Below, piece after piece: positions 1-64,000 of a stretch of DNA of 64,000 nucleotides. How positions within the stretch are numbered: the stretch's first letter is position 1; each line of letters begins with the position of its first letter. A program made the position numbers and the translations under genes. The DNA lies in NCBI RefSeq assembly GCF_000374045.1, contig NZ_KB893337.1:186172-250171 (forward strand). Direction: 5' to 3'. This DNA is from Segetibacter koreensis DSM 18137 (lineage in GTDB: Bacteria; Bacteroidota; Bacteroidia; Chitinophagales; Chitinophagaceae). The notes beneath the pieces were generated by a model that made no database searches, had not been told where the DNA came from, and saw only the letters and a list, made by a program, of their open reading frames with translations.

Positions 1-1
1 G

Positions 2-1342
2 AAAAAACATTCTATCATTCCAGCTGCTACCGTACTCATTTGTTCGGCAGCAGGTATTCGAACGAATGCACAACTTTCGCTATCGGCGCAGCTAAGAACA
101 AGAACTGAACTAAGAGACGGACAGGGGTCACCGCTACCTACAGGAGCTGCCCCTGCATTTTTTACATCTCAACGTACCAGGTTAAACGTTGGCTACAACA
201 TGTACCGTTTGAAGTTTGGAGTAACACTGCAGGACGTACGTGTGTGGGGACAAGATGTTTCAACCATTAACCGCACCACAACAGCAGACAACAACAGCCT
301 ACTGCTTCATGAAGCATGGGCGGAAATATTGTTGACAGATACAATTGTAAAGAACAAAGCCTTAAGCCTTAAAATAGGAAGACAGGAACTTGTTTATGAC
401 GACCAAAGATTAATAGGAAATCTGGATTGGCTGCAGCAAGGTCGCCGGCATGATGCAGCAGTTTTAAAATATGAAACAAAAGGCTGGATGGTTCACTTAG
501 CAGCTGCTTTTAATCAAAACAAGGAAAATGTATCAGGAACCATTTATAATAGTACACCTGCGGGAAACTATACCAGCAGCACCAACGGTGGTACAATGTA
601 TAAAAGCATGCAGTTTTTGTATGTCGGGAAAAAGCTAAAAAATGGAAATGCTTCGTTTTTGTTCTTTACCGACCAATTTAGCAAGTACAGTACAGACAGT
701 GTGAATAACAAGACTTACCAGCAGGGAAGCTGGGGCAGGGCAACAACTGGCTTTTATGTAAATAACACATTTAATAAAGTAGGCGTTACCGGTTCTGCTT
801 ACTACCAGTTTGGCAAAACTGCTACTTCGCAAAAATTAAGTGCTGTCTTATTAAGTGCGTTCGCCCAATATGGTTTTAGTAAAAAAATTAATGCTGGTGT
901 TGGCGTTGATTACACTTCAGGAGGTTCTAAGGGAACTACCAGTAACACCTTTGACCCTTTGTATGGAACGCCACATAAGTTCTGGGGTTTGATGGATTAC
1001 TTCTATGCAGCAAATCCGTTTGGTAAAGGAGGATTGACAGATTATTATTTAAAAGCAAAGTATAAAGCATCGGATAAATTTTCACTCGCTACAGACCTCC
1101 ATCAATTCAGCAGTGCAACCAGCATTGGTACCGGCGATAACAAAAAGAATTTTGGACAGGAATTAGACATAACAGGTTCATACACACTCACAAAACAAAT
1201 TGGCATAGAAGCAGGATATGCACACTTTTTTGCAACTCCACTACTCACTTCTGCAACTATTAAAAACGTAACAAACGGAAAAACAAGCGCAAACTGGGCG
1301 TACGTAATGATAAACATTAAACCAGATTTCCTCTTCAAATAA
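2..1342 (+). CDS. Outer-membrane beta-barrel porin, alginate-export-like (5' partial)
   Basis: The reading frame is open from the left edge, so the true start lies just outside the window; the first in-window ATG (200) is internal. The leading residues (KKHSIIPAATVLICSAAG followed by a Q near residue 24) look like the end of a Sec signal peptide. The mature part has alternating aromatic/polar strands, frequent Gly/Asn turns and a C-terminal phenylalanine stretch, as in outer-membrane beta-barrels of the alginate-export type. It sits 59 bp upstream of a nitrate transporter on the same strand, so I infer that it is the outer-membrane channel for the nitrate block. The substrate is not proven. 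The family call is from general character, not a database match. Confidence 0.7.
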   Translation, partial: KKHSIIPAATVLICSAAGIRTNAQLSLSAQLRTRTELRDGQGSPLPTGAAPAFFTSQRTRLNVGYNMYRLKFGVTLQDVRVWGQDVSTINRTTTADNNSLLLHEAWAEILLTDTIVKNKALSLKIGRQELVYDDQRLIGNLDWLQQGRRHDAAVLKYETKGWMVHLAAAFNQNKENVSGTIYNSTPAGNYTSSTNGGTMYKSMQFLYVGKKLKNGNASFLFFTDQFSKYSTDSVNNKTYQQGSWGRATTGFYVNNTFNKVGVTGSAYYQFGKTATSQKLSAVLLSAFAQYGFSKKINAGVGVDYTSGGSKGTTSNTFDPLYGTPHKFWGLMDYFYAANPFGKGGLTDYYLKAKYKASDKFSLATDLHQFSSATSIGTGDNKKNFGQELDITGSYTLTKQIGIEAGYAHFFATPLLTSATIKNVTNGKTSANWAYVMINIKPDFLFK

Positions 1343-1401
1343 TTAAACGGGTTGCCTGCCATAACCTCAACAAAAATCATACACCCGTAATACATCAACT
1401 T

Positions 1402-2715
1402 ATGTCTGTTCCAACATCTCAACAACCACTAACAAAATTAAATATACTTAGCCTGAAAGGCATACAAATGAAGAGCTTCCACACAACGTGGCTCATGTTC
1501 TTTGTGTGTTTCTTTGGCTGGTTCGGATTAGCGCCTTTAATGCCAACCATTCGCGAAAACCTTCACCTTACAAAAGGACAAGTTGGTAATCTTATTATCG
1601 TTTCTGTTTCTTCAACTATAATTGCACGCCTTATTATCGGTAAACTTTGCGATAGCTGGGGACCACGTAAAACCGCTGTTCGTTTGTTACTGCTTGGTTC
1701 ACTACCTGTATTTCTTGTAGGTCTCTCAAAAGACTATACAACATTCTTACTGTTTAGGGCTGCTATTGGCATCATCGGAGCTTCGTTTGTAATCACCCAG
1801 TTTCACACCTCTATGATGTTTGCATCAAATATAAAAGGCACTGCCAATGCTGTTGCAGGCGGATGGGGTAACCTTGGAGGTGGAGTTACAAACATGGTTA
1901 TGCCAATCATTTTTGCAACTATTGTAGGTATGGGTTTTACAAAAGGTGAAGCATGGCGTTATGCTATGATTGTTCCGGGCGTAATGATGCTGGTTGTTGC
2001 TTTTTTATACCAGAGGTACACAAAAGATACGCCTAAAGGCAACTACGATGAAATCGGCAGAAGTAAGCAATCACGTGCTAAAACTGATTGGTCTGTTTTA
2101 AAAGACTGGAGAATATGGGCACTAACTTTCGCTTATGCCATGTGCTTCGGTATGGAGATAACTTTTGATAATGTCGCCTCACTTCACTTTGTTGATACTT
2201 TCAAATTATCTCAATCAAGTGCAGGCTTTTGGGCCGGAATCTTCGGCATGATGAACCTGTTTGCCCGTGCTCTTGGAGGTATCGTTTCAGACAAAACAGG
2301 TAAAAGATTTGGCATGCGGGGTAAAGGCTTATTGCTTGCTGCAGTGTTGTTACTTGAAGGTTTAGGTCTTATACTTTTTGCGCAAGCAAGTACATTAGTT
2401 TTTGCTATCGTAAGCATGTTAAGCTTCGCTCTGTTCCTTAAAATGGCAAACGGCGCTACTTACGGAATTGTGCCTTTTATTAACGAAAAAAATGTCGGTC
2501 TTATCAGCGGTATCGTTGGTGCGGGCGGTAACCTGGGGGGAATGTTATTCGGCTTCCTTTTCAAATCAGAAACAATTTCTTATGCCCAAGCTTTCACTTA
2601 TATCGGCTACATCGTTGTTGCTATTTCAGCAGTTGTGTTAGTAACAAGATTTGTCAGCAAGAAAGAAGTTGTAGCAGAAGAGGTAATGCTGGAAGCAGAT
2701 GTGGCGGTAGCGTAG
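1402..2715 (+). CDS. narK: Nitrate/nitrite MFS transporter (NarK/NNP family)
   Basis: A 12-TM major facilitator of 437 residues. It carries both Gly-rich nitrate signatures of the NNP family: GWGNLGGGVTNMVMP near residue 153 and GAGGNLGGMLFG near residue 372. The N-terminus reads TKLNILSLKGIQMKSFHTTW, matching how NarK/NasA proteins begin, so the ATG at 1402 is preferred to the internal ATG at 1468. It takes nitrate (or exchanges nitrate and nitrite) across the inner membrane. Directly upstream is a porin and 116 bp downstream is an assimilatory-type nitrate reductase, all on the + strand, which supports an uptake role. The symbol is by family; NasA would be an equally fair name. Confidence 0.9.
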   Translation: MSVPTSQQPLTKLNILSLKGIQMKSFHTTWLMFFVCFFGWFGLAPLMPTIRENLHLTKGQVGNLIIVSVSSTIIARLIIGKLCDSWGPRKTAVRLLLLGSLPVFLVGLSKDYTTFLLFRAAIGIIGASFVITQFHTSMMFASNIKGTANAVAGGWGNLGGGVTNMVMPIIFATIVGMGFTKGEAWRYAMIVPGVMMLVVAFLYQRYTKDTPKGNYDEIGRSKQSRAKTDWSVLKDWRIWALTFAYAMCFGMEITFDNVASLHFVDTFKLSQSSAGFWAGIFGMMNLFARALGGIVSDKTGKRFGMRGKGLLLAAVLLLEGLGLILFAQASTLVFAIVSMLSFALFLKMANGATYGIVPFINEKNVGLISGIVGAGGNLGGMLFGFLFKSETISYAQAFTYIGYIVVAISAVVLVTRFVSKKEVVAEEVMLEADVAVA

Positions 2716-2831
2716 GTATCATCGTCATTGCGATGACGCTTATAGCACATCAGTACAAGTGAGTGACACAACAATGCGGAATAGAGAACTAACGATTGCT
2801 TCCAAATAATTAAAGATTTATTTGTTTTATC

Positions 2832-5800
2832 ATGGCAGAAACGTTTAAAACAACATGTTGCTATTGCGGCGTAGGTTGCGGAGTAATCTTGCATAAAGAC
2901 CGTAACGGCAAGCTTCACATAGAAGGTGACAAGGACCATCCTGTAAATAAAGGTATGCTTTGTAGCAAAGGGATGAACCTGCATTATACCGTGATGGACC
3001 AAAGCGATAGGTTGTTGTATCCTGAAATGCGTTACAATAAAAATATGCAACGCCAAAGGGTGTCGTGGGACAGCGCTCTTGAAAGAACGGCAGCTGTTTT
3101 TAAAACGCTTATCAATAAATATGGCCCTGATTCTGTTGCTTTTTATGCGTCGGGACAATGTCTTACAGAAGAATATTATGTCGTAAATAAATTGATGAAA
3201 GGCTTTATTGGCAGTAACAATATTGATACTAATTCCCGCCTTTGTATGAGCAGTGCGGTTGCAGCTTATAAAATGAGTTTGGGTGAAGATAGTGTTCCTG
3301 TTAGTTATGATGACCTTGAGCTGGCTGATTGCATTTTTGTTGCCGGCGCAAATCCAGCGTGGTGTCATCCTATTTTATGGCGAAGAATTGAAGCAGCGAA
3401 AGCCAACAATCCCAACCTAAAAATTATTGTAAGCGACCCTCGTAAAACACAAACCTGTTCTTATGCAAATGTTCACCTGCAACTGAAACCAGGAACAGAT
3501 GTAGTATTGCATCACGCGATAGGTAGAGTGTTAATTGAGAACGGAGACATTGATATCAATTTTATAAAAAATAATACAGAAGGATTTAAAGCGTACCGCG
3601 ATAAAGTAATGCAACGAACTATTGCAGAAGCTGCACTAATATGCGATGTGCCGGAAGAAGCGATAAGAGAAGCAGCGTTATACATTGGTAATGCAAAAGG
3701 GTTTATTACGATGTGGACGATGGGATTGAACCAGAGCGTAATTGGTGTAAATAAAAATTTAAGCTTAATTAATTTAAACCTAATTACCGGTCATATTGGT
3801 AAACCAGGTAGCGGTCCGTTTTCGCTAACTGGTCAGCCAAACGCAATGGGCGGAAGAGAAGTAGGTGGTATGGCAAACATGCTTCCTGCTCACCGCAACC
3901 TTGCCAAGGTAGAAGACCGCGCTTTTATGCAAAAATTTTGGGGCGGCACGACCATAGCATCAAAAGCCGGATATACTGCAACCGAAATGTTTGAAGCACT
4001 TAATAACGGCAGGTTGAAAGCTATCTGGATAATGGGAACAAACCCGTTAGTAAGCCTGCCAGATGTTAGAATCGCTGAAGAAGGATTGAGAAAGGCAAAG
4101 TTTGTAGTTGTTCAGGATGTAAGCAACAAACCTGAAACAATACAATATGCCGATGTTGTGTTGCCTGCTGCTGCCTGGGCAGAAAAAGAAGGTACCATGA
4201 CGAATGCAGAGCGAAGAATTGCATTATTGAGCAAAATAGTTGATGCACCGGGTGAAGCGTTGCCTGATGCGGAAATCATTTGTCGCTTTGCTCAAAAAAT
4301 GGGCTTTCATGGATTTAATTACAAAGCGACTTCAGAGATTTATGCAGAGCATTGCAGAACAACCGAAGGAACCAATATTGATATTACCGGCTTAAGTTAT
4401 GATGTTTTAAAAGCAAAAAGAAGTGTTCAATATCCTTATACAAGAAAAGAAAAAGGCTTCGGTACTGCACGATTGTTTACTGATAAACAATTTTATACTC
4501 CTTCGAAAAAAGCCATTATTCATACTGTTGATGAGGTCAATCAATCGGAACAAACTGCAGATGACTTACCACTTGTTTTAACAACAGGTCGCATACGAGA
4601 CCAGTGGCATACGATGACCAAAACTGGTAAAGTAAACAAGCTGAAACAACATATTTCTAATTCGTTTTTAGAGATACATCCCGATGATGCGGAAGAAAGA
4701 AATATAGATGAAAATGATATTGTTGAAGTATTTAACGGCAGAGGTAATGTAAGGGTTAAAGCAAAACTGACTACCGATATAAAACGAGGAGTAGTTTTTA
4801 TGCCAATGCATTGGGGAAAGATTTTAAACAGCGACTTAAACAGGGCAAATAATCTTACAAACAATCTTGTTGACCCCATTTCGAAAGAACCTGATTTTAA
4901 GTTTTCTGCTGTTCAGGTACAGCAATACAAAAAAGCTAAACAAAAGATTATTGTAATTGGTGCCGGAGCCGGAGCGTATGGTTTTGTAAAAAGCTATCGC
5001 GCAATTAATACCGAGGATGAAATAGAGATTTTTAGCAAAGAGAACTTCCCATTTTACAACAGAGTAATGTTGCCTGATTATATAAGCGGAGTGCAGGAAT
5101 GGCAACAGCTCGTAAAAATGAAAGATGAAGAAGAGTATAATTTTAATATTAAGTTACATAGAGGTGTAAGCATTGAGCATATTGACAGACCTAATAAACG
5201 TGTCACAGATAGCAATGGTATTGTGCATAATTATGATGTTTTATTAATGGCAACGGGTAGCCGTGCAACAATGCTAAGAGACATTCCACCAATGGACGGC
5301 ATCTTTACTATGCGTAGTCGGGTTGATGCAGATAACTTTAAAAATCACATAGACCCCTTAAAAGGTAAAGTGGTTATTGTTGGTGGTGGATTGTTGGGAA
5401 TTGAGTTAGCAGCTTCATTACGGGAAGTTGATGTTGAGGTAACGGTTATTCAACGTATTTCAAGACTAATGGACCGGCAACTCGATGCATTAGGAAGCCA
5501 ATTGTTACACGAAGAACTAACCGATAAAGGCGTTGATATTTTTTACAATGATGAAATTGAACGTTTTATTGGCAAACAAACCGTAACGGGTATAAGATTA
5601 AAAAGCGGGCGGGAAATAGATTGCCAGGCAATTGTTATAGCGATTGGAACCACTCCAAATATTGAACTCGCCCGTGCATCAGGAATTGAATGCAAACGTG
5701 GCGTGGTGGTAAATGAATATCTTTTAACAAACGACCCTGATATTTATGCAATTGGTGAAATTGCAGAATTCAAAGGTTTCTTATATGGAATAACTGCAGC

Positions 5801-6377
5801 AGCAGAACAACAGGCCGAAATTGTTGCAAGGCATTTAAGCGGAGATATCTCCAATTATTACCAAGGCTCTTTATTAATGAACATTTTAAAAATGCATGGA
5901 ACAGACTTATGCTCATTGGGATTGGCTGAAGCTCCTGCAAACGACCCCAATTACGAAGAAGTTGTTTTTATTGACAAAGCGAAGCGCTATTATAAAAAAT
6001 GTGTTATTCACAACGATGTATTAGTTGGGGCAATATTAATTGGAGATAAAACAGAATTTTTAGAATATAAGGACCTTATTCAAAATAAAATTGAATTATC
6101 AGAAAAACGTCTTGAATTGTTGCGTTCCGGCAAAAAAGCTGAACCTGTAATTGGCAAACTCGTATGCTCGTGCGGAGGTGTTGGTGAAGGAAATATTGAG
6201 AATAAAATAAAAGAAGGCTGCATCGAACTAAAAGCACTTTGCACAGCATCAGGAGCAGGCATGGGCTGCGGAAGCTGCCGACCAGAAGTGCAGGCAATAC
6301 TTGATAGAAGCCCCTCCGCCCCTAAAGGGGAATTGAGAACCTTTGAGGAAGATGTTTTAAAAACGGTAAGAGCGTGA
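2832..6377 (+). CDS. nasA: Nitrate reductase with fused FAD/NAD(P)H and BFD [2Fe-2S] domains
   Basis: 1181 residues in three parts. (1) A molybdopterin bis-MGD oxidoreductase, about 1-690, with an N-terminal [4Fe-4S] motif C9-x2-C12-x3-C16-x27-C44, a probable Mo-ligand cysteine at C138 (SRLCMSSAV) and an MGD-binding domain from about 577. (2) A NirB-like pyridine-nucleotide/FAD oxidoreductase, about 703-1010, with a GAGAGAYG Rossmann loop and a second one (VGGGLLGIELA). (3) A BFD-type [2Fe-2S] domain from about 1109, with CSC and later CGSC. In Klebsiella-type systems the FAD electron-transfer subunit is a separate protein; here one chain should carry electrons from NAD(P)H to nitrate. It is probably cytoplasmic (no Tat signal). 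The last ~25 codons include a GC-rich repeat-like insertion (6311-6330). A nitrate transporter precedes it. Confidence 0.9.
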   Translation: MAETFKTTCCYCGVGCGVILHKDRNGKLHIEGDKDHPVNKGMLCSKGMNLHYTVMDQSDRLLYPEMRYNKNMQRQRVSWDSALERTAAVFKTLINKYGPDSVAFYASGQCLTEEYYVVNKLMKGFIGSNNIDTNSRLCMSSAVAAYKMSLGEDSVPVSYDDLELADCIFVAGANPAWCHPILWRRIEAAKANNPNLKIIVSDPRKTQTCSYANVHLQLKPGTDVVLHHAIGRVLIENGDIDINFIKNNTEGFKAYRDKVMQRTIAEAALICDVPEEAIREAALYIGNAKGFITMWTMGLNQSVIGVNKNLSLINLNLITGHIGKPGSGPFSLTGQPNAMGGREVGGMANMLPAHRNLAKVEDRAFMQKFWGGTTIASKAGYTATEMFEALNNGRLKAIWIMGTNPLVSLPDVRIAEEGLRKAKFVVVQDVSNKPETIQYADVVLPAAAWAEKEGTMTNAERRIALLSKIVDAPGEALPDAEIICRFAQKMGFHGFNYKATSEIYAEHCRTTEGTNIDITGLSYDVLKAKRSVQYPYTRKEKGFGTARLFTDKQFYTPSKKAIIHTVDEVNQSEQTADDLPLVLTTGRIRDQWHTMTKTGKVNKLKQHISNSFLEIHPDDAEERNIDENDIVEVFNGRGNVRVKAKLTTDIKRGVVFMPMHWGKILNSDLNRANNLTNNLVDPISKEPDFKFSAVQVQQYKKAKQKIIVIGAGAGAYGFVKSYRAINTEDEIEIFSKENFPFYNRVMLPDYISGVQEWQQLVKMKDEEEYNFNIKLHRGVSIEHIDRPNKRVTDSNGIVHNYDVLLMATGSRATMLRDIPPMDGIFTMRSRVDADNFKNHIDPLKGKVVIVGGGLLGIELAASLREVDVEVTVIQRISRLMDRQLDALGSQLLHEELTDKGVDIFYNDEIERFIGKQTVTGIRLKSGREIDCQAIVIAIGTTPNIELARASGIECKRGVVVNEYLLTNDPDIYAIGEIAEFKGFLYGITAAAEQQAEIVARHLSGDISNYYQGSLLMNILKMHGTDLCSLGLAEAPANDPNYEEVVFIDKAKRYYKKCVIHNDVLVGAILIGDKTEFLEYKDLIQNKIELSEKRLELLRSGKKAEPVIGKLVCSCGGVGEGNIENKIKEGCIELKALCTASGAGMGCGSCRPEVQAILDRSPSAPKGELRTFEEDVLKTVRA
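6311..6330. repeat. GC-rich palindromic element inside the nitrate reductase 3' end
   Basis: A C-rich block ending in a cccc-taaa-gggg inverted repeat (arms 6319-6322 and 6327-6330). It is much more GC-rich than its surroundings and encodes SPSAPKGE, a low-complexity stretch between the BFD domain and the extreme C-terminus. Short elements of this look are, to my knowledge, scattered in Bacteroidota genomes, sometimes in frame inside genes. No second copy was found in this window, so repeat status is inferred. Confidence 0.35.
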
Positions 6378-6483
6378 GGACGGACGAAGATGGAATTAAG
6401 ACAAGAACCGATAAACTGCTCTTTTACTGCCAACCATTCGCTATTGGCCTATTACTTAACGATTTATCACTAAATGATTTTAC

Positions 6484-7950
6484 ATGGCTTCAACAGAAAC
6501 TATATATATCAATTTTACAGGAGGAATTGTTTCTCCCGGTTACCTCAAAAAAGTACTCGAAATTGCCGCATTGGCTAAAGTAAATAATGTACGTTTTGGA
6601 TTAAGGCAACAAATACTACTTGACATTCCGGTAAAACAATTCCCAACTTTCAGCCATGCTTGCGTGGAGAATAATATTGAATTCGCAAGAAAAAAAGAAG
6701 CACATCCTAACATCGTAAGCTCCTACCCTGCTGTTGATATTTTTACTACAGATACGTGGGTTCGTGAAGGTGTTTATAAAGACATTTTTAATTCATTTGA
6801 TTATATTCCTAAAGTTAAAATCAATATCACCGATAGCAATCAAACCTTTGTTCCGTTTTTTACAGGCCATGTCAACTGGATTTCTTCTGCTTCGAGTCAT
6901 TTTTGGTATCTATATGTTCGTTTTCCTAAAACAGAAAAGGTTTACTGTTTTCCCGAGTTGGTTTATACAAATGATATTGCTGCCGTAGCAAAACAAGTCG
7001 AAAAAATCTTGGCTTCAAAACATGTTGCGAATGAAAGGGACTTATACAAACAGCTAAAAACATTACCATTTATTTCTAAACAAATAGAAAGGGAACTTGA
7101 ATTACCAAAATTTTCATTGCCTTACTACGAAGGTTTTAACAAATATGACAACAATTACTGGCTGGGGATTTATCGACGGGAAGAAGCGTTCCCCGTTCAG
7201 TTTTTATCAGACGTTTGCTCAATTTGCATGAAGACAAAAATTGGACAAATGTATACGACGCCATGGAAGAGCATTATTATAAAAGGAATTGAAACTAAGG
7301 ACAGAAATTTATGGGATTATGCTCTTGGTAAATACCGGATAAATGTTCGTCACGCTGCCAACGAATTGAACTGGCAGATTGAAGACAATTGTGAAGATGG
7401 TCTACAACTTAAAAGACATATCATACGTTATTTTGACAAAGAAGATGTGCGAACATATGGATTAAGCTTTGCTGTAAAGACCAGACCTTTTTCAAGCATG
7501 CCTGGTTCTATAATTGTAAGAAAACAAGACGTAAAAAATCCCGGACGATTGAAAGCATTGGAACGCTTTGAAATTTTATATACCTCCAACTTCAATCCTA
7601 ACTCTTCCAATTTTATTTCTTTCAGGAAAGATGTTGAAAAAGAACATTTGGGAACATATTTGGTCTCATTATGTAAATATTTTTACGAGCGGGAAAGTGA
7701 AGAAAAAACCTTGTCTATTGAAAGCTTTAATCTTCCTGCGAATAACGTCTCAGATATAACTCCTGTTAAAATTGTGCATCAATGTAAACATTGCTTTACA
7801 ATTTTTGATGAAGGTAATGGTGATGCTGAAAACAATATTGCACCCGGCACTTCTTTTAACGATTTACCCGTTAATTACAAATGTTCTTTGTGCGAATCAG
7901 ATAAAGAAGATTTCATTGCTGTTAATGTAAAAAATTTACAACTCTATTAA
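6484..7950 (+). CDS. Rubredoxin-domain protein with sulfite/nitrite-reductase-like half-domain
   Basis: 488 residues. The N-terminal ~70 residues (NFTGGIVSPGYL, VRFGLRQQILLDI) resemble the ferredoxin-like half-domain of siroheme nitrite/sulfite reductases. The C-terminus has a rubredoxin-type iron site, CKHC near 434 and CSLC near 471. The siroheme-[4Fe-4S] signature C-x5-C...C-x3-C is absent; the only other close cysteine pair is VCSIC near residue 244. It lies 106 bp after the nitrate reductase on the same strand, so I infer a role in nitrate/nitrite assimilation, either as an electron carrier or as an unusual reductase component. No separate NirB or NirA is seen in the window, but the upstream neighbours are cut off. 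The domain calls are firm only for rubredoxin. Confidence 0.65.
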   Translation: MASTETIYINFTGGIVSPGYLKKVLEIAALAKVNNVRFGLRQQILLDIPVKQFPTFSHACVENNIEFARKKEAHPNIVSSYPAVDIFTTDTWVREGVYKDIFNSFDYIPKVKINITDSNQTFVPFFTGHVNWISSASSHFWYLYVRFPKTEKVYCFPELVYTNDIAAVAKQVEKILASKHVANERDLYKQLKTLPFISKQIERELELPKFSLPYYEGFNKYDNNYWLGIYRREEAFPVQFLSDVCSICMKTKIGQMYTTPWKSIIIKGIETKDRNLWDYALGKYRINVRHAANELNWQIEDNCEDGLQLKRHIIRYFDKEDVRTYGLSFAVKTRPFSSMPGSIIVRKQDVKNPGRLKALERFEILYTSNFNPNSSNFISFRKDVEKEHLGTYLVSLCKYFYERESEEKTLSIESFNLPANNVSDITPVKIVHQCKHCFTIFDEGNGDAENNIAPGTSFNDLPVNYKCSLCESDKEDFIAVNVKNLQLY

Positions 7951-8056
7951 ATGTAATTGTTATTCTCTTATATTATTATTTACTTATAATGCTTATAGAG
8001 ATTGATTACTTTTTTAAGATTTTTAGCTTAATAGGTTAATGAGAACAATTCGCTCA

Positions 8057-9811
8057 CTAAATCCTATTTCTTAAATTCTTTTTTTGGAAATTTATTAGAG
8101 GCTGAAGTACAAGGGAAAATATAACCACCAGCAAAGCACCTACCGCATTTAGCCATAAAAAACTAAGACTTATAGTTTGATTTTGATTTAAGAAAAATAA
8201 AGCTATAATTACCAGTTCTGATACAACTGCACTCCAAAAAACTGCTTTTGCTCCTACCCACCTTATATAAAAAGCAACAAGGAAAATACCAAGAATTACT
8301 CCATAAAAAAGAGAACCTAAAACATTTACTGCTTCAATCAGGCTTCCCATACGATTGGCAAATTGTGCTACGATAATACAAAAGATACCCCAACCAAAAG
8401 TATATAAACGCGACAGGCGATATTCTTTTTTACTCTGCTCAATACTTATATCTTCATGAGCATTATGATATCGGCGATGAAAATCTATCATAGTGCATGA
8501 AGCAAGTGAGTTTAATGCAGCAGCAATAGAACCCCATGCAGCCAGAAAAATAATAGCTATCAAAAGGCCAACAAGTCCAACGGGCAAATAATCTATCACA
8601 AAGCGAAGAAAAATATAATTGGTGTCATTATCATCCTCCCTCGGAACAGCTTTTTTAATGTATCCTTTATATGCTACCCTCAAAGAATCTAATTGTTTGT
8701 TATTTACTTCCACACTGTCCTTTAAAGTATTAGTTTCTACACTATTATTAGCTCGATATGCATTTATATAATCTGTGCTTAATGCTGCCTGTTTTTTATT
8801 TTTTGCAGCATATATGGTTTGTATAACAGCTAATGAATCTTTATAAACTGTTTGCTGCGCTTTTTGTTCAACTTTTAGGTTATGAAAAACCGGTGAAGGT
8901 TTAAATTGATAAAAAGTAAATAACATAGCCCCAATTAACAAAATCAGGAATTGCATTGGAACTTTTACAAGGCCGTTTATTAATAAACCTACTTTGCTTT
9001 CAGTACTGTTCTTTGCCGTAAGATAACGGCCGACCTGGCTTTGGTCTGTTCCAAAATACGACAAGGCAAGAAAAAAACCACCAATAATTCCGCTCCACAT
9101 ATTGTATTTATCATTCCAATCGAAATGGCCGTTGCTGCTTCCCGTTGTTATTACGTTTAATTTACCTGCAGCGCCGCTTATTCGTAATGCATCTGTAAAT
9201 CCTACTCCCTCCGGCAATAAATGAACAATCATATAACCTGCCAGAAACATACCAACGAAGATTATTACTAGCTGAAGTTGCTGTGTATAAGCTACTGCTC
9301 TTGCTCCGCCGGTTACTGTATATATTATCAGCAACCCACCCATTACAATATTGGTAAGAAAAATATCCCAGCCAAGCAATGATGATAGTATGATAGAAGG
9401 CGCATAAATGCTAATGCCTGTAGATAACCCCCTTTGTAACAGAAAAAGAAAAGAAGTCAGAGAGCGGGTTTTAACGTCAAAACGCTTTTCTAAAAATTCG
9501 TAGGCAGTATATACCTTAAGCCTGCTAAACAATGGAACAAACGTAATGCATAGCACTACCATAGCTAGAGGCAACCCAAAATAATACTGAACGAACCGCA
9601 TGCCATCAGTATAAGCCTGACCCGGGGCTGAAAGAAAAGTAACTGCACTTGCCTGCGTACCCATAATGCTAAGCAGCACCAGGTACCAGGGCAAACTGCG
9701 GTTGCTGCGAAAATACCCGTCGAGGTCTTTAGAGGTACGGCTTTTGTACAAACCGTACGCTATTATTCCTATAAGTGTCGCTGATAAAACTATCCAGTCA
9801 ATATGACTCAT
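8057..9811 (-). CDS. Sodium:solute symporter (SSS family)
   Basis: 584 residues, about 13 hydrophobic segments. The N-terminus (DLDGYFRSNRSLPWYLVLLSIMGTQASAVTF) and the TDGMRFVQYYFGLPLAM region are typical of SSS (PutP/SGLT-like) transporters. An unusual hydrophilic stretch of about 100 residues (roughly 300-400, rich in Lys, Gln and Asp) interrupts the membrane domain before FLRFVIDYLPVGLVGLL; such insertions are seen in Bacteroidota members. The substrate cannot be read from sequence; sugars, sialic acid and similar solutes are known for the family. It is convergent with the preceding + strand gene (106 bp gap) and is not in an obvious operon. Confidence 0.85.
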   Translation of the reverse strand: MSHIDWIVLSATLIGIIAYGLYKSRTSKDLDGYFRSNRSLPWYLVLLSIMGTQASAVTFLSAPGQAYTDGMRFVQYYFGLPLAMVVLCITFVPLFSRLKVYTAYEFLEKRFDVKTRSLTSFLFLLQRGLSTGISIYAPSIILSSLLGWDIFLTNIVMGGLLIIYTVTGGARAVAYTQQLQLVIIFVGMFLAGYMIVHLLPEGVGFTDALRISGAAGKLNVITTGSSNGHFDWNDKYNMWSGIIGGFFLALSYFGTDQSQVGRYLTAKNSTESKVGLLINGLVKVPMQFLILLIGAMLFTFYQFKPSPVFHNLKVEQKAQQTVYKDSLAVIQTIYAAKNKKQAALSTDYINAYRANNSVETNTLKDSVEVNNKQLDSLRVAYKGYIKKAVPREDDNDTNYIFLRFVIDYLPVGLVGLLIAIIFLAAWGSIAAALNSLASCTMIDFHRRYHNAHEDISIEQSKKEYRLSRLYTFGWGIFCIIVAQFANRMGSLIEAVNVLGSLFYGVILGIFLVAFYIRWVGAKAVFWSAVVSELVIIALFFLNQNQTISLSFLWLNAVGALLVVIFSLVLQPLINFQKKNLRNRI

Positions 9812-10170
9812 GAAAAATAATTAGTAAACCACGTGAAAAAAATAACCAATAGTATTAAAAACAAAATCACAAAAATGTACCAATGGCTCCATTTTTTAAA
9901 AAGTGGTATTTTATGGTTTTCCTGCTTCAAATTTTACGTTTTAAATTGTATTGCATCGAGGGCAAAGAACTTTTTATTTCACTACCTGAATCCATTAACA
10001 TAGTTTTATACAAGCCGTATCCTTATTCTGCCGATGAACGAAATGCGTCGCAACGAAGACTCATCATAGAACAAATGCCGGTACCAAAAAAAATGACAGA
10101 GTCAGGTGATAATTAAGAAGAAGACTATTAACCTCACTAATTGTACTTCCCACATTTGAAATCTTACCGC
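9812..10170. other. Intergenic region, no supported gene
   Basis: AT-rich region upstream of the SSS symporter and downstream of the small membrane protein. It holds a 77-codon open frame (9883-10116, +) with no recognisable domain, Shine-Dalgarno or neighbour link. I see no strong hairpin. Confidence 0.4.
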
Positions 10171-10335
10171 TTATTCATCATGCTTGCCGCTTACCATTCC
10201 GCTTGCCAATAAACCAAATACCAAACCTATTATTAAACCTATTGCAACGTGTTTTATGGCTAATCCTAACAATAAACCAATAATAATCAGCATTGCAAAA
10301 CCAATCTTTTTCCTCTGCCTGTTCTGTTGGGCCAT
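10171..10335 (-). CDS. Small two-helix membrane protein
   Basis: 54 residues starting MAQQNRQRKK, then two hydrophobic glycine-containing segments (GFAMLIIIGLLLGLAI and VAIGLIIGLVFGLLASGMV) and a charged tail. I chose this ATG because it begins one base after the stop codon of the upstream deacetylase gene, which implies translational coupling; an in-frame ATG at 10359 would overlap that gene and add a non-membrane prefix. The basic N-terminus suggests both termini face the cytoplasm. Function unknown; no family recognised. Confidence 0.65.
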   Translation of the reverse strand: MAQQNRQRKKIGFAMLIIIGLLLGLAIKHVAIGLIIGLVFGLLASGMVSGKHDE

Positions 10336-10336
10336 A

Positions 10337-12820
10337 CTATTTGTTTTTTGGAAGCGCAATTAAATTTGCCAATAACCGATATGCGCCGGGAACACCAGCA
10401 GGCAACTGCCTGAAGAGTACAAGACTTACATATGCAAAGTTCCCCTTACCGTATTTGGCTATCACAAGACTCCCGTTGCTTTCCTGTTCGCCTGTATCAT
10501 TCATGCCTATTAATTTTTCGTAATGTTCATCTGTTACATCTGCCTGGTAGGTGCTTCTTTCCTGTACCCAACCTTCAAAATCCTTTGCTGTTATTTTGTT
10601 TGGATAATTGAATGCAGGATGATTTGGCAATAAGAAATTTACTTTAGCATTTTCTTCTGTCACACGCGTAGAGGTAACGTTGAAAGGATAGGGACCTACC
10701 TTGGGAGCATTTGAAGACTGGCTGCTCTTCATATATTGAACAATAAGATTTCCCCCATTTTGGATATAACGGTTAAAAATATCATTTTTAGTGCTGAGAT
10801 ATCCGTAAATGTTATGTGCCCTCACTCCTACTATTACAGCATCAAACTGCTGCAAGTATTCCGAATTAATATCTCCTTCGTTTAAAAAGGTAACGTTGAA
10901 ACCCATTGCTGTTAGTGCGTCTGGCACTTTATCACCAGCACCAATAATATAACCTACTTTTTTACCCACGATTTTTATTTCAGGCTTAACCAGGTTGGTT
11001 TTTGCCTTAGGAAAATAAGTAATGGTTGGGATGTGGTCGTAAGCAATTATTTTAGTAAAGCCATCATACTTGCCATCACTTGTGCTTAAGCTGATAACTT
11101 CTGTTGTATTAAGTTCTTTCGATTTAGCAGTGAATGTGCTTGCCAGGTAACTTTCTGTATTGTTGCCCGGCGCGTAATTAAAAGACGGCGAATTACTTGC
11201 CCATTTATCAGAATATTTTTGATTTATAATATAATTGGGATTATCCTTAAAATTTGTCCTTACATGCACCGGGGCGGTTACAGGCTTTCCGTTTAAAGAG
11301 AGATAATTATCTTTTACGTAGTTAAATTCAATTTTTGGTAATACGGCTAGTGGCTCATACAATTCACCTTTTGCGAGGTCTGTAACTTTATATTGTACCG
11401 GTCTGTTTATAATAAAGTCTGTACCGCTAATATTGACTGTAAAAGTTGCTTCAAATACCGGGTCATTTTCTGCTTTGCCAATCAACTCCTGGTCTCTTAC
11501 ATCAAATGAACCCTCCAATTGAGGATAAACGAGCCAATAAGGTTGAGAAATGTTTTTATCGGAACTAACAGGTAGTTTCTTATTAATAGTAAGTATCTCA
11601 TTAGGGCTAAGAACAGACGAAAAGGTTGTATCAAAACCATTTAGCTTTATTCTTTTTACTGTAGCATTTACAGATTTTCTATTGTTTAAAAACAAGGTAA
11701 CATCAAGTACATCTCCCTGCACTACAAATTGCTTGTTGGTTGTTGCCTCAGTAAATAAGCCTGCACATTCCTCAATAATATCCTGCGTTTCTGCTAACTT
11801 TTTATCTCTCCAGTTGCTTTCCGGCAATGCTTTGATTGCATTATATAATGTAACCAAAGAGGACACAGACAATGCGGGATTGTCAAATTTGAAATTTGCA
11901 GTGATTTCATTTATTAAAGTTTCTATCTTCTCTCCTCCCGGTATCCGTTTCCAGTCAGTTACGATTCCGTCCATCAGGTCATTGCTTTTTGGTGCATTAC
12001 CTCCTGTTGTTTGAAAATATTCAAAAATTTCTCCCCTTCTTCTTGGCCTGCCTTCACCCTGGCTTTTGTGCATGCTGCGTGCTTCGCCACCTAGCTCTCC
12101 ATAACTTTCGCCAATCAACGGATTGTAACCGCCAACATCTATTTTCAACTGGTCTTCGCTTGTAGTGTTGTTTCCGCCAAAATTAAAAGTGTTCCAAAAT
12201 ATCCTTTTAGCTTGCCACGGCTTTACGCCATATTTAAATTGTTCTGCGAACCTGTTAGGGTCAGCGGCGGCAGTAAATGCTTCGTCAGCCAAAATTGCGG
12301 ATGCAGCATGATGTCCATGACCCGCTCTCTTGTCAGGCGGAAAACGTTTAATGATGATATCAGGCTGATACTTACGGATAACCCAAACAACATCACTCAA
12401 AATTTTGTCTTTTCCCCAGATGCGCAACGCCTCGTCTGCATTTTTGCTAAATCCAAACTCGTATGCACGGCTAAAAAATTGCTCGGCGCCATCTATTCTT
12501 CTTGCAGCCAATAACTCCTGCGTACGTATCAATCCCAATTCAATGCCCTGCTCACTTCCTATCAGGTTTTGTCCGCCATCTCCCCTTGTTAAACTTAAAT
12601 ATCCTGTCCTGTATAATTTTTCTTTAGCCAGGTATGGCAGCAAAGTGTTGTTCTCATCATCAGGATGTGCAGCGATATATAAAACACTTGCTAATACGTT
12701 TAATTTTTTTAGCTGCATGTAAATGTCAGCACTGCTAAAAGTGGGTGGTGTCTGACTAAAGGTGGCTAAGCTGTGAAAGAAAAAAGCTATAAGCAAAAAA
12801 AGCTTCAAAATTCTCATCAT
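10337..12820 (-). CDS. Secreted PIG-L family deacetylase with C-terminal glutaminase-like domain
   Basis: About 827 residues. The start at 12820 gives a clean signal peptide (MMRILKLFLLIAFFFHSLA, cleavage near FSQ|TPP); the frame is open further upstream but that prefix is not signal-like. The PIG-L/LmbE zinc motif AHPDDE, the following TRGDGGQN and a distal HGHHAAS are all present, as expected for an N-acetyl-sugar deacetylase. The C-terminal third (KVGYIIGAGDKVPDAL...VIVGVRAHNIYGYL) resembles a class I glutamine-amidotransferase/ThuA-like fold. The middle ~400 residues look like beta-sandwich modules. It is probably periplasmic or surface-bound and acts on an N-acetylated glycan; the exact substrate is unknown. 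It is coupled to a tiny membrane protein downstream. Confidence 0.85.
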   Translation of the reverse strand: MMRILKLFLLIAFFFHSLATFSQTPPTFSSADIYMQLKKLNVLASVLYIAAHPDDENNTLLPYLAKEKLYRTGYLSLTRGDGGQNLIGSEQGIELGLIRTQELLAARRIDGAEQFFSRAYEFGFSKNADEALRIWGKDKILSDVVWVIRKYQPDIIIKRFPPDKRAGHGHHAASAILADEAFTAAADPNRFAEQFKYGVKPWQAKRIFWNTFNFGGNNTTSEDQLKIDVGGYNPLIGESYGELGGEARSMHKSQGEGRPRRRGEIFEYFQTTGGNAPKSNDLMDGIVTDWKRIPGGEKIETLINEITANFKFDNPALSVSSLVTLYNAIKALPESNWRDKKLAETQDIIEECAGLFTEATTNKQFVVQGDVLDVTLFLNNRKSVNATVKRIKLNGFDTTFSSVLSPNEILTINKKLPVSSDKNISQPYWLVYPQLEGSFDVRDQELIGKAENDPVFEATFTVNISGTDFIINRPVQYKVTDLAKGELYEPLAVLPKIEFNYVKDNYLSLNGKPVTAPVHVRTNFKDNPNYIINQKYSDKWASNSPSFNYAPGNNTESYLASTFTAKSKELNTTEVISLSTSDGKYDGFTKIIAYDHIPTITYFPKAKTNLVKPEIKIVGKKVGYIIGAGDKVPDALTAMGFNVTFLNEGDINSEYLQQFDAVIVGVRAHNIYGYLSTKNDIFNRYIQNGGNLIVQYMKSSQSSNAPKVGPYPFNVTSTRVTEENAKVNFLLPNHPAFNYPNKITAKDFEGWVQERSTYQADVTDEHYEKLIGMNDTGEQESNGSLVIAKYGKGNFAYVSLVLFRQLPAGVPGAYRLLANLIALPKNK

Positions 12821-13098
12821 GCTGCGAAGATAAAGTTTGTAAGCATTTACTATAAAAATCAGGAAAGATAGTTTTGGGAGCCGGCAGCGAAACAGGAATT
12901 GAGCTCCCGTTGCGTCGCACACTTGTACTGCCTGTTCTATTTTCTTCTTTCAATGCAATCTGAAAATTAAACAACGAATAATAATAACCTTAAGAGTCTG
13001 TTATAAAACATCCTAACTCTTCCACTATTGCCGGCTTAATTTCTTTCAACTGAACATTCATCGGTTTGTACTCCCTTACTTTGCAAAAAATTTAAAGT

Positions 13099-14142
13099 AT
13101 GACACCAACCAAAGGATATGCTGCACAAGCAGCAACGGAACCGTTAGCACCATTCTCATTTGAAAGAAGAGATTTAAGGCCAAATGACGTTCAGATAGAG
13201 ATTTTGTATTGTGGAGTTTGTCATTCTGACCTGCATACAGCACGCAACGAATGGCATGGCACTACTTACCCTTGTGTACCGGGCCACGAAATTGTAGGAC
13301 GTGTAACCAACGTGGGAGAACAGGTTAACAAATTTAAGAAGGGCGACCTCGTAGGAGTTGGATGTCTTGTTGACTCGTGCCAGAAATGCGACAATTGCAA
13401 GCAGGGTCTGGAACAATACTGCGAGGAAATGCCTACACAGACCTACAATAGCCCTGACAGAATTGACCAAAGCGTCACCAAAGGAGGATATTCAAATAAC
13501 ATTATTGTTTCCGAAAATTTTGTTTTAAGCGTATCAGATAAACTTCCGCTTGAAGGTGTTGCACCATTATTATGTGCCGGTATCACTACCTACTCACCTA
13601 TGCGTCACTGGAAAGTCGGTCCTGGACATAAAGTAGCTGTTTTAGGTTTAGGCGGATTGGGACACATGGCCGTAAAACTTGCTGTTTCATTTGGGGCTGA
13701 AGTGACGATGCTTAGTACTTCGCCATCTAAAGAAGCTGACGCAAAAAGGTTAGGTGCACACAAATTCGCACTAACCAAAGACCCGGAACAATTGAAAGGT
13801 TTGGCTAATTACTTTGATTTTATTATTGATACCGTTTCTGCAGAGCATAATTACAACATGTACTTAAATCTTCTCAACACAGATGGTGTTATGATATGCG
13901 TAGGTGCACCTCCAACGCCGGCACAAGTTCCTGCGTTTAACCTTATTTTTCAACGCAGAAGCATTGCTGGTTCTTTAATTGGTGGTTTACCTGAAACACA
14001 GGAAATGCTGGATTACTGTGCTGAACATGGTATAACAAGCGACGTGGAAGTAATTGCAATGAAGGACATTAACACAGCTTACGAACGAATGCTGAAAGGC
14101 GATGTACGTTATCGTTTTGTAATTGATATGGCGACATTATAA
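13099..14142 (+). CDS. Zinc-dependent NAD(P)-alcohol dehydrogenase (YahK/CAD type)
   Basis: 347 residues of the medium-chain dehydrogenase family. Catalytic-zinc motifs: CGVCHSD and PGHEIVG. Structural-zinc cysteines: CQKCDNCKQGLEQYC. The nucleotide fold has GLGGLGHMAVK, followed by LSTSPSKEADAKRLGA; Ser/Thr residues at that place usually indicate NADP(H). This matches the cinnamyl-alcohol-dehydrogenase/YahK subgroup of aldehyde reductases. It is monocistronic: divergent from the deacetylase (278 bp) and closed by a perfect palindromic terminator. The physiological aldehyde is unknown. Confidence 0.92.
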   Translation: MTPTKGYAAQAATEPLAPFSFERRDLRPNDVQIEILYCGVCHSDLHTARNEWHGTTYPCVPGHEIVGRVTNVGEQVNKFKKGDLVGVGCLVDSCQKCDNCKQGLEQYCEEMPTQTYNSPDRIDQSVTKGGYSNNIIVSENFVLSVSDKLPLEGVAPLLCAGITTYSPMRHWKVGPGHKVAVLGLGGLGHMAVKLAVSFGAEVTMLSTSPSKEADAKRLGAHKFALTKDPEQLKGLANYFDFIIDTVSAEHNYNMYLNLLNTDGVMICVGAPPTPAQVPAFNLIFQRRSIAGSLIGGLPETQEMLDYCAEHGITSDVEVIAMKDINTAYERMLKGDVRYRFVIDMATL

Positions 14143-14183
14143 GGATTAAGCAGGAAAGTTGTAAAGTCTATGGATTTAAGGTT

Positions 14184-14231
14184 TAAAAAGAGAAAGGGCG
14201 ACAACGGCCGTTGTCGCCCTTTCTCTTTTTA
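14184..14231. terminator. Perfect 48-bp palindromic bidirectional terminator
   Basis: Every base pairs around the centre at 14207/14208 (core cggccg), with a GC-rich stem and A/T runs at both ends, so the U-tract works in either direction. It lies between the convergent alcohol dehydrogenase (+) and TonB-domain (-) genes. Confidence 0.9.
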
Positions 14232-14236
14232 TCTTT

Positions 14237-15058
14237 TTACTGTAATGAACTTTTTTTGCTTTTCTTACTTCCTTCCGCTACCTCGAAGCTTACGTATTGA
14301 ATTGCCTGGTATATGACCGCTTCGTTGTTTTGTATTGCCGGCTCCCATTGAGGACTATTACTAATTACACTTACGGCTTCTCCTCCACAAGGTTTGCATA
14401 CAGCCGGCACCGATACAGCCTTAACATTACTGACATATCCTTCTTTGTTTATTATAAACTGAACTGTTACTTCATGCGTCCCGATTGGTGCATTTGCATC
14501 TACAGCTATATTCCCGTTAATGTTCTTTTGCAAAAACTTTTTCCAGCCTTCTGCCCCACCTTTAAAACGCGCTTCTTTTTCCACGGTGTAATTACGAATT
14601 TCTTTTCCGGTTTCGTCCCAGCCTTTTTGTTGGTCAGCACCCTTGTCATTATAAGTTATCCACGACTTCTTATTGCCGTTCTTATAAAAAAATGTTCTCG
14701 ACAAAAGTTTTCCATCAGCATATTCAGCTGAAAAGTCCAGAACGCCATTTTCTTTGTAATTCTTAAAACTGCCCACCGGTGTCTTTCCATCTTTTCCTGA
14801 GTACTTACCTTCAGATTTAATACTATTCGTCTTTTTATAATACTCCCGACCAAACCATTCATTATCCGATTTGTATAATTTCAGATAGTAAAAACTACTA
14901 TCCTTGCTAACTTCTTTCCCATCTTTTAAAAAGTAATAATAGCTGGTATCGTTTTGCGCAATTGAGAATTTAGTTACGAACATCAAAAACAGGCTAAATA
15001 ATAGGGGCTTATTCAATGGTAATTTCAATGGTAATATTTTTAAGGAAGTGTTTAACAA
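14237..15058 (-). CDS. Secreted TonB C-terminal-domain protein
   Basis: 273 residues. A hydrophobic N-terminal segment (LLFSLFLMFVTKFSIAQ) looks like a signal peptide or membrane anchor. Residues about 40-160 contain repeated short beta motifs (EGKYSGKDGKTPVGSF, SWITYNDKGADQ) similar to MORN-like antitoxin-repeat proteins of Bacteroidota. The C-terminal ~90 residues (GTHEVTVQFIINKEGYVSNV...QWEPAIQNNEAV) match a TonB C-terminal fold. There is no Pro-rich linker. It probably acts in the periplasm; whether it transduces energy to receptors is unknown. It is followed on the same strand by the terminator at 14184-14231, and a beta-barrel gene lies 19 bp upstream, likely in one operon. Confidence 0.7.
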   Translation of the reverse strand: MLNTSLKILPLKLPLNKPLLFSLFLMFVTKFSIAQNDTSYYYFLKDGKEVSKDSSFYYLKLYKSDNEWFGREYYKKTNSIKSEGKYSGKDGKTPVGSFKNYKENGVLDFSAEYADGKLLSRTFFYKNGNKKSWITYNDKGADQQKGWDETGKEIRNYTVEKEARFKGGAEGWKKFLQKNINGNIAVDANAPIGTHEVTVQFIINKEGYVSNVKAVSVPAVCKPCGGEAVSVISNSPQWEPAIQNNEAVIYQAIQYVSFEVAEGSKKSKKSSLQ

Positions 15059-15077
15059 CTATATAAACAGAAGTTAT

Positions 15078-15611
15078 TTAATCTTCTCTTTTTCTATATG
15101 AAAGAGAATGGGAAATTCGAAATGAAAAGACGTTTAGGGCCGGGTCACCCGCTACAAAAACTCGCTTGTATTGGAGGCCGAGATTAAAAGCTATTCTTCC
15201 GGGAAAAATATAGCCTGTTCCCAATCCGGTAGTAATTCCACCCGCCTTTTGTTCGGCGAACTTTCCGTCTATAACTACGTCTTTTTGAATATCGGTCGCA
15301 CCAATACTGTAGCCAGCGGTAGGCTCGAAGTAAAACCCGCTACCACTTCCATTTAGTGTATATCGGTAGCCTAATAAAAAAGGAACCAGAAGAACTTGAT
15401 TTTCATTTGGTTTATCTTTAAAACTATAATAACCAGCTTCTGCAGTTACAGAGCTTCCTTCCGTTACAGGTATAGCTACATTTAGAAAGCCTCCAAAACC
15501 TGTGGCAGAAAAGCCTTTTGAAGTCAAATGTGCTACCTCAATTTGCGCCTTTGAATAAGTAAAAAAAAATAATGAGAATACGACCAGTAAAAATTTTTTC
15601 TTTAAAACCAT
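15078..15611 (-). CDS. Small outer-membrane beta-barrel protein
   Basis: 177 residues with a signal peptide (KKKFLLVVFSLFFFTYSKAQ). The mature part has alternating-residue strands ending in aromatic residues (FYFEPTAGYSIGA, IAFNLGLQYKRVF, FRISHSLSYRK), typical of eight-stranded outer-membrane barrels. It lies 19 bp upstream of the TonB-domain gene, in the same direction, so it is probably co-transcribed. No specific function can be assigned. Confidence 0.7.
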   Translation of the reverse strand: MVLKKKFLLVVFSLFFFTYSKAQIEVAHLTSKGFSATGFGGFLNVAIPVTEGSSVTAEAGYYSFKDKPNENQVLLVPFLLGYRYTLNGSGSGFYFEPTAGYSIGATDIQKDVVIDGKFAEQKAGGITTGLGTGYIFPGRIAFNLGLQYKRVFVAGDPALNVFSFRISHSLSYRKRED

Positions 15612-16039
15612 AAATTCAAATTTCTTTTAAAATGTTTTCAAATCTTTCAATCATCAACTTGATGCTGTGTTGTATAACGCCTTAATATGCCGAGTTAGTA
15701 TCGTTTAATTTTTTTTAATGAAGCGCTTATAAGGACGAAAAGATGATTTAGATAAGGATTTCGTTTGTGATATTATTCTTAAAAAAGTTTAATATTTGTC
15801 CATATTGTAGAAGTGGTGAGACTAACTATTTCCAGGGAAATTCAAAATCGCAGTTATTAAGTTTTAAGTACAATCTTTTTAAAAAGAGATTCTTAAAAAA
15901 GCATTGCTTAATAATTGATCAGGAAGTATATCAATATTTTCAAAACGGAGTTTACAAAAGTTATCTTCCCTCCTTCAGATAAATTGCTATGTAAGCTTAT
16001 TCATTTAATTACTGTTGATTGCATATTAAATAAATCAAT
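15612..16039. other. Intergenic region with a doubtful small ORF
   Basis: Upstream region of the barrel gene and downstream of folC. A GTG-initiated frame at 15767-15982 (+) encodes a Lys-rich peptide with CPYCRSGE, which resembles half of a zinc ribbon, but there is no partner cysteine pair and no start signal. Treat as probably non-coding. Confidence 0.35.
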
Positions 16040-17347
16040 TTACCATTTAGCCTGGCTTAGGTCAACTTCGCCCACAATAAAAACACTTCCGCAAACAAGG
16101 ATCATATCATCTTTATGTGCGTGGTCAATTGCATTTTGAAAAGCTTCCATAACGCTTTGAAATGTTTTACCGTCTAAATCAAATCTTCTTGCTTTATCTG
16201 CTAATTCGTTTTCAGGCAATGCTCTTGGTATTTGCGCCTTCGTGAAATAATACTCGGCATATTTCGGCATGAATGAAAGCAGCTTTTCGATGTCTTTATC
16301 TTTTACAAAACCTACAACAATATGCAACTTTTGGAAGTTGCAATGTTCTAATTGCTCTACTATTTGCTTGATACCGTCCTGGTTGTGGCCAACGTCTAAA
16401 ACAGTAAAAGGATTGTGATGAATGACTTCCCAACGACCATGAAGACCCGTAAGTTTTTTTACATGTAATAGCGCTTCATCAACCTGTTGCTCGTCTATTT
16501 TCCAGCCTCTAAGCTGTAGTCGATAAACAACCTCCAGCACTGTAAGCAGGTTTTTTATCTGGTATAATCCTGCAAGCTCAAGATGGTAATCTTTTCTTTC
16601 ATCGGTATGTTTTATACCAACGGTTACTACAAGTTGTTGTTTTTCCTGTTTCCATTCAGGAACCCATCTTAGTTCATTTGCATAATATATTGGGGCTTCT
16701 GCCTCTTTGGCTTTTTGTTCAAAAACAGGTTTTGTATCAGGTAATGTTTCACCTACAACTACCGGAATTCGCGGTTTTATAATACCGGCTTTCTCGCCTG
16801 CAATTTTTTCGAGTGTATCTCCCAACATGCTCATATGATCATAGCCAATGTTGGTGATTACAGAAAGTTCTGGCGTAATAATATTTGTACTGTCAAGTCG
16901 TCCACCTAAGCCCACCTCCACTATGGCAATATCAACCTTTTGCAGGGCAAACCACGAAAAAGCCATAGCAACCGTAATCTCAAAAAAAGATGGTTCAATC
17001 TCTTCAATAATTAGTTTTATGCGTTCTGTAAAATCTATTACAAACGATTCTTCTACCATTTCACCGCTAACCTTAATTCTTTCCCTGAAATCTTTTAAGT
17101 GCGGCGAAGTGTATAAACCTGTTTTATAGCCGGCTGTCTGAAAAATTGCAGCAAGCATATGACTCGTAGAGCCTTTTCCATTTGTGCCGGCAATATGAAT
17201 GCTTTTGAATTGTAAGTGAGGATTTCCTACAGCTTCACAAAGTTTAATTGTATTGGTAAGATCGCCCTTAAAAGCAGCAGGGCCAAGCCTGCTAAACATA
17301 GGGAGGCGATGAAAAAGATAATCAATAGTTTGTTGATAATTGAGCAT
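16040..17347 (-). CDS. folC: Bifunctional folylpolyglutamate synthase/dihydrofolate synthase
   Basis: 435 residues, normal for FolC. The P-loop GTNGKGSTSHML is near residue 54, then the GLYTSPHLKDFRERI folate-binding loop, VGLGGRLDSTNI, and the C-terminal Mur-ligase-type domain with VLDVGHNQDG. It adds glutamate to dihydropteroate/folates using ATP, in the cytosol. The ATG at 17347 is preceded directly by seven T residues (gene sense) that form the tail of a hairpin (17353-17377). Transcription arriving from the upstream tonB-like gene would therefore meet a terminator exactly at this start codon. Confidence 0.95.
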   Translation of the reverse strand: MLNYQQTIDYLFHRLPMFSRLGPAAFKGDLTNTIKLCEAVGNPHLQFKSIHIAGTNGKGSTSHMLAAIFQTAGYKTGLYTSPHLKDFRERIKVSGEMVEESFVIDFTERIKLIIEEIEPSFFEITVAMAFSWFALQKVDIAIVEVGLGGRLDSTNIITPELSVITNIGYDHMSMLGDTLEKIAGEKAGIIKPRIPVVVGETLPDTKPVFEQKAKEAEAPIYYANELRWVPEWKQEKQQLVVTVGIKHTDERKDYHLELAGLYQIKNLLTVLEVVYRLQLRGWKIDEQQVDEALLHVKKLTGLHGRWEVIHHNPFTVLDVGHNQDGIKQIVEQLEHCNFQKLHIVVGFVKDKDIEKLLSFMPKYAEYYFTKAQIPRALPENELADKARRFDLDGKTFQSVMEAFQNAIDHAHKDDMILVCGSVFIVGEVDLSQAKW

Positions 17348-17377
17348 AAAAAAACCGTAGCGGGCAAAGCTACGGTT
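17348..17377 (-). terminator. Intrinsic terminator/attenuator abutting the folC start codon
   Basis: On the minus strand an 8-bp stem (arms 17370-17377 and 17353-17360, ctacggtt pairing with aaccgtag) encloses a 9-nt loop and is followed by seven Ts that run directly into the folC ATG. It would end transcription from the TonB-like gene, or attenuate folC. Confidence 0.75.
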
Positions 17378-17495
17378 CTGAAGGATTTATTATGAAAAGA
17401 TTTTTAGAATAATATCAAACTGAGGTGAAAAATTTTTTGTAGAAGCTCAAGCGCAGCCTTCGTGATTTGTAACAAAAATAGTAGGAAATTTTATT

Positions 17496-18434
17496 TTATC
17501 CTTTTAATTTAAAATCGAACAAAATGGTGCCCGTTTGTTCGTCTTCCTCACCTGCATTCAGTTTTAACTGCATTGCTTTTCTTGTGGCGATGGATCGAAT
17601 TGTTCCGTTTGTTGTTGTAGTTCCTCTTGGATTAACAACCGCTGATATTACATTTCCGTTTTTGTCAACACGTATATCAACAGCCACTTTTGCGTTTTCA
17701 TTAAAATCATCTTCAAATGACGGAAGACGTGTAAATCTTCTGCCGCTAAGACCACTGCGAATTCGCACCCCACTATTGCCACTGGAAGCATTTCCTTTAT
17801 AACTATCAGAATTAGGATTTCCATTCGGGTTCCCCTGGTCACCTCTGCCGCCCGCAATTCCCTGGTTACGTACTCCATTGTAGGAGTCAGCTCCGTTACC
17901 ACCGGCACCATTACCAGAACCACCTTTATATAAAGCTTTTGGTCTTGGAGGGGCGGGTATTGGGTTTGAGACAGGTTGCGAATTGGATTGTGTTTTAGCA
18001 GCAGACCTTACGACAGGCTGGGTATTTTCACGAGGCTTAACAGGAGTAGCCTTGGGAACCGTTGTGTGTTTCACAACCTTTGGGGTTGTTTTATTTACAA
18101 CGGGAGCATCATCAGCTTCATTTTCGTCTGCGTTAATATTTTCTTCCGCCGCTGCCGGCTGTGATTTTGCCGCAGGCGGTGGTGTAGCATTTTCTTCCTT
18201 TGCTGCTGCAGGTTCACCAGGTACTTGCGGAGCAACATCGCCTAATCCTTCATCACTATTACCAAGATTAACTTCAATACCTTCATCAAACTTTGGTTGT
18301 GCTATTTGTGGCAGTGTCCATTTTGCAAAAAAGAAAATTACAAACAGCATGGCGCACACTATTGCCGTATATGTTGCAGCCTTAATATTTTTTTCTCTTT
18401 CAAATGCAGGAGCCATGTGTGCAAAGTTTGACAT
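17496..18434 (-). CDS. TonB-like energy transducer
   Basis: 312 residues. A short cytoplasmic N-terminus, one TM helix (AATYTAIVCAMLFVIFFFAKW, about 20-40), a long Pro/Ala/Glu/Asn-rich spacer (60-170), a Gly/Asn/Ser-rich stretch (175-220), then a TonB C-terminal-type domain (VDIRVDKNGNVISAVVNPRG). This is the architecture of TonB proteins that hand proton-motive energy to outer-membrane receptors. No exbB or exbD lies next to it; upstream is 213 bp without a gene. It is probably transcribed alone, ending at the hairpin just before folC. Confidence 0.8.
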   Translation of the reverse strand: MSNFAHMAPAFEREKNIKAATYTAIVCAMLFVIFFFAKWTLPQIAQPKFDEGIEVNLGNSDEGLGDVAPQVPGEPAAAKEENATPPPAAKSQPAAAEENINADENEADDAPVVNKTTPKVVKHTTVPKATPVKPRENTQPVVRSAAKTQSNSQPVSNPIPAPPRPKALYKGGSGNGAGGNGADSYNGVRNQGIAGGRGDQGNPNGNPNSDSYKGNASSGNSGVRIRSGLSGRRFTRLPSFEDDFNENAKVAVDIRVDKNGNVISAVVNPRGTTTTNGTIRSIATRKAMQLKLNAGEEDEQTGTILFDFKLKG

Positions 18435-18647
18435 ACAAATATATTTATCTCACTATAGTTTCTTTTTAATGTTGAAAATTACTTCGATTACAGTAGCTGA
18501 ATGCACAAAGCCAAATAAAAAAAGGTTAAGAATAAATTGCCACGATACTATTTAAAGCTGTAGGTAGCACGTGTGATAGTTTTTATATGAGGACTACAGG
18601 TTGGCAAAAGATAAGACACAAGCGAGATTGGACTTACACATACAATT

Positions 18648-19418
18648 TTAAGAATGCTTAAAAAAAACATCATAGGCAAAACGAAGAATAGTGCCTATAA
18701 CAATAATAAGAAAGAATACACGAATAAACCTGTTGCCTTTTACAATAGCCAGTCTTGCGCCAAGCGAGCCTCCAGCAGCATTACAAACTGCCATAGGAAT
18801 TGCAATGGCAAAAATGATACGTCCACTTATGGCAAAGAACAAAATAGAGCCAAGATTTGTGGCCAGGTTAATCAGTTTTGCATGTGCACTTGCTTTTAAA
18901 AAATCAAATCCTAATAAAGTAATAAAAGCTAAAATGAGAAAACTGCCAGCACCCGGGCCAATAAAACCATCGTAAAAGCCCAGAATAATACTCGCTGATA
19001 AAGAATATATTAATTGCTGATTTAGGGAATGATCTTTTTCGGTATGTGTTCCAAAATTCTTTTTACTATATGTATATAGAGCTACCAGCACTAAAATAAC
19101 CAGTAGTAAGGGCTTCATAAAATAATTATTCACTTTGCTCAGTAAAAAAGAACCGGCAATCGCCGAGCAGAAAGCCAACAATATCATTATTGACATCAAT
19201 TTCCAATTTATCTTAACTTTTTGCACGTATTGCACAGAAGCTAACGCAGTACCGCTAAAAGCGGGAATTTTCAAAGTGCCAATAACTGTAGATACGGGAA
19301 AGAGAGGCAATAATATTAATCCTGCAGGTGTTTGTACAAGGCCGCCTCCGCCTACAATTGCATCAATAAATCCGGCAGCAAAAGCAGCAAGACAAAGAAG
19401 AATCAGTTCGGTAGTCAT
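18648..19418 (-). CDS. TSUP-family (TauE/SafE) membrane transporter
   Basis: 256 residues, eight hydrophobic segments. The opening AAFAAGFIDAIVGGGGLVQTPAGL and the second-half GFYDGFIGPGAGSFL are the duplicated TauE/SafE signatures. Members export sulfite, sulfoacetate or related organic anions, or act as permeases; the substrate here is unknown. It lies 84 bp after a radical SAM gene on the same strand, with no functional link visible. Confidence 0.88.
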   Translation of the reverse strand: MTTELILLCLAAFAAGFIDAIVGGGGLVQTPAGLILLPLFPVSTVIGTLKIPAFSGTALASVQYVQKVKINWKLMSIMILLAFCSAIAGSFLLSKVNNYFMKPLLLVILVLVALYTYSKKNFGTHTEKDHSLNQQLIYSLSASIILGFYDGFIGPGAGSFLILAFITLLGFDFLKASAHAKLINLATNLGSILFFAISGRIIFAIAIPMAVCNAAGGSLGARLAIVKGNRFIRVFFLIIVIGTILRFAYDVFFKHS

Positions 19419-19502
19419 GTTTTAAGAAACCAGGTTTTGGAACTAATAGTAGATAACACAAAGGTTTTGCGTATCTTTTTTAGCAGAGCAAGTCTTGCAT
19501 TT

Positions 19503-20801
19503 TTAATGATGTGCAAAATCCATTGCAAAATCTCCTTTAATCCTTTCCATCGGAGGATTAAAATAACCATATTTAAGATGCGGAAATTCTTCCTGTATTA
19601 ATTCCAGAAGTTGTTTTACCCCTAAAAATTCGCCAGTATCTGCAACATTTATTTTACCTAAGTACCAGTCAGGGTCAATATTAAAATTCCGCCACTGTAT
19701 CATTTTTAGCCCCGTGTCTTTGATGATTTTACGCAACGCTTCATATTCTTCTACGCTGTCAGTCATTCCGGGAAAAACAAAATAATTGATGCTTGTCCAG
19801 CCACCAAAGCTGTTAACTACGCGAAGGCTTTCAATAATATCTTCAAAAGCATAATTATTCGGACAATAATACGGCTCATAAATATGTTTGCGAACACTGT
19901 TTAAACTTACCCGTATACTGTCTAAACCAACTTTACACAGTTCACGTACAGCATCGGGCTTAGATCCATTTGTATTAATATTTATACTGCCTTTGGGTGT
20001 GTGTCTCCTGATTTCGATAATTGCCTGCCTGATTGTTTGCCACATCAGGAGCGGCTCCCCCTCGCAACCCTGTCCAAAGCTAACAATTGGATAAGGCGCA
20101 GATTCCAAATGCGGAACAGTATATTCAACAATTTCTTCCGCAGAAGGCTTAAAGGTTAAGCGATCTTGTGTAGAAACGATACTTTCCTCTTCTGGCTGAA
20201 AGGATATGCATCCGACACAATTGGCATTACATGCCGGTGATGAAGGAATAGGACATTCCCACCGTCCCAGGAAATAATTTCTGGCAGCAGGGCATTGGTA
20301 AGTAAGTGCACAATTATTCGCGAGATGTTGTACCAAACGATTGTGAGGGTAGGCTTCCAAAGCTTTCTCAACTCCTTGCTCTACTACCGACTGGTCGTAA
20401 CCTTCGCAATCCTGCCTTATGTCCTGCTCAATACGTATGCACGGAACGTAAAATTTTTCGTTTAGCCAGCCAGCCGCAGTATAACAAAACAAAGGCAGTG
20501 TCGGTGCGTCAGGTGCTGTTTCATAAGCAGCAAGATAAAAACCAGTGTGAGCAGGAGGAATAAATGCAGCCACAGCCCATCCTTTTTCACACAGACGCAT
20601 TTCACCCGTCTTTGCATCTATTCCAATTCCCCGCCGTCCGGGCAATTCATATAGTTGTCCGCCTTCGGGCAATTCAATCCACTCATCTTCAGGCACCGGC
20701 AGTGCGTCCCAGCCGCTTCTGCCCGTTACATATAAAGATGTGTCTTCAAAAATGTTTCCGTTTCCGTCGGAATATAAAATATAGGGTGACTGTGTAAGCA
20801 T
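19503..20801 (-). CDS. Radical SAM protein of unknown function
   Basis: 432 residues. The [4Fe-4S]-SAM motif is C191-x3-C195-x2-C198 (CNANCVGC). Downstream the SAM-binding region has SFGQGCEGEPLL in the GGEP position, followed by strands typical of a partial TIM barrel (SININTNGSKPDAV, LDSIRVSLNS). The N-terminal ~160 residues are not a domain I recognise. Extra cysteines C164, C170 and C183 just before the core could bind a further metal or cluster. No substrate peptide or partner enzyme is adjacent. The enzyme class is secure; the reaction is unknown. Confidence 0.85.
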   Translation of the reverse strand: MLTQSPYILYSDGNGNIFEDTSLYVTGRSGWDALPVPEDEWIELPEGGQLYELPGRRGIGIDAKTGEMRLCEKGWAVAAFIPPAHTGFYLAAYETAPDAPTLPLFCYTAAGWLNEKFYVPCIRIEQDIRQDCEGYDQSVVEQGVEKALEAYPHNRLVQHLANNCALTYQCPAARNYFLGRWECPIPSSPACNANCVGCISFQPEEESIVSTQDRLTFKPSAEEIVEYTVPHLESAPYPIVSFGQGCEGEPLLMWQTIRQAIIEIRRHTPKGSININTNGSKPDAVRELCKVGLDSIRVSLNSVRKHIYEPYYCPNNYAFEDIIESLRVVNSFGGWTSINYFVFPGMTDSVEEYEALRKIIKDTGLKMIQWRNFNIDPDWYLGKINVADTGEFLGVKQLLELIQEEFPHLKYGYFNPPMERIKGDFAMDFAHH

Positions 20802-21176
20802 GAATGATATTTTAAGCAGTATTTACTTTAGATTTTTTATTACTGCTTCTTACTTTTTTGCAAAAAAATCCTTTTCGACCTTTTTATCTCTTTTTAACCG
20901 TTTTACAATCCTACTAAAAAAATTTTTGCAAAATTAGATTTTAATATCAAATGTTATTGCTTCAATTTAAATTTCGAAGCCAAAGAACCTGTAAATTTAG
21001 AGGTCAGTGAATGCTAATATTTCCATTTCGGTTGAAACTTGTTAAAAGATGATCGCTACTATTAACTATTACTGTAACTTTTCATGGCAGTATTTTTACA
21101 TCTAAGGAGATTATTTATAAAATGAGCAATTATAATATTAGCACTCATTTTAGTAGTCTTAATATTAAAATAATAC
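20802..21176. other. AT-rich divergent intergenic region
   Basis: 375 bp between the divergent radical SAM (-) and lipoprotein (+) genes. It presumably holds both promoters. A ttagcactc string near 21138 matches one arm of a CIRCE element, but the second arm is degenerate. Nothing else is supportable. Confidence 0.4.
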
Positions 21177-21677
21177 ATGAAAACAGTAGCCGTAATAGCG
21201 TTTGTAGTACTAGTCGGCTGTAATAATGCCAATAACAGTTCCGAAATTAACGGCAGTATTACTACAAAAAACGACAGCGTTAGCAATGAAAACGGTACGA
21301 TAAAAAACAGCACATCGAATGAAGAGGCTGCTGGAAATGACGAGAAAAATGACAGCACAATTCTCATTAGTTTTCCGAAAGACAGTACATGGGTAACAGT
21401 TAATGGTAAAATGAAGGGGATGAATCATCCTGTAACGGTTTACATTCCGGTAAAGCAAGGAAAGCAGTTAACAGCTACAATTATACCTGATGACTCAACA
21501 GCTAATATTCGAATAAACCAGGTCTTTACTCCCGATGGAAAAGCTGACGGGCCTTTCGGCAGGGAACTGAAACGAACGCTACGTCAACAGGGAACTTATA
21601 AATTAATCCTGGCGGAAAACCTGATGCAAGGAGATGAATGGAAGGGTAATTTTAAATTAACGATAAGGGTGGAATAA
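21177..21677 (+). CDS. Lipoprotein, unknown function
   Basis: 166 residues. The lipobox LVGC is at residues 12-15, followed by ~45 residues of Asn/Ser/Thr/Glu-rich linker, then a compact C-terminal domain (STWVTVNGKMKGMNHPVTVYIPVKQGK...) that looks beta-rich. By the lipobox it should be anchored in the inner or outer membrane facing the periplasm. It stands alone between divergent and convergent neighbours. No family recognised. Confidence 0.7.
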   Translation: MKTVAVIAFVVLVGCNNANNSSEINGSITTKNDSVSNENGTIKNSTSNEEAAGNDEKNDSTILISFPKDSTWVTVNGKMKGMNHPVTVYIPVKQGKQLTATIIPDDSTANIRINQVFTPDGKADGPFGRELKRTLRQQGTYKLILAENLMQGDEWKGNFKLTIRVE

Positions 21678-21759
21678 TTCCGGAAATACAATCAAAAAGC
21701 AAAATGTGTAGGTTAAAAACAGCAAAAGAATATTAGCCGAATAGCAAAAACATTAGGGT

Positions 21760-22548
21760 TTACAGGCTTCCTGTCCTTCCTCCATCAACAGGTAAATTTA
21801 TTCCATTGATATAAGCTGCCGCGGGTGTGCAAAGAAATGCTACAGCAGCTCCAAACTCGGCAGGCTGTCCAATTCTTTTTACAGGAATAGCTGCAATTGT
21901 ACTTTTCATGATATCATCTTTACTTATGCCTTGTTCCGCCGCTTGTTTGTCAAATAAATAATTAATTCTATCCGTATTGGTAAATCCGGGCAATACATTA
22001 TTTATTGTAATACCGAAACTGCTGATTTCATTTGCCAGCGTTTTTGCCCAGTTGGCGACTGCTGCCCGCACAAGGTTTGAAATTCCTAACCCATTAATTG
22101 GCTGTTTAACAGAAGTAGAGACTATATTAACAATTCTCCCATAACCTTCATTTTTCATACCGGCAACCACTAGTTGCGTAAGCAGATGACTACTTATTAC
22201 ATGCGTACGAAAAGCTTTTTCGATCTCAGCAGCATCAGTATCTATCATTGGGCCGGAAGGCGGGCCGCCGGCGTTATTTATAAGAATATGAATAACATTG
22301 CCTTTGGCGAGAAACGCCGAAACAGTTTGTCTTACAGTTTCAGGTTCAGAAAGATCAATAGTGAGATAAGTATGATGCTGCCCTTTTGATGTATCTAATT
22401 GCTGAACTACTGACCGCAGTTTTTCTTCATTTCGACTTGCCACTATAACATTTGCCCCCAGCAGGGCAAGTTCTGTTGCGGTCGCAAATCCAAGGCCTTG
22501 AGAAGCCCCACAAACCAAAGCAGTTTTATTTGTCAAATCAAGATTCAT
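21760..22548 (-). CDS. SDR-family oxidoreductase with altered catalytic motif
   Basis: 262 residues of the short-chain dehydrogenase fold. The cofactor loop is GASQGLG, then NNAG; ASRNEEK after the second strand suggests NADP(H). The catalytic serine region (IVSTS) is followed not by the usual YxxxK but by SNLVRAAV, i.e. S-x3-R at the Tyr/Lys positions by alignment with AYSASKAAL. A subgroup of SDRs with this change exists; catalysis may be altered or lost. It is annotated elsewhere as 3-oxoacyl-ACP-reductase-like, but the substrate is unknown. It stands alone. Confidence 0.85.
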   Translation of the reverse strand: MNLDLTNKTALVCGASQGLGFATATELALLGANVIVASRNEEKLRSVVQQLDTSKGQHHTYLTIDLSEPETVRQTVSAFLAKGNVIHILINNAGGPPSGPMIDTDAAEIEKAFRTHVISSHLLTQLVVAGMKNEGYGRIVNIVSTSVKQPINGLGISNLVRAAVANWAKTLANEISSFGITINNVLPGFTNTDRINYLFDKQAAEQGISKDDIMKSTIAAIPVKRIGQPAEFGAAVAFLCTPAAAYINGINLPVDGGRTGSL

Positions 22549-22779
22549 AATCTAGCGAAGCCCTAATAAACTTTAGGATAATTTACAAGTGAGGATAAAA
22601 ATTTAAAATTAAAAAACATCTATCAAAATATCAGTCCCGAATAGACAATTTGTCCTAAAAAGAAAATTTTTTCCCTTTCCGGGAAGCAAAAATGCCATTT
22701 TTAAAAATAAGAGCAAATGATACTCAGTAAGTTACACTTTGGCACTAATAATGTATAGAGGGAAGAGTAAAATAAAACC

Positions 22780-23586
22780 ATGAATCACCATTTAAATCTG
22801 TCTGAAAAATCGCTTATAGACAATTGCATTAATGGAAACAGGAAAAGTCAAAAAGAACTTTACGACAGGCTTTCTCCAAAAATGTTTGCTCTTTGCCTTC
22901 ATTCTGCTAAAAATCAAACAGATGCTGAAGATATTCTACAAAATGGTTTTGTGAAATTATTCGTTAACCTACACAGGTTTAAAGGTGATAAATCTTTTGA
23001 AGAATGGGCCCGAGAAATTTTCATAAATACAGCGTCAGGTTACATTAAACGCAATAAGGTGAAGATCACGATAGATGAAGATTTAAAAAATATGATGACT
23101 TATGAGCATGTAGTGAAGCTCGACGAGTTGTACGAGATTATTTATACTAAAACCGCTACCAAAATAAGAAAGCCAGATACATCTGTTTTTAAACTGTATG
23201 CTGTTGATGGGTGCCTTATTGAAGAAACAACAGATAACTTACAGACAAATGGCGGTGTTTTAAAAAAGCAGCGTTACTCCCCAAAGCAGCTAATTGGCCT
23301 AGAAAAAGACATTACAAGCAAAAAACAAACAGCAAATCTCAAGTACACAATTCAAAAGGGAGATGACAAGAGACTAAATAAAGATGGAGTGTTAAGAGTT
23401 TATAATTTAAGTGAACCACTTGATATTCCGGTAAGAAAGGTGTTAGGTAAATGGAAAAAAGAACAAATTGGTGTAACTCTTGTTTTTGTGTCTGGCAAAT
23501 GGCAAATAGAAGGTGAAATAGTTGAACACATGATTAATAACTTAGACTCGGAATCAGGATTTAAGCGATTACTGAAATTTGTCTAA
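22780..23586 (+). CDS. Divergent ECF-sigma-like protein with degenerate region 4 and C-terminal extension
   Basis: 268 residues. Residues ~8-95 are a good sigma-70 region 2 (SQKELYDRLSPKMFALCL, DAEDILQNGFVKLF, FEEWAREIFINTASGYIKR). Residues 135-172 align with region 4 (FKLYAVDG, as in ECF factors) but the helix-turn-helix is eroded: the expected KEIA...SEGTSKSQLSRA pattern reads EETT...TNGGVLKKQRYS. About 95 further residues (175-268), with no counterpart in ECF sigmas, include LRVYNLSEPLDIPVRKVLGKW and end in a helix. It may be a non-classical sigma, an anti-sigma-like decoy or a decaying paralogue. It lies 495 bp upstream of a stress-protein cluster, same strand. Confidence 0.65.
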   Translation: MNHHLNLSEKSLIDNCINGNRKSQKELYDRLSPKMFALCLHSAKNQTDAEDILQNGFVKLFVNLHRFKGDKSFEEWAREIFINTASGYIKRNKVKITIDEDLKNMMTYEHVVKLDELYEIIYTKTATKIRKPDTSVFKLYAVDGCLIEETTDNLQTNGGVLKKQRYSPKQLIGLEKDITSKKQTANLKYTIQKGDDKRLNKDGVLRVYNLSEPLDIPVRKVLGKWKKEQIGVTLVFVSGKWQIEGEIVEHMINNLDSESGFKRLLKFV

Positions 23587-24081
23587 TAAAAAAAAGGACT
23601 GTTAGCAATACAAATAGAAAACTGTTCTATTCCTTTTCAATTTATTATTTTTTTATCAAGATTCTATGGTATCTGAAACATTACACCAAATTGGGAAGTG
23701 TGTCGTTTCCTTTAATCTATTTTAGTAGAAATTGGTTTGTTTGTGTTGGTAATGAGCTTAATAATAAAAGTCATTTTTAATTTTTCATCTCCATTCTCGC
23801 TTATAACAGATTGTTTTCTTTATGTTGATCAACATTAATAATATATCATTTTCTACTGCATAGTAGATGAGGGGTAAATAACACATACAATAGAAAGTTC
23901 ATGAAATCATTAATATTCTATTAACATAGCTACTCTCAATGTTCCACCACTGTGAAATTTCCACTTAATTTTTGTCTTAATTTATCTACACTTATTTCCT
24001 TTCAGTTTCTCCCTTTATTGTAAACGCGCCGGGTAAACACCCATATACTTATGTTGGCATGCTTATATAAGGTTTAAGGGC
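23587..24081. other. Intergenic region with two palindromes upstream of the stress cluster
   Basis: 495 bp with no supported gene. A perfect 14-bp palindrome lies at 23822-23835 (atgttga/tcaacat), and a 6-bp-arm inverted repeat at 23852-23867 (tctact-gcat-agtaga). Both could be regulator sites for the downstream DUF2382 genes, but they are more than 200 bp from the start codon. Assignment is inference. Confidence 0.4.
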
Positions 24082-24513
24082 ATGAATAACGGAAACGAAC
24101 AATTTCGATCCTCAGAAAACTCTCAGCAAGATGCATTCGAAAGGGTTTCGAAAATAACGATTCCTGTAGTAGAAGAGCAAGTGAAAGTAAGTAAAGAAGT
24201 GATAGAGACTGCCCGTGTAACTCTATCAAAAAAAGTAAATGAGTCGACAGAGTCTTTTGAAATTCCTCTTACGCAGGAAGAAATCGTTATAAAAAGAATT
24301 CCTAAAAACGAATTGATAGATACAATGCCTGCTGCACAAAGGTATGAAGGAGATGTAATGATAATTCCGGTTTTGAAAGAAGTAGCAGTAATTGAGAAAA
24401 GAATAATGCTGGTCGAAGAAATACATATTTCAAAACTAAAGACAGAAAAAACTGAGACCAGGGATGTAACCGTACGAAAAGAAGAAGTAAACGTAACACG
24501 AAAAGAATTATAA
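24082..24513 (+). CDS. DUF2382 (YsnF/AvaK-type) stress protein
   Basis: 143 residues consisting almost wholly of a DUF2382 domain: an initial ITIPVVEEQVKVSKEV block and a repeat-like second block (MIIPVLKEVAVIEKRIMLVEEI, then DVTVRKEEVNVTRKEL). The family is rich in alternating Glu/Arg/Val strands and is linked with stress responses and PRC-barrel proteins; its biochemical role is not known. Cytoplasmic (no signal). It is followed 72 bp later by a second protein ending in the same domain, so the pair probably works together. Confidence 0.8.
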   Translation: MNNGNEQFRSSENSQQDAFERVSKITIPVVEEQVKVSKEVIETARVTLSKKVNESTESFEIPLTQEEIVIKRIPKNELIDTMPAAQRYEGDVMIIPVLKEVAVIEKRIMLVEEIHISKLKTEKTETRDVTVRKEEVNVTRKEL

Positions 24514-24575
24514 CGCCGTCCTTCTCAAATTAATATATAACTATTTATTTTTTAATTTTCAAATACTAAAAAAAC

Positions 24576-24580
24576 GGAGG
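24576..24580 (+). promoter_or_regulatory. Strong Shine-Dalgarno ggagg
   Basis: A ggagg five bases before the ATG at 24586. Clear Shine-Dalgarno sequences are uncommon in this window, as expected for Bacteroidota, so this may mark high translation of the stress protein. Confidence 0.6.
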
Positions 24581-24585
24581 CTAAT

Positions 24586-25572
24586 ATGGCACAAACAGTA
24601 ATTGGTATTTTCGAAAGTTCTTCCAAAGCTCAGGAAGCTGTGCAGGAACTAATTGACGCAGGTATAACGAGAGACAGAATAGATGTTTCTTCAGGCAATA
24701 GTACAAATTCATCTTATTCATCAACCGACTCTACATATTCTTCTACCGCTGTAAGGCATGAAGACGAGCATGAAAGCGGGATTTCAAGGTTTTTCAAAAA
24801 CCTGTTCGGGGATGACGACGATGATGCAGATAAATACACAAGGGTTGCTTCCCGTGCGCAATCTATATTAACCGTGCATGCACAGTCAAGTGATGAAGCT
24901 GAAACAATTGCAGATATACTTGATGATAATGGTGCAGTAGATGTAGACGAACATGCATCAAAATTAGGTTACAGCAAAACTGGTAGTTACTCTGGTACAA
25001 CAGGTACAGGGGTAACTAATACAGATACTTCCGATTACTCTTCGCTGGCTACTGATACAACAACAGGTTTGGCAGGTGTTACCGGCTCTACAGGTTATAC
25101 AGGTACCACTGGCACTACCAGTAATCTAGATACAACAGAATCTGGTTTAAGAAATGACTTAACAAGTGATGAAACAAAAAAGATTCCTATAATTGAAGAA
25201 AACATCGAAGTAGGAAAACGTGAAGTCAGAACAGGCGGAGTACGCGTACGCAGCAGAATTGTAGAACGCCCGGTAGAAGAGTCTGTACGCTTAAGAGAAG
25301 AACGAGTAAATGTAGAAAGAAATACTGTAGACAGGCCTGCAACAAGTGCTGATTTAGAAAACTTCAAGGAGAGAGATATTGAAATGGTAGAACGTGCAGA
25401 GGTGCCCGTAGTGAACAAAGAGGCGAGGGTAGTTGAAGAAGTTAGCATAGGTAAGGAAGTAGAAGAAAGAAAAGAAACAATACAAGATACAGTTCGTAAA
25501 ACTGAGGTAGATGTTGAAAATCTTGAAAAAGAAGATCTTAGGACCAGGGATACAAATAGTAATAATTTATAA
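24586..25572 (+). CDS. General stress protein 17M-like domain fused to DUF2382
   Basis: 328 residues. The N-terminus (TVIGIFESSSKAQEAVQELIDAGITRDRIDV) is the ferredoxin-like fold of Bacillus YflT/GSP17M proteins. An acidic loop (FGDDDDDADKY) is followed by a second strand-helix (SILTVHAQSSDEAETIADILDDNGAVDVDEHA). Residues ~125-190 form a Ser/Thr/Gly/Tyr-rich low-complexity linker. The C-terminal ~120 residues are DUF2382 (IPIIEENIEVGKREV..., then VERAEVPVVNKEARVVEEVSIGKEV). It probably acts in the cytoplasm in envelope or osmotic stress; this is family-level inference. It follows a stand-alone DUF2382 gene and precedes a DUF892 gene. Confidence 0.82.
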   Translation: MAQTVIGIFESSSKAQEAVQELIDAGITRDRIDVSSGNSTNSSYSSTDSTYSSTAVRHEDEHESGISRFFKNLFGDDDDDADKYTRVASRAQSILTVHAQSSDEAETIADILDDNGAVDVDEHASKLGYSKTGSYSGTTGTGVTNTDTSDYSSLATDTTTGLAGVTGSTGYTGTTGTTSNLDTTESGLRNDLTSDETKKIPIIEENIEVGKREVRTGGVRVRSRIVERPVEESVRLREERVNVERNTVDRPATSADLENFKERDIEMVERAEVPVVNKEARVVEEVSIGKEVEERKETIQDTVRKTEVDVENLEKEDLRTRDTNSNNL

Positions 25573-25700
25573 AAAGGGTATGAGGTTTCGAACTAAAGCG
25601 GCAACATTTGGTTGCTGCTTTTTCTTTTAAAGCAATTGTCTTTTCTTATTTGATATACCAGGTAAGAAATCAAATTTTAGTAACTATTAAAAAAATAATT

Positions 25701-26240
25701 ATGTCAAAATCATCAACAGGCTCGGTTAAGTCATCAGACTCGCTACTTCGGGAATTCTTTATAGATGAATTAAAAGATATTTACTGGGCTGAAAGGCATT
25801 TGGTAAAAACGCTTCCTAAAATGAAAAAAGCGGCCACTTCTACAGAATTGCAGCATGCTTTTGAAACTCATCTGGAGGCAACCAATACACACGTATCGCG
25901 GCTTGAACAGGTTTTTGAAATATTAGGAGAAAAAGCTGTTGGAAAAAAATGTGAAGCTATGGCAGGAATAATTGAGGAAGGAGAAGGAATTATTTCTGAA
26001 ACTGAAAAAGGTACGGCGACAAGGGATGTAGGTTTAATCTTTGCCGGACAGAAAGTGGAACATTATGAAATTGCAACCTATGGCGGATTAGCACAGCTGG
26101 CTAAAACTTTAGGCATGCAACAAGTTTCTGAGATACTGGGAACAACGCTTGGCGAAGAAAAAGAAGCAGACTTATTATTAACCAAAATAGCAGAAGAACA
26201 CATTAATTACGAAGCCAAAGCTGAACCTGCCGACAAATAA
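25701..26240 (+). CDS. DUF892 ferritin-like protein (YciE/YciF type)
   Basis: 179 residues. The four-helix ferritin-like DUF892 pattern is clear: LREFFIDELKDIYWAERHLVKTLPKM, LQHAFETHLEATNTHVSRLEQVFE, VEHYEIATYGGLAQLAKTLGM and LGTTLGEEKEADLLLTKIAEEHIN, with Glu and His at di-metal positions. I chose the ATG at 25701; an in-frame upstream ATG would add a hydrophobic prefix not found in the family. Members are stress-induced, with a proposed di-iron role. It ends the stress cluster and is followed by a palindromic terminator at 26300-26337. Confidence 0.88.
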   Translation: MSKSSTGSVKSSDSLLREFFIDELKDIYWAERHLVKTLPKMKKAATSTELQHAFETHLEATNTHVSRLEQVFEILGEKAVGKKCEAMAGIIEEGEGIISETEKGTATRDVGLIFAGQKVEHYEIATYGGLAQLAKTLGMQQVSEILGTTLGEEKEADLLLTKIAEEHINYEAKAEPADK

Positions 26241-26299
26241 TGACTTTCAGATTAGAAAAAATTTTAAAAAAGAATTTTAGATTAGAAAATTTTGGCTGG

Positions 26300-26337
26300 A
26301 AACTAAAAAAACAACTTTAAAGTTGTTTTTTTAGTTT
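26300..26337. terminator. Perfect 38-bp palindromic bidirectional terminator
   Basis: Complete self-complementarity around 26318/26319, with A7/T7 runs inside the arms. It separates the DUF892 gene (+) from the convergent FucP-type transporter (-) and can serve both. Confidence 0.85.
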
Positions 26338-26414
26338 TATTAAACAGGTACTGCTTACAATTCTAAGATTATTCGCTACTGAATTATTCACTTTTAAATT
26401 CAATAGAGAAAATA

Positions 26415-27704
26415 TTATCTTCTTATTTTATGTCCCCAAGTGGCATAATACCCTATAAAAAGATAACATGGAATCAAGATCCAGTAAGCTTGCTGACCAT
26501 TGAAAACGTCAGCGAGCCGACCATATAATAATGGAAGCAAAGCTGCTCCTGCTATTGCCATTATTAAAAAAGAAGAACCTATTTTAGTAAACCGGCCAAG
26601 ACCCGCAATTGCGAGAGGCCAAATAGCAGGCCACATCAGTGAATTTGAAAGACCCAACAGAGCAATAAATAAAACTGAAACATATCCTGAAGAAAAAATT
26701 GCCGCGAGGGAGAAAATTACACCTAGAATAGCAGAAAACTTTAATGCTTTAGCCTGACTTATAAATTTAGGTATACTAATAATACCAATGATATATCCTA
26801 CGATCATAGCTACCAGGGTAAATGTAGTAAAAAATTTTGCAGTTGATAATGGTATGCCCTGCGATGCGCCATAACTAATAATGGTATCTCCTGCCATCAC
26901 CTCTACCCCAGTATAAAAAAACAACGTCAGAACGCCTAATAATAAATGCGGGAATTGAAAAATGCTCGTTTTATGAGTATTAGCGGCCGCTACAGCCTCA
27001 TCCTCATTGTCAGTATCTATTTCAGGCAATCCAGATTTAAAAATAAGAAAAGCTAAAGCTGAAAGAACAATAATGATAAAGATATAGGGAACTATAACCC
27101 TGCTGGCTAATGCATTTAACTCCTGCAATTTTTCTACCGCATTCATTGTTTTAAGACGAAGGACTAATGAGTCTGCATCTTTTAAAGCAATAGAACCTAA
27201 GACAATTGGTGCAATAGCGCCGGCAATCTTATTGCAAATGCCCATGATACTTATCCGCTTTGCAGCACTTTCGCGGGGGCCGATAATAGTAATATATGGA
27301 TTTGAAGCGGTTTGTAAGACTGCAAGACCTGTACCCTGTACAAATAGCCCCAACAAAAAGAGAATATATGTACGTGAGAGAGCAGCGGGAATAAAAATGA
27401 GTGCGCCAACAGCCATAATAAAAAGTCCCACTGCCATTCCTTTTTTAAAGCCGGTAACTTTTAATACCCATGCAGAAGGAATAGCCATTACCAGGTAAGC
27501 AATATAAAAAGCAAATGCAACTAAGTAAGCTTCAAAATTATTTAGTTCACATGCTATTCTAAGGTAAGGAATAAGAACAGAGTTTAACCATGTAACAAAA
27601 CCAAAGACAAAAAACAAAGAACCGATTATCACAATCGGACTGAGGCCCGCTTTTTCTTTTTTGTTTTCTTTGACAGTGTTTTTTAAGACTGAGGTGCTTT
27701 CCAT
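26415..27704 (-). CDS. Sugar MFS transporter (FucP/GluP type)
   Basis: 429 residues, 12 TM segments. The pattern FVFGFVTWLNSVLIPYLRIACELNNFEAYLVAFAFY and LQTASNPYITIIGP is characteristic of the fucose/glucose/galactose:H+ symporters of the FHS family. A hydrophilic central loop (SGLPEIDTDNEDEA) separates the two halves. It imports a monosaccharide by proton symport; which one cannot be read. pfkA lies 178 bp downstream on the same strand, giving a local link to glycolysis. Confidence 0.88.
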   Translation of the reverse strand: MESTSVLKNTVKENKKEKAGLSPIVIIGSLFFVFGFVTWLNSVLIPYLRIACELNNFEAYLVAFAFYIAYLVMAIPSAWVLKVTGFKKGMAVGLFIMAVGALIFIPAALSRTYILFLLGLFVQGTGLAVLQTASNPYITIIGPRESAAKRISIMGICNKIAGAIAPIVLGSIALKDADSLVLRLKTMNAVEKLQELNALASRVIVPYIFIIIVLSALAFLIFKSGLPEIDTDNEDEAVAAANTHKTSIFQFPHLLLGVLTLFFYTGVEVMAGDTIISYGASQGIPLSTAKFFTTFTLVAMIVGYIIGIISIPKFISQAKALKFSAILGVIFSLAAIFSSGYVSVLFIALLGLSNSLMWPAIWPLAIAGLGRFTKIGSSFLIMAIAGAALLPLLYGRLADVFNGQQAYWILIPCYLFIGYYATWGHKIRR

Positions 27705-27881
27705 TGTTTTTTAAAGATATTTAGTGATGATGATTTTCGCTATTATTTACGGTATGATTTATTACAGCTAATAAAGAATTAAAATGAAGATGCATTATTA
27801 ACAGGCATAGATGCCAGAAGTTGTATAAAATTTTTTTGACGAATAAATTGAAAAAAAATTATTTAGAAAGGATTCTTACCA

Positions 27882-28865
27882 TTAGTAGGCTAATACTTTC
27901 ATTATCTTTATCCACTCTTCGTTTATGTGCCCTTTCTGTTTGCCTATACTATCTAATGGAACATAATTTAGCCTGTTATTAAGAATGCCAATAAAAACAT
28001 TGTGTCTCCCGTGTATTAAAGATTCAACCGCATGATATCCCATACGACTTGCGATAAGCCTGTCAAGAGCTGACGGTGAGCCGCCCCGTTGTATATGCCC
28101 TAAGATGCATACCCTCGTATCAATATTAGGCAGCCTTTCTTTTACATATTTGGCTACTTCATTCGCCCCGCCGAACTCATCACCTTCTGCCACTACAATA
28201 ATATTTACCAGTTTTTTTCTTCTTTCTCTTTCCACAAGAAAAGCTATTACGCTTTCCATGTCCGTTTTTCGCTCGGGAATTAAAATATTTCCTGCACCAG
28301 TTGCTATACCGCTATAAATCGCAATATAGCCTGCATCCCGACCCATTACCTCTACAATAAACAGGCGATCATGCGCATCAGCAGTGTCTCTTATTTTATC
28401 AATCGCTTCGACAGCAGTGTTAACAGCAGTGTCAAAGCCAATGGTATAGTCAGTACCTGCAATATCTTTATCAATAGTGCCGGCAAGACCTATACACCCA
28501 ATGCCAAATTCCTGGCCTAAAAGGGTAGCTCCCCTAAAAGAACCATCTCCTCCAATCACCACTAATCCATCTATCCCTCTTTTTTGTAGCGTTTCACTCG
28601 CTTTCTTCCTGCCTTCGTAAGTGTAAAATTCTTTGCAACGTGCAGTTTTTAAAACGGTGCCACCTCGCTGAATGATATTAGCTACCGAACGTGATTCCAT
28701 TTTAAAGATGTCTTCTTCAATTAATCCCTGGTAACCTCTCATAACTCCATACACCTCTAAACCATAATAAATACCAGTTCGAACTACTGCTCTGACTGCT
28801 GCATTCATTCCCGGCGCATCGCCGCCTGAGGTTAAGACTGCTATACGTTTAATTTTGTTTTCCAC
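27882..28865 (-). CDS. pfkA: ATP-dependent 6-phosphofructokinase
   Basis: 327 residues, normal length. The N-terminal TSGGDAPGMNAAVRAVVR and the GGDGS loop, with glycine at the ATP-versus-pyrophosphate discriminating position, indicate ATP use. The catalytic loop reads GTIDKD where most bacterial enzymes have GTIDND; both aspartates remain, the middle residue is Lys. The fructose-6-phosphate residues VEVMGR, AEG and LGHIQRGGSP are present. It phosphorylates F6P to fructose-1,6-bisphosphate in the cytosol. It is preceded by 470 bp of non-coding DNA, consistent with its own promoter. Confidence 0.94.
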   Translation of the reverse strand: MENKIKRIAVLTSGGDAPGMNAAVRAVVRTGIYYGLEVYGVMRGYQGLIEEDIFKMESRSVANIIQRGGTVLKTARCKEFYTYEGRKKASETLQKRGIDGLVVIGGDGSFRGATLLGQEFGIGCIGLAGTIDKDIAGTDYTIGFDTAVNTAVEAIDKIRDTADAHDRLFIVEVMGRDAGYIAIYSGIATGAGNILIPERKTDMESVIAFLVERERRKKLVNIIVVAEGDEFGGANEVAKYVKERLPNIDTRVCILGHIQRGGSPSALDRLIASRMGYHAVESLIHGRHNVFIGILNNRLNYVPLDSIGKQKGHINEEWIKIMKVLAY

Positions 28866-29335
28866 TGATACTCTTTTTCATAACTTTTATAAAACAGATA
28901 AACATTATTTACAATAAATTCAATAATAATTTTATCTAAAGGCGAGGAAAGATAAACAGGATTTTCAGGTATTCAAAAAATAAAAAGTTTACCGTGAAAT
29001 TAGAAAGCAAAATCAATCGTACAATTCGAATACGATCAGTTAATTGCAATAAAGAAAAAATTACTTATGAATATTAGTAACGTTTTAAAGATTTGACTAG
29101 AAATATTGTAAAACGCAGGTGATCGTATTGCTTACAAACAAATTACATCGCAAGATGTTTGACGATGACCAAATGCAGGCAAAAAAGATTTACCCTAAAT
29201 GCCTGCAATTAGCTCAAACCGCGATAGCTCGTCTCAAAGTTTATCTAAGAAATGAAACTATAGAAAAAAATGATTCTGAGATTGCAAAAAAGGTTAATGA
29301 AATAAATCTCTTATTTAGAATTTTCTAAAAATTTG
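28866..29335. other. Intergenic region with a possible small ORF
   Basis: 470 bp between divergent pfkA and the convergent end of the desaturase gene. A frame at 29155-29328 (+, ATG; GTG possible at 29119) encodes a hydrophilic helical peptide (MFDDDQMQAKKIYPKC...). No family, no Shine-Dalgarno; it could be a real small gene but support is weak. Confidence 0.3.
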
Positions 29336-30394
29336 CTAGCTCCCGGCTTGGTGAAATGCTTCCGGGGCGGCGGGCGTATTTATAGCTTTCATCTTATGTT
29401 CCTGAAAATGCTGTTTTAAAAATTCACCCCTCACTTTCTTTGAAGTCTTATGGTCTCCTGTATGACTCCATCCCGGAGGCATAATAATATACAATAGTTT
29501 GTTTTTTATCCCCGGCGCCCTTCTTACATCTTTCACCAACGCACCAATTTCTCCAAAGTAAGCATCCAGAAAACTGTTACGTTTCATTTCTCTTGTAATC
29601 CCATATTCAACCGGAACATCCTTTTCCTCAGGCTGATAAGTGCCAAATACCTTATCCCATATATTTAAAAGGTTGCAAAAGTTGGTATCCATGTACAATG
29701 GATTTTTTGCATGGTGAACCCTATGGTGGGAAGGGGTAAGGATAAATTTGTGCAAAAAACCAATACGGCCATCTTTTACCATGCCTTCACCTATGTGAAT
29801 GAATCCACCCCAAACTCCATCAATAAACATTATTACGAACAACATCTCGGGGGGAACACCCAGCAATATGCACACAGTGGTTCTGATGAGGTCGGCATAA
29901 GGTCCTTCTAGAAAAAAATGAGCGTAAGAAATAGAAAGGTTCATAGTTTCTGGCGCGTGATGTGTAGAGTGTAGACACCAGAATAAGCGCACTTTGTGGC
30001 CGAGATAGTGGTAAATGAAGTGTCCAAACTCCCATACTACGTAGCCGTAAATAAACCAGTACCAGGTAAAAGAGATTTTAATTATTGCAAATCTTTGAAA
30101 AAGACCTATACAAAAAACGACAGCTGCGATTGAAATAAACCGGCCAATTACAGCATTTAATACAAAAGAGAAAAAAGGTATCTTGTAATGAAGAACTTTA
30201 AATTTTCTGTACAATAGGGCCCCTATGATCTCAAGAACAAGAACTATGGGGAAGAGTGGACGGATAATAGAAATGAATCCATCGTAAGTAAGAAAAGAAT
30301 TATAATTTCCTGATCTAAGAATCTTCAGTAATTGTTCTATTCCAAAGAATCCTATTAACCAATCGTAGATTGCTTTAAAAAATTCCATATGCAC
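29336..30394 (-). CDS. Sterol desaturase/fatty-acid hydroxylase family membrane enzyme
   Basis: 352 residues with four to five TM segments. The di-iron histidine boxes are present in order: HFIYHYLGH, HSTHH and HRVHH. These define the integral-membrane hydroxylase/desaturase superfamily, which oxidises lipids with O2. The lipid substrate is unknown. It is the last gene of a same-strand run starting with susC; the gap to the beta-propeller gene is 30 bp, so it is probably co-transcribed. An alternative start two codons downstream (MEFF) is equally possible. Confidence 0.85.
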   Translation of the reverse strand: MHMEFFKAIYDWLIGFFGIEQLLKILRSGNYNSFLTYDGFISIIRPLFPIVLVLEIIGALLYRKFKVLHYKIPFFSFVLNAVIGRFISIAAVVFCIGLFQRFAIIKISFTWYWFIYGYVVWEFGHFIYHYLGHKVRLFWCLHSTHHAPETMNLSISYAHFFLEGPYADLIRTTVCILLGVPPEMLFVIMFIDGVWGGFIHIGEGMVKDGRIGFLHKFILTPSHHRVHHAKNPLYMDTNFCNLLNIWDKVFGTYQPEEKDVPVEYGITREMKRNSFLDAYFGEIGALVKDVRRAPGIKNKLLYIIMPPGWSHTGDHKTSKKVRGEFLKQHFQEHKMKAINTPAAPEAFHQAGS

Positions 30395-30424
30395 AATTTC
30401 AATCGTTTTTAAACAATAAGAGCC

Positions 30425-31453
30425 TTACGCTCTTGTTAACTTGTACGGGTACACTTTGCCTGACGCCCATTGAGCAACATAAATATTTTCGTCCCGGTCA
30501 ATACAAACATCATGAGGATGAACAAATATTTTGTCGGTCTGACTCATAGGTTGGAGAACACCGTTATCATATTTCGGCTCGCTGCCACCGATATTGCTTA
30601 TGACTTTATTATTTTTATCAAGAATGGTTACAAAACCTGTTCCGGCTGCATCCATATTGGGTGATCTGAGTACGGCTGCATAGAGGTGATCTCCTTTAAT
30701 TACCGGCCGACAAACACAAGCTCCCGGAAGTTTTATTATCTCGATAAGTTCACCCTGCTTACTGAATTTTTTAAAACAGTTCCTGGTACGGTCGGTAATT
30801 AGCAGCTCATTTTTATTATTGCGTGTATCGAAGCAAATTCCATGTGCATTGTCAAGATGAGCATCACCTTCTCCCCTGCCTCCGAAATAATTTTTTAGTT
30901 TTCCCTTATTGTCATATTGAAGAATATATTGAGCACCATAACCATCCGCAATAAATATATCGCCATTAGTATCATCAATAATTGTTTCAGTAGGTACAAA
31001 TTCCTCTGGCTTCGAATATATTCCGGCATCTAAAGGTGCATCAATGGTAAGCAATACCTTTCCATCTAAAGTAGTTTTATATACCTGGTGTTTTACAGTA
31101 TCTGTAATATACAAAAATTCGGTACCATTTTCATTGTGAAGTGTCAATCCATGTCCTCCGGGAAAAATGTGTCCCCAGTTATCTAACAATTTGCCACCTG
31201 TATTGTAAATAAGAATATTATTTTTTGTCTCATTTGTTAGGAGAATAATTCTTCCTTTTTTATCCTGAACCATTTCGTGGCAATCGTTAACAGGAAATTG
31301 AGAAGCGTTTGTTTTAGACCAGGCTGTATCAAGTGTATAGGTCATATTGTTATAACCATACAGTTTATCCGCCTTTCTCGCAAACAAATCGTGCATAATC
31401 AGTATTCCTCCTGTCGCCATTGCCGCCTTTTGTATGAAACTTCTTCTTTCCAT
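30425..31453 (-). CDS. Tat-exported six-bladed beta-propeller (NHL-like) protein
   Basis: 342 residues. The N-terminus ERRSFIQKAAMATGGILIM is a twin-arginine signal. The body has NHL-type repeats, each ending with a DNGNIYVA-like strand (NGDIFIADGYGAQ, KNELLITDRTRN, DENIYVAQWASG) and conserved HGICFD/HDVCID/HGLTLH motifs, giving about six blades. Such proteins bind or cleave small ligands; some resemble peptidyl-amidoglycolate lyases. No catalytic claim is made. It lies 159 bp after susD and just before the desaturase gene, in the same direction, so it may process a product of the SusCD system. Confidence 0.75.
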   Translation of the reverse strand: MERRSFIQKAAMATGGILIMHDLFARKADKLYGYNNMTYTLDTAWSKTNASQFPVNDCHEMVQDKKGRIILLTNETKNNILIYNTGGKLLDNWGHIFPGGHGLTLHNENGTEFLYITDTVKHQVYKTTLDGKVLLTIDAPLDAGIYSKPEEFVPTETIIDDTNGDIFIADGYGAQYILQYDNKGKLKNYFGGRGEGDAHLDNAHGICFDTRNNKNELLITDRTRNCFKKFSKQGELIEIIKLPGACVCRPVIKGDHLYAAVLRSPNMDAAGTGFVTILDKNNKVISNIGGSEPKYDNGVLQPMSQTDKIFVHPHDVCIDRDENIYVAQWASGKVYPYKLTRA

Positions 31454-31612
31454 AATTAATTTATTTTAAACTTGTTAGCCGGTAAAGAGTATGTCTTGAA
31501 ACTCTAAACCGGCCAATAAGTTATAGCATTTTATCAATATTACAAACTAACTTAGTTAAAATCCCTTAATACTGCTGAAGTTAGTATTGTTGTTTATTTC
31601 ACTTATGTCGAA

Positions 31613-33121
31613 TTAAAAGCCAGGATTATTTGGCAATAGGTTAGGATTTACATCTGATTCTTGTTTTGGTACAGGAAACAATAATTGCTTTTCAGTAAAC
31701 GTGGCACCAAAAACCGTTGTATGTCCTACAAAATTATCCCAATTACCGGTCACATCATTATGCACTTTTCTTGTGCGCAGCATATCAAACCACATTTTAT
31801 TTTCAAAACATAGTTCGTAATAGCGCTGTAACCATACTTCATGTTCGAAATCTGTCTGTGACAAGCTGCCGATGGGAGCAAGCTGGGCACGACCGCGGAT
31901 TGCATTTACATAAGCAATTGCGTTAGCATTAGGATGGCCTTCTGCTCTATTGGATGCTTCTGCATACATCAGGTAGACATCTGCCAAACGGTATAAGGTA
32001 TAATTAAGATCAGACTTTGCTGTGCTAACCACCGCAGTAGAATCAAACCATTTGTAGATGTAATGATTTTTGAAAACTACGGTATCTGCAGACTTAATAC
32101 TCTTATATTTAGTGAAAAAGAACTGGCGCTCCTGTACCCTTTTATCACCTGCAGGAAAAGAAGCAATGAACTGGTTAGTAGGGTAAACAGACCCGTATTC
32201 ATCAGAATACTTAGAAATACCTGAATAATTGGGAATAGTAAGCGCGGTAAGCGGATTGGTGGATGGAACTGACGCCGCATATTGCACCTGGAGTATAAAC
32301 TCACCCTTATTTTTATTGGCAGGATTATTCATATCAGTATAATTTGGAAACAGTGAATAACCTCCATTGTCAATAACAGCTTTGGAGCGTTTTGCAGATT
32401 CTGAATAATTTTCCGGACCGCCATTTATGGCTGCACCTGCATAAGTCAGGTACACATCTGCCAATATAGATTCCACAGCTCCCATTGATACCAGGCCGGT
32501 TTGTGAAGACCATGGAAGAGTAGATTTTTCCGCGATAAGCAAATCAGGAATAATAATACTGTCATATATATTCTTTGCTGCTGACCGGGGTAAATTCAAG
32601 TTCAAATCAGTAGGTACTGTCGTTACGTTAGGTACTGCGCCGTACATTCTTACTAAGTAGAAATAATACAAGGCACGTAAGGTATGAGCTTCTGCAAGCA
32701 TATTGCTTTTATCTGCATCACTCAAACCACCTGCAGTTATTTTTGGAATTTGTTGCAATGCAAGGTTACATGCCCCTACTCCTAAATACAAATGTTGCCA
32801 CCACGTATCTACATAAAAGGAAGTAGGATTATAACTAAGGTTTTGATAGTTAATAAAACCTGTTTGTCCTAAATCACTATTGGCTTTGCCGGTCATAAAT
32901 TCCAACAGGTTCCATGTGTTACCTCCATATGAAGAAGGCTGGCCAGACAAAAGGCCTTGCAAATCGGTATAACAACCATTTGCCAATGCTCTTGCAACTT
33001 TGGGGCTGGACAGGTTGGAGTTTGTAGTTAAAAAGCTGGTCGGTTTTTCTTCTAAAAACTTTTTACATGAACATACCATCAAGATACAGACAGCTATAGT
33101 TAGATTTTTTATTGTTCTCAT
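31613..33121 (-). CDS. susD: SusD/RagB-family glycan-binding lipoprotein
   Basis: 502 residues. The lipobox at VCSC is followed by KKFLEEKPT. SusD hallmarks are AEAHTLRALYYFYLVRMYGAVPNV (TPR-like helices) and, near the C-terminus, VWLQRYYELCFENKMWFDMLRTRK, ending in FPVPKQESDVNPNLLPNNPGF. It sits on the cell surface over its SusC partner and captures glycan. The partner gene lies 80 bp upstream. The ligand is inferred to be a mannoside from the surrounding genes, not from this sequence. Confidence 0.95.
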   Translation of the reverse strand: MRTIKNLTIAVCILMVCSCKKFLEEKPTSFLTTNSNLSSPKVARALANGCYTDLQGLLSGQPSSYGGNTWNLLEFMTGKANSDLGQTGFINYQNLSYNPTSFYVDTWWQHLYLGVGACNLALQQIPKITAGGLSDADKSNMLAEAHTLRALYYFYLVRMYGAVPNVTTVPTDLNLNLPRSAAKNIYDSIIIPDLLIAEKSTLPWSSQTGLVSMGAVESILADVYLTYAGAAINGGPENYSESAKRSKAVIDNGGYSLFPNYTDMNNPANKNKGEFILQVQYAASVPSTNPLTALTIPNYSGISKYSDEYGSVYPTNQFIASFPAGDKRVQERQFFFTKYKSIKSADTVVFKNHYIYKWFDSTAVVSTAKSDLNYTLYRLADVYLMYAEASNRAEGHPNANAIAYVNAIRGRAQLAPIGSLSQTDFEHEVWLQRYYELCFENKMWFDMLRTRKVHNDVTGNWDNFVGHTTVFGATFTEKQLLFPVPKQESDVNPNLLPNNPGF

Positions 33122-33201
33122 TTTCGAATTATTTGTTTTTTTTAATTAAGGCAGTATCTATCCATCAATTCATTCAAACGCTGCTTACATTTTTTTTCAG
33201 A

Positions 33202-36200
33202 TTAAAAACCAAGTGTTACACCTAAATTCCAAACACGTGGACGAGGATATGAGAAAAAGTCCAGGTTTTGAGAAAATGCACTGTTTGATCCATAACCTGA
33301 ATTAAATGTATCCACTTCAGGATCGTAACCTGTATATTTTGTAATGAGAAACAGATTTTGCACGCTGGCATAGAAGCGTAAGCGATCTATATTAAGTTTT
33401 CTTGTTGCAGCATTGGGCAAACTATAACCTAAGATAAAATTCTGACCGCGGACGAAAGAGCCGTCTTCTACCCACCATGTATCAAAATGAGAGTCTTGAG
33501 CAAATTTATAATTACGAACTTGTGAAATCATAGTATTTTGATGTTCAGGAGTCCATTGATTTAATACTGTTGCTAAACTGTTAGCAATAGTTTGCCTGTC
33601 TTCACTTGAATGTTTAAATGTAGCTGCTGTATTTACACCTTGTACAAACCTTATATCAAAAGAAAAATCCCAGCCTTTATAATTAATTGTACTGCTAAAT
33701 GTACCGGTCCACTTAGGATAAGCATGACCTATAATGCTGTAATAAGGGCTTCCGTCTGCGTTGTAAATGTATTTCCTGTCACCTGGCTTCAGGTTATGTT
33801 CTGCAGCTAAAGCAGCTTCTTTATCACTATAAGTTCCAATGCGTGTCATTCCCCAGAAAGAACCAATAGACTCACCTACACGTAAAATGTTGGTTTGACC
33901 CAAAAAGTTAGGGCCAGGAAATATATCAGCATTACCCTGGTTAAGCTTGAGTATTTTGTTCTTGTTGGTAGAAAAAAGGAAGTTGGTAGACCATGTAAGG
34001 TCTTTTGTCTTTACGTTAACTGTATTCAGGCTCACTTCAAAACCGGTATTTCTTACAGAACCAACATTTTCGTAAACACTTGCAGTACGTTCTCCTGCTG
34101 ACCAGGGAATAGGCGCTTGCAATAATAGATCTTTTGTTGTACGGTTGTAGTAATCAACATCCAGGTTAATACGATTCCTAAACAATCCTAACTCTACACC
34201 TACATCGCCCTGCAATGATTTTTCCCATTTAAGATTTGGGTTGCCAATATAACCAGGCAACAGAGTCGACTGATTAGCGCCATTCAATACTGTAGTACTT
34301 GCCTGATACTGAGGAATGGATTGATACTGACCGATTTCTTGGTTACCAGAGGCTCCATAACTGGCTCTCAATTTAAGATTGTTGATAACGTTATTACCCT
34401 TTAAAAAGTCTTCCTCAGATACACGCCATGCGGCGCCAATTGAAGGGAAGAAAGCGTACTTATTATTTTTACCAAACTTGGAAGACCCGTCATAACGGCC
34501 AGTAGCAGTGAATAGATATTTCTCGTCGATATTGTACGTTATACGGGCATAATAAGAATTCATTGCCCATTTGTAACCATTTGACTCAGCATTTGCACGC
34601 ACTGAACCTGCAGCGAGGTACTGCCATTGGAAAAAATTATCAATAAAATTTTGTGTTTCTGCGCCTACATATTGTTGATTATACTGCTGCCATGAAGCAC
34701 CTAACAGTGCGGTCATTTTCTGGTTAGCATTTATTTGCTTGTTGTAGGTAAGATAGTTTTCAGATTGCCAGTAAGTATTGGTATAATTTCTTACAAAAGC
34801 ATCTCCTCCCTGGTCCTGGGATAAGTGCGGAAGATCTGAAGACGAAAAGAAATTGTTCTTTTGAGAGCTTAGATTATAGCCTAAATCTGTTTTAAAATCA
34901 AGGTCTTTGGTAATGTGAAATAGCATGTAGGCATCACCTGTACTCTGAAAGTTATTGTTTAAGTTGTACCTGTTTTCTGATATATGCACAGGATTTGGAC
35001 CGCCCTCAAGACCAGCAATATCAAAGTTGCCAGCCCAGGTTCCATCAGGATATTTTATTGGCACAATTGGAACTTCTTCTGTAACCATCCTCGGTACATT
35101 TAAAGCTCCGTTGGCATCAGAAATCAATCGCTGGGTGCTCTTAATTACAGAAACACTTCCACCTACTTTCAGCCATTTTTTTACATCATTGTCTAAAGTA
35201 AGCTTTCCTGAATACCTCTTAAACCACGAGTTTATCATCAAACCATTTTGGTCAAGATAACCAAGAGATAAACTGTACACAGATTTTTCTCCTCCACCTT
35301 GAAAGTTAAGTTGGTGTGTTTGAGAGAATGAAGGTTTATATACTTCACTTTCCCAATTAGTATTATAAAGAGGTTTATCATTTTGATCAAACAGTAAAGG
35401 TAAGCTTGCATGATTAAGTGCAACCGGTGGCGTCCAGGTTCCGCCCTGCGGATCAAACTTGGTTCCATTTGCATAAGACTCATTATATATTTTTACAAAC
35501 TCATCAGCGTTAAGCGTCTTGAGGTGACGATACAAATCGGTCATGTTTACATTTGCATCATAGGTAACGCGGGTATCTCCACGCTTGCCGCGCTTAGTAC
35601 TAATGATAATAACCCCGTTAGCACCACGAGAACCAAAAATGGCAGTTGAAGAAGCGTCTTTCAATACTTCAAGTGAGGCAATATCGTTAGGATTAATTGA
35701 ATTAGGATCTACACCAATTACCCCGTCGACAACATAAAGCGGGTCAATATTTGAATTGATAGAACCAATGCCGCGAATGCGCACTTTCGCACCCTGACCC
35801 GGCGCATTGCTGTTAATACTTACATCAACACCCGCAACTTTACCTTCTAATGCCTGTGAAACGTTCGGTGCAGGTTTGTCCATTAGTTGCTCTCCTTTCA
35901 CTGTAGCAACCGCACCTGTGAGATCTGACTTTTTTACCGTTCCATAACCAATTACCACCACTTCACCTAATGCAGAATTTGCATTTTGGAGTTGTACATT
36001 TACGGTCGTCTGGCTACCGACAGCCTCCTCATGGGGCTGCATTCCTATATAACTAAATACCAGTTTTGGATTAGCGGATGTAACGTTAATTGTGTAATTA
36101 CCGTTTGCATCGGTAAAAGTACCTGCTTTGGAACCTTTTACCTGTACTGAAGCATTGTTCAATGGCGACCCTGAGCTATCAGTAATTCTACCGGAAATCG

Positions 36201-36282
36201 TTCTCGTCTGGGCTCCGGCGAGCTGAAACAGCAAGAATAACAGAGCACTTAAAAAAGATGCTCGAAGTGTAGTTTTAGTCAT
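33202..36282 (-). CDS. susC: SusC/RagA-family TonB-linked outer-membrane receptor
   Basis: About 1026 residues. Signal peptide (LRASFLSALLFLLFQLAGAQ), carboxypeptidase-regulatory-like domain (ISGRITDSSGSPLNNASV), SusC plug motifs (EVVVIGYGTVKKSDLTGAV; GSINSNIDPLYVVDGV), then a 22-strand barrel ending in RVWNLGVTLGF. I prefer the MTKTTLRA start; the frame opens three codons earlier. It imports oligosaccharides delivered by SusD using TonB energy. A 28-bp candidate operator lies at 36515-36542, about 230 bp upstream, and the GntR regulator gene is the next gene upstream. Confidence 0.95.
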   Translation of the reverse strand: MTKTTLRASFLSALLFLLFQLAGAQTRTISGRITDSSGSPLNNASVQVKGSKAGTFTDANGNYTINVTSANPKLVFSYIGMQPHEEAVGSQTTVNVQLQNANSALGEVVVIGYGTVKKSDLTGAVATVKGEQLMDKPAPNVSQALEGKVAGVDVSINSNAPGQGAKVRIRGIGSINSNIDPLYVVDGVIGVDPNSINPNDIASLEVLKDASSTAIFGSRGANGVIIISTKRGKRGDTRVTYDANVNMTDLYRHLKTLNADEFVKIYNESYANGTKFDPQGGTWTPPVALNHASLPLLFDQNDKPLYNTNWESEVYKPSFSQTHQLNFQGGGEKSVYSLSLGYLDQNGLMINSWFKRYSGKLTLDNDVKKWLKVGGSVSVIKSTQRLISDANGALNVPRMVTEEVPIVPIKYPDGTWAGNFDIAGLEGGPNPVHISENRYNLNNNFQSTGDAYMLFHITKDLDFKTDLGYNLSSQKNNFFSSSDLPHLSQDQGGDAFVRNYTNTYWQSENYLTYNKQINANQKMTALLGASWQQYNQQYVGAETQNFIDNFFQWQYLAAGSVRANAESNGYKWAMNSYYARITYNIDEKYLFTATGRYDGSSKFGKNNKYAFFPSIGAAWRVSEEDFLKGNNVINNLKLRASYGASGNQEIGQYQSIPQYQASTTVLNGANQSTLLPGYIGNPNLKWEKSLQGDVGVELGLFRNRINLDVDYYNRTTKDLLLQAPIPWSAGERTASVYENVGSVRNTGFEVSLNTVNVKTKDLTWSTNFLFSTNKNKILKLNQGNADIFPGPNFLGQTNILRVGESIGSFWGMTRIGTYSDKEAALAAEHNLKPGDRKYIYNADGSPYYSIIGHAYPKWTGTFSSTINYKGWDFSFDIRFVQGVNTAATFKHSSEDRQTIANSLATVLNQWTPEHQNTMISQVRNYKFAQDSHFDTWWVEDGSFVRGQNFILGYSLPNAATRKLNIDRLRFYASVQNLFLITKYTGYDPEVDTFNSGYGSNSAFSQNLDFFSYPRPRVWNLGVTLGF

Positions 36283-36291
36283 ATATGGCAC

Positions 36292-36674
36292 ATTTTAAAA
36301 GATTGAATAATTGAATATAAAAACAGGTAGACTACAAAGGCGTTAACCCTTCTCTTATTAGTCCTTTTATTACTTTCTCAAGGTATAGCAGCAGAAATTT
36401 TTATTAAGTTATTCTGACAAAAAAAAATTCAATACAAAGGTTTTATCCTGATCAGTTGAAATTTTAAAGTACATAGGTCAATGAATATAAATTGAGCAAA
36501 CAGGAAGAATGATCCATTTGCATGTTCAAACATAGTAACATATTTTCTAAAAAAAAATTTTTTTCTAAAAAAATGGTTTTATGATAAATAATTAAGACCG
36601 TAACTAAGCGTTGCAAGGCTACACGACGGCTTGCTATTTTTTTAAAAAAGTGAAGGTAAAGGTAAGAATGAAAA
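36292..36674. other. susC leader/regulatory region
   Basis: 383 bp between the GntR gene stop and susC. It holds the candidate operator at 36515-36542 and long A/T runs (36546-36572). No ORF. The distance from operator to start implies a 5' leader of roughly 200 bases if the promoter overlaps the operator. I found no TAnnTTTG element that I trust. Confidence 0.5.
36515..36542 (-). promoter_or_regulatory. Candidate GntR operator upstream of susC
   Basis: 28-bp element matching the one at 46257-46284 at 27 of 28 positions. It contains the half-sites ATGTT-ca-AACAT-agt-AACAT (+ strand reading), i.e. an inverted repeat plus a direct half-site. It lies 133 bp from the gene for the GntR/UTRA regulator. 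Binding by that protein is inference. Confidence 0.65.
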
Positions 36675-37427
36675 TTATCCTTCTTTTTTTATTTCAATGG
36701 AGTAAGTGAATTTATCAGAGCGGTAATATCCTAAATTATATTCTATCGGTCTGTTGCCGGGATCATATACAACACGTTCCCTAAACAGAATGGGTGACTT
36801 TGATGGTACTTTTAATTTTTTAGCAATACCAGCATCGGTAATGGCATTAATATGTTCGCTGGATCGATCTGCCAGAATGCTATATTTTTCTTCTAACAAT
36901 TGGTAGAGAGGCTTATCCAAATCATCTTCGTAATTTAAATCAATACGGGGGTGAAAATAACTTTCGAAATAAACAATGGGATCATTTTCCAGCCCTTTCA
37001 GCTTTGAAAGCTTTACTATTTCAGTTCCTGCAGCGATGTTTAAAAAGTTTGCTATCCGCGCATTTGCTTTCACTTTTTCAAGTTTTAAATCCAGGTTTAT
37101 GACATTAACACCCCTGCTTTTCATTTCATGAGTAAAACTGTACCAATTGTTTAAACTGGTTTGCAAGGGCGAATGGATAGCCACGGTGGTTCCAATTCCT
37201 TTTTTCCTGATTAAAAGACCTTCATGCTCTAATTTATTCGTTGCCTGCCTTATCGTATTACGTGAAATACCAAGACGATTTGCGAGTTCTACTTCTTTGG
37301 GAAGAAAAGCACCACTTTTATACTTTGGCAATGATATTAGTTGGCGAAGCAATTCCTCTACCTGCACATGTAAGGGTAATTTGCTTTTGTGATCAATCTT
37401 TAGATTTTTAATTTCATTCTCAGGCAT
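36675..37427 (-). CDS. GntR-family regulator with UTRA ligand domain
   Basis: 250 residues. N-terminal winged helix (PLHVQVEELLRQLIS, FLPKEVELANRLGISRNTIRQATNKLEHEGLLIRKKGIGTTV), then a UTRA effector domain (about 85-245; RERVVYDPGNRPIEYNLGYYRSDKFTYSIEI). HutC-subfamily GntR proteins sense sugars or sugar phosphates and usually repress. It sits between the mannosidase operon and susC, all on the minus strand. The pair of identical elements upstream of both transcription units is the natural operator candidate; the effector may be a mannose derivative (inference). Confidence 0.9.
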   Translation of the reverse strand: MPENEIKNLKIDHKSKLPLHVQVEELLRQLISLPKYKSGAFLPKEVELANRLGISRNTIRQATNKLEHEGLLIRKKGIGTTVAIHSPLQTSLNNWYSFTHEMKSRGVNVINLDLKLEKVKANARIANFLNIAAGTEIVKLSKLKGLENDPIVYFESYFHPRIDLNYEDDLDKPLYQLLEEKYSILADRSSEHINAITDAGIAKKLKVPSKSPILFRERVVYDPGNRPIEYNLGYYRSDKFTYSIEIKKEG

Positions 37428-37647
37428 AAAAGTATAAGTGAAAAATAATTATTGGAAAATGAGTTCTTGTATATACTTAAAATTAATTCTTATTCAAACT
37501 CTTATTATATACGTTTTTTTATTAAAAAAAGTATTAATGACTTCCCGGTTAGAATGAATACCAAATTAAAAAGTTGCAATGCTTTTAGTATTTCTCCCTA
37601 TTTTTTTAAAAGACTCGAAACTTCTTTTTCTGTTATTCTTCATCTTA

Positions 37648-40536
37648 TTATTCTTCAACTCTAACACTTAAGTTGTCTTTGCCACTAATGCTAAAAGTTG
37701 TTGGCATTGCCCTTAATTTTTCTTCTAAAATATTGGTTGTCCAAATATGTATCGTTTTATCTGCACGAGAATTTATCGTAACATTTTCAGCCCTATTACT
37801 GGTGTTTACTAATTGCATAATAACACCTTTTCCTGCGGCAGAAGGTTTCATACTTTCAACAAAGACGTGGGTATGACCATTCACAGAAAAAAATAGTTTT
37901 TCACCTGCTTTACCTGCAGCCTTTGCTACAATTAATGGTTTGTGATTTTCTATTCCGAAAAGATTTGCACTGAAGGCGTTATAAGCTTTTTCATGTGCTT
38001 TTATGAAATAACGAAAAGAGACAACACCTTCCTGGAAAGCAACAAAATTTGTGTGCCAATGATTGTTCATCACCCACGAATAGATGCGAGACGAGGTTGG
38101 CTGTTCTTTTATCCATAAGGGAGAGTTATGCAATCCCCCAAGCAAGTGGGCAGTAACGTTTCCTATCTCAAATAGTGGTGCATCAGGACTGGAAATTGTT
38201 ATTCCATATTCTTTATTAGAGATGTCTAGCCACCGTTGCATTGCATACCAGTTTTTATTTGCATTAGGTAGTTGATCAAAACCATTTAATACACTTGCCC
38301 AGGGAATATTGTACCTGAGCTGAGGTTTGGGTATATTAAACGGAAAAGCAAAATGCACTCCTTCTTTTTTCAACACTGCTTTTTTATCGACTGTGTTTAT
38401 AATCTCTATTTTATCAGAACCCGTGATTAATCGTATTTCCTGCATTAATGAATTGCAGCCCGGCGCACTCGATTTTACAAGAAGACTTGCTACCAATGGC
38501 CCATTTTCTTTTATAGTTATAACAGGATTGCTGCTTGTTTGAATGTTTTTTAAAGAATCTCCTAAAAGATACAGATATTGATTAAATGTTACAGAATCCT
38601 CCGAAACAAAATTTCTTCCTGAAATTTTGCTTAGCAGTTTTTTTATAGTACCCGTCTGCGGATTTAATTCAACTGTATAAATATCATTTGAAATCGTGTT
38701 GGAAGTAATTTTTACAGGATTGCCTTTAAAATATGATTTACCTGAATTGATAGTATAACGGCCTTTAGCGAGGGCAGGAATGTCTGTTGCCATAAAAGCA
38801 AGTTCGCCAGTAGACAAACGTTGAGATACGATTTTATGACCGCGAATATCTTTGACAAGGTCTCCGGCAGTACTAAGATTTGCAGGAACTTTTACTAATT
38901 CTGTTCTAGTCCAGGAAGAGGTATTGTAAAGGTCAATTGCGTTAGATATTGCCTGCACATCTTGTGTTGCGAGCTGCAATAATTCATCGGCTTGCTTTTT
39001 CCCATTAAGAGCAAATCTTTGTTTAATCTTCCATTCTTCTTTAACCTTCGGGTTCTCCGGTTCACTTATACTGTTGTACGCACCCCACGTATGCTCACTA
39101 AATAATAAAATATTTTTCCACGTTTCTTCGAATTTGTTTTTAGGATAAGGGCTTTTATTACGAATTGCCCATAAAGCATCTGCCTGTTGCAGCTCTGAAG
39201 ATGTATTTCGGTTAATGGCTGTTTCTTTGGCAGCAGAACCAACACCATCAGTCCAATATTCAGTATAATCACCCTTTAACACAGGTATTTCGTTTTTATA
39301 CTTTTTCTCAAAATCTGCAAAAAACTGTTTTGTAGAGGTTATAACAAGACGAGGTGAAGTATAGCGTTCATTCCACAACTTCACAGCATCAGGCAACTCA
39401 GGGTCAATTGGTGCATTGTCACTCATGGCCCAGGTAAGAATGGTCATATCATACGGAAATGATTCATCTGAAAGTTTATTAAGGTATTGAAATAGATAAG
39501 GATTAAGAAAGTTGTCTGAAGGATGGCCGGTATAAAATGCCTTGGGTTCATCTACTTTAAAGAAATTAGGAATCTTAGAACCTTTTAGTGTGTATCCAAT
39601 TGAATAAGGCTGACATTGCCAGAATAATAATTTCTGAGTACCGGAAGGAGATAACCAGTAAAAAGGCTTATCCTGCCAATTGGCAGTAGTACCGATACGG
39701 TCTGATGCATTGGGACCTGATAAAAAATATTTAATTCCTGTTTGGTTAACCTGCGCCGCCAGACCCCACGATGAACCTGGTACATCTCCCTGGAACATCG
39801 TTTCTATGTCTATACCATGTTCTTTTCCAAGCTGTTTACCTGTATGAAACATTTGCATTAACTGCCTGGAATCTGTCAGGCTGGTATTAATATTACCATA
39901 CGCTGCATCTATATTTATCCATCCTTTTTTAACGGCATCCCAAAACAAACTTTTTTTAGTACTATCTACGTTTTTAAGATAATTGTCAACTACCCATACA
40001 GCCTCAGTATTCCACTTATATTTAGCGCCTTCGGGGTAATTTTGTGTTTTTGCAGCAAGGGCAATAGCTTCGTCAATATTATTCATGTGAAGCTTCAATA
40101 CTTTAGATTGAAGATTTGTATAACCTACGTCAACATGCGAGTGCGGCAATATATAAACTGTCCATTTTTTAGCAGGTTCAACAATGCATCGTGAAGCCAG
40201 GTATTTTTCAGCAGATTCTATTTCTATACTTGCCTGGGTATTTTTTGCAATTGGCGGTCCTGGCAATGGCACTTCGAAAGCTTCTATGCCCGCGGCGTCT
40301 GCCGGCAAAGAAATAGAATCAGATAATCCGTTAAATGAAATATTTACCTTTAAATCACTATAACTTTTTCCATTTTTAAATAACAGTCTTATCATGCGGC
40401 ATTCATGACCTTTATAGTTGATATAAGCTACAGTAGGTTGTAGTTCAATATCTGTAAATACCTGGTGTGTCTGTGCATGCATCTTTACGTTGCCCGCAAG
40501 CAGGATTATTATGAAAAGGAATTTTAATTGTTGCAT
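37648..40536 (-). CDS. GH38-like alpha-mannosidase (secreted)
   Basis: About 962 residues. The start at 40536 gives a signal peptide (MQQLKFLFIIILLAGNVKMHAQ); the frame is open 12 codons further. The N-terminal catalytic domain has LPHSHVDVGYT (metal-binding HxHxD at residues 132-136), and EMFQGDVPGSSWG-type context with a probable nucleophile Asp near 251. The C-terminal half is the beta-sandwich seen in GH38 enzymes (EIRLITGSDKIEIINTVDKK). It should cleave alpha-mannosides in the periplasm. It is a divergent member, so specificity is uncertain. The gene begins 37 bp after the stop of the six-hairpin gene upstream in the same operon. Confidence 0.8.
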   Translation of the reverse strand: MQQLKFLFIIILLAGNVKMHAQTHQVFTDIELQPTVAYINYKGHECRMIRLLFKNGKSYSDLKVNISFNGLSDSISLPADAAGIEAFEVPLPGPPIAKNTQASIEIESAEKYLASRCIVEPAKKWTVYILPHSHVDVGYTNLQSKVLKLHMNNIDEAIALAAKTQNYPEGAKYKWNTEAVWVVDNYLKNVDSTKKSLFWDAVKKGWINIDAAYGNINTSLTDSRQLMQMFHTGKQLGKEHGIDIETMFQGDVPGSSWGLAAQVNQTGIKYFLSGPNASDRIGTTANWQDKPFYWLSPSGTQKLLFWQCQPYSIGYTLKGSKIPNFFKVDEPKAFYTGHPSDNFLNPYLFQYLNKLSDESFPYDMTILTWAMSDNAPIDPELPDAVKLWNERYTSPRLVITSTKQFFADFEKKYKNEIPVLKGDYTEYWTDGVGSAAKETAINRNTSSELQQADALWAIRNKSPYPKNKFEETWKNILLFSEHTWGAYNSISEPENPKVKEEWKIKQRFALNGKKQADELLQLATQDVQAISNAIDLYNTSSWTRTELVKVPANLSTAGDLVKDIRGHKIVSQRLSTGELAFMATDIPALAKGRYTINSGKSYFKGNPVKITSNTISNDIYTVELNPQTGTIKKLLSKISGRNFVSEDSVTFNQYLYLLGDSLKNIQTSSNPVITIKENGPLVASLLVKSSAPGCNSLMQEIRLITGSDKIEIINTVDKKAVLKKEGVHFAFPFNIPKPQLRYNIPWASVLNGFDQLPNANKNWYAMQRWLDISNKEYGITISSPDAPLFEIGNVTAHLLGGLHNSPLWIKEQPTSSRIYSWVMNNHWHTNFVAFQEGVVSFRYFIKAHEKAYNAFSANLFGIENHKPLIVAKAAGKAGEKLFFSVNGHTHVFVESMKPSAAGKGVIMQLVNTSNRAENVTINSRADKTIHIWTTNILEEKLRAMPTTFSISGKDNLSVRVEE

Positions 40537-40572
40537 TAATATATTTCTTTTAAAAAATAAGACAAGTTGCAC

Positions 40573-41886
40573 TCAACGATTTTGCTTTGTCCACTTCTTA
40601 ATCATGTTTATGGCATCATACAAAACACCTGCTTCACCCCGAAACTCACCAGAGCCCTTTGGCTTCCCGGTTTTCACATCCCACCATTCATAAAAACCAT
40701 TGTATTGCAATATTCTATCGAGCATTGGAACCATTTCGTCATAAGCTTCTTTATAAAAACCATTTTGTATTAAAGCCTGAATCATTCTTCCTCCAAACCA
40801 TGTCCAGTCACCCGCGTTCTGATATGTATACGCAGCCATATTTGGAAAAACAGAGGTGGGATAAGGCGGGTGAACCGTAATTCCAATGGTAGCCTTTGGC
40901 TCTGATGCTGCAGCTTTTAAAAATTGGTTATTAATTTCGCGTATCTCTTCTTCAGTATGGATACCAGCTAAAATTGCACAGGTGGTACCACCTGTATACA
41001 AAATTTGTTGTTCATCAAAATCTTTTGGAAAAGGTGAGCCATCCAGGTAAATATGAGGTATGTATTTTTTAGTTTTTTCATTCCATAAATACTTCCTTAT
41101 ATTATGCTTTAGCGTAACCGCATTCTGCTCCAATTTCTTTTTTCTTGCATCGTTTTTATCCAATAAGCTCATCAAATCATTCATAGCAATCAGTAGCATA
41201 GCATTATCATAAATATCAACAGCCCACTTTGTTTTATCATTGATGGCAACTCCCCACCCTGTTTCAGGCTGTACATCTCCCCAATCAATTGTTGTAGCGC
41301 CTTTTATCAATCCATATTCTTTTACCATCCTATCCTTATCTAAATATGCAAGCGCTTTTATCATTCTTTCCAAAACTGTTGCGTCACCAACTTTTTCATT
41401 TAAAAAAGCATAATCATTTGTTTTGTCTATATATTTTTTTACTGCCTGAATCAGTGAGGTTTCCTGGTCTGTCTCTACTGTATTTTTATGTGCCGCCCAG
41501 TTAGTATCAAGTGCTGAATACCTGTATTTATATCCCGCTGAAGCTTTTGATTTTTGAATAAGGCCATCAACAATATTGCCGTCATCGCCTTGAAATTTAA
41601 AGAATAATAATAGCTTTTGCTTCACTTCCTCTGGAGAACCAACATCGAGTGATGCATTGATAAATGTATTAAAATCTCTTATCCATATTTCTCCATAACC
41701 TGAACCTGCTGTAAAACCTTTTGAAATCAGGTCTTTAGCTTTCAGAAATACGCTGTCTATTTTTTTATCAGCTAATATTTGTTTCGCTAATGTTTCTGAC
41801 GAAGTGGTTGTTTGTGCATCAACAGGAAAAGAGACAGACAAGCAAAAAATTACCGATAATGAAAAAATGATTTTTGATACAGGCAT
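40573..41886 (-). CDS. Six-hairpin (alpha/alpha)6 glycosidase-like secreted protein
   Basis: 437 residues with a signal peptide (IIFSLSVIFCLSVSFPVDAQ). The fold signs are repeated helical hairpins with aromatic/acidic loops: SGYGEIWIRDFNTFIN, TTIDWGDVQPETGW, TYQNAGDWTWFGGRMIQALI and SGEFRGEAGVLYDAI. These resemble six-hairpin glycosidases (GH63/GH37-like and GH36-superfamily helical barrels). Acidic candidates lie in the WIRD, GDW and EFRGEAG loops; catalytic residues are not proven. It is in the mannoside operon between the transporter and GH38 genes, suggesting action on the same glycan. Confidence 0.7.
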   Translation of the reverse strand: MPVSKIIFSLSVIFCLSVSFPVDAQTTTSSETLAKQILADKKIDSVFLKAKDLISKGFTAGSGYGEIWIRDFNTFINASLDVGSPEEVKQKLLLFFKFQGDDGNIVDGLIQKSKASAGYKYRYSALDTNWAAHKNTVETDQETSLIQAVKKYIDKTNDYAFLNEKVGDATVLERMIKALAYLDKDRMVKEYGLIKGATTIDWGDVQPETGWGVAINDKTKWAVDIYDNAMLLIAMNDLMSLLDKNDARKKKLEQNAVTLKHNIRKYLWNEKTKKYIPHIYLDGSPFPKDFDEQQILYTGGTTCAILAGIHTEEEIREINNQFLKAAASEPKATIGITVHPPYPTSVFPNMAAYTYQNAGDWTWFGGRMIQALIQNGFYKEAYDEMVPMLDRILQYNGFYEWWDVKTGKPKGSGEFRGEAGVLYDAINMIKKWTKQNR

Positions 41887-41943
41887 TTTAAATGGATTAT
41901 TCTTGAAAAATCTTTTTGTTGCTTTCGAATGCTCTCTCCTTCC

Positions 41944-43350
41944 CTACCCTTTCTTCCAAAAAGCTTCTATTTCTTCCAGACTTTTATTTTTCGTTTCCGG
42001 AATTGCTTTTATTGTAAGAATGATAGTACACGCACTACATGCTGCAAAAAATAAAAATGCACCCTGCGCACCAATTGTTTCCAGCATCCAGGGAAATATT
42101 TGTGCTACAACAGTTGCAGCAATCCATAAGCTCATAGTAGCAACCGTCATAGCTTTTGCGCGTATCTGGTTAGGATAGATTTCGGACATAATTACCCATT
42201 GTACAGGTCCCAATGAAAAGGCATAACAGAATATAAAAAACAAAATGGTGATGATAACAGCATAGCCCGAAGTAAGTTTCAGATAAAACAAAACAGCTGC
42301 AATTAAAAGTGCAACAATAATTCCTGTTGTACCAAATATTAGCAGCGGCCGGCGTCCTAACTTATCTACATATTTTATCGCCAAAAAGGTTGACAAAACA
42401 TTTATAATTCCAATAGTAACCTGTCCGTCTAATGAACTGCTTAATGTAAGTCCGCCTTGGTTAAGAATTCTTGGCCCGTAATAAATAATCGCGTTGATAC
42501 CACTAAACTGCCCTAAAAAAGGCAACAGCACACCTATTAATAAAGCTTTGCGGTAACCAGGTTGTAATAGAATTTTTAAGCCAGGAGAAACAGTATTGAA
42601 ACTTTCTTTAATATCGCTTATTTCTTGCCTGGCTTCCTTCTCACCTACTGCTTTCTTTAGTACGATAAGTGCTTCATCAATGAACCCTTTTTTAACCAGC
42701 CACCTTGGCGTTTGTGGAACATATAAAAGCAATATAAAAAAGATAATAGCGGGTATCACGTTTATTCCAAGCATTGCCCGCCAGGTTTCTTTTACAAGTA
42801 TTAAATTTAAAAATCCATAAATATTTTCTTTTTGTTGAAAACCGAGCAAATAAGCGTTGGAAAAATAGGCTGCTACTATCCCGATGGTAATTGCCAGCTG
42901 GTAAAAAGAGACCAGCCTGCCGCGTATCTGTAAAGGTGCAAACTCAGAAATATATAAAGGTGCAAGCATAGAAGCAATGCCTATACCTATGCCGCCAACT
43001 AAACGAAAAGTAATAAGCATCTCGATAGTGGAAGGAAACATACAACCAATTGAGGATGCAATAAATAAAACGGCAGATAATAACAAAATTTGCTTTCTGC
43101 CAAACCTGTCGCTAAGGTACCCGGAAAAAGCAACGCCCGTTATGCAACCTACTAATGCGGCACTTACAAACCATCCTTCCATTGCCGTACTTAGCGAGAA
43201 CTGCTCTTTAACCAAAGGCAACGCACCAGAAATAATAGCAGTATCAAAACCAAATAAAAAACCACCAAAGGCAACAATTAGTGAGATTAGCCATGCGTAA
43301 TTACTGCTCACGCTTTTTGCATTATTCTCCAGCTGTATTACGTGCGCCAT
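41944..43350 (-). CDS. Sugar-porter-family MFS transporter
   Basis: 468 residues, 12 TM. Sugar-porter signatures: GFLFGFDTAIISGAL, GYLSDRFGRKQ, RLVGGIGIGIASMLAPLYISEFAP, PQTPRWLVKKG, DKLGRRPLL and a C-terminal PETKNKSLEEIE. It resembles bacterial xylose/galactose:H+ symporters. It lies between the ROK-isomerase gene (start-to-stop adjacency at 43350/43351) and the glycosidase genes, so mannose or a small mannoside is the likely cargo (inference). Confidence 0.92.
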   Translation of the reverse strand: MAHVIQLENNAKSVSSNYAWLISLIVAFGGFLFGFDTAIISGALPLVKEQFSLSTAMEGWFVSAALVGCITGVAFSGYLSDRFGRKQILLLSAVLFIASSIGCMFPSTIEMLITFRLVGGIGIGIASMLAPLYISEFAPLQIRGRLVSFYQLAITIGIVAAYFSNAYLLGFQQKENIYGFLNLILVKETWRAMLGINVIPAIIFFILLLYVPQTPRWLVKKGFIDEALIVLKKAVGEKEARQEISDIKESFNTVSPGLKILLQPGYRKALLIGVLLPFLGQFSGINAIIYYGPRILNQGGLTLSSSLDGQVTIGIINVLSTFLAIKYVDKLGRRPLLIFGTTGIIVALLIAAVLFYLKLTSGYAVIITILFFIFCYAFSLGPVQWVIMSEIYPNQIRAKAMTVATMSLWIAATVVAQIFPWMLETIGAQGAFLFFAACSACTIILTIKAIPETKNKSLEEIEAFWKKG

Positions 43351-46044
43351 TTATTGATATTTTTTGGGGTTCACAAAAGCCACAACAACTTGTATAACAT
43401 CTGCGGTAGTATTTTTCAAGGTATATTTTTCTGCTGCTGCAGGAACAAAAAAAGTTTCTGCATAATGAAATTCAGCCGAATAACTGCTAACTGTTTGAAC
43501 AGTTACCCGTTCACCTTCTACAAGACTCATAATATGACATTCATTTGCAGTATCAATTTCAACAACAGAAAATGGATGAATATGGTAGCGGTAAATATCG
43601 TAAAAGTGCTCTTTGTGGGTAGGTAAATGGTAGCACTCCCACCCTTTTCCGCCAGAATATTTGTACGGCTTAGAGATGAGCTCTTCCTTCACTTTTTTAC
43701 CCTTTCGTTCAAAACAAAGATTATCAAAAGCTCTATCTATGTTTAAAGGGCGAGGATTGCCCTCGAGGTCATTTCGTAACCAGTCATACATCTTAAACGT
43801 ATAAATATAGGGTGTGCTGCTTATTTCAAGTACAAGATTATTAATGCCTGAACAATGAATTGTTCCATTAGGTATTAAAAAAAGGTCATGTTTATGAGCA
43901 GGATGTTTTTGAACAAATTTTTCAACATTTACTTCTTTATTTGTTTCAAAACTTTTTTCCAGTTCAATTTTAAAAGCATGCTCATCAACGTTATCCTGGA
44001 ATCCTAAATATACAGAGGCGTCTTTCCCACACTTCAAGATATAATATGTTTCATCCTGCGTATAATTCTCGCCAAAATTTTGTTTTATGTAAGCTGTTGA
44101 CGGATGACACTGAAGGGAAAGGTTACCTCCACTGAATGTGTCAAGAAAATCAAAACGTATTGGAAATTCATCACCAAAACGTTTGGCTGCGTCTCCTGAT
44201 ACCGCTTTATTATCAGAGTACATTAGAAAGTCAAAAGACACCTCGAGCAATAATTTTTTGTATTCAATCAGCAATCCATTTTCGGGCGTAATTAATTCAA
44301 AGGACCATGCGTAATTTATTTCATCGTGGTTTAATTCGCTTATATTTTCTTTTATCCATTGGCCGCCCCATACGCCAGGTTCAAACCAAGGTCGTGCCCG
44401 CACAACACTTTTTGACATCGCCTTCAAAGTTTCTCTCAATGAATGTCCGTCAGTAAACACCGGATGTTTAGGCCTTTGTGTATCGGCTATTATATCAATA
44501 TCTGGTAATAAAGATTTTTTATGTTTATTCAGCACAATCCAATCCACGTAATAAAAACGTTTGTACATCTGTTTAGGCGAATAAAAACCGGTTGCACCCA
44601 GATTAGTAATAGCAGAAGCACGAGAACGAAATTGTATTTCATTTTTTGGCACATCTGCATAAATTAAAAAACCTTCTTTCGCAACAAGGCTGCTGCCGCA
44701 ACCATATATAATGTTAATATCTGCATCATGATCGATGCTGAAAGCCGAGAGCCTGTTAATATCAAAAAAATCAATTAATTCACCGGGATAGATAATACCA
44801 AACAAAGGGTCATCACCGCCAAGATAAGGTTCAAGCATTTTATTTATCTCTTCTTCACTTTTCAATCCTGCATCTGAACACAACCAGGTTACTTTTTTAT
44901 TTTGCCTTGTTAAAACAGCATTTAAACAACTTACCATTTCATCCCAAAAAACACCGGAATATCCTTCGATTATAACCGTCTTTTTGTCTTTGATCGCTTC
45001 CGCCAGGGTAGCATATCCAGTTTGCATAAACGCACCGCTAAGCGGAAAGGCAGGAAAAATATCATAACCTTTTATTGTATTGACTGGTCTTTCTAGCGGA
45101 ACAAGAAATTGATTTGTTTTTCGTAAAATTTTTACCCCGTTATCTGTTTTACCTTGTATTTTTTCATATGCCAATTGTGCCGAACCCATGATCGCAGCTT
45201 TTTCAGCAAGTGAAGAAAACAAAATTTTTATGTTACAATTCTGATCTTCAATTTGCTGTTGCAATGAGGGTAAAAAGTATTTTGCTGCTTTTGAAATATT
45301 GCCACCAAGGACAATACATTCTGCATCAAAAGACAAAATAAACGGCGCCAGGACTTTTCCTAAATTTTTCCCGAATTCAATAAATAGATTTCGGGCAATA
45401 ACGTCATTTTCCGCCCTCTCATACAACTCTTTTACGCCATCTAACCTTTTGCCTGTCTTTTGCTCGTATGATTGCAAAAACCATCTTGCAGAAATATAAT
45501 CTTCTGCCATACCTCCTTCAAATGGAACATTGTACAATTCCCCATTCTTCGGTACTTGTTGACCATCTGTAATAAGACAGTTACAAGAATAAAAAGCAGC
45601 TCCAAAGCCAGTCCCTAATGTCAGTCCGATTACTTTTGAATAACTTTTTGCAACCCCAAATACAGCTTCACCAACAACGAAACATTGCGCATCATTGTAA
45701 AAAGTAACAGTCAATTGCTTTTGAAGCAGGCTTAATCTGTTTATTATAGAGTGAGCCACATCAATTCCAAAACAGCCGTCATATTTATCTAATCCCTCAA
45801 TCATGCAAATACCTCTTTCATAATTGAAAGGCCCCGGTACTGCAATGCTAATTCCTTGTAACTCGCTCTCATTTATTTGAGACAAAATACTTTTGATTAG
45901 GAAGCACCAAGTATTTAAAATATCATCAGGAGATGCTTTACTATCGAGGGGCACATTTTGATAAGTTTCAGTAAATAATTTCTTGCGTTGCATATCCAGT
46001 AATGCACCTGCAACATGGCTTCCTCCAATATCTAACGCTATAAT
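43351..46044 (-). CDS. ROK sugar kinase fused to class I mannose-6-phosphate isomerase
   Basis: About 897 residues if translated from the ATT at 46044, 880 from the ATG at 45993. The ROK phosphate loop IALDIGGSHVAGALLD is encoded at 46041-45994, upstream of the first ATG, and the open frame (46062-43351) has no ATG, GTG or TTG there; hence the non-standard start. ROK part ~1-300: YNDAQCFVVGEAVFG (catalytic Asp), LTLGTGFGAA; the usual CxCGxxGC zinc motif is replaced by FEGGMAEDYIS. The middle ~310-530 resembles a nucleotide-kinase fold without Walker A. The isomerase part carries metal ligands Q628, H630, E648, H713 (ATG numbering). Together: mannose to mannose-6-P to fructose-6-P. Confidence 0.82.
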   Translation of the reverse strand: MIALDIGGSHVAGALLDMQRKKLFTETYQNVPLDSKASPDDILNTWCFLIKSILSQINESELQGISIAVPGPFNYERGICMIEGLDKYDGCFGIDVAHSIINRLSLLQKQLTVTFYNDAQCFVVGEAVFGVAKSYSKVIGLTLGTGFGAAFYSCNCLITDGQQVPKNGELYNVPFEGGMAEDYISARWFLQSYEQKTGKRLDGVKELYERAENDVIARNLFIEFGKNLGKVLAPFILSFDAECIVLGGNISKAAKYFLPSLQQQIEDQNCNIKILFSSLAEKAAIMGSAQLAYEKIQGKTDNGVKILRKTNQFLVPLERPVNTIKGYDIFPAFPLSGAFMQTGYATLAEAIKDKKTVIIEGYSGVFWDEMVSCLNAVLTRQNKKVTWLCSDAGLKSEEEINKMLEPYLGGDDPLFGIIYPGELIDFFDINRLSAFSIDHDADINIIYGCGSSLVAKEGFLIYADVPKNEIQFRSRASAITNLGATGFYSPKQMYKRFYYVDWIVLNKHKKSLLPDIDIIADTQRPKHPVFTDGHSLRETLKAMSKSVVRARPWFEPGVWGGQWIKENISELNHDEINYAWSFELITPENGLLIEYKKLLLEVSFDFLMYSDNKAVSGDAAKRFGDEFPIRFDFLDTFSGGNLSLQCHPSTAYIKQNFGENYTQDETYYILKCGKDASVYLGFQDNVDEHAFKIELEKSFETNKEVNVEKFVQKHPAHKHDLFLIPNGTIHCSGINNLVLEISSTPYIYTFKMYDWLRNDLEGNPRPLNIDRAFDNLCFERKGKKVKEELISKPYKYSGGKGWECYHLPTHKEHFYDIYRYHIHPFSVVEIDTANECHIMSLVEGERVTVQTVSSYSAEFHYAETFFVPAAAEKYTLKNTTADVIQVVVAFVNPKKYQ

Positions 46045-46062
46045 GTATGAATTGGCGATAAA

Positions 46063-46486
46063 TTATTTGTTTAAAAGTTTGCGCTATTGGTTATTAAACC
46101 GTTCATATTTAACTTAAGATATCAAATAGAAATGCGTATTGTACGATAGTCCTACTGCAACTGCCAGCAGTTATACTGATGAATAAAATAACAAAGTTGT
46201 TTAATTTTTACAGCACTGGATTATCTAATTGAATGCTTAGAACAAAAGCAGTTAAGCATTTGTATGTTCAAACATAGTAACATAATAGTTAAAAAACAAT
46301 TTTTTACCTAAAAATGTAAAAAAAAGTTAAAAGGTAAAAGGTAAAAGTTTTTATGTAAGGTATGATTGAGAGACTTTGAAGATAAGGGCTTTAAAACATC
46401 CGTGCATTATGTGTAAAGCTCGTAAATGCTGGATTTTAACCAATAAGGGTCATCGACCTTATTCTACAGCCTTATTTAATTTCAAT
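46063..46486. other. Upstream region of the mannoside operon
   Basis: 424 bp without a supported gene. It holds the candidate operator at 46257-46284, an 11-codon ATG frame (MNGLITNSANF on the minus strand, ending just before the ROK frame opens) and three near-tandem aaaaggt units around 46328-46346. Confidence 0.45.
46257..46284 (-). promoter_or_regulatory. Candidate GntR operator upstream of the ROK-isomerase operon
   Basis: Second copy of the 28-bp element at 36515-36542 (one mismatch). It carries ATGTT and AACAT half-sites and lies about 213 bp upstream of the kinase-isomerase gene, in the same orientation relative to the gene as the susC copy. Similarity fades outside it into A/T runs in both copies. 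Confidence 0.65.
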
Positions 46487-46816
46487 TCACCATTCGGTAC
46501 GATACTCTTCGGTTACATCGCCTTCGTATTTCAAACCGTATGTTTCTGCTGCATATTTTATAAAACCTGCTAATTCTTCTCTTTCTGCCATATCAATAAA
46601 TCCATCGTCATCAAGATTTAATTTGTCAAATCCTTTTACGACAATTTGAATGGCTTTCCATATTTCAGATGTCTCTTTCGCTTTTGATAAATTGTGCAAA
46701 TAAGTATCTAAAAGTTTATCACTTTTGGCTATAAGGCCAGGGGTAAAAACAGAATTTTCTTCATTTAATCTTTCTGTCCAATATATGGTAGGTTTCTGTT
46801 TTACTAAACTCTGCAT
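46487..46816 (-). CDS. Small protein with a single EF-hand-like motif
   Basis: 109 residues, no signal peptide. Residues 67-78 (NLDDDGFIDMAE) fit a canonical 12-residue calcium loop: acidic/amide at 1, 3, 5, Gly at 6, Ile at 8, Asp at 9, Glu at 12. It is flanked by amphipathic helices (EIWKAIQIVVKGFDKL before, REELAGFIKYAAETYGL after). I do not recognise a family. A single hand is unusual, so it would need dimerisation, or the match is chance. Upstream 267 bp separates it from ndk on the same strand. Confidence 0.6.
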   Translation of the reverse strand: MQSLVKQKPTIYWTERLNEENSVFTPGLIAKSDKLLDTYLHNLSKAKETSEIWKAIQIVVKGFDKLNLDDDGFIDMAEREELAGFIKYAAETYGLKYEGDVTEEYRTEW

Positions 46817-47033
46817 ATTTAAAATGATTATTCTACTTATTATACGTTATGCAATTAATAAAAGTATGCAAATCTGGTATAAAATCAATATTTAAGAGGG
46901 AATTCGATATGAAAAGCTTTTAGAAGAAGATAAGAAATTCTTAATAAAGTATGTTAGTATCGTGGTTTTAACCAAGGCTACCAATTGAGACAATTACATT
47001 ACTACTACTTTGCAAAAGTAAAAACCAATCGTA

Positions 47034-47060
47034 TAAAAAAAGCCCGTTTTACGACGGGCT
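47034..47060 (-). terminator. Terminator after ndk
   Basis: On the minus strand agcccg...cgggct (arms 47055-47060 and 47041-47046) with an 8-nt loop, followed by seven Ts. It starts 24 bp past the ndk stop codon. Confidence 0.85.
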
Positions 47061-47083
47061 GGTATACTTTACAATTATACAGT

Positions 47084-47500
47084 TTAAAACCTTTCAAGAA
47101 GGCTAAAAAAGAAATTTCCTTCAATATTTGCATTTTCATCGCTATCGCTGCCATGTACAGCGTTTTCACCTACTGAAGTTGCAAAGTTTTTACGTATTGT
47201 TCCTTCGTCGGCCTGAGCGGGATTAGTCGCTCCTATTAGCTTACGAAACTCTGCGACTGCATTTTCTTTTTCAAGAATGGCAGCAACAATAGGTCCACTG
47301 CTCATAAACTGAACTAACTCACTGTAAAAAGGTCTTTCTTTGTGCACTTCGTAAAACTCACCTGCTTTGTCCGGTGTAAGTTTCGTCCATTTCATTGCCT
47401 TTATAGTGAAACCGGCTTTAACGATCTGGTCTAAAATAGCTCCGGTGTGCCCTTTTGCTGTAGCATCCGGCTTAATCATGGTAAAAGTTCTGTTTGTCAT
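47084..47500 (-). CDS. ndk: Nucleoside-diphosphate kinase
   Basis: 138 residues, normal length. [18 protein letters not shown] at the start, [22 protein letters not shown] in the middle, and the active-site histidine in NAVHGSDS near residue 117. It transfers the gamma-phosphate between nucleotides via phosphohistidine. Its own terminator lies just downstream; the divergent nrnA-like gene begins 132 bp away. Confidence 0.97.
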
Positions 47501-47632
47501 ATCTGTAGCGACTTTTGGTGCGCAAAAGTGAGATGAAAACGCTAAAAAGCCTAATATTTATAATGATTTTTGTTAAGACTCTAAAATTGTTTTGCCGTTG
47601 TGTGCCAAATCATTCAAATTTGCCGACTTTCT

Positions 47633-48646
47633 ATGCAATCTATAAAAGCTTTTTACCCACAACTGACAGTCCCTAAGAAGGTGGTCATTACCACTCATCA
47701 AAAACCTGATGGTGATGCAATGGGGTCTTCGCTGGCTCTATATCATTTTTTAACAGATCTCGGTCATTCGGTTACAGTTATTTCTCCTACTAACTGGGCA
47801 GGTTTTTTAAAATGGATGCCTGGGGCAAATATGGTGGTAGATTTCGATTTCTCTAAAGAAGTAGCTACCAAATTATTACAGGAATCAGAACTGCTTTTTT
47901 GTCTCGATTTTAATATACTGCACCGCACAAAGAATATGGAAGCAGTATTGGCCGACCTGAGCTGCACAAAGGTTTTAATTGATCACCACGAACAGCCGCA
48001 GGAAGATTATTTTACATACGGCGTAAGCAATACTGCGAAAAGCAGCACTTGCGAAATGGTATTTGATTTTATAGTAGAAAGTGGTTTCGGAGAAAAAATT
48101 AATGCCACAATAGCCGAATGTCTTTATACAGGTGTAATGACTGATACAGGTTCTTTCAGGTTTCCATCTACAACCGCCAATGTGCATCGTATGGTTGCGC
48201 GGTTAAAGGATACAGGTTTTAATCATACACTGGCGCATGAAAACATCTACGACAGTTTCCTAGAGAACCGGATTCGGTTCATTGGTTATTGCCTGTTAAA
48301 CAGAATGGAGGTTTTATACGAATACAACACAGCAATAATGTCGATCTCGAAAAACGACCTTTTGCGTTTTTATATTAAAACCGGTGATACAGAAGGTCTC
48401 GTGAACCAATTGCTGACGATACAGGGAATTCGGCTTGGAGCGTTGGTAATAGACAGGGATGAAGAAAGAAAGTGGAGCTTCAGAAGCAAAGGCGATTTTG
48501 ATGTAAATACTTTCGCACGCACCCATTTTGAAGGAGGCGGACACTTTAATGCAGCAGGCGGGCGTTCCAGCGACTCTCTCGATGCCACGGTGTGGAAGTT
48601 TAAAAAAGTTATTAAACAATACGCAGAACAATTACAACAATCATAA
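47633..48646 (+). CDS. nrnA: DHH/DHHA1 phosphoesterase (NrnA-like oligoribonuclease/pAp phosphatase)
   Basis: 337 residues from the ATG at 47633 (a GTG frame opens at 47600 but adds an atypical prefix). DHH motifs: THQKPDGDAMGSSLAL, CLDFN and IDHHEQPQ; C-terminal DHHA1 with FEGGGHFNAAGGRSS. The family degrades nanoRNA and 3'-phosphoadenosine-5'-phosphate using Mn2+. Its stop overlaps the ATG of the FKBP gene by one base (TAATG), so the two are translationally coupled. Confidence 0.9.
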   Translation: MQSIKAFYPQLTVPKKVVITTHQKPDGDAMGSSLALYHFLTDLGHSVTVISPTNWAGFLKWMPGANMVVDFDFSKEVATKLLQESELLFCLDFNILHRTKNMEAVLADLSCTKVLIDHHEQPQEDYFTYGVSNTAKSSTCEMVFDFIVESGFGEKINATIAECLYTGVMTDTGSFRFPSTTANVHRMVARLKDTGFNHTLAHENIYDSFLENRIRFIGYCLLNRMEVLYEYNTAIMSISKNDLLRFYIKTGDTEGLVNQLLTIQGIRLGALVIDRDEERKWSFRSKGDFDVNTFARTHFEGGGHFNAAGGRSSDSLDATVWKFKKVIKQYAEQLQQS

Positions 48647-49650
48647 TGAAACAAATGTTAGCGATTGCAGCTCTTGCCGGTATAATGGCATCCTGCAACA
48701 CAAATTACGAGAAGACAGCCTCAGGTCTTACGTATAAGATTTTTAAAGGCAACGGTAAGCAAAAACTCAAGTCTGGCGATATAGTCAAGATTAATGCGAC
48801 TATTAAAATTACTCCGCGCGATACGATTTTATTTAGTACAGGCGGTCATTTGCCTGAATATGTACCGGTTGATACATCTTCAAGACTTTCACATGACTAC
48901 AATGAAGTGTTGAAGCTTTGCTCAGTAGGTGACAGCCTTGTAGTGGTTTCGCAGGTAGATACACTTGTAAAAAGAAACATGGCGCAGTACAATAACATGC
49001 TAAAAAGAGGAGACCAGATTTTTACCTCAATGAAACTTTTACAAGCGTTTAGCAGCCGTGAAGACCAGGCGAAAGACCAGCAAAAGGAACTTGAAAAAGA
49101 AAGAGCCAAAGAAGTCGCAGAAATGGAAAGCTACCTAAAGAAAAAAGGTATAAAAGCACAAAAGACAGAAAATGGTGTATTTGTCGAGCAAACATCTGCA
49201 GGTTCGTCTGAAAAAGCTGTAAACGGGAAACAGGTAACTGTTAATTACCGCGGCTCATTGCTTAATACCGGAAAAGTTTTTGACAGCAATATGGATACTT
49301 CTTTTCATCATGTACAACCGTTTTCATTTGTATTAGGCGCAGGGCAAACCATCCGCGGGTGGGAAGAAGGCCTGCAAACCTTAAGCAAAGGAGCTAAAGG
49401 AAACATTTATATTCCTTCTTTATTAGGCTATGGTCCTCCCGGAGCGCCGCCAGCTATTCCTGCATATGCCCCATTAAAATTTGAAGTGGAAATATTGAAT
49501 ATAGCTAATGCACCAGCGAGACCAGCGCAAATGCCAGGCGCAGGCATGCAGGGAGACCCAAGGCAACAAGATCCACGCGAGCAGCAACAAGGCCAGGAAC
49601 AACAAGACCCGCATCAACAACAAGGCGCCAACCAACAAAGCCCGAAATAA
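48646..49650 (+). CDS. FKBP-type peptidyl-prolyl isomerase lipoprotein
   Basis: 334 residues. Lipobox ASC at residue 17, followed by NTNYEKTASGLTYKIF. A first degenerate FKBP-like domain (about 25-130) is followed by a charged coiled-coil linker (REDQAKDQQKELEKERAKEVAEMESYLKKKG), then a canonical FKBP domain, about 195-285 (VTVNYRGSLLNTGKVFDSN, FVLGAGQTIRGWEEGLQTL, IPAYAPLKFEVEILNI). The tail is Gln/Pro/Asp-rich. It probably assists folding of envelope proteins in the periplasm. Coupled to nrnA; a terminator follows at 49694-49720. Confidence 0.93.
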   Translation: MKQMLAIAALAGIMASCNTNYEKTASGLTYKIFKGNGKQKLKSGDIVKINATIKITPRDTILFSTGGHLPEYVPVDTSSRLSHDYNEVLKLCSVGDSLVVVSQVDTLVKRNMAQYNNMLKRGDQIFTSMKLLQAFSSREDQAKDQQKELEKERAKEVAEMESYLKKKGIKAQKTENGVFVEQTSAGSSEKAVNGKQVTVNYRGSLLNTGKVFDSNMDTSFHHVQPFSFVLGAGQTIRGWEEGLQTLSKGAKGNIYIPSLLGYGPPGAPPAIPAYAPLKFEVEILNIANAPARPAQMPGAGMQGDPRQQDPREQQQGQEQQDPHQQQGANQQSPK

Positions 49651-49693
49651 GAATAATAGACGTAAAGTTTTATAACAATTTTTGATATTAAGC

Positions 49694-49720
49694 AAAAAGG
49701 CCCGGTGACGGGTCTTTTTT
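49694..49720 (+). terminator. Terminator after the FKBP gene
   Basis: ggcccg-gtga-cgggtc stem (one G-U pair) followed by six Ts, with As on the 5' side, 43 bp past the stop codon. Confidence 0.85.
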
Positions 49721-49840
49721 GTATTAGTTGCAATTTACAGGTTACACTCTTGGACCTAAATCCACATTAGAAAAATGGCAAATGTGTAAATACAATATCC
49801 CTTAATAAGAATTTCCAAGAAAAAATTAGCAGAATTACTT

Positions 49841-49870
49841 AAATAAAAAAGAGCTACATTTCTGTAGCTC
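49841..49870 (-). terminator. Terminator of the tRNA-Arg transcript
   Basis: Stem gagctaca/tgtagctc (49851-49858, 49863-49870) with a 4-nt loop. On the minus strand it is followed by a T-rich run (49844-49850), suiting the tRNA immediately upstream. A T-rich run also exists on the + side. Confidence 0.75.
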
Positions 49871-49895
49871 TTTCTTTTTCCGTCATTTTAAGTAG

Positions 49896-49969
49896 TGATC
49901 CGGACAGGATTCAAACCTGTGACCCGCAGCTTAGAAGGCTGCTGCTCTATTCAGCTGAGCTACCGGACC
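49896..49969 (-). tRNA. tRNA-Arg (anticodon TCT)
   Basis: 74 nt fold cleanly: 7-bp acceptor (GGTCCGG with CCGGATC, one G-U), D-arm GCTC/GAGC with a 9-nt loop, anticodon stem GCAGC/GCTGC with loop CTTCTAA, 5-nt variable loop, T-arm ACAGG/CCTGT with loop TTTGAAT, discriminator A. The 3' CCA is not encoded. The TCT anticodon reads AGA/AGG arginine codons. Confidence 0.97.
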
Positions 49970-50030
49970 TGTTTTCGCGGTGGCAAAAGTAAATTTTAAT
50001 TAGTTTGCATCCAAACCAAAGTTTAATAAA

Positions 50031-50705
50031 ATGGATGTGAAAATAGAAAAAGGCTGGAAAAATGTTTTAAAGGCAGAATTTACTAAACCCTATTTTCAAC
50101 AAATAGTAACTTTCATAAAAGTAGAAAAATCTCAAGGCAAAACAATTTATCCTCCCGGGCCATTGATTTTTAACGCTTTTGATAAAACGCCATTTGATAT
50201 TGTAAAAGTCGTTTTATTGGGGCAGGATCCATATCATGGCTATGGCCAGGCTCATGGTTTGAGCTTTTCTGTGCCTGATGGGGTCGCTCCTCCCCCATCT
50301 CTTATAAATATTTTTAAAGAATTAAACAGTGATATTGGTTTGCCAATTCCTAAAACTGGCAACCTTACTAAATGGGCAACACAAGGAGTATTGCTTTTAA
50401 ATGCTGTTTTAACAGTAAGAGCAAATGAACCAGCGAGTCATTCAAAAATAGGATGGATGGAATTTACCAATGCAGTTATAAGTAAAATATCAGAAGAAAA
50501 AGAAGGAATTGTTTTTTTACTTTGGGGACGATTTGCACAGGAAAAACAGGTTTTGATTGATGAAACAAAGCATCATGTTCTAAAGGCTGCACATCCTTCT
50601 CCTTTTAGTGCGGACAAAGGATTTTTTGGATGCAAACATTTCAGCAAAACAAATAATTTTCTTATGAAACAAAAACAAGACCCTATCGACTGGAATCTGG
50701 ATTAA
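50031..50705 (+). CDS. ung: Uracil-DNA glycosylase (family 1)
   Basis: 224 residues, normal length. The catalytic water-activating motif GQDPYHG and the DNA-minor-groove loop HPSPFSADKGFFG (usually HPSPLS) are intact, with LLLNAVLTVRANEPASH between. It removes uracil from DNA in base-excision repair. plsC follows with a 21-bp gap to its ATG, so they may be co-transcribed. Confidence 0.97.
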   Translation: MDVKIEKGWKNVLKAEFTKPYFQQIVTFIKVEKSQGKTIYPPGPLIFNAFDKTPFDIVKVVLLGQDPYHGYGQAHGLSFSVPDGVAPPPSLINIFKELNSDIGLPIPKTGNLTKWATQGVLLLNAVLTVRANEPASHSKIGWMEFTNAVISKISEEKEGIVFLLWGRFAQEKQVLIDETKHHVLKAAHPSPFSADKGFFGCKHFSKTNNFLMKQKQDPIDWNLD

Positions 50706-50726
50706 TTGACTCTCTACATTTACAAC

Positions 50727-51464
50727 ATGAAAATTTTAAAAAATATTTTTGGTGCAATATGGGCAGTGTGGGGTTTGATATCTTTCAGTGCTACTTTGCT
50801 TATTATAATTATCCCGGTTTGCATTACATTTTTTATAAAAGAGCCGGCAGGAACCGAAGCTTTCCGGCAGATTACAAAAGTATGGATGAATGTATGGTTG
50901 ATGTTAATTGGGTCTCCCTTGAAGGTTGTTGGGAAGGAAAATTTTGAAAAGGGAAAAAATTATGTAGTGGTGTGTAATCACAATTCTTTGATGGATGTAC
51001 CTATAACAACTCCTTTTGTTCCCGGCGCAAATAAAACTATTGGGAAAAAATCTTTTGCAAAAACTCCGGTGTTTGGCTGGGTATATATTCGTGGAACCGT
51101 TCTCGTGGACCGCGACAGCGAAGAAAGCCGCCGCCAAAGTTTTGAGGATATGAAAAAGACGTTATTACAGGGATTACACATGGTTATTTATGCGGAAGGA
51201 ACAAGAAACCGTACCACCGATCCTTTAAAGTCTTTTCACAACGGCGCGTTTAAACTGGCAGTTGAAGCTCATAAAGACATCATACCTACAGTTATATTTA
51301 ACACCCGGACAGTTTTACCTCCCAAAAAAAAGTTTTTTCTATGGCCACATACGCTCGAGATGCACTTTCTTCCACCGGTAAGTTCGGAAAATATAACCAG
51401 CAAAAATTTGAAAGAACAGGTTTTTAAAATCATGTGGGATTATTATTTAGAACATAAGAAGTGA
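50727..51464 (+). CDS. plsC: 1-acyl-sn-glycerol-3-phosphate acyltransferase (PlsC family)
   Basis: 245 residues from the ATG at 50727; a TTG frame begins right after the ung stop but adds no conserved sequence. N-terminal membrane segment (SFSATLLIIIIPVCITFFI), acyltransferase motif NHNSLMD (HX4D), then FGWVYIRGTVLVDRD and the glycerophosphate loop YAEGTRNR. It acylates lysophosphatidate at the inner membrane in phospholipid synthesis. Distinguishing it from other PlsC-like lysophospholipid acyltransferases is not possible from sequence alone. Confidence 0.9.
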   Translation: MKILKNIFGAIWAVWGLISFSATLLIIIIPVCITFFIKEPAGTEAFRQITKVWMNVWLMLIGSPLKVVGKENFEKGKNYVVVCNHNSLMDVPITTPFVPGANKTIGKKSFAKTPVFGWVYIRGTVLVDRDSEESRRQSFEDMKKTLLQGLHMVIYAEGTRNRTTDPLKSFHNGAFKLAVEAHKDIIPTVIFNTRTVLPPKKKFFLWPHTLEMHFLPPVSSENITSKNLKEQVFKIMWDYYLEHKK

Positions 51465-51747
51465 AAACGGTAATTATATTTAGGATCAACTTATTACTGT
51501 TTAATTAGAACTGAAATTTCTTAAATCATACCATTATGTTTTAAATCGGCATTTTGGCAATAATCCCTGGACTCGCAATTTTCAATACTATGATTGCGAG
51601 AATAGAATTAAAAAGATGAGTTCATTCATATAGCCTACTTCACCTTGTCTTCTGACTTTTTCATTTCTATAACAATTTCCAACCGGTTTTTTATCAATCA
51701 TAAAAAACCTGATAATTGCACAGGTATTAATCTTTTATCTTTACCGC

Positions 51748-53757
51748 ATGGCATCAACCAGAAACTTCTTCCTGTTTTTGATTTCATTTTATTCATCGGT
51801 TTTACATGCTCAAACATGTTCAAACCTGGGCCAAAACCCCGGTACTGCATTTCCCGTTTGTGGTTCGTCAGCCTTTTCACAAACTACTGTTTCTACATGC
51901 GGCGATCGTGAGATACCGACACCCTGCACAAGCACTTCTGCTTTGTTCCAGGACAAAAATCCCTACTGGTATAAATTCACTTGTTTTACTGCCGGCACTT
52001 TGGGTTTCCTTATCACACCTAACAATCTGGATGATGATTATGACTGGCAGCTATTTGATATTACAGGGCATGCCCCTGAGGAAATATACACAGACAAAAC
52101 ATTATTTGTAGCATGTAACTGGTCCGGCGATCCGGGCAAAACAGGAGCTTCTTCCCAAGGTACATCTTCACAGCTGTGCGACGGGCCAGGTGTTCCTCTT
52201 TTTAGTTCTATGCCCCAACTGCAGAAGGGACATAACTACCTGTTACTGGTAAGTCATTTTACAGACTCTCAAAGTGGTTATTCTTTAGATTTTGCCGGAG
52301 GATCAGCAAGTATAACAGATACAACCCCACCGCGGCTTCAGGCTGCAAAACCTTTGTGCGACAGCAAGAGGATAAGTATAAAACTAAATAAGAAAATGAA
52401 ATGCAGCAGCCTTTCGGCTAACGGAAGCGATTTTACCATTTCAAATTCCTCTGTCTCTGTAACCGGAGCTGCTGCAGCAAGTTGCAGCACCGGCTTTGAC
52501 ATGGATTCTCTTGTTGTTACTTTAAGTGATCCACTCGCGCCGGGCAATTATACTATTTATACTGCAAAGGGAACAGATGGTAATACATTGCTTGATAATT
52601 GTGATGCTGCTGTTCCTGTAGGCGATGGCCTGGCATTCACTATTCTTCCACCTCAACCTGCTGCATTTGATAGTATAACCCCTCCTGCATGTGCACCAAA
52701 TGAATTGAGTGTAGTTTTTAGTCAGCCAATTTTATGTAACTCAGTAGCAGCAGACGGAAGTGATTTTATACTAAGCGGACCATCTTCTGCCGTAATTACC
52801 GGGGCAACCACAACTTGTAATAATAATGTAACTACCGGTATACAGCTTAAACTATCAACACCAATTTCTAAGGCAGGTACATACACCGTCAGGTTAAAAA
52901 AAGGAAAAGATGGAAATACTGTAATGAATGAATGTTCTGTTGAAACTCCTGAAGGTGCAAGCGTAACCTTTGCTACGAGTGATACAGTCTCTGCTGATTT
53001 TACTTACTCTTTAAAGCTTGGATGCAAAGCCGATACGGGAATTTTTTACCACAAGGGTGGTAATGGAATAAACAACTGGAGTTGGCAAATCGGCAATGCT
53101 CCAGCTTCAACCCAAAAAAGTTTTGTACATGTTTTTTCTAATTTCGGTCAACAGGAAGTAAAACTGTCTGTTTCTAATGGAACTTGCACAGATTCTACCC
53201 AGGTCACTTTTAATCTTGATAATGAATTAAAAGCCAACTTTACTGCACCCGGTATGCTTTGCCCGGAAGACGTAGCTACCTTTAAAGATACAAGTATTGG
53301 TAACGTTATTGCATGGGACTGGAATTTTGGTAATGGCAACTCCAGCACAAGTAAAAATCCTCCAGTACAGGCCTATCAATTAACTACTTCCGAAAAAGAT
53401 TACCAGGTCAGACTTATTGTTAAAAATGACAGTAACTGTTTTGATACTGCCTATAAGCAGGTAAAAGTGTTATACAATTGCTATATCGCCGTTGCATCCG
53501 CATTTACACCTAATGGAGATGGCCTGAATGATTATCTCTACCCAATTAATGCCTATAAGGCAAAAAATCTGATTTTTAAAATTTACAACCGTTTTGGACA
53601 GGTAGTGTTTCAATCAACAGATTTTATGACAAAATGGGATGGGACCTTTAAAGGCATAAAACAACAAACAGGTACTTATGTATGGACGCTGAAATATATT
53701 AACACCGATACCGGCAAGCCATTTTCTTTAAAAGGAACAACAGTTCTGATAAGATAG
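51748..53757 (+). CDS. Secreted Ig-like/PKD protein with T9SS (gliding-motility) C-terminal domain
   Basis: 669 residues. Signal peptide (FFLFLISFYSSVLHAQ); a Cys-rich N-terminal beta domain (about 20-185); two homologous Ig-like units (about 190-300 and 305-405), each with CNSVAADGSDF/CSSLSANGSDF and AGTYTVRLKKGKDGNTV-type motifs; two PKD-like domains (about 415-585, WSWQIGNA, WDWNFGNG); and a C-terminal ~90-residue gliding-type sorting domain starting AFTPNGDGLNDYLYP and ending GTTVLIR. It should be secreted by the type IX system to the surface. Probably adhesive or structural; no enzyme motif. Confidence 0.88.
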   Translation: MASTRNFFLFLISFYSSVLHAQTCSNLGQNPGTAFPVCGSSAFSQTTVSTCGDREIPTPCTSTSALFQDKNPYWYKFTCFTAGTLGFLITPNNLDDDYDWQLFDITGHAPEEIYTDKTLFVACNWSGDPGKTGASSQGTSSQLCDGPGVPLFSSMPQLQKGHNYLLLVSHFTDSQSGYSLDFAGGSASITDTTPPRLQAAKPLCDSKRISIKLNKKMKCSSLSANGSDFTISNSSVSVTGAAAASCSTGFDMDSLVVTLSDPLAPGNYTIYTAKGTDGNTLLDNCDAAVPVGDGLAFTILPPQPAAFDSITPPACAPNELSVVFSQPILCNSVAADGSDFILSGPSSAVITGATTTCNNNVTTGIQLKLSTPISKAGTYTVRLKKGKDGNTVMNECSVETPEGASVTFATSDTVSADFTYSLKLGCKADTGIFYHKGGNGINNWSWQIGNAPASTQKSFVHVFSNFGQQEVKLSVSNGTCTDSTQVTFNLDNELKANFTAPGMLCPEDVATFKDTSIGNVIAWDWNFGNGNSSTSKNPPVQAYQLTTSEKDYQVRLIVKNDSNCFDTAYKQVKVLYNCYIAVASAFTPNGDGLNDYLYPINAYKAKNLIFKIYNRFGQVVFQSTDFMTKWDGTFKGIKQQTGTYVWTLKYINTDTGKPFSLKGTTVLIR

Positions 53758-53872
53758 AGTATTTTCTGATCTTTTTATTTAATCGGGAATGATTTTAGCA
53801 TATAATCACAAACATATTTTACCATCCGTTTGTTAAACAAAGCGGATTGATTAACAATAAAAGACTAATAAA

Positions 53873-54559
53873 ATGAATGTATTATTTGTATTAACATCCC
53901 ACGACCAACTGGGTAACACAGGGCATAAAACCGGTTTCTGGATAGAAGAATTTGCCACCCCTTATTACACACTCACAGACGCAGGCGTAAATGTCACTCT
54001 TGCTTCTCCCAAAGGTGGCCAACCTCCTATTGACCCTAAAAGTGATGCTCCTGAAAACCAAACAGAATCAACAAAAAGATTTAAGCAGGATGAAGCGCTA
54101 AAAGAAAAGTTATCGCTCACGATGAAGCTTTCTGATATTTTTGCTGATGAATTTGATGCAATTTTTTTTCCCGGCGGGCATGGGCCAATGTGGGATTTGA
54201 ATAAAGACCCGAACGTTGTCCGGCTGGTACAGAACTTCTATAAACAAAACAAGCCTGTAGCAGCAGTGTGCCACGGACCGGCAGCATTGTTAAATGCTAA
54301 AGGAGACAATGGCGAGCCACTTATAAAAGGCAAAAAAGTAACCGGGTTTACAAATACTGAAGAAGAAGCAGTACAATTGACAAATGTTGTTCCATTTTTA
54401 CTGGAAGACGCATTAAAGGCTGCAGGTGGAGAGTATACCAAAAAAGAAGACTGGAAATCGTATACGGTGCAAGATGGCTTGTTGCTTACCGGGCAAAATC
54501 CTGCATCATCAGAGCAAGTGGCTAAGGATCTGTTGCAATTGCTTAAAGCGGGAAAGTAG
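53873..54559 (+). CDS. DJ-1/PfpI-family protein (Hsp31-like, type 1 glutamine amidotransferase fold)
   Basis: 228 residues. The nucleophile elbow is VAAVCHGPAALL with the reactive Cys near 128; FFPGGHGPMWDL and the upstream Glu of GFWIEEF complete the Glu/Cys/His site. The VTLASPKGGQPPIDPKS region is typical of the Hsp31/YhbO-like subgroup (glyoxalase III or deglycase-type activities reported for relatives). Cytoplasmic. Monocistronic by its spacing (115 bp upstream, 135 bp downstream). Confidence 0.9.
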   Translation: MNVLFVLTSHDQLGNTGHKTGFWIEEFATPYYTLTDAGVNVTLASPKGGQPPIDPKSDAPENQTESTKRFKQDEALKEKLSLTMKLSDIFADEFDAIFFPGGHGPMWDLNKDPNVVRLVQNFYKQNKPVAAVCHGPAALLNAKGDNGEPLIKGKKVTGFTNTEEEAVQLTNVVPFLLEDALKAAGGEYTKKEDWKSYTVQDGLLLTGQNPASSEQVAKDLLQLLKAGK

Positions 54560-54694
54560 TTATCAATAAATTAATTTTATTGGTTAAACTACTATAAAAA
54601 AAGGTAATCAAATAATAACATGTATCTTTTTGCCCTGATTAATTCTTAATTTTGTGGCGACATATTCAGGTAACAGGACATTATATATTACTTT

Positions 54695-54967
54695 ATGAAA
54701 ATAGAATTTATAAAAAACATCCAGTTTACTAAGCTGGTTAAGGCAGACGGACAATTGAGGGAGTTTAACTTCAGGAAGATAAGCGGGTCGAAGGAAGGGT
54801 TGTTTTCTGTTGATGTAAGCGATGATCGAGGAAATCGAAAAATGTTTAAAATGCAAAAAATAGATAATACCTGGAAAATACTGGCTGATGATCAATTACC
54901 TGATTGGATCTGGAAAAACGAAAGTATTTTTAATGATTTAATTGAAGAGGAACTTCGCAACAATTAA
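54695..54967 (+). CDS. Small conserved-looking protein, unknown function
   Basis: 90 residues, no signal or membrane segment. Beta-rich N-terminal half (IEFIKNIQFTKLVKADGQLREFNFRKI; GLFSVDVSDDRGN), then a helix with WKILADDQLPDWIWKNESIFNDLIEEEL. Coding character (compact fold pattern, acidic C-terminal helix) and a downstream terminator at 55092-55127 support it as a gene. I do not recognise a family. Confidence 0.6.
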   Translation: MKIEFIKNIQFTKLVKADGQLREFNFRKISGSKEGLFSVDVSDDRGNRKMFKMQKIDNTWKILADDQLPDWIWKNESIFNDLIEEELRNN

Positions 54968-55091
54968 ATACATTTCACTGCAAAAGGGTTTTAAAGTTTT
55001 AAGGAAGGCTAAAAACGGTAAGACAAAAAAATCTAATGTACTATCTCGGTTACGCCGCTTAAAAAAATATTAATTCAGTGGTATAATTTAT

Positions 55092-55127
55092 AAAAAGCTA
55101 TCTCTTATTATCAGGGATAGCTTTTTT
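55092..55127 (+). terminator. Hairpin terminator downstream of the small unknown gene
   Basis: A 13-bp stem (aaaaagctatctc pairing with gggatagcttttt, one G-U) and a ten-base loop, ending in a T6 run. It lies 125 bp past the 90-residue ORF. Confidence 0.75.
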
Positions 55128-55233
55128 ATTGAACTTATTTTTACCACTATAAGTAATAGCCTAGGCTGTAATAAATGCCTGTGCTCTTTAAGTTTAATTT
55201 GCTAGCCTTCTTACAAAAAATAAGGATCTAAAC

Positions 55234-55260
55234 AAAAGCCGCCACAAAAATGTAGCGGCG
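55234..55260 (-). terminator. Probable terminator of the mgtC-like transcript
   Basis: On the minus strand gccgc...gcggc with an inner tac/gtg continuation, followed by cttttgttt. It lies about 240 bp downstream of the mgtC-like reading-frame end. Confidence 0.5.
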
Positions 55261-55500
55261 ATATTGTTTAAACAATTCCATCTTTCGTTAGAATCCTTGA
55301 ATTTAAAATTCTCTATTAAACAAGCAATCAAACATAACTAAAGGTAGAAAACAATTATTGAAGAAATAGGGGGGCAAATACTCGTTAAATCATATTCATT
55401 AAACTGCAAACATCATAGTATTTTTACCATTACGTTTGCATCTATTACTACATTTTACGGGCGGGAAAATTGAAAACCAGTTAATTTCGTGAGAATTGAC

Positions 55501-56145
55501 CTACATAAGTTCCTCAAAATACTTAAGGTCGTTATTGTTTAAGATATAGTTATAAAAGTCAGATTTTTGTTTTTTTGAAAGCCTTATTCTGTATTCTGCT
55601 ATAAACTTATCATTATCTTTTATAAGACTGCTTCTTGTAAAAGAAATTTTTTTCTTTTTAAATTCTGTTTCTAACTGATCAATAGAAAGGTGGTCTTTCA
55701 GGAAGGAGAACTTGTATTTTTTTACCTCTTTTTTTGCATCTAATACCTTTTCTACACTTGCTAATATTGTAAGAATGGTTAATGTTCAGATGAGTGTGAC
55801 AAAACCGATCCAATAATTACCAAATCCTATGGCCATTCCTATAGCGGCGGCTACCCAGATAGTAGCGGCAGAAGTAAGGCCGTAGACATTCATCCCCTCT
55901 TTAAAGATTACTCCGGCTCCCAAAAAGCCTACACCTGTTACTACGTTACTTGCAATACGATCAGGAGATTGTGTGTTTATTGTAAGATTTAACAAAGAAA
56001 ACAGGGCTGCACCGACTGTAATTAAGATAATAGTTCGCATCCCGGCCGGTTTATCACGATACTCACGCTCTATCCCTAATAATGTTCCGGCAACAAAAGC
56101 ACATCCGATTTTTAATATTTCACTCCATGGTATTTCCATTATCAC
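55501..56145 (-). pseudogene. MgtC/SapB-family membrane protein gene interrupted by in-frame TGA
   Basis: The frame from 56145 encodes 119 residues of a typical MgtC N-domain (AGTLLGIEREYRDKPAGMRT, VTGVGFLGAGVIFKEG, GLTSAATIWVAAAIGMAIG) and stops at TGA 55786-55788. The same frame then continues without any stop for 94 codons to TAG at 55501-55503, giving the end of the last membrane helix (TLTILTILASVEKVL) and a soluble ACT-like tail (KFSFLKDHLSIDQLETEFK...YRIRLSKKQKSDFYNYIL). The total of ~214 codons equals normal family length. So a single nonsense codon splits an otherwise intact gene: recent mutation, sequence error, or readthrough. It is 4 bp after a beta-CASP gene, likely the same transcript. 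Confidence 0.85.
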
Positions 56146-56149
56146 ACTT

Positions 56150-57553
56150 TTACTCCAGGATAAACTCCTGGTGCATAGAAGGCATTTCTACTTTTTCAAA
56201 ACCTTTTCGGTTCAGTCTTGCTGCAAGTTCCTGTTGTGCCAGGTATTCACCGTGCACAAGAAAAACTGTTTTTACTTTTTCCGTATCCTGGCATCCAACA
56301 AAACGACACAAGTCATCACTATCTCCGTGTGCACTCATACTTTTTATTTGTCCTACTTCTGCCTTTACATTGCAAGTATCACCAAAAATCTCTACCTGCT
56401 GTGCACCGTTCAACAGCCTGCCTCCCAAAGACGATGGCTGACAATAGCCAGACATCAACACAGCGTTCGCTTCTCCGTCTATGCAACTAAAAATATGATG
56501 TTTCACCCGGCCTGCATCGGCAGTACCACTGGATGAAATAATAACACAAGGCTCTTTATATTCTACCAGTTGTTTGCTATCATCAGCAGTATCAACATAT
56601 TTCAACCCTTTAAACAAAAAAGGATCTTCATCTATTTTCAATATGTTTTGCAAACGGTCATTATAGTCATTCTTATAACTTTTAATTACCTCTGTCGCTT
56701 TTGTGCCCAATGGGCTATCTACAAAATAATTTAATTCAGGCAACCTGTGCTCCAGTTCCAGCTGGTTTAGCGAATACAATATTTCCTGGGTACGGCCTAC
56801 ACTAAATGCCGGAATAATCAGTTTTCCTCCTCTTTTAATACAAATCCTTTTAATCCATTTTTCTAAATTTTCAATTGTACTAAATGCAATATCATGCATC
56901 TTATCTCCGTAGGTGCTTTCTAAAATTACATAATCTGCCTGAGGAAATTCGGCCGGCGGTTGCAAAAGAGCACTTCTGTACCTGCCAACATCACCGCTAA
57001 AAGTAATCGCTGTTGTTTTTCCATTTTCCGTTGCCCTGATATTTATAGCTGCACTTCCTATCAAATGCCCCGCATTGGAATACATAACTTCTACATCTTC
57101 ATCTATTTTTACCCATTCATTGTACTCAATTGTTTCAAACAAAGACATCGCTGCAACCACATCATCCACGGTGTATAGGGCATGACACGCTTCTCCGTTC
57201 GTGGCTCCTCTCCTTTTGTTCATATAATCTGCTTCCGAAACCTGAATTTCCGCGCTGTCATATAACAATATTTCACTCAAATCTTTTGTAGCCTGGGTAC
57301 TATATATTTTACCTGTAAAACCCTCTTTAACTAACTTTGGAATAAGACCTGAATGATCTATATGAGCATGCGATAAAAACACGCAGTATACCCCTTTCGC
57401 ATCAAATCCAAACTCATTGTTTAAAGCATCTGTTTCAGCACCCATCCCCTGAAACATTCCACAATCCAATAAGTATTTTTTTCCGTTGTCTAAAGTCAGT
57501 AAATGTTTAGTTCCCGTAACTGTTCTCGCTGCACCGTGAAAAGATAGCTTCAT
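56150..57553 (-). CDS. MBL-fold beta-CASP RNase/exonuclease-like protein (copy 1)
   Basis: 467 residues. Metallo-beta-lactamase motif HAHIDHSGLIPKL (HxHxDH), GHLIGSAA, SGDVGRY and ESTYGD; beta-CASP motifs FSVGRTQEILY and SSSGTADAGRVKHHI; a final HGEYLAQQELA. This is the family of CPSF/Ysh1-type RNA-processing nucleases. The position usually reading MAEAGR has TADAGR. Cytoplasmic. It is followed 4 bp later by the mgtC-like gene, and the paralogue of identical length lies 244 bp upstream. Confidence 0.9.
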   Translation of the reverse strand: MKLSFHGAARTVTGTKHLLTLDNGKKYLLDCGMFQGMGAETDALNNEFGFDAKGVYCVFLSHAHIDHSGLIPKLVKEGFTGKIYSTQATKDLSEILLYDSAEIQVSEADYMNKRRGATNGEACHALYTVDDVVAAMSLFETIEYNEWVKIDEDVEVMYSNAGHLIGSAAINIRATENGKTTAITFSGDVGRYRSALLQPPAEFPQADYVILESTYGDKMHDIAFSTIENLEKWIKRICIKRGGKLIIPAFSVGRTQEILYSLNQLELEHRLPELNYFVDSPLGTKATEVIKSYKNDYNDRLQNILKIDEDPFLFKGLKYVDTADDSKQLVEYKEPCVIISSSGTADAGRVKHHIFSCIDGEANAVLMSGYCQPSSLGGRLLNGAQQVEIFGDTCNVKAEVGQIKSMSAHGDSDDLCRFVGCQDTEKVKTVFLVHGEYLAQQELAARLNRKGFEKVEMPSMHQEFILE

Positions 57554-57797
57554 AAATCTCTGTTACTAATAAATATAAATAATTTTCCTTTATTCATATT
57601 TTGATAATTATTTTAAAAAATATTTTTTACAACTTATTTTATATACTGGTATTTATTGTATCTGTTTTTGATCCAGGCATGCTTACTATTTAGTATTTAG
57701 CTTGCTTGCATACCACTTGTGCGATCCTCTCTTTACTTAACCGCCAACCCAAATGTTAGCACGAGATGTAACCCCCCAAAAAATGATTATAAGTTCG

Positions 57798-59201
57798 TTA
57801 ATTGCCGAGCGTAAGTGCATAATTCATACCCGGTATTTCTACATCAAATCCCTTTTGCATAAGCTTCTCTGCGAACTGTGTTTGTACATCATATTCCCCA
57901 TGTACAAGAAAAAGTTTCTTTATCTTATTTTGATCCTGGTTAGAGATAAAATGACACAAATCGTTGTAATCGCCGTGCGCACTCATGCCGCCCATTTTAC
58001 CTATTTCTGCTTTTACGATAAGATCTCTGCCATAAATGTCAACCTGTTTCACGCCATTCATTAACTTTCCAGCAAGTGAAAATGGAGAAGCGTGACCAAC
58101 CATAAGAATTGTGTTTTTGGGATCCTCTATGTTGTTTTTAATATGATGCTTTACCCTGCCCGCCTCCGCCATGCCACTTGAACTTATAATAACGCAAGGC
58201 TCATTAAAAAAATTAATCTGCTTGCTTTCGTCAACTGTTTTAATATACTTCAGCCCCTTAAACTTGAAAGGATCGTTGTCGTGAAGCAATACATCCAGCA
58301 ATACCGGGTTAAAGTTTTCAGGATGATTTTCTATAACTTCTGTAGCTTCAAGGCTCATAGGGCTGTCAACAAAATAAGTAAGGGCGGGAAGCTTGTTTTT
58401 ATTCTCCAACTGGTTTAGCATGTACAGCAATTGCTGCGTGCGCCCCACGCTAAAAGCAGGAATTATTAATTTCCCTTTTTTCTCAAGACATGTTTTTATA
58501 ATCCAGCCTAAAAACGCTTCTGCAGAGTCTTTTACTTCCTCGTGAAGTCTGTTTCCATAAGTGCTTTCCAATATTAAATAATCAGCTTGTGGACATTCTT
58601 CGGGCGATTTTAAAATAGCGTCTGCATACCTTCCCACATCTCCGCTAAAGGTGATACGCGTTGTATTTTCGTCTTCCACTAATTGCAGGTTTACAGCAGC
58701 GCTTCCAATGATGTGTCCGGCATCTGTAAAAAGAAGTTTTATTTCATCATCTATACTAACCCATTTGTCGTACTCTACAGTGCTAAACAATTCCAGGCAA
58801 TTTTTTACATCTTCTGTCGAAAACATGGGCTCAAATAGCGGCAATCCTTTTTTTAATCTTTTCCGGTTAATATACTTTGTATCTGCCTGTTGTATCTCGG
58901 CGCTGTCTATTAATAATACTTTACAAAGATCTTTTGTTCCGGAAGTACAAAACACAGTACCTCTAAAACCTTCTTTATATAATTTTGGTATTAAACCCGA
59001 ATGGTCTATATGAGCATGCGATAAAACAAGGTAATTTACTTCAGTAGGATGAAAACCGAATTGACTATTTAATTCATCAGTCTGTCGTCCCATTCCCTGG
59101 AACATACCACAATCTAATAATAGCTTTTTGCCATTTTTTAGTGATATTAAATGCTTGGAACCTGTTACTGTTCTCGCTGCGCCATGAAATGATATTTGCA
59201 T
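57798..59201 (-). CDS. MBL-fold beta-CASP RNase/exonuclease-like protein (copy 2)
   Basis: 467 residues, the same length as its neighbour and alignable end to end (both begin with SFHGAARTVTG and carry HAHIDHSGLIPKL). It has the standard SSSGMAEAGRVKHHI beta-CASP motif and HGEYDVQTQFAEKL. It probably cleaves RNA using two zinc ions. The upstream DUF4442 gene ends 31 bp before its start, so those two form an operon. Tandem duplication with moderate divergence suggests an old event. Confidence 0.9.
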   Translation of the reverse strand: MQISFHGAARTVTGSKHLISLKNGKKLLLDCGMFQGMGRQTDELNSQFGFHPTEVNYLVLSHAHIDHSGLIPKLYKEGFRGTVFCTSGTKDLCKVLLIDSAEIQQADTKYINRKRLKKGLPLFEPMFSTEDVKNCLELFSTVEYDKWVSIDDEIKLLFTDAGHIIGSAAVNLQLVEDENTTRITFSGDVGRYADAILKSPEECPQADYLILESTYGNRLHEEVKDSAEAFLGWIIKTCLEKKGKLIIPAFSVGRTQQLLYMLNQLENKNKLPALTYFVDSPMSLEATEVIENHPENFNPVLLDVLLHDNDPFKFKGLKYIKTVDESKQINFFNEPCVIISSSGMAEAGRVKHHIKNNIEDPKNTILMVGHASPFSLAGKLMNGVKQVDIYGRDLIVKAEIGKMGGMSAHGDYNDLCHFISNQDQNKIKKLFLVHGEYDVQTQFAEKLMQKGFDVEIPGMNYALTLGN

Positions 59202-59232
59202 AAAACCTGGCTTTTATACAAATACTAAAATA

Positions 59233-59724
59233 TCAGGCCTTTATTCTCGCTTTAAAACTCCAGGTAAAATAAAAGTCAGCCACAATTTCTTCCTTCTCAT
59301 TTTTACCTATGCTATGGCATCTTACTGCTGTGGCTTCACCCGTAGATACAGCTTTGTTAATCGCATTACTTACAAGCATTCCATCCGTACAGGTAAAAAC
59401 AATTTTTCCTGTTGCTTTTTTTAAAAAATCACCTTCTGTGTGTACGAGCAACATGCTGACAGCAGGAGTTCTTTTATATAAATAACCAATACATAAAATA
59501 CCAGTGCTTATTTCGGCAGGCATTAAGAGAACAGCAAAATAAACCGAACGAAAAGGATTTTTAGTAAACCAGTTGTACTGAACACTTATTGCAGATTCTT
59601 CCATTTCTAATTTCTCAAGCCTTACACCAGCAAAAAATGCTGCAGGAACTTTTGTTAGCAAAAAAGTTCGAAAGACCAGGGCATTAGCTAGTTTTTTTTT
59701 GAAAGTGAGAAAGTTAGATGACAA
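59233..59724 (-). CDS. DUF4442 hotdog-fold (thioesterase-like) protein
   Basis: 163 residues. The AAFFAGVRLEKLEMEESAISVQYNWFTKNPFRSVYFAVLLMPAEISTGIL segment is characteristic of DUF4442, a hotdog-fold relative of PaaI-type thioesterases. The substrate and activity are unknown. It lies 31 bp before the second beta-CASP gene; a functional link is not evident. Confidence 0.75.
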   Translation of the reverse strand: MSSNFLTFKKKLANALVFRTFLLTKVPAAFFAGVRLEKLEMEESAISVQYNWFTKNPFRSVYFAVLLMPAEISTGILCIGYLYKRTPAVSMLLVHTEGDFLKKATGKIVFTCTDGMLVSNAINKAVSTGEATAVRCHSIGKNEKEEIVADFYFTWSFKARIKA

Positions 59725-59778
59725 GTTAGAAGGTTTAAATGATTTTTATAGAATTTCTCACTTTAGCTTACTACTTAA

Positions 59779-60252
59779 TTACCCTAATTCTTCCAATTGC
59801 TTTTTATAATCAAACCTTAAGTCTTCATGCACTTGCTCTACAAGTGTATTCAGTTTTTTAAGCTGCATTTCGTATAGATTTGATAATGCTTTATTTGTCC
59901 GAAAGCGAATGCCCGAATTATGTAAATTTTTACAGAAGTGAATGAGCATTTCAAGTTCCGACTCTTTTTTTACAGTATGCTTACTATACTTAGCAATTGA
60001 CCTTAATATTTTACGAAGTCCTTTCTTTATAAGGTACATGTTCCCCCTTGGCAAATTCCAAAATCCGTCATTAATTTCCTTTTTAATTTCTTCAACATAT
60101 CCTTCTTCATTATGCGCCTCAAACAGAAGATAACTCAGAAGCTCTTTGTTTTCTTTTTTAAATTTAGCAAGCTTCAGACATAATTCCAACACTGTTTTAG
60201 GTGGAAGTGTCACTAGTTCCTGTTTCAATTCGCTTATGCTTGCTGCTTTCAT
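59779..60252 (-). CDS. Helical protein of unknown function
   Basis: 157 residues, entirely charged and helical (SELKQELVTLPPKTVLELCLKLAKFKKENKELLSYLLFEAHNEEGYVEEIKKEIN...), no signal. It lies 54 bp upstream of the DUF4442 gene on the same strand and diverges from tetR. I have no family assignment, but composition and length are gene-like. Confidence 0.7.
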   Translation of the reverse strand: MKAASISELKQELVTLPPKTVLELCLKLAKFKKENKELLSYLLFEAHNEEGYVEEIKKEINDGFWNLPRGNMYLIKKGLRKILRSIAKYSKHTVKKESELEMLIHFCKNLHNSGIRFRTNKALSNLYEMQLKKLNTLVEQVHEDLRFDYKKQLEELG

Positions 60253-60392
60253 TAATAATATCTTTTTATGACTAAAAAAACAAAAATCATTCTTTCTTGT
60301 AATAATCTGATTATTCTTTAAAAAACAAAATTCATTCTACTATTACCTCCGCCCTATCAAAATGAGAAGTGTTAACACAAACAAAAAAAGTT

Positions 60393-60433
60393 AAACAAAT
60401 ATTTGTTTTAAATTAAACGTTTATTTAGTTTTG
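60393..60433 (+). promoter_or_regulatory. Bacteroidota-type promoter overlapped by two TetR-like palindromes
   Basis: -33 TTTG at 60402-60405, 20-bp spacer, -7 TAGTTTTG at 60426-60433, fitting TTTG-N19-21-TAnnTTTG. A perfect 16-bp palindrome (aaacaaat/atttgttt, 60393-60408) covers the -33 box and a 10-bp palindrome taaacgttta (60414-60423) lies in the spacer. Repression by the adjacent TetR protein would block polymerase. The start codon is at 60454. Confidence 0.8.
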
Positions 60434-60453
60434 CCTCCGAATTTTAAAAAGAG

Positions 60454-61083
60454 ATGGAATATAACGAAAAACAGAAACAGATTTTAGTAACGGCAGAGCA
60501 ACTTTTTTCTACCAAGGGATTTGACGGCACCTCAGTTCGTGACATTGCTGATGCAGCGGGAGTGAATATTGCGATGATTTCCTATTATTTCGGTTCAAAG
60601 GAAAAATTAATGGAAGCATTGTTTGAACAAAGAACTACAAATATTAAAGTAAAAGTAGAAAGTTTACTGAAGGACGATTCCACCACTCCTTTTCAAAAAG
60701 TGGAGATACTTGCTGAAGACATAATAAATAAAATTATGAGCAAGAAACAATTTTTCAAAATTATGATGTGTGAGCAGGTTATCAACAAGAATCCTGTTGT
60801 GATGAATTTAATGTATGACCTGAAAAAAAAGAACCTGGAAGAATTCGGTAAAATTATAACGGACGGCCAGCAAAAAGGGGTATTTAAAAAAGACATCGAT
60901 TTCTTGCTTTTGTATAATATGCTGGTAGGTTCTATATCGCAAATGATGATTACAATTGATCAGTACCGTGAATATAATAATCTTACGAATATTCCTGAAG
61001 AGCAGGTATATGAACAAATCAAGAAGAAATTAAGCGAAAATATTAAAGTTTTATTTAAAGCACTATTAAGTTATGAAGCGTAA
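60454..61083 (+). CDS. TetR-family transcriptional regulator of the efflux operon
   Basis: 209 residues. N-terminal helix-turn-helix QLFSTKGFDGTSVRDIADAAGVNIAMISYYFGSKEKLMEALF, then a helical ligand domain of unconserved sequence (about 60-205). It is first in an operon with TolC-, HlyD- and EmrB-type genes; its 3' end overlaps the next gene by 11 bp. It probably represses its own promoter at 60393-60433 and is released by a toxic compound that the pump exports (inference from arrangement). Confidence 0.93.
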   Translation: MEYNEKQKQILVTAEQLFSTKGFDGTSVRDIADAAGVNIAMISYYFGSKEKLMEALFEQRTTNIKVKVESLLKDDSTTPFQKVEILAEDIINKIMSKKQFFKIMMCEQVINKNPVVMNLMYDLKKKNLEEFGKIITDGQQKGVFKKDIDFLLLYNMLVGSISQMMITIDQYREYNNLTNIPEEQVYEQIKKKLSENIKVLFKALLSYEA

Positions 61084-62419
61084 AGTTTTGGTAGCATCGA
61101 TAATTTTAATGGCAGCGTTGGCAATAGTTCAAACCAATTCATTTGGACAGACTTCGAGGCCGCTGACTATTAAGGAAGCAATCGATCTCAGCATTAAAAA
61201 CAGTAAGAAATTAAAAAACAGCACAGCAAAAATTGAAGAAGCTACAGCAGCTCTACGCGAAGCTGTTCAAAACAGGTTGCCTGCGGTTGGAGTGTCAGGT
61301 TCGTATTTAAGATTGAATAATCCTAACATAGATATAAAGACCAAATCAACTAATTCCGGCGGTAATACTGGGGGTCAAAGCACAGGGAAACCATCTTCGG
61401 CCTTATACGGTATGGCAAATGTTTCATTACCTATTTATGCAGGATTAAGAATAAAATATGGAATAGAATCATCAAAATATTTGCAGGAAGCTGCTAAACT
61501 CGACGCTGATAATGACCGTGAGGCAGTGATTTTAAATACGATAGAGGCATACGAAAATCTTTACAAATCAAAAGCGGCAGTTGATTTGGTAAAAGAAAAC
61601 CTGGAAAGTAACCGTCAAAGGGTAAAGGATTTTACGAACCTTGAGAAAAATGGTTTATTAGCAAGAAACGATTTATTAAAAGCCGAACTGCAGGAATCTA
61701 ATACAGAATTATCGCTTTTAGACGCAGAAAACAATTGGAAACTTGCGAATATAAATATGAATCTAATGTTGGGATTGCCGGATAGCACCTTATTAACTGT
61801 GAACGAGGGTGATTTACAAACAACAACAAACCAATTAAAAGGTGTCGAAGATTACGTACAATTAGGGCTACAAAACAGGAAAGACGTATCTGCTCTTTCA
61901 CTTAGAAAAAAAGCAGCGAATACGGGTGTAAAAGCTGCAAAAGGAGAAATGTATCCCTCTATTGCGCTTACTGGTGGTTACGTAGCAGCCGATATTCCTA
62001 ATGTATTAACGGTTACCAATGCAGTCAATATAGGAGTTGGAGTAAAATATAATCTAAATCTGGGAAAAAATAACTCACAGGTGCAGCAGGCAAAAGCGAG
62101 GGAAAAGCAACTGGAAGCCAACCAGGAAATGCTTGCCGATGCAATTCAGTTAGAAATTAACCAGGCATACCAGAATTACCTGCTCAGCCAAAAGAAAATA
62201 GACGTGTACGAAAAAGCGATAGCGCAGGCCGAGGAAAATTATAAGATTGTAAAAAACAAGTTTGATAATGCTTTGGCAACTACAACTGATTTGTTAGATG
62301 CAGATGTGGCCCAGTTACAGGCAAGATTAAACGGGGCTTTTTCAAAAGCTGATGCTTCAGTAGCATATAACAAACTGTTGCAGACAGCAGGATTATTAGA
62401 CAACACACAAAGTAAATAA
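61073..62419 (+). CDS. TolC-family outer-membrane efflux protein
   Basis: 448 residues with a signal peptide (LVASIILMAALAIVQTNSFGQ). Two outer-membrane-efflux repeats with long helices (LTIKEAIDLSIKNSKKLKNSTAKIEEA; AYENLYKSKAAVDLVKENLESN; and the second copy DVSALSLRKKAANTGVKAAKGEMYPSIALTGGY, then YQNYLLSQKKIDVYEKAIAQAEENY). It forms the outer-membrane duct of a tripartite pump. The start codon lies within tetR (11-bp overlap), indicating co-translation. Confidence 0.93.
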   Translation: MKRKVLVASIILMAALAIVQTNSFGQTSRPLTIKEAIDLSIKNSKKLKNSTAKIEEATAALREAVQNRLPAVGVSGSYLRLNNPNIDIKTKSTNSGGNTGGQSTGKPSSALYGMANVSLPIYAGLRIKYGIESSKYLQEAAKLDADNDREAVILNTIEAYENLYKSKAAVDLVKENLESNRQRVKDFTNLEKNGLLARNDLLKAELQESNTELSLLDAENNWKLANINMNLMLGLPDSTLLTVNEGDLQTTTNQLKGVEDYVQLGLQNRKDVSALSLRKKAANTGVKAAKGEMYPSIALTGGYVAADIPNVLTVTNAVNIGVGVKYNLNLGKNNSQVQQAKAREKQLEANQEMLADAIQLEINQAYQNYLLSQKKIDVYEKAIAQAEENYKIVKNKFDNALATTTDLLDADVAQLQARLNGAFSKADASVAYNKLLQTAGLLDNTQSK

Positions 62420-62447
62420 CACAGCAAAACATAAATAAAGGTTTTTT

Positions 62448-63569
62448 ATGGAAACACAATCAACTGAAAAAAGAGAAACAATTTCAAAAGACGTTGTTCA
62501 GAAGCCAAAACGAAACAAAGTTTTTCCAATCATTTTATTACTGCTGATTATTGCAGGTGCATGGTTTGGAATTAGCAAATACATACACGGCCAGCACCAC
62601 GAAGAAACCGATGACGCACAGGTAGAGGCTAATATCAGCCCGGTTATTCCCCGCGTTTCAGGCTATGTGGCAGAGGTGCGTGTAAAAGACAACCAAAGAG
62701 TGCACAAAGGAGATACTTTGCTCATTTTGGATCAACGTGATCTGAAATTAAAACTTGAGCAGGCACAAGCTGCATTGGCTACGGCCCAAAGCAATCTTGG
62801 TGTAGCAAGAACAACAACTACCGCTGCAAAATCAAATATTGCGACTTCACAAGCATCTATCGGTACAATAAATGCGCAAATAGAGGCAGCGAAAATTAAT
62901 TCGTGGAGAGCTAACCAGGATTACGATCGTTATGCCAACCTGATTAAAGATCACTCAGTTACTCAACAACAATATGAGCAGGCTCTTGCTGCAAAACAAA
63001 CAGCAGAGCAACAATTACGAATATTAGAAGAACAAAAAAACCAGGCTACCTCACAGACAAGTTCTGTAACCAGCCAAAGTGGTGCTACAGCTTCCCAGAT
63101 ACGAGTTGCAGGTTCTATAATCAAGCAACGCCAGGTAGAGGTAGATGAAGCTCAACTTAACCTTTCGTACGCCATCATCACTGCTCCCGCAGATGGATTA
63201 GTTTCTAAAGTAAACGTACAACCCGGACAGTTTTTACAAGCGGGGCAATCTCTGTTTAGTATTGTACTAAATGACGATTTATGGGTTGTGGCAAACTTTA
63301 AGGAAACACAGTTTGATAAAATGAAAATCGGGCAGAAAGTGATTGTACATGTAGATGCTTTTCCCGGTCATGAATTTGAAGCAAAACTTGCTTCTTTCTC
63401 TCCTGCCACAGGTGCTCGTTTTGCTTTGTTGCCTCCCGACAATGCTTCAGGAAACTTTGTGAAAGTTGTTCAAAGGGTGCCTGTACGAATAGAATTTACC
63501 AAAGCTGATGACAGCCTGGTAAAACAACTAAGACCGGGAATGAACGTGGATGTTGATGTGAACCTTTAG
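62448..63569 (+). CDS. HlyD/EmrA-family membrane-fusion protein
   Basis: 373 residues. Cytoplasmic N-terminus, one TM helix (VFPIILLLLIIAGAWFGI), then ETDDAQVEANISPVIPRVSGYVAEVRVKDNQRVHKGDTLLILD (lipoyl half), a Gln/Ala-rich coiled-coil hairpin (about 95-215) and the second lipoyl/beta-barrel part (IITAPADGLVSKVNVQPGQFLQAGQSLFSIV, VVANFKETQFDKMKIGQKV). It bridges the inner-membrane DHA2 transporter to the TolC-like duct. It lies 28 bp after the tolC-like gene. Confidence 0.94.
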   Translation: METQSTEKRETISKDVVQKPKRNKVFPIILLLLIIAGAWFGISKYIHGQHHEETDDAQVEANISPVIPRVSGYVAEVRVKDNQRVHKGDTLLILDQRDLKLKLEQAQAALATAQSNLGVARTTTTAAKSNIATSQASIGTINAQIEAAKINSWRANQDYDRYANLIKDHSVTQQQYEQALAAKQTAEQQLRILEEQKNQATSQTSSVTSQSGATASQIRVAGSIIKQRQVEVDEAQLNLSYAIITAPADGLVSKVNVQPGQFLQAGQSLFSIVLNDDLWVVANFKETQFDKMKIGQKVIVHVDAFPGHEFEAKLASFSPATGARFALLPPDNASGNFVKVVQRVPVRIEFTKADDSLVKQLRPGMNVDVDVNL

Positions 63570-63928
63570 AACGAACAAAACAGTAATTGTTTTTTGATTT
63601 GGAAGGAAAGAGTGTGACAGATTTTAAGTCATTATGATAATGAGGAATAGGTCTACAATTTTAAAAAAAGACTTTTCTGTAGTCGGACCTGAAGAGCTTA
63701 ACTCAACTCCGGTTGTGTCACTCACTGCATCGTTTAGTAATTCTATTGAGCCAGTATGTAGTACAAGAAAAAACGAAAGGCTATATTTTCAGATGATTTG
63801 ATAGTGCAATAGAATTACTAACTGCAGAAGAGTGCGACGCAACTGATGATGAAGATAGATTTAAAGAAGGCTACCTAAAATGCTCTCCTTCAAAACAAAT
63901 AACAAAGAGAATTATATAATAATATTTT
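63570..63928 (+). other. 359-bp gap in the efflux operon with two out-of-frame ORF fragments
   Basis: A 55-codon ATG frame (63634-63801; MIMRNRSTILKKDFSVV...) abuts a second open stretch in another frame (63797-63919; FDSAIELLTAEECDATDDEDRFKEGYLK...). Both look coding by composition and could be one small gene broken by a frameshift. I recognise no family. A weak stem (aaaaca...tgtttt) at 63577-63593 follows the HlyD-type gene. Confidence 0.35.
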
Positions 63929-64000
63929 ATGCAACAGGCAAATTCATTAGTCGAATATGGCGCCAGACGGGTTATTATCACAATAACCGCTATTCTTTGC
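63929..64000 (+). CDS. DHA2/EmrB-type MFS drug transporter, 3' partial
   Basis: Only 24 codons are in the window: MQQANSLVEYGARRVIIT ITAILC (space added). The pattern SLVEYG-x-RRVIITITA is how EmrB-like transporters in Bacteroidota start, and the position after TolC- and HlyD-type genes fits the inner-membrane pump of a tripartite system. The call rests on these two points. Confidence 0.65.
   Translation, partial: MQQANSLVEYGARRVIITITAILC

Follow-up and report, generated by a model that had tools for sequence, protein, structure and literature searches.

The interrupted MgtC-family gene

The window, by which we mean the whole stretch of 64,000 nucleotides of Segetibacter koreensis DSM 18137 DNA analysed here, carries on its minus strand a gene of the MgtC family (PF02308) at 55501..56139, reading from an ATG at 56139 to a TAG at 55503-55501 and containing one in-frame TGA at 55786..55788. 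The TGA separates an open head of 117 codons (55789..56139, minus strand) from an open tail of 94 codons plus TAG (55501..55785, minus strand). An earlier note on this DNA had reported the interruption of the MgtC-family frame and the 94 codons leading on to a normal stop, and both are confirmed, with a sole correction to the codon numbering. The TGA is codon 120, as the note had it, when counted from a GTG at 56145; in the alignment, however, the starts of the nearest relatives (L003-L006) line up with the ATG at 56139, which is hence the likelier start and makes the TGA codon 118. The base directly 3' of the TGA is A, not C.

Apart from the TGA, the gene contains neither a frameshift nor a second stop, so that the claim of no other lesion stands. 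The same is true of its family-like length: the readthrough frame comprises 212 codons from the ATG, TGA counted, as compared with 207-222 amino acids in the 19 intact aligned relatives. The head matches PF02308 with 119.9 bits (E 1.1e-34; cut-off 31.4) and thereby belongs to the family; in the whole-genome search the match reached 127.9 bits and was the sole PF02308 match found in the genome. By itself, the tail matched no Pfam family at E <= 1, and its codons share 46% identity with the closest relative's tail. Because the head matches the family and the tail resembles that of a relative to this degree, the open tail is not a product of chance. Restart of translation past the TGA was considered and rejected: within the tail, neither ATG nor GTG nor TTG occurs ahead of its last sense codon, which makes a separate tail protein unlikely. 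A profile search of solved structures yielded nothing at E <= 1, and nothing similar turned up among plasmid records at the sensitivity of the search.

Position of the stop in the predicted protein

The structural model of an intact relative (L032; mean pLDDT 87.7) comprises helices at residues 5-27, 34-52, 56-80, 85-105 and 109-136, followed by a tail of beta-alpha-beta-beta-alpha-beta topology. The TGA of the window corresponds to L032 residue 118 and is, thus, located within the fifth and last predicted transmembrane helix. According to this model, the head would encode helices 1 to 4 in full and the initial third of helix 5, and the part behind the TGA would contribute the remainder of that helix together with an ACT-like domain; a complete five-helix membrane domain is not contained in one open frame. 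The 117-residue product would consequently be without two thirds of helix 5 and the entire tail.

In a fold comparison of the L032 tail, NikR chains came first and the ACT chains 2ko1 and 3ibw ranked third and fourth (TM-scores by target of 0.69 and 0.75, respectively); other ferredoxin-like chains also matched, and none reached E <= 0.001. The last helix and ACT-like tail proposed in the earlier note are supported by the model to this extent, with ACT among the best folds. As stated in an excerpt of a review (PMC6151718), the C-terminal domain of Mycobacterium tuberculosis MgtC has an ACT fold. The gene of the window is akin to this family type in its membrane domain, well above the Pfam cut-off, and in the predicted ACT-like topology of its intact relative's tail; compared with the type as described in that excerpt, it differs in being interrupted in helix 5 and in standing beside beta-CASP RNase-like genes.

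Gene neighbourhood

Upstream of the MgtC-family gene lies a metallo-beta-lactamase/beta-CASP RNase-like gene (56150..57553, minus strand; 4 bp upstream of the GTG at 56145), next to a second, tandem beta-CASP RNase-like gene (57798..59201, minus strand) and a gene for a small protein that matches DUF4442 below the cut-off (59233..59724, minus strand), the first gene of a conserved run. The order of DUF4442-like gene, RNase-like gene(s) and mgtC on one strand recurred in all three regions fetched; L175 contains two full RNase-like genes, L176 and L177 a single one each. In L176, which is from the closest relative of the window's genome (G007, same genus), a 46-residue piece at 13919-14056 (minus strand) is found between the RNase-like gene and mgtC. 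This piece shares 76% identity with the C-terminal end of the second beta-CASP gene in the window and, judging from this similarity, is apparently a remnant of a deleted tandem copy.

The stop codon in relatives

The TGA is absent from all 20 aligned relatives, each of which has a sense codon at this column. The residue encoded there is hydrophobic in 19 of them (Ala counted) and Thr in L010; in 19 relatives the frame proceeds to a normal stop, and in L005 it extends beyond the end of the contig. The frame of the window is, therefore, interrupted relative to intact orthologues, as is characteristic of a nonsense pseudogene. The closest relative (G007, apparently identical with L032) has 86% identity ahead of the stop position and an uninterrupted frame.

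On a broader scale, matches to the head were obtained at 121 loci, from which two (the window's own) and five running off the available sequence were set aside. The remaining 114 loci represent 111 distinct sequences and include the closest relative twice. All of these 114 loci have their stop in view, and each extends at least to residue 137, as against 117 for the window; in window numbering, 102 are long (209-234 residues) and 12 are short (ending at 137-158). Likewise, a hand count of the 150 matches listed from a search of 294 family genomes, the window's own match not being among them, revealed none with a stop inside the PF02308 domain.

Eleven of the short loci (L021-L024, L027, L029, L043, L044, L048, L054, L057) are tail-less MgtC-family members ending at residues 137-158, which by position and by eye is after the whole of helix 5 of the L032 model. 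Within 450 bases past their stops no clear tail homologue was detected (best E 0.003 over 18 residues, in L048), and the window's own tail, serving as control, was found at 9e-23. The product of the window shares with these proteins a membrane domain devoid of an ACT-like tail; they extend, however, at least 20 residues beyond its end, and it is unlike them because they end past the whole of helix 5.

The twelfth short locus, L073 from an uncultured Atopobiaceae genome, was rejected as a tail-less member and is a separate interrupted MgtC-family gene. Within 450 bases after the stop its tail continues in a different frame, sharing 94% identity with the L075 tail, and the lesion is accordingly a frameshift. 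Hence, L073 resembles the window in having a tail just past the stop, but its frameshift, in an assembled metagenome, is unrelated to the TGA described here. Broken MgtC-family genes do occur elsewhere, with one case in 114 in this set.

A match was found in 28 of 59 genomes searched as relatives and in 7 of 10 genus genomes, the window's own being counted in both. The genomes that gave no match numbered 3 of 10 in the genus (2 of 8 among those at least 90% complete) and 92 of 294 in the family (74 of 249 at the same completeness), each total including the window's own genome. Given these absences in genus and family, the MgtC-family gene is expendable. Among the papers listed in a literature search on MgtC, nonsense mutations and in-frame or premature stops, none names MgtC; this concerns the search and is no claim on what is in print.

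Has the tail decayed?

Between the window and L003, 85.5% of the amino acids are identical in the head, as against 46.2% in the tail. The same discrepancy is seen between L003 and L004, both of them intact (74.4% and 22.8%), and a fast-evolving tail is accordingly normal in this group. Changes in the tail exclusive to the window versus those exclusive to L003 numbered 6 versus 13 with L004 as outgroup, 8 versus 6 with L005, and 7 versus 8 with L006; changes on the window side are not clearly in excess.

Saturation at synonymous sites (pS about 0.87 for the window and L003) rendered pairwise dN/dS of little use; codon fits were used for this reason. In a joint codon model, in which head and tail were fitted together with shared branch lengths, omega was 0.03 for the head and 0.09 for the tail. 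Among the values tried for the neutral fraction of the window branch in the tail, 0 was best; the log-likelihood dropped by 1.64 at a fraction of 0.05, by 3.23 at 0.10, and by 14.96 at 1, i.e., with the whole branch neutral. Any neutral phase is, thus, confined to roughly the last 5-10% of the window branch, a limit which is rough because of the saturation of synonymous sites and because some branch lengths hit their bound. A fit to the tail only (lnL -1474.67 with shared omega versus -1477.19 when omega was set to 1 for the window branch) gives weak evidence against neutrality, since it lets the window branch shrink. On that branch, omega of the head is 0.013 versus 0.042 elsewhere.

Taken together, no relaxed selection after the lesion was detected in the joint fit, the tail-only fit being weak, as would be expected if the lesion is recent. 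The codon result is compatible both with a recent stop and with a tail that is still made; "recent" is to be understood on the basis of the codon fit, with one strain of the species compared.

Decoding of UGA in the genome

All matches to tRNA-Sec, SelB and SelA in the genome remained below their cut-offs. The best tRNA-Sec match scored 45.3 bits at a cut-off of 47. ARAGORN typed all four tRNA-Sec candidates as ordinary tRNAs for Ser or Leu. Of 41 tRNA matches, 40 have ordinary anticodons, with no UCA tRNA among these 40 typed, and the 41st gave no ARAGORN gene; the scan scored 150 of 392 first-look candidates, so that a tRNA may have been missed. As controls for a reassigned code, 56 ABC_tran and 79 Plug domain matches in the genome (135 in total) were inspected and none contains an in-frame stop; 4 of 42 long open reading frames of the window, chosen by length and overlap only, end in TGA. 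Selenocysteine insertion, a suppressor tRNA and code reassignment are, thus, left without support by the Sec genes, the tRNAs and the control domains.

No stable RNA structure follows the TGA (z = +1.2; 180 of 200 shuffled sequences gave folds at least as good), and an RNA-family scan of the surrounding region (54900-60400) gave nothing above gathering scores. Programmed readthrough would be marked by a stop that is conserved in orthologues and followed by a constrained extension; none of the 20 aligned relatives has the stop, and the frame ends as early in none of the 114 loci. Of the three explanations offered in the earlier note, a very recent nonsense mutation and a base-call error consequently remain, while programmed readthrough lacks support for want of the stop in any relative examined, of Sec genes over cut-off, of a typed UCA tRNA and of RNA structure. 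No support for programmed recoding of the TGA was found.

The tRNA-Trp of the genome has a CCA anticodon and, by eye, an anticodon stem of five pairs with G-U on top; it is identical in two other genus genomes. An anticodon stem of 4 bp, an idea taken from part of PMC13092985, was rejected on account of these five pairs. Its D stem has A24, which was found in 24 of the 29 typed tRNA-Trp genes, this one included (30 loci were submitted, one of which was not called by ARAGORN). As described in the portion of PMC13092985 consulted, G24A is the Hirsh mutation, which lets E. coli tRNA-Trp read UGA. The tRNA-Trp of the lineage (L142:1500-1571, L178-L207), hence, combines the A24 state of the Hirsh UGA suppressor with a CCA anticodon. 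The tRNA-Trp found no match in the E. coli collection at the blastn level, and the G24 state of E. coli, therefore, follows the same portion of PMC13092985. By analogy with the Hirsh state, somewhat raised UGA leakage in the lineage is conceivable; it would be peculiar neither to this gene nor to this genome.

Explanation of the interrupted gene

We consider it probable that the window carries a very recent nonsense mutation which gives rise to a truncated and probably inactive MgtC-family protein. A single nonsense substitution, very recent in evolutionary terms and not encountered in any other genome searched, would cause translation to stop mostly at the TGA inside the fifth transmembrane helix. 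The resulting 117-residue protein, lacking the end of the membrane domain and the ACT-like domain, would most likely be inactive. As mgtC stands last in the conserved run with the beta-CASP RNase-like genes, no downstream gene of the run should be harmed, and the intact tail would reflect too little time for decay; constraint on the tail would look alike if it were still translated by readthrough. A recent nonsense mutation fits the pattern presented in the part of Belinky et al. 2021 (PMC7918605) drawn on here, in which isolated in-frame stops are widespread in bacteria and mostly short-lived. The stop of the window resembles theirs in being isolated, in frame and surrounded by constraint; it differs in that, according to that part, theirs were required in orthologues of two or more species, whereas the present one is seen in one genome.

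A nonsense mutation and a base-call error would leave the same trace in assembled sequence. That the TGA is a base-call or assembly error, the organism's gene being intact, is unlikely, though the next likeliest explanation: a lone substitution in a gene that is clean elsewhere, absent from all relatives examined, is what such an error would produce. The assembly looks clean, however, with 73 contigs, 99.97% completeness and no in-frame stop in the control domains, and the error would have to be the single wrong base that is still possible in such an assembly. The truncated protein could also be functional in its own right, like the natural tail-less members of the family, and the strongly constrained head on the window branch agrees with this; it is, nevertheless, very improbable, because all eleven of these members continue at least 20 residues past the window's stop and, in the L032 model, beyond helix 5, and because the constraint on the head may predate the stop and says little on the time since.

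The undecayed, constrained tail could alternatively indicate that a near-cognate tRNA-Trp reads UGA, yielding a little full-length MgtC, with short and long forms both of importance. UGA is a leaky stop in E. coli, and about 6% readthrough was seen in a B. subtilis reporter (both as given in the part of PMC7918605 used); A24 of the tRNA-Trp, shared with the Hirsh suppressor (PMC13092985), points in the same direction. We regard this as improbable, since the stop is seen in the window genome only, no stable structure follows it, and the tRNA-Trp, being identical in two other genus genomes and having a five-pair stem, shows no feature particular to the window genome. The next base, moreover, is A, and the leakiest UGA context in bacteria is UGAC. 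An extended version, according to which the A24 tRNA-Trp makes UGA leaky throughout the lineage and private UGA stops like the present one are read through in part and act as short-lived knock-downs, here with a little full-length MgtC still made and the tail thereby preserved, is decidedly improbable. Decoding of the TGA as selenocysteine or by a reassigned code is barely credible: the frame stays open past the TGA and the best tRNA-Sec match comes near its cut-off, yet the Sec components all score below theirs, the candidates are Ser and Leu tRNAs, the typed anticodons are ordinary, and TGA serves as a stop at the ends of window reading frames and is absent from the control domains.

With the recent nonsense mutation as the probable explanation, the finding is an ordinary one, i.e., one more recently broken, expendable gene. 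For annotation, the gene should be marked as a probable nonsense pseudogene or as containing a suspected base error. If, on the other hand, it were true that the tRNA-Trp of this lineage makes UGA leaky, "UGA pseudogenes" across the family would need a second look.
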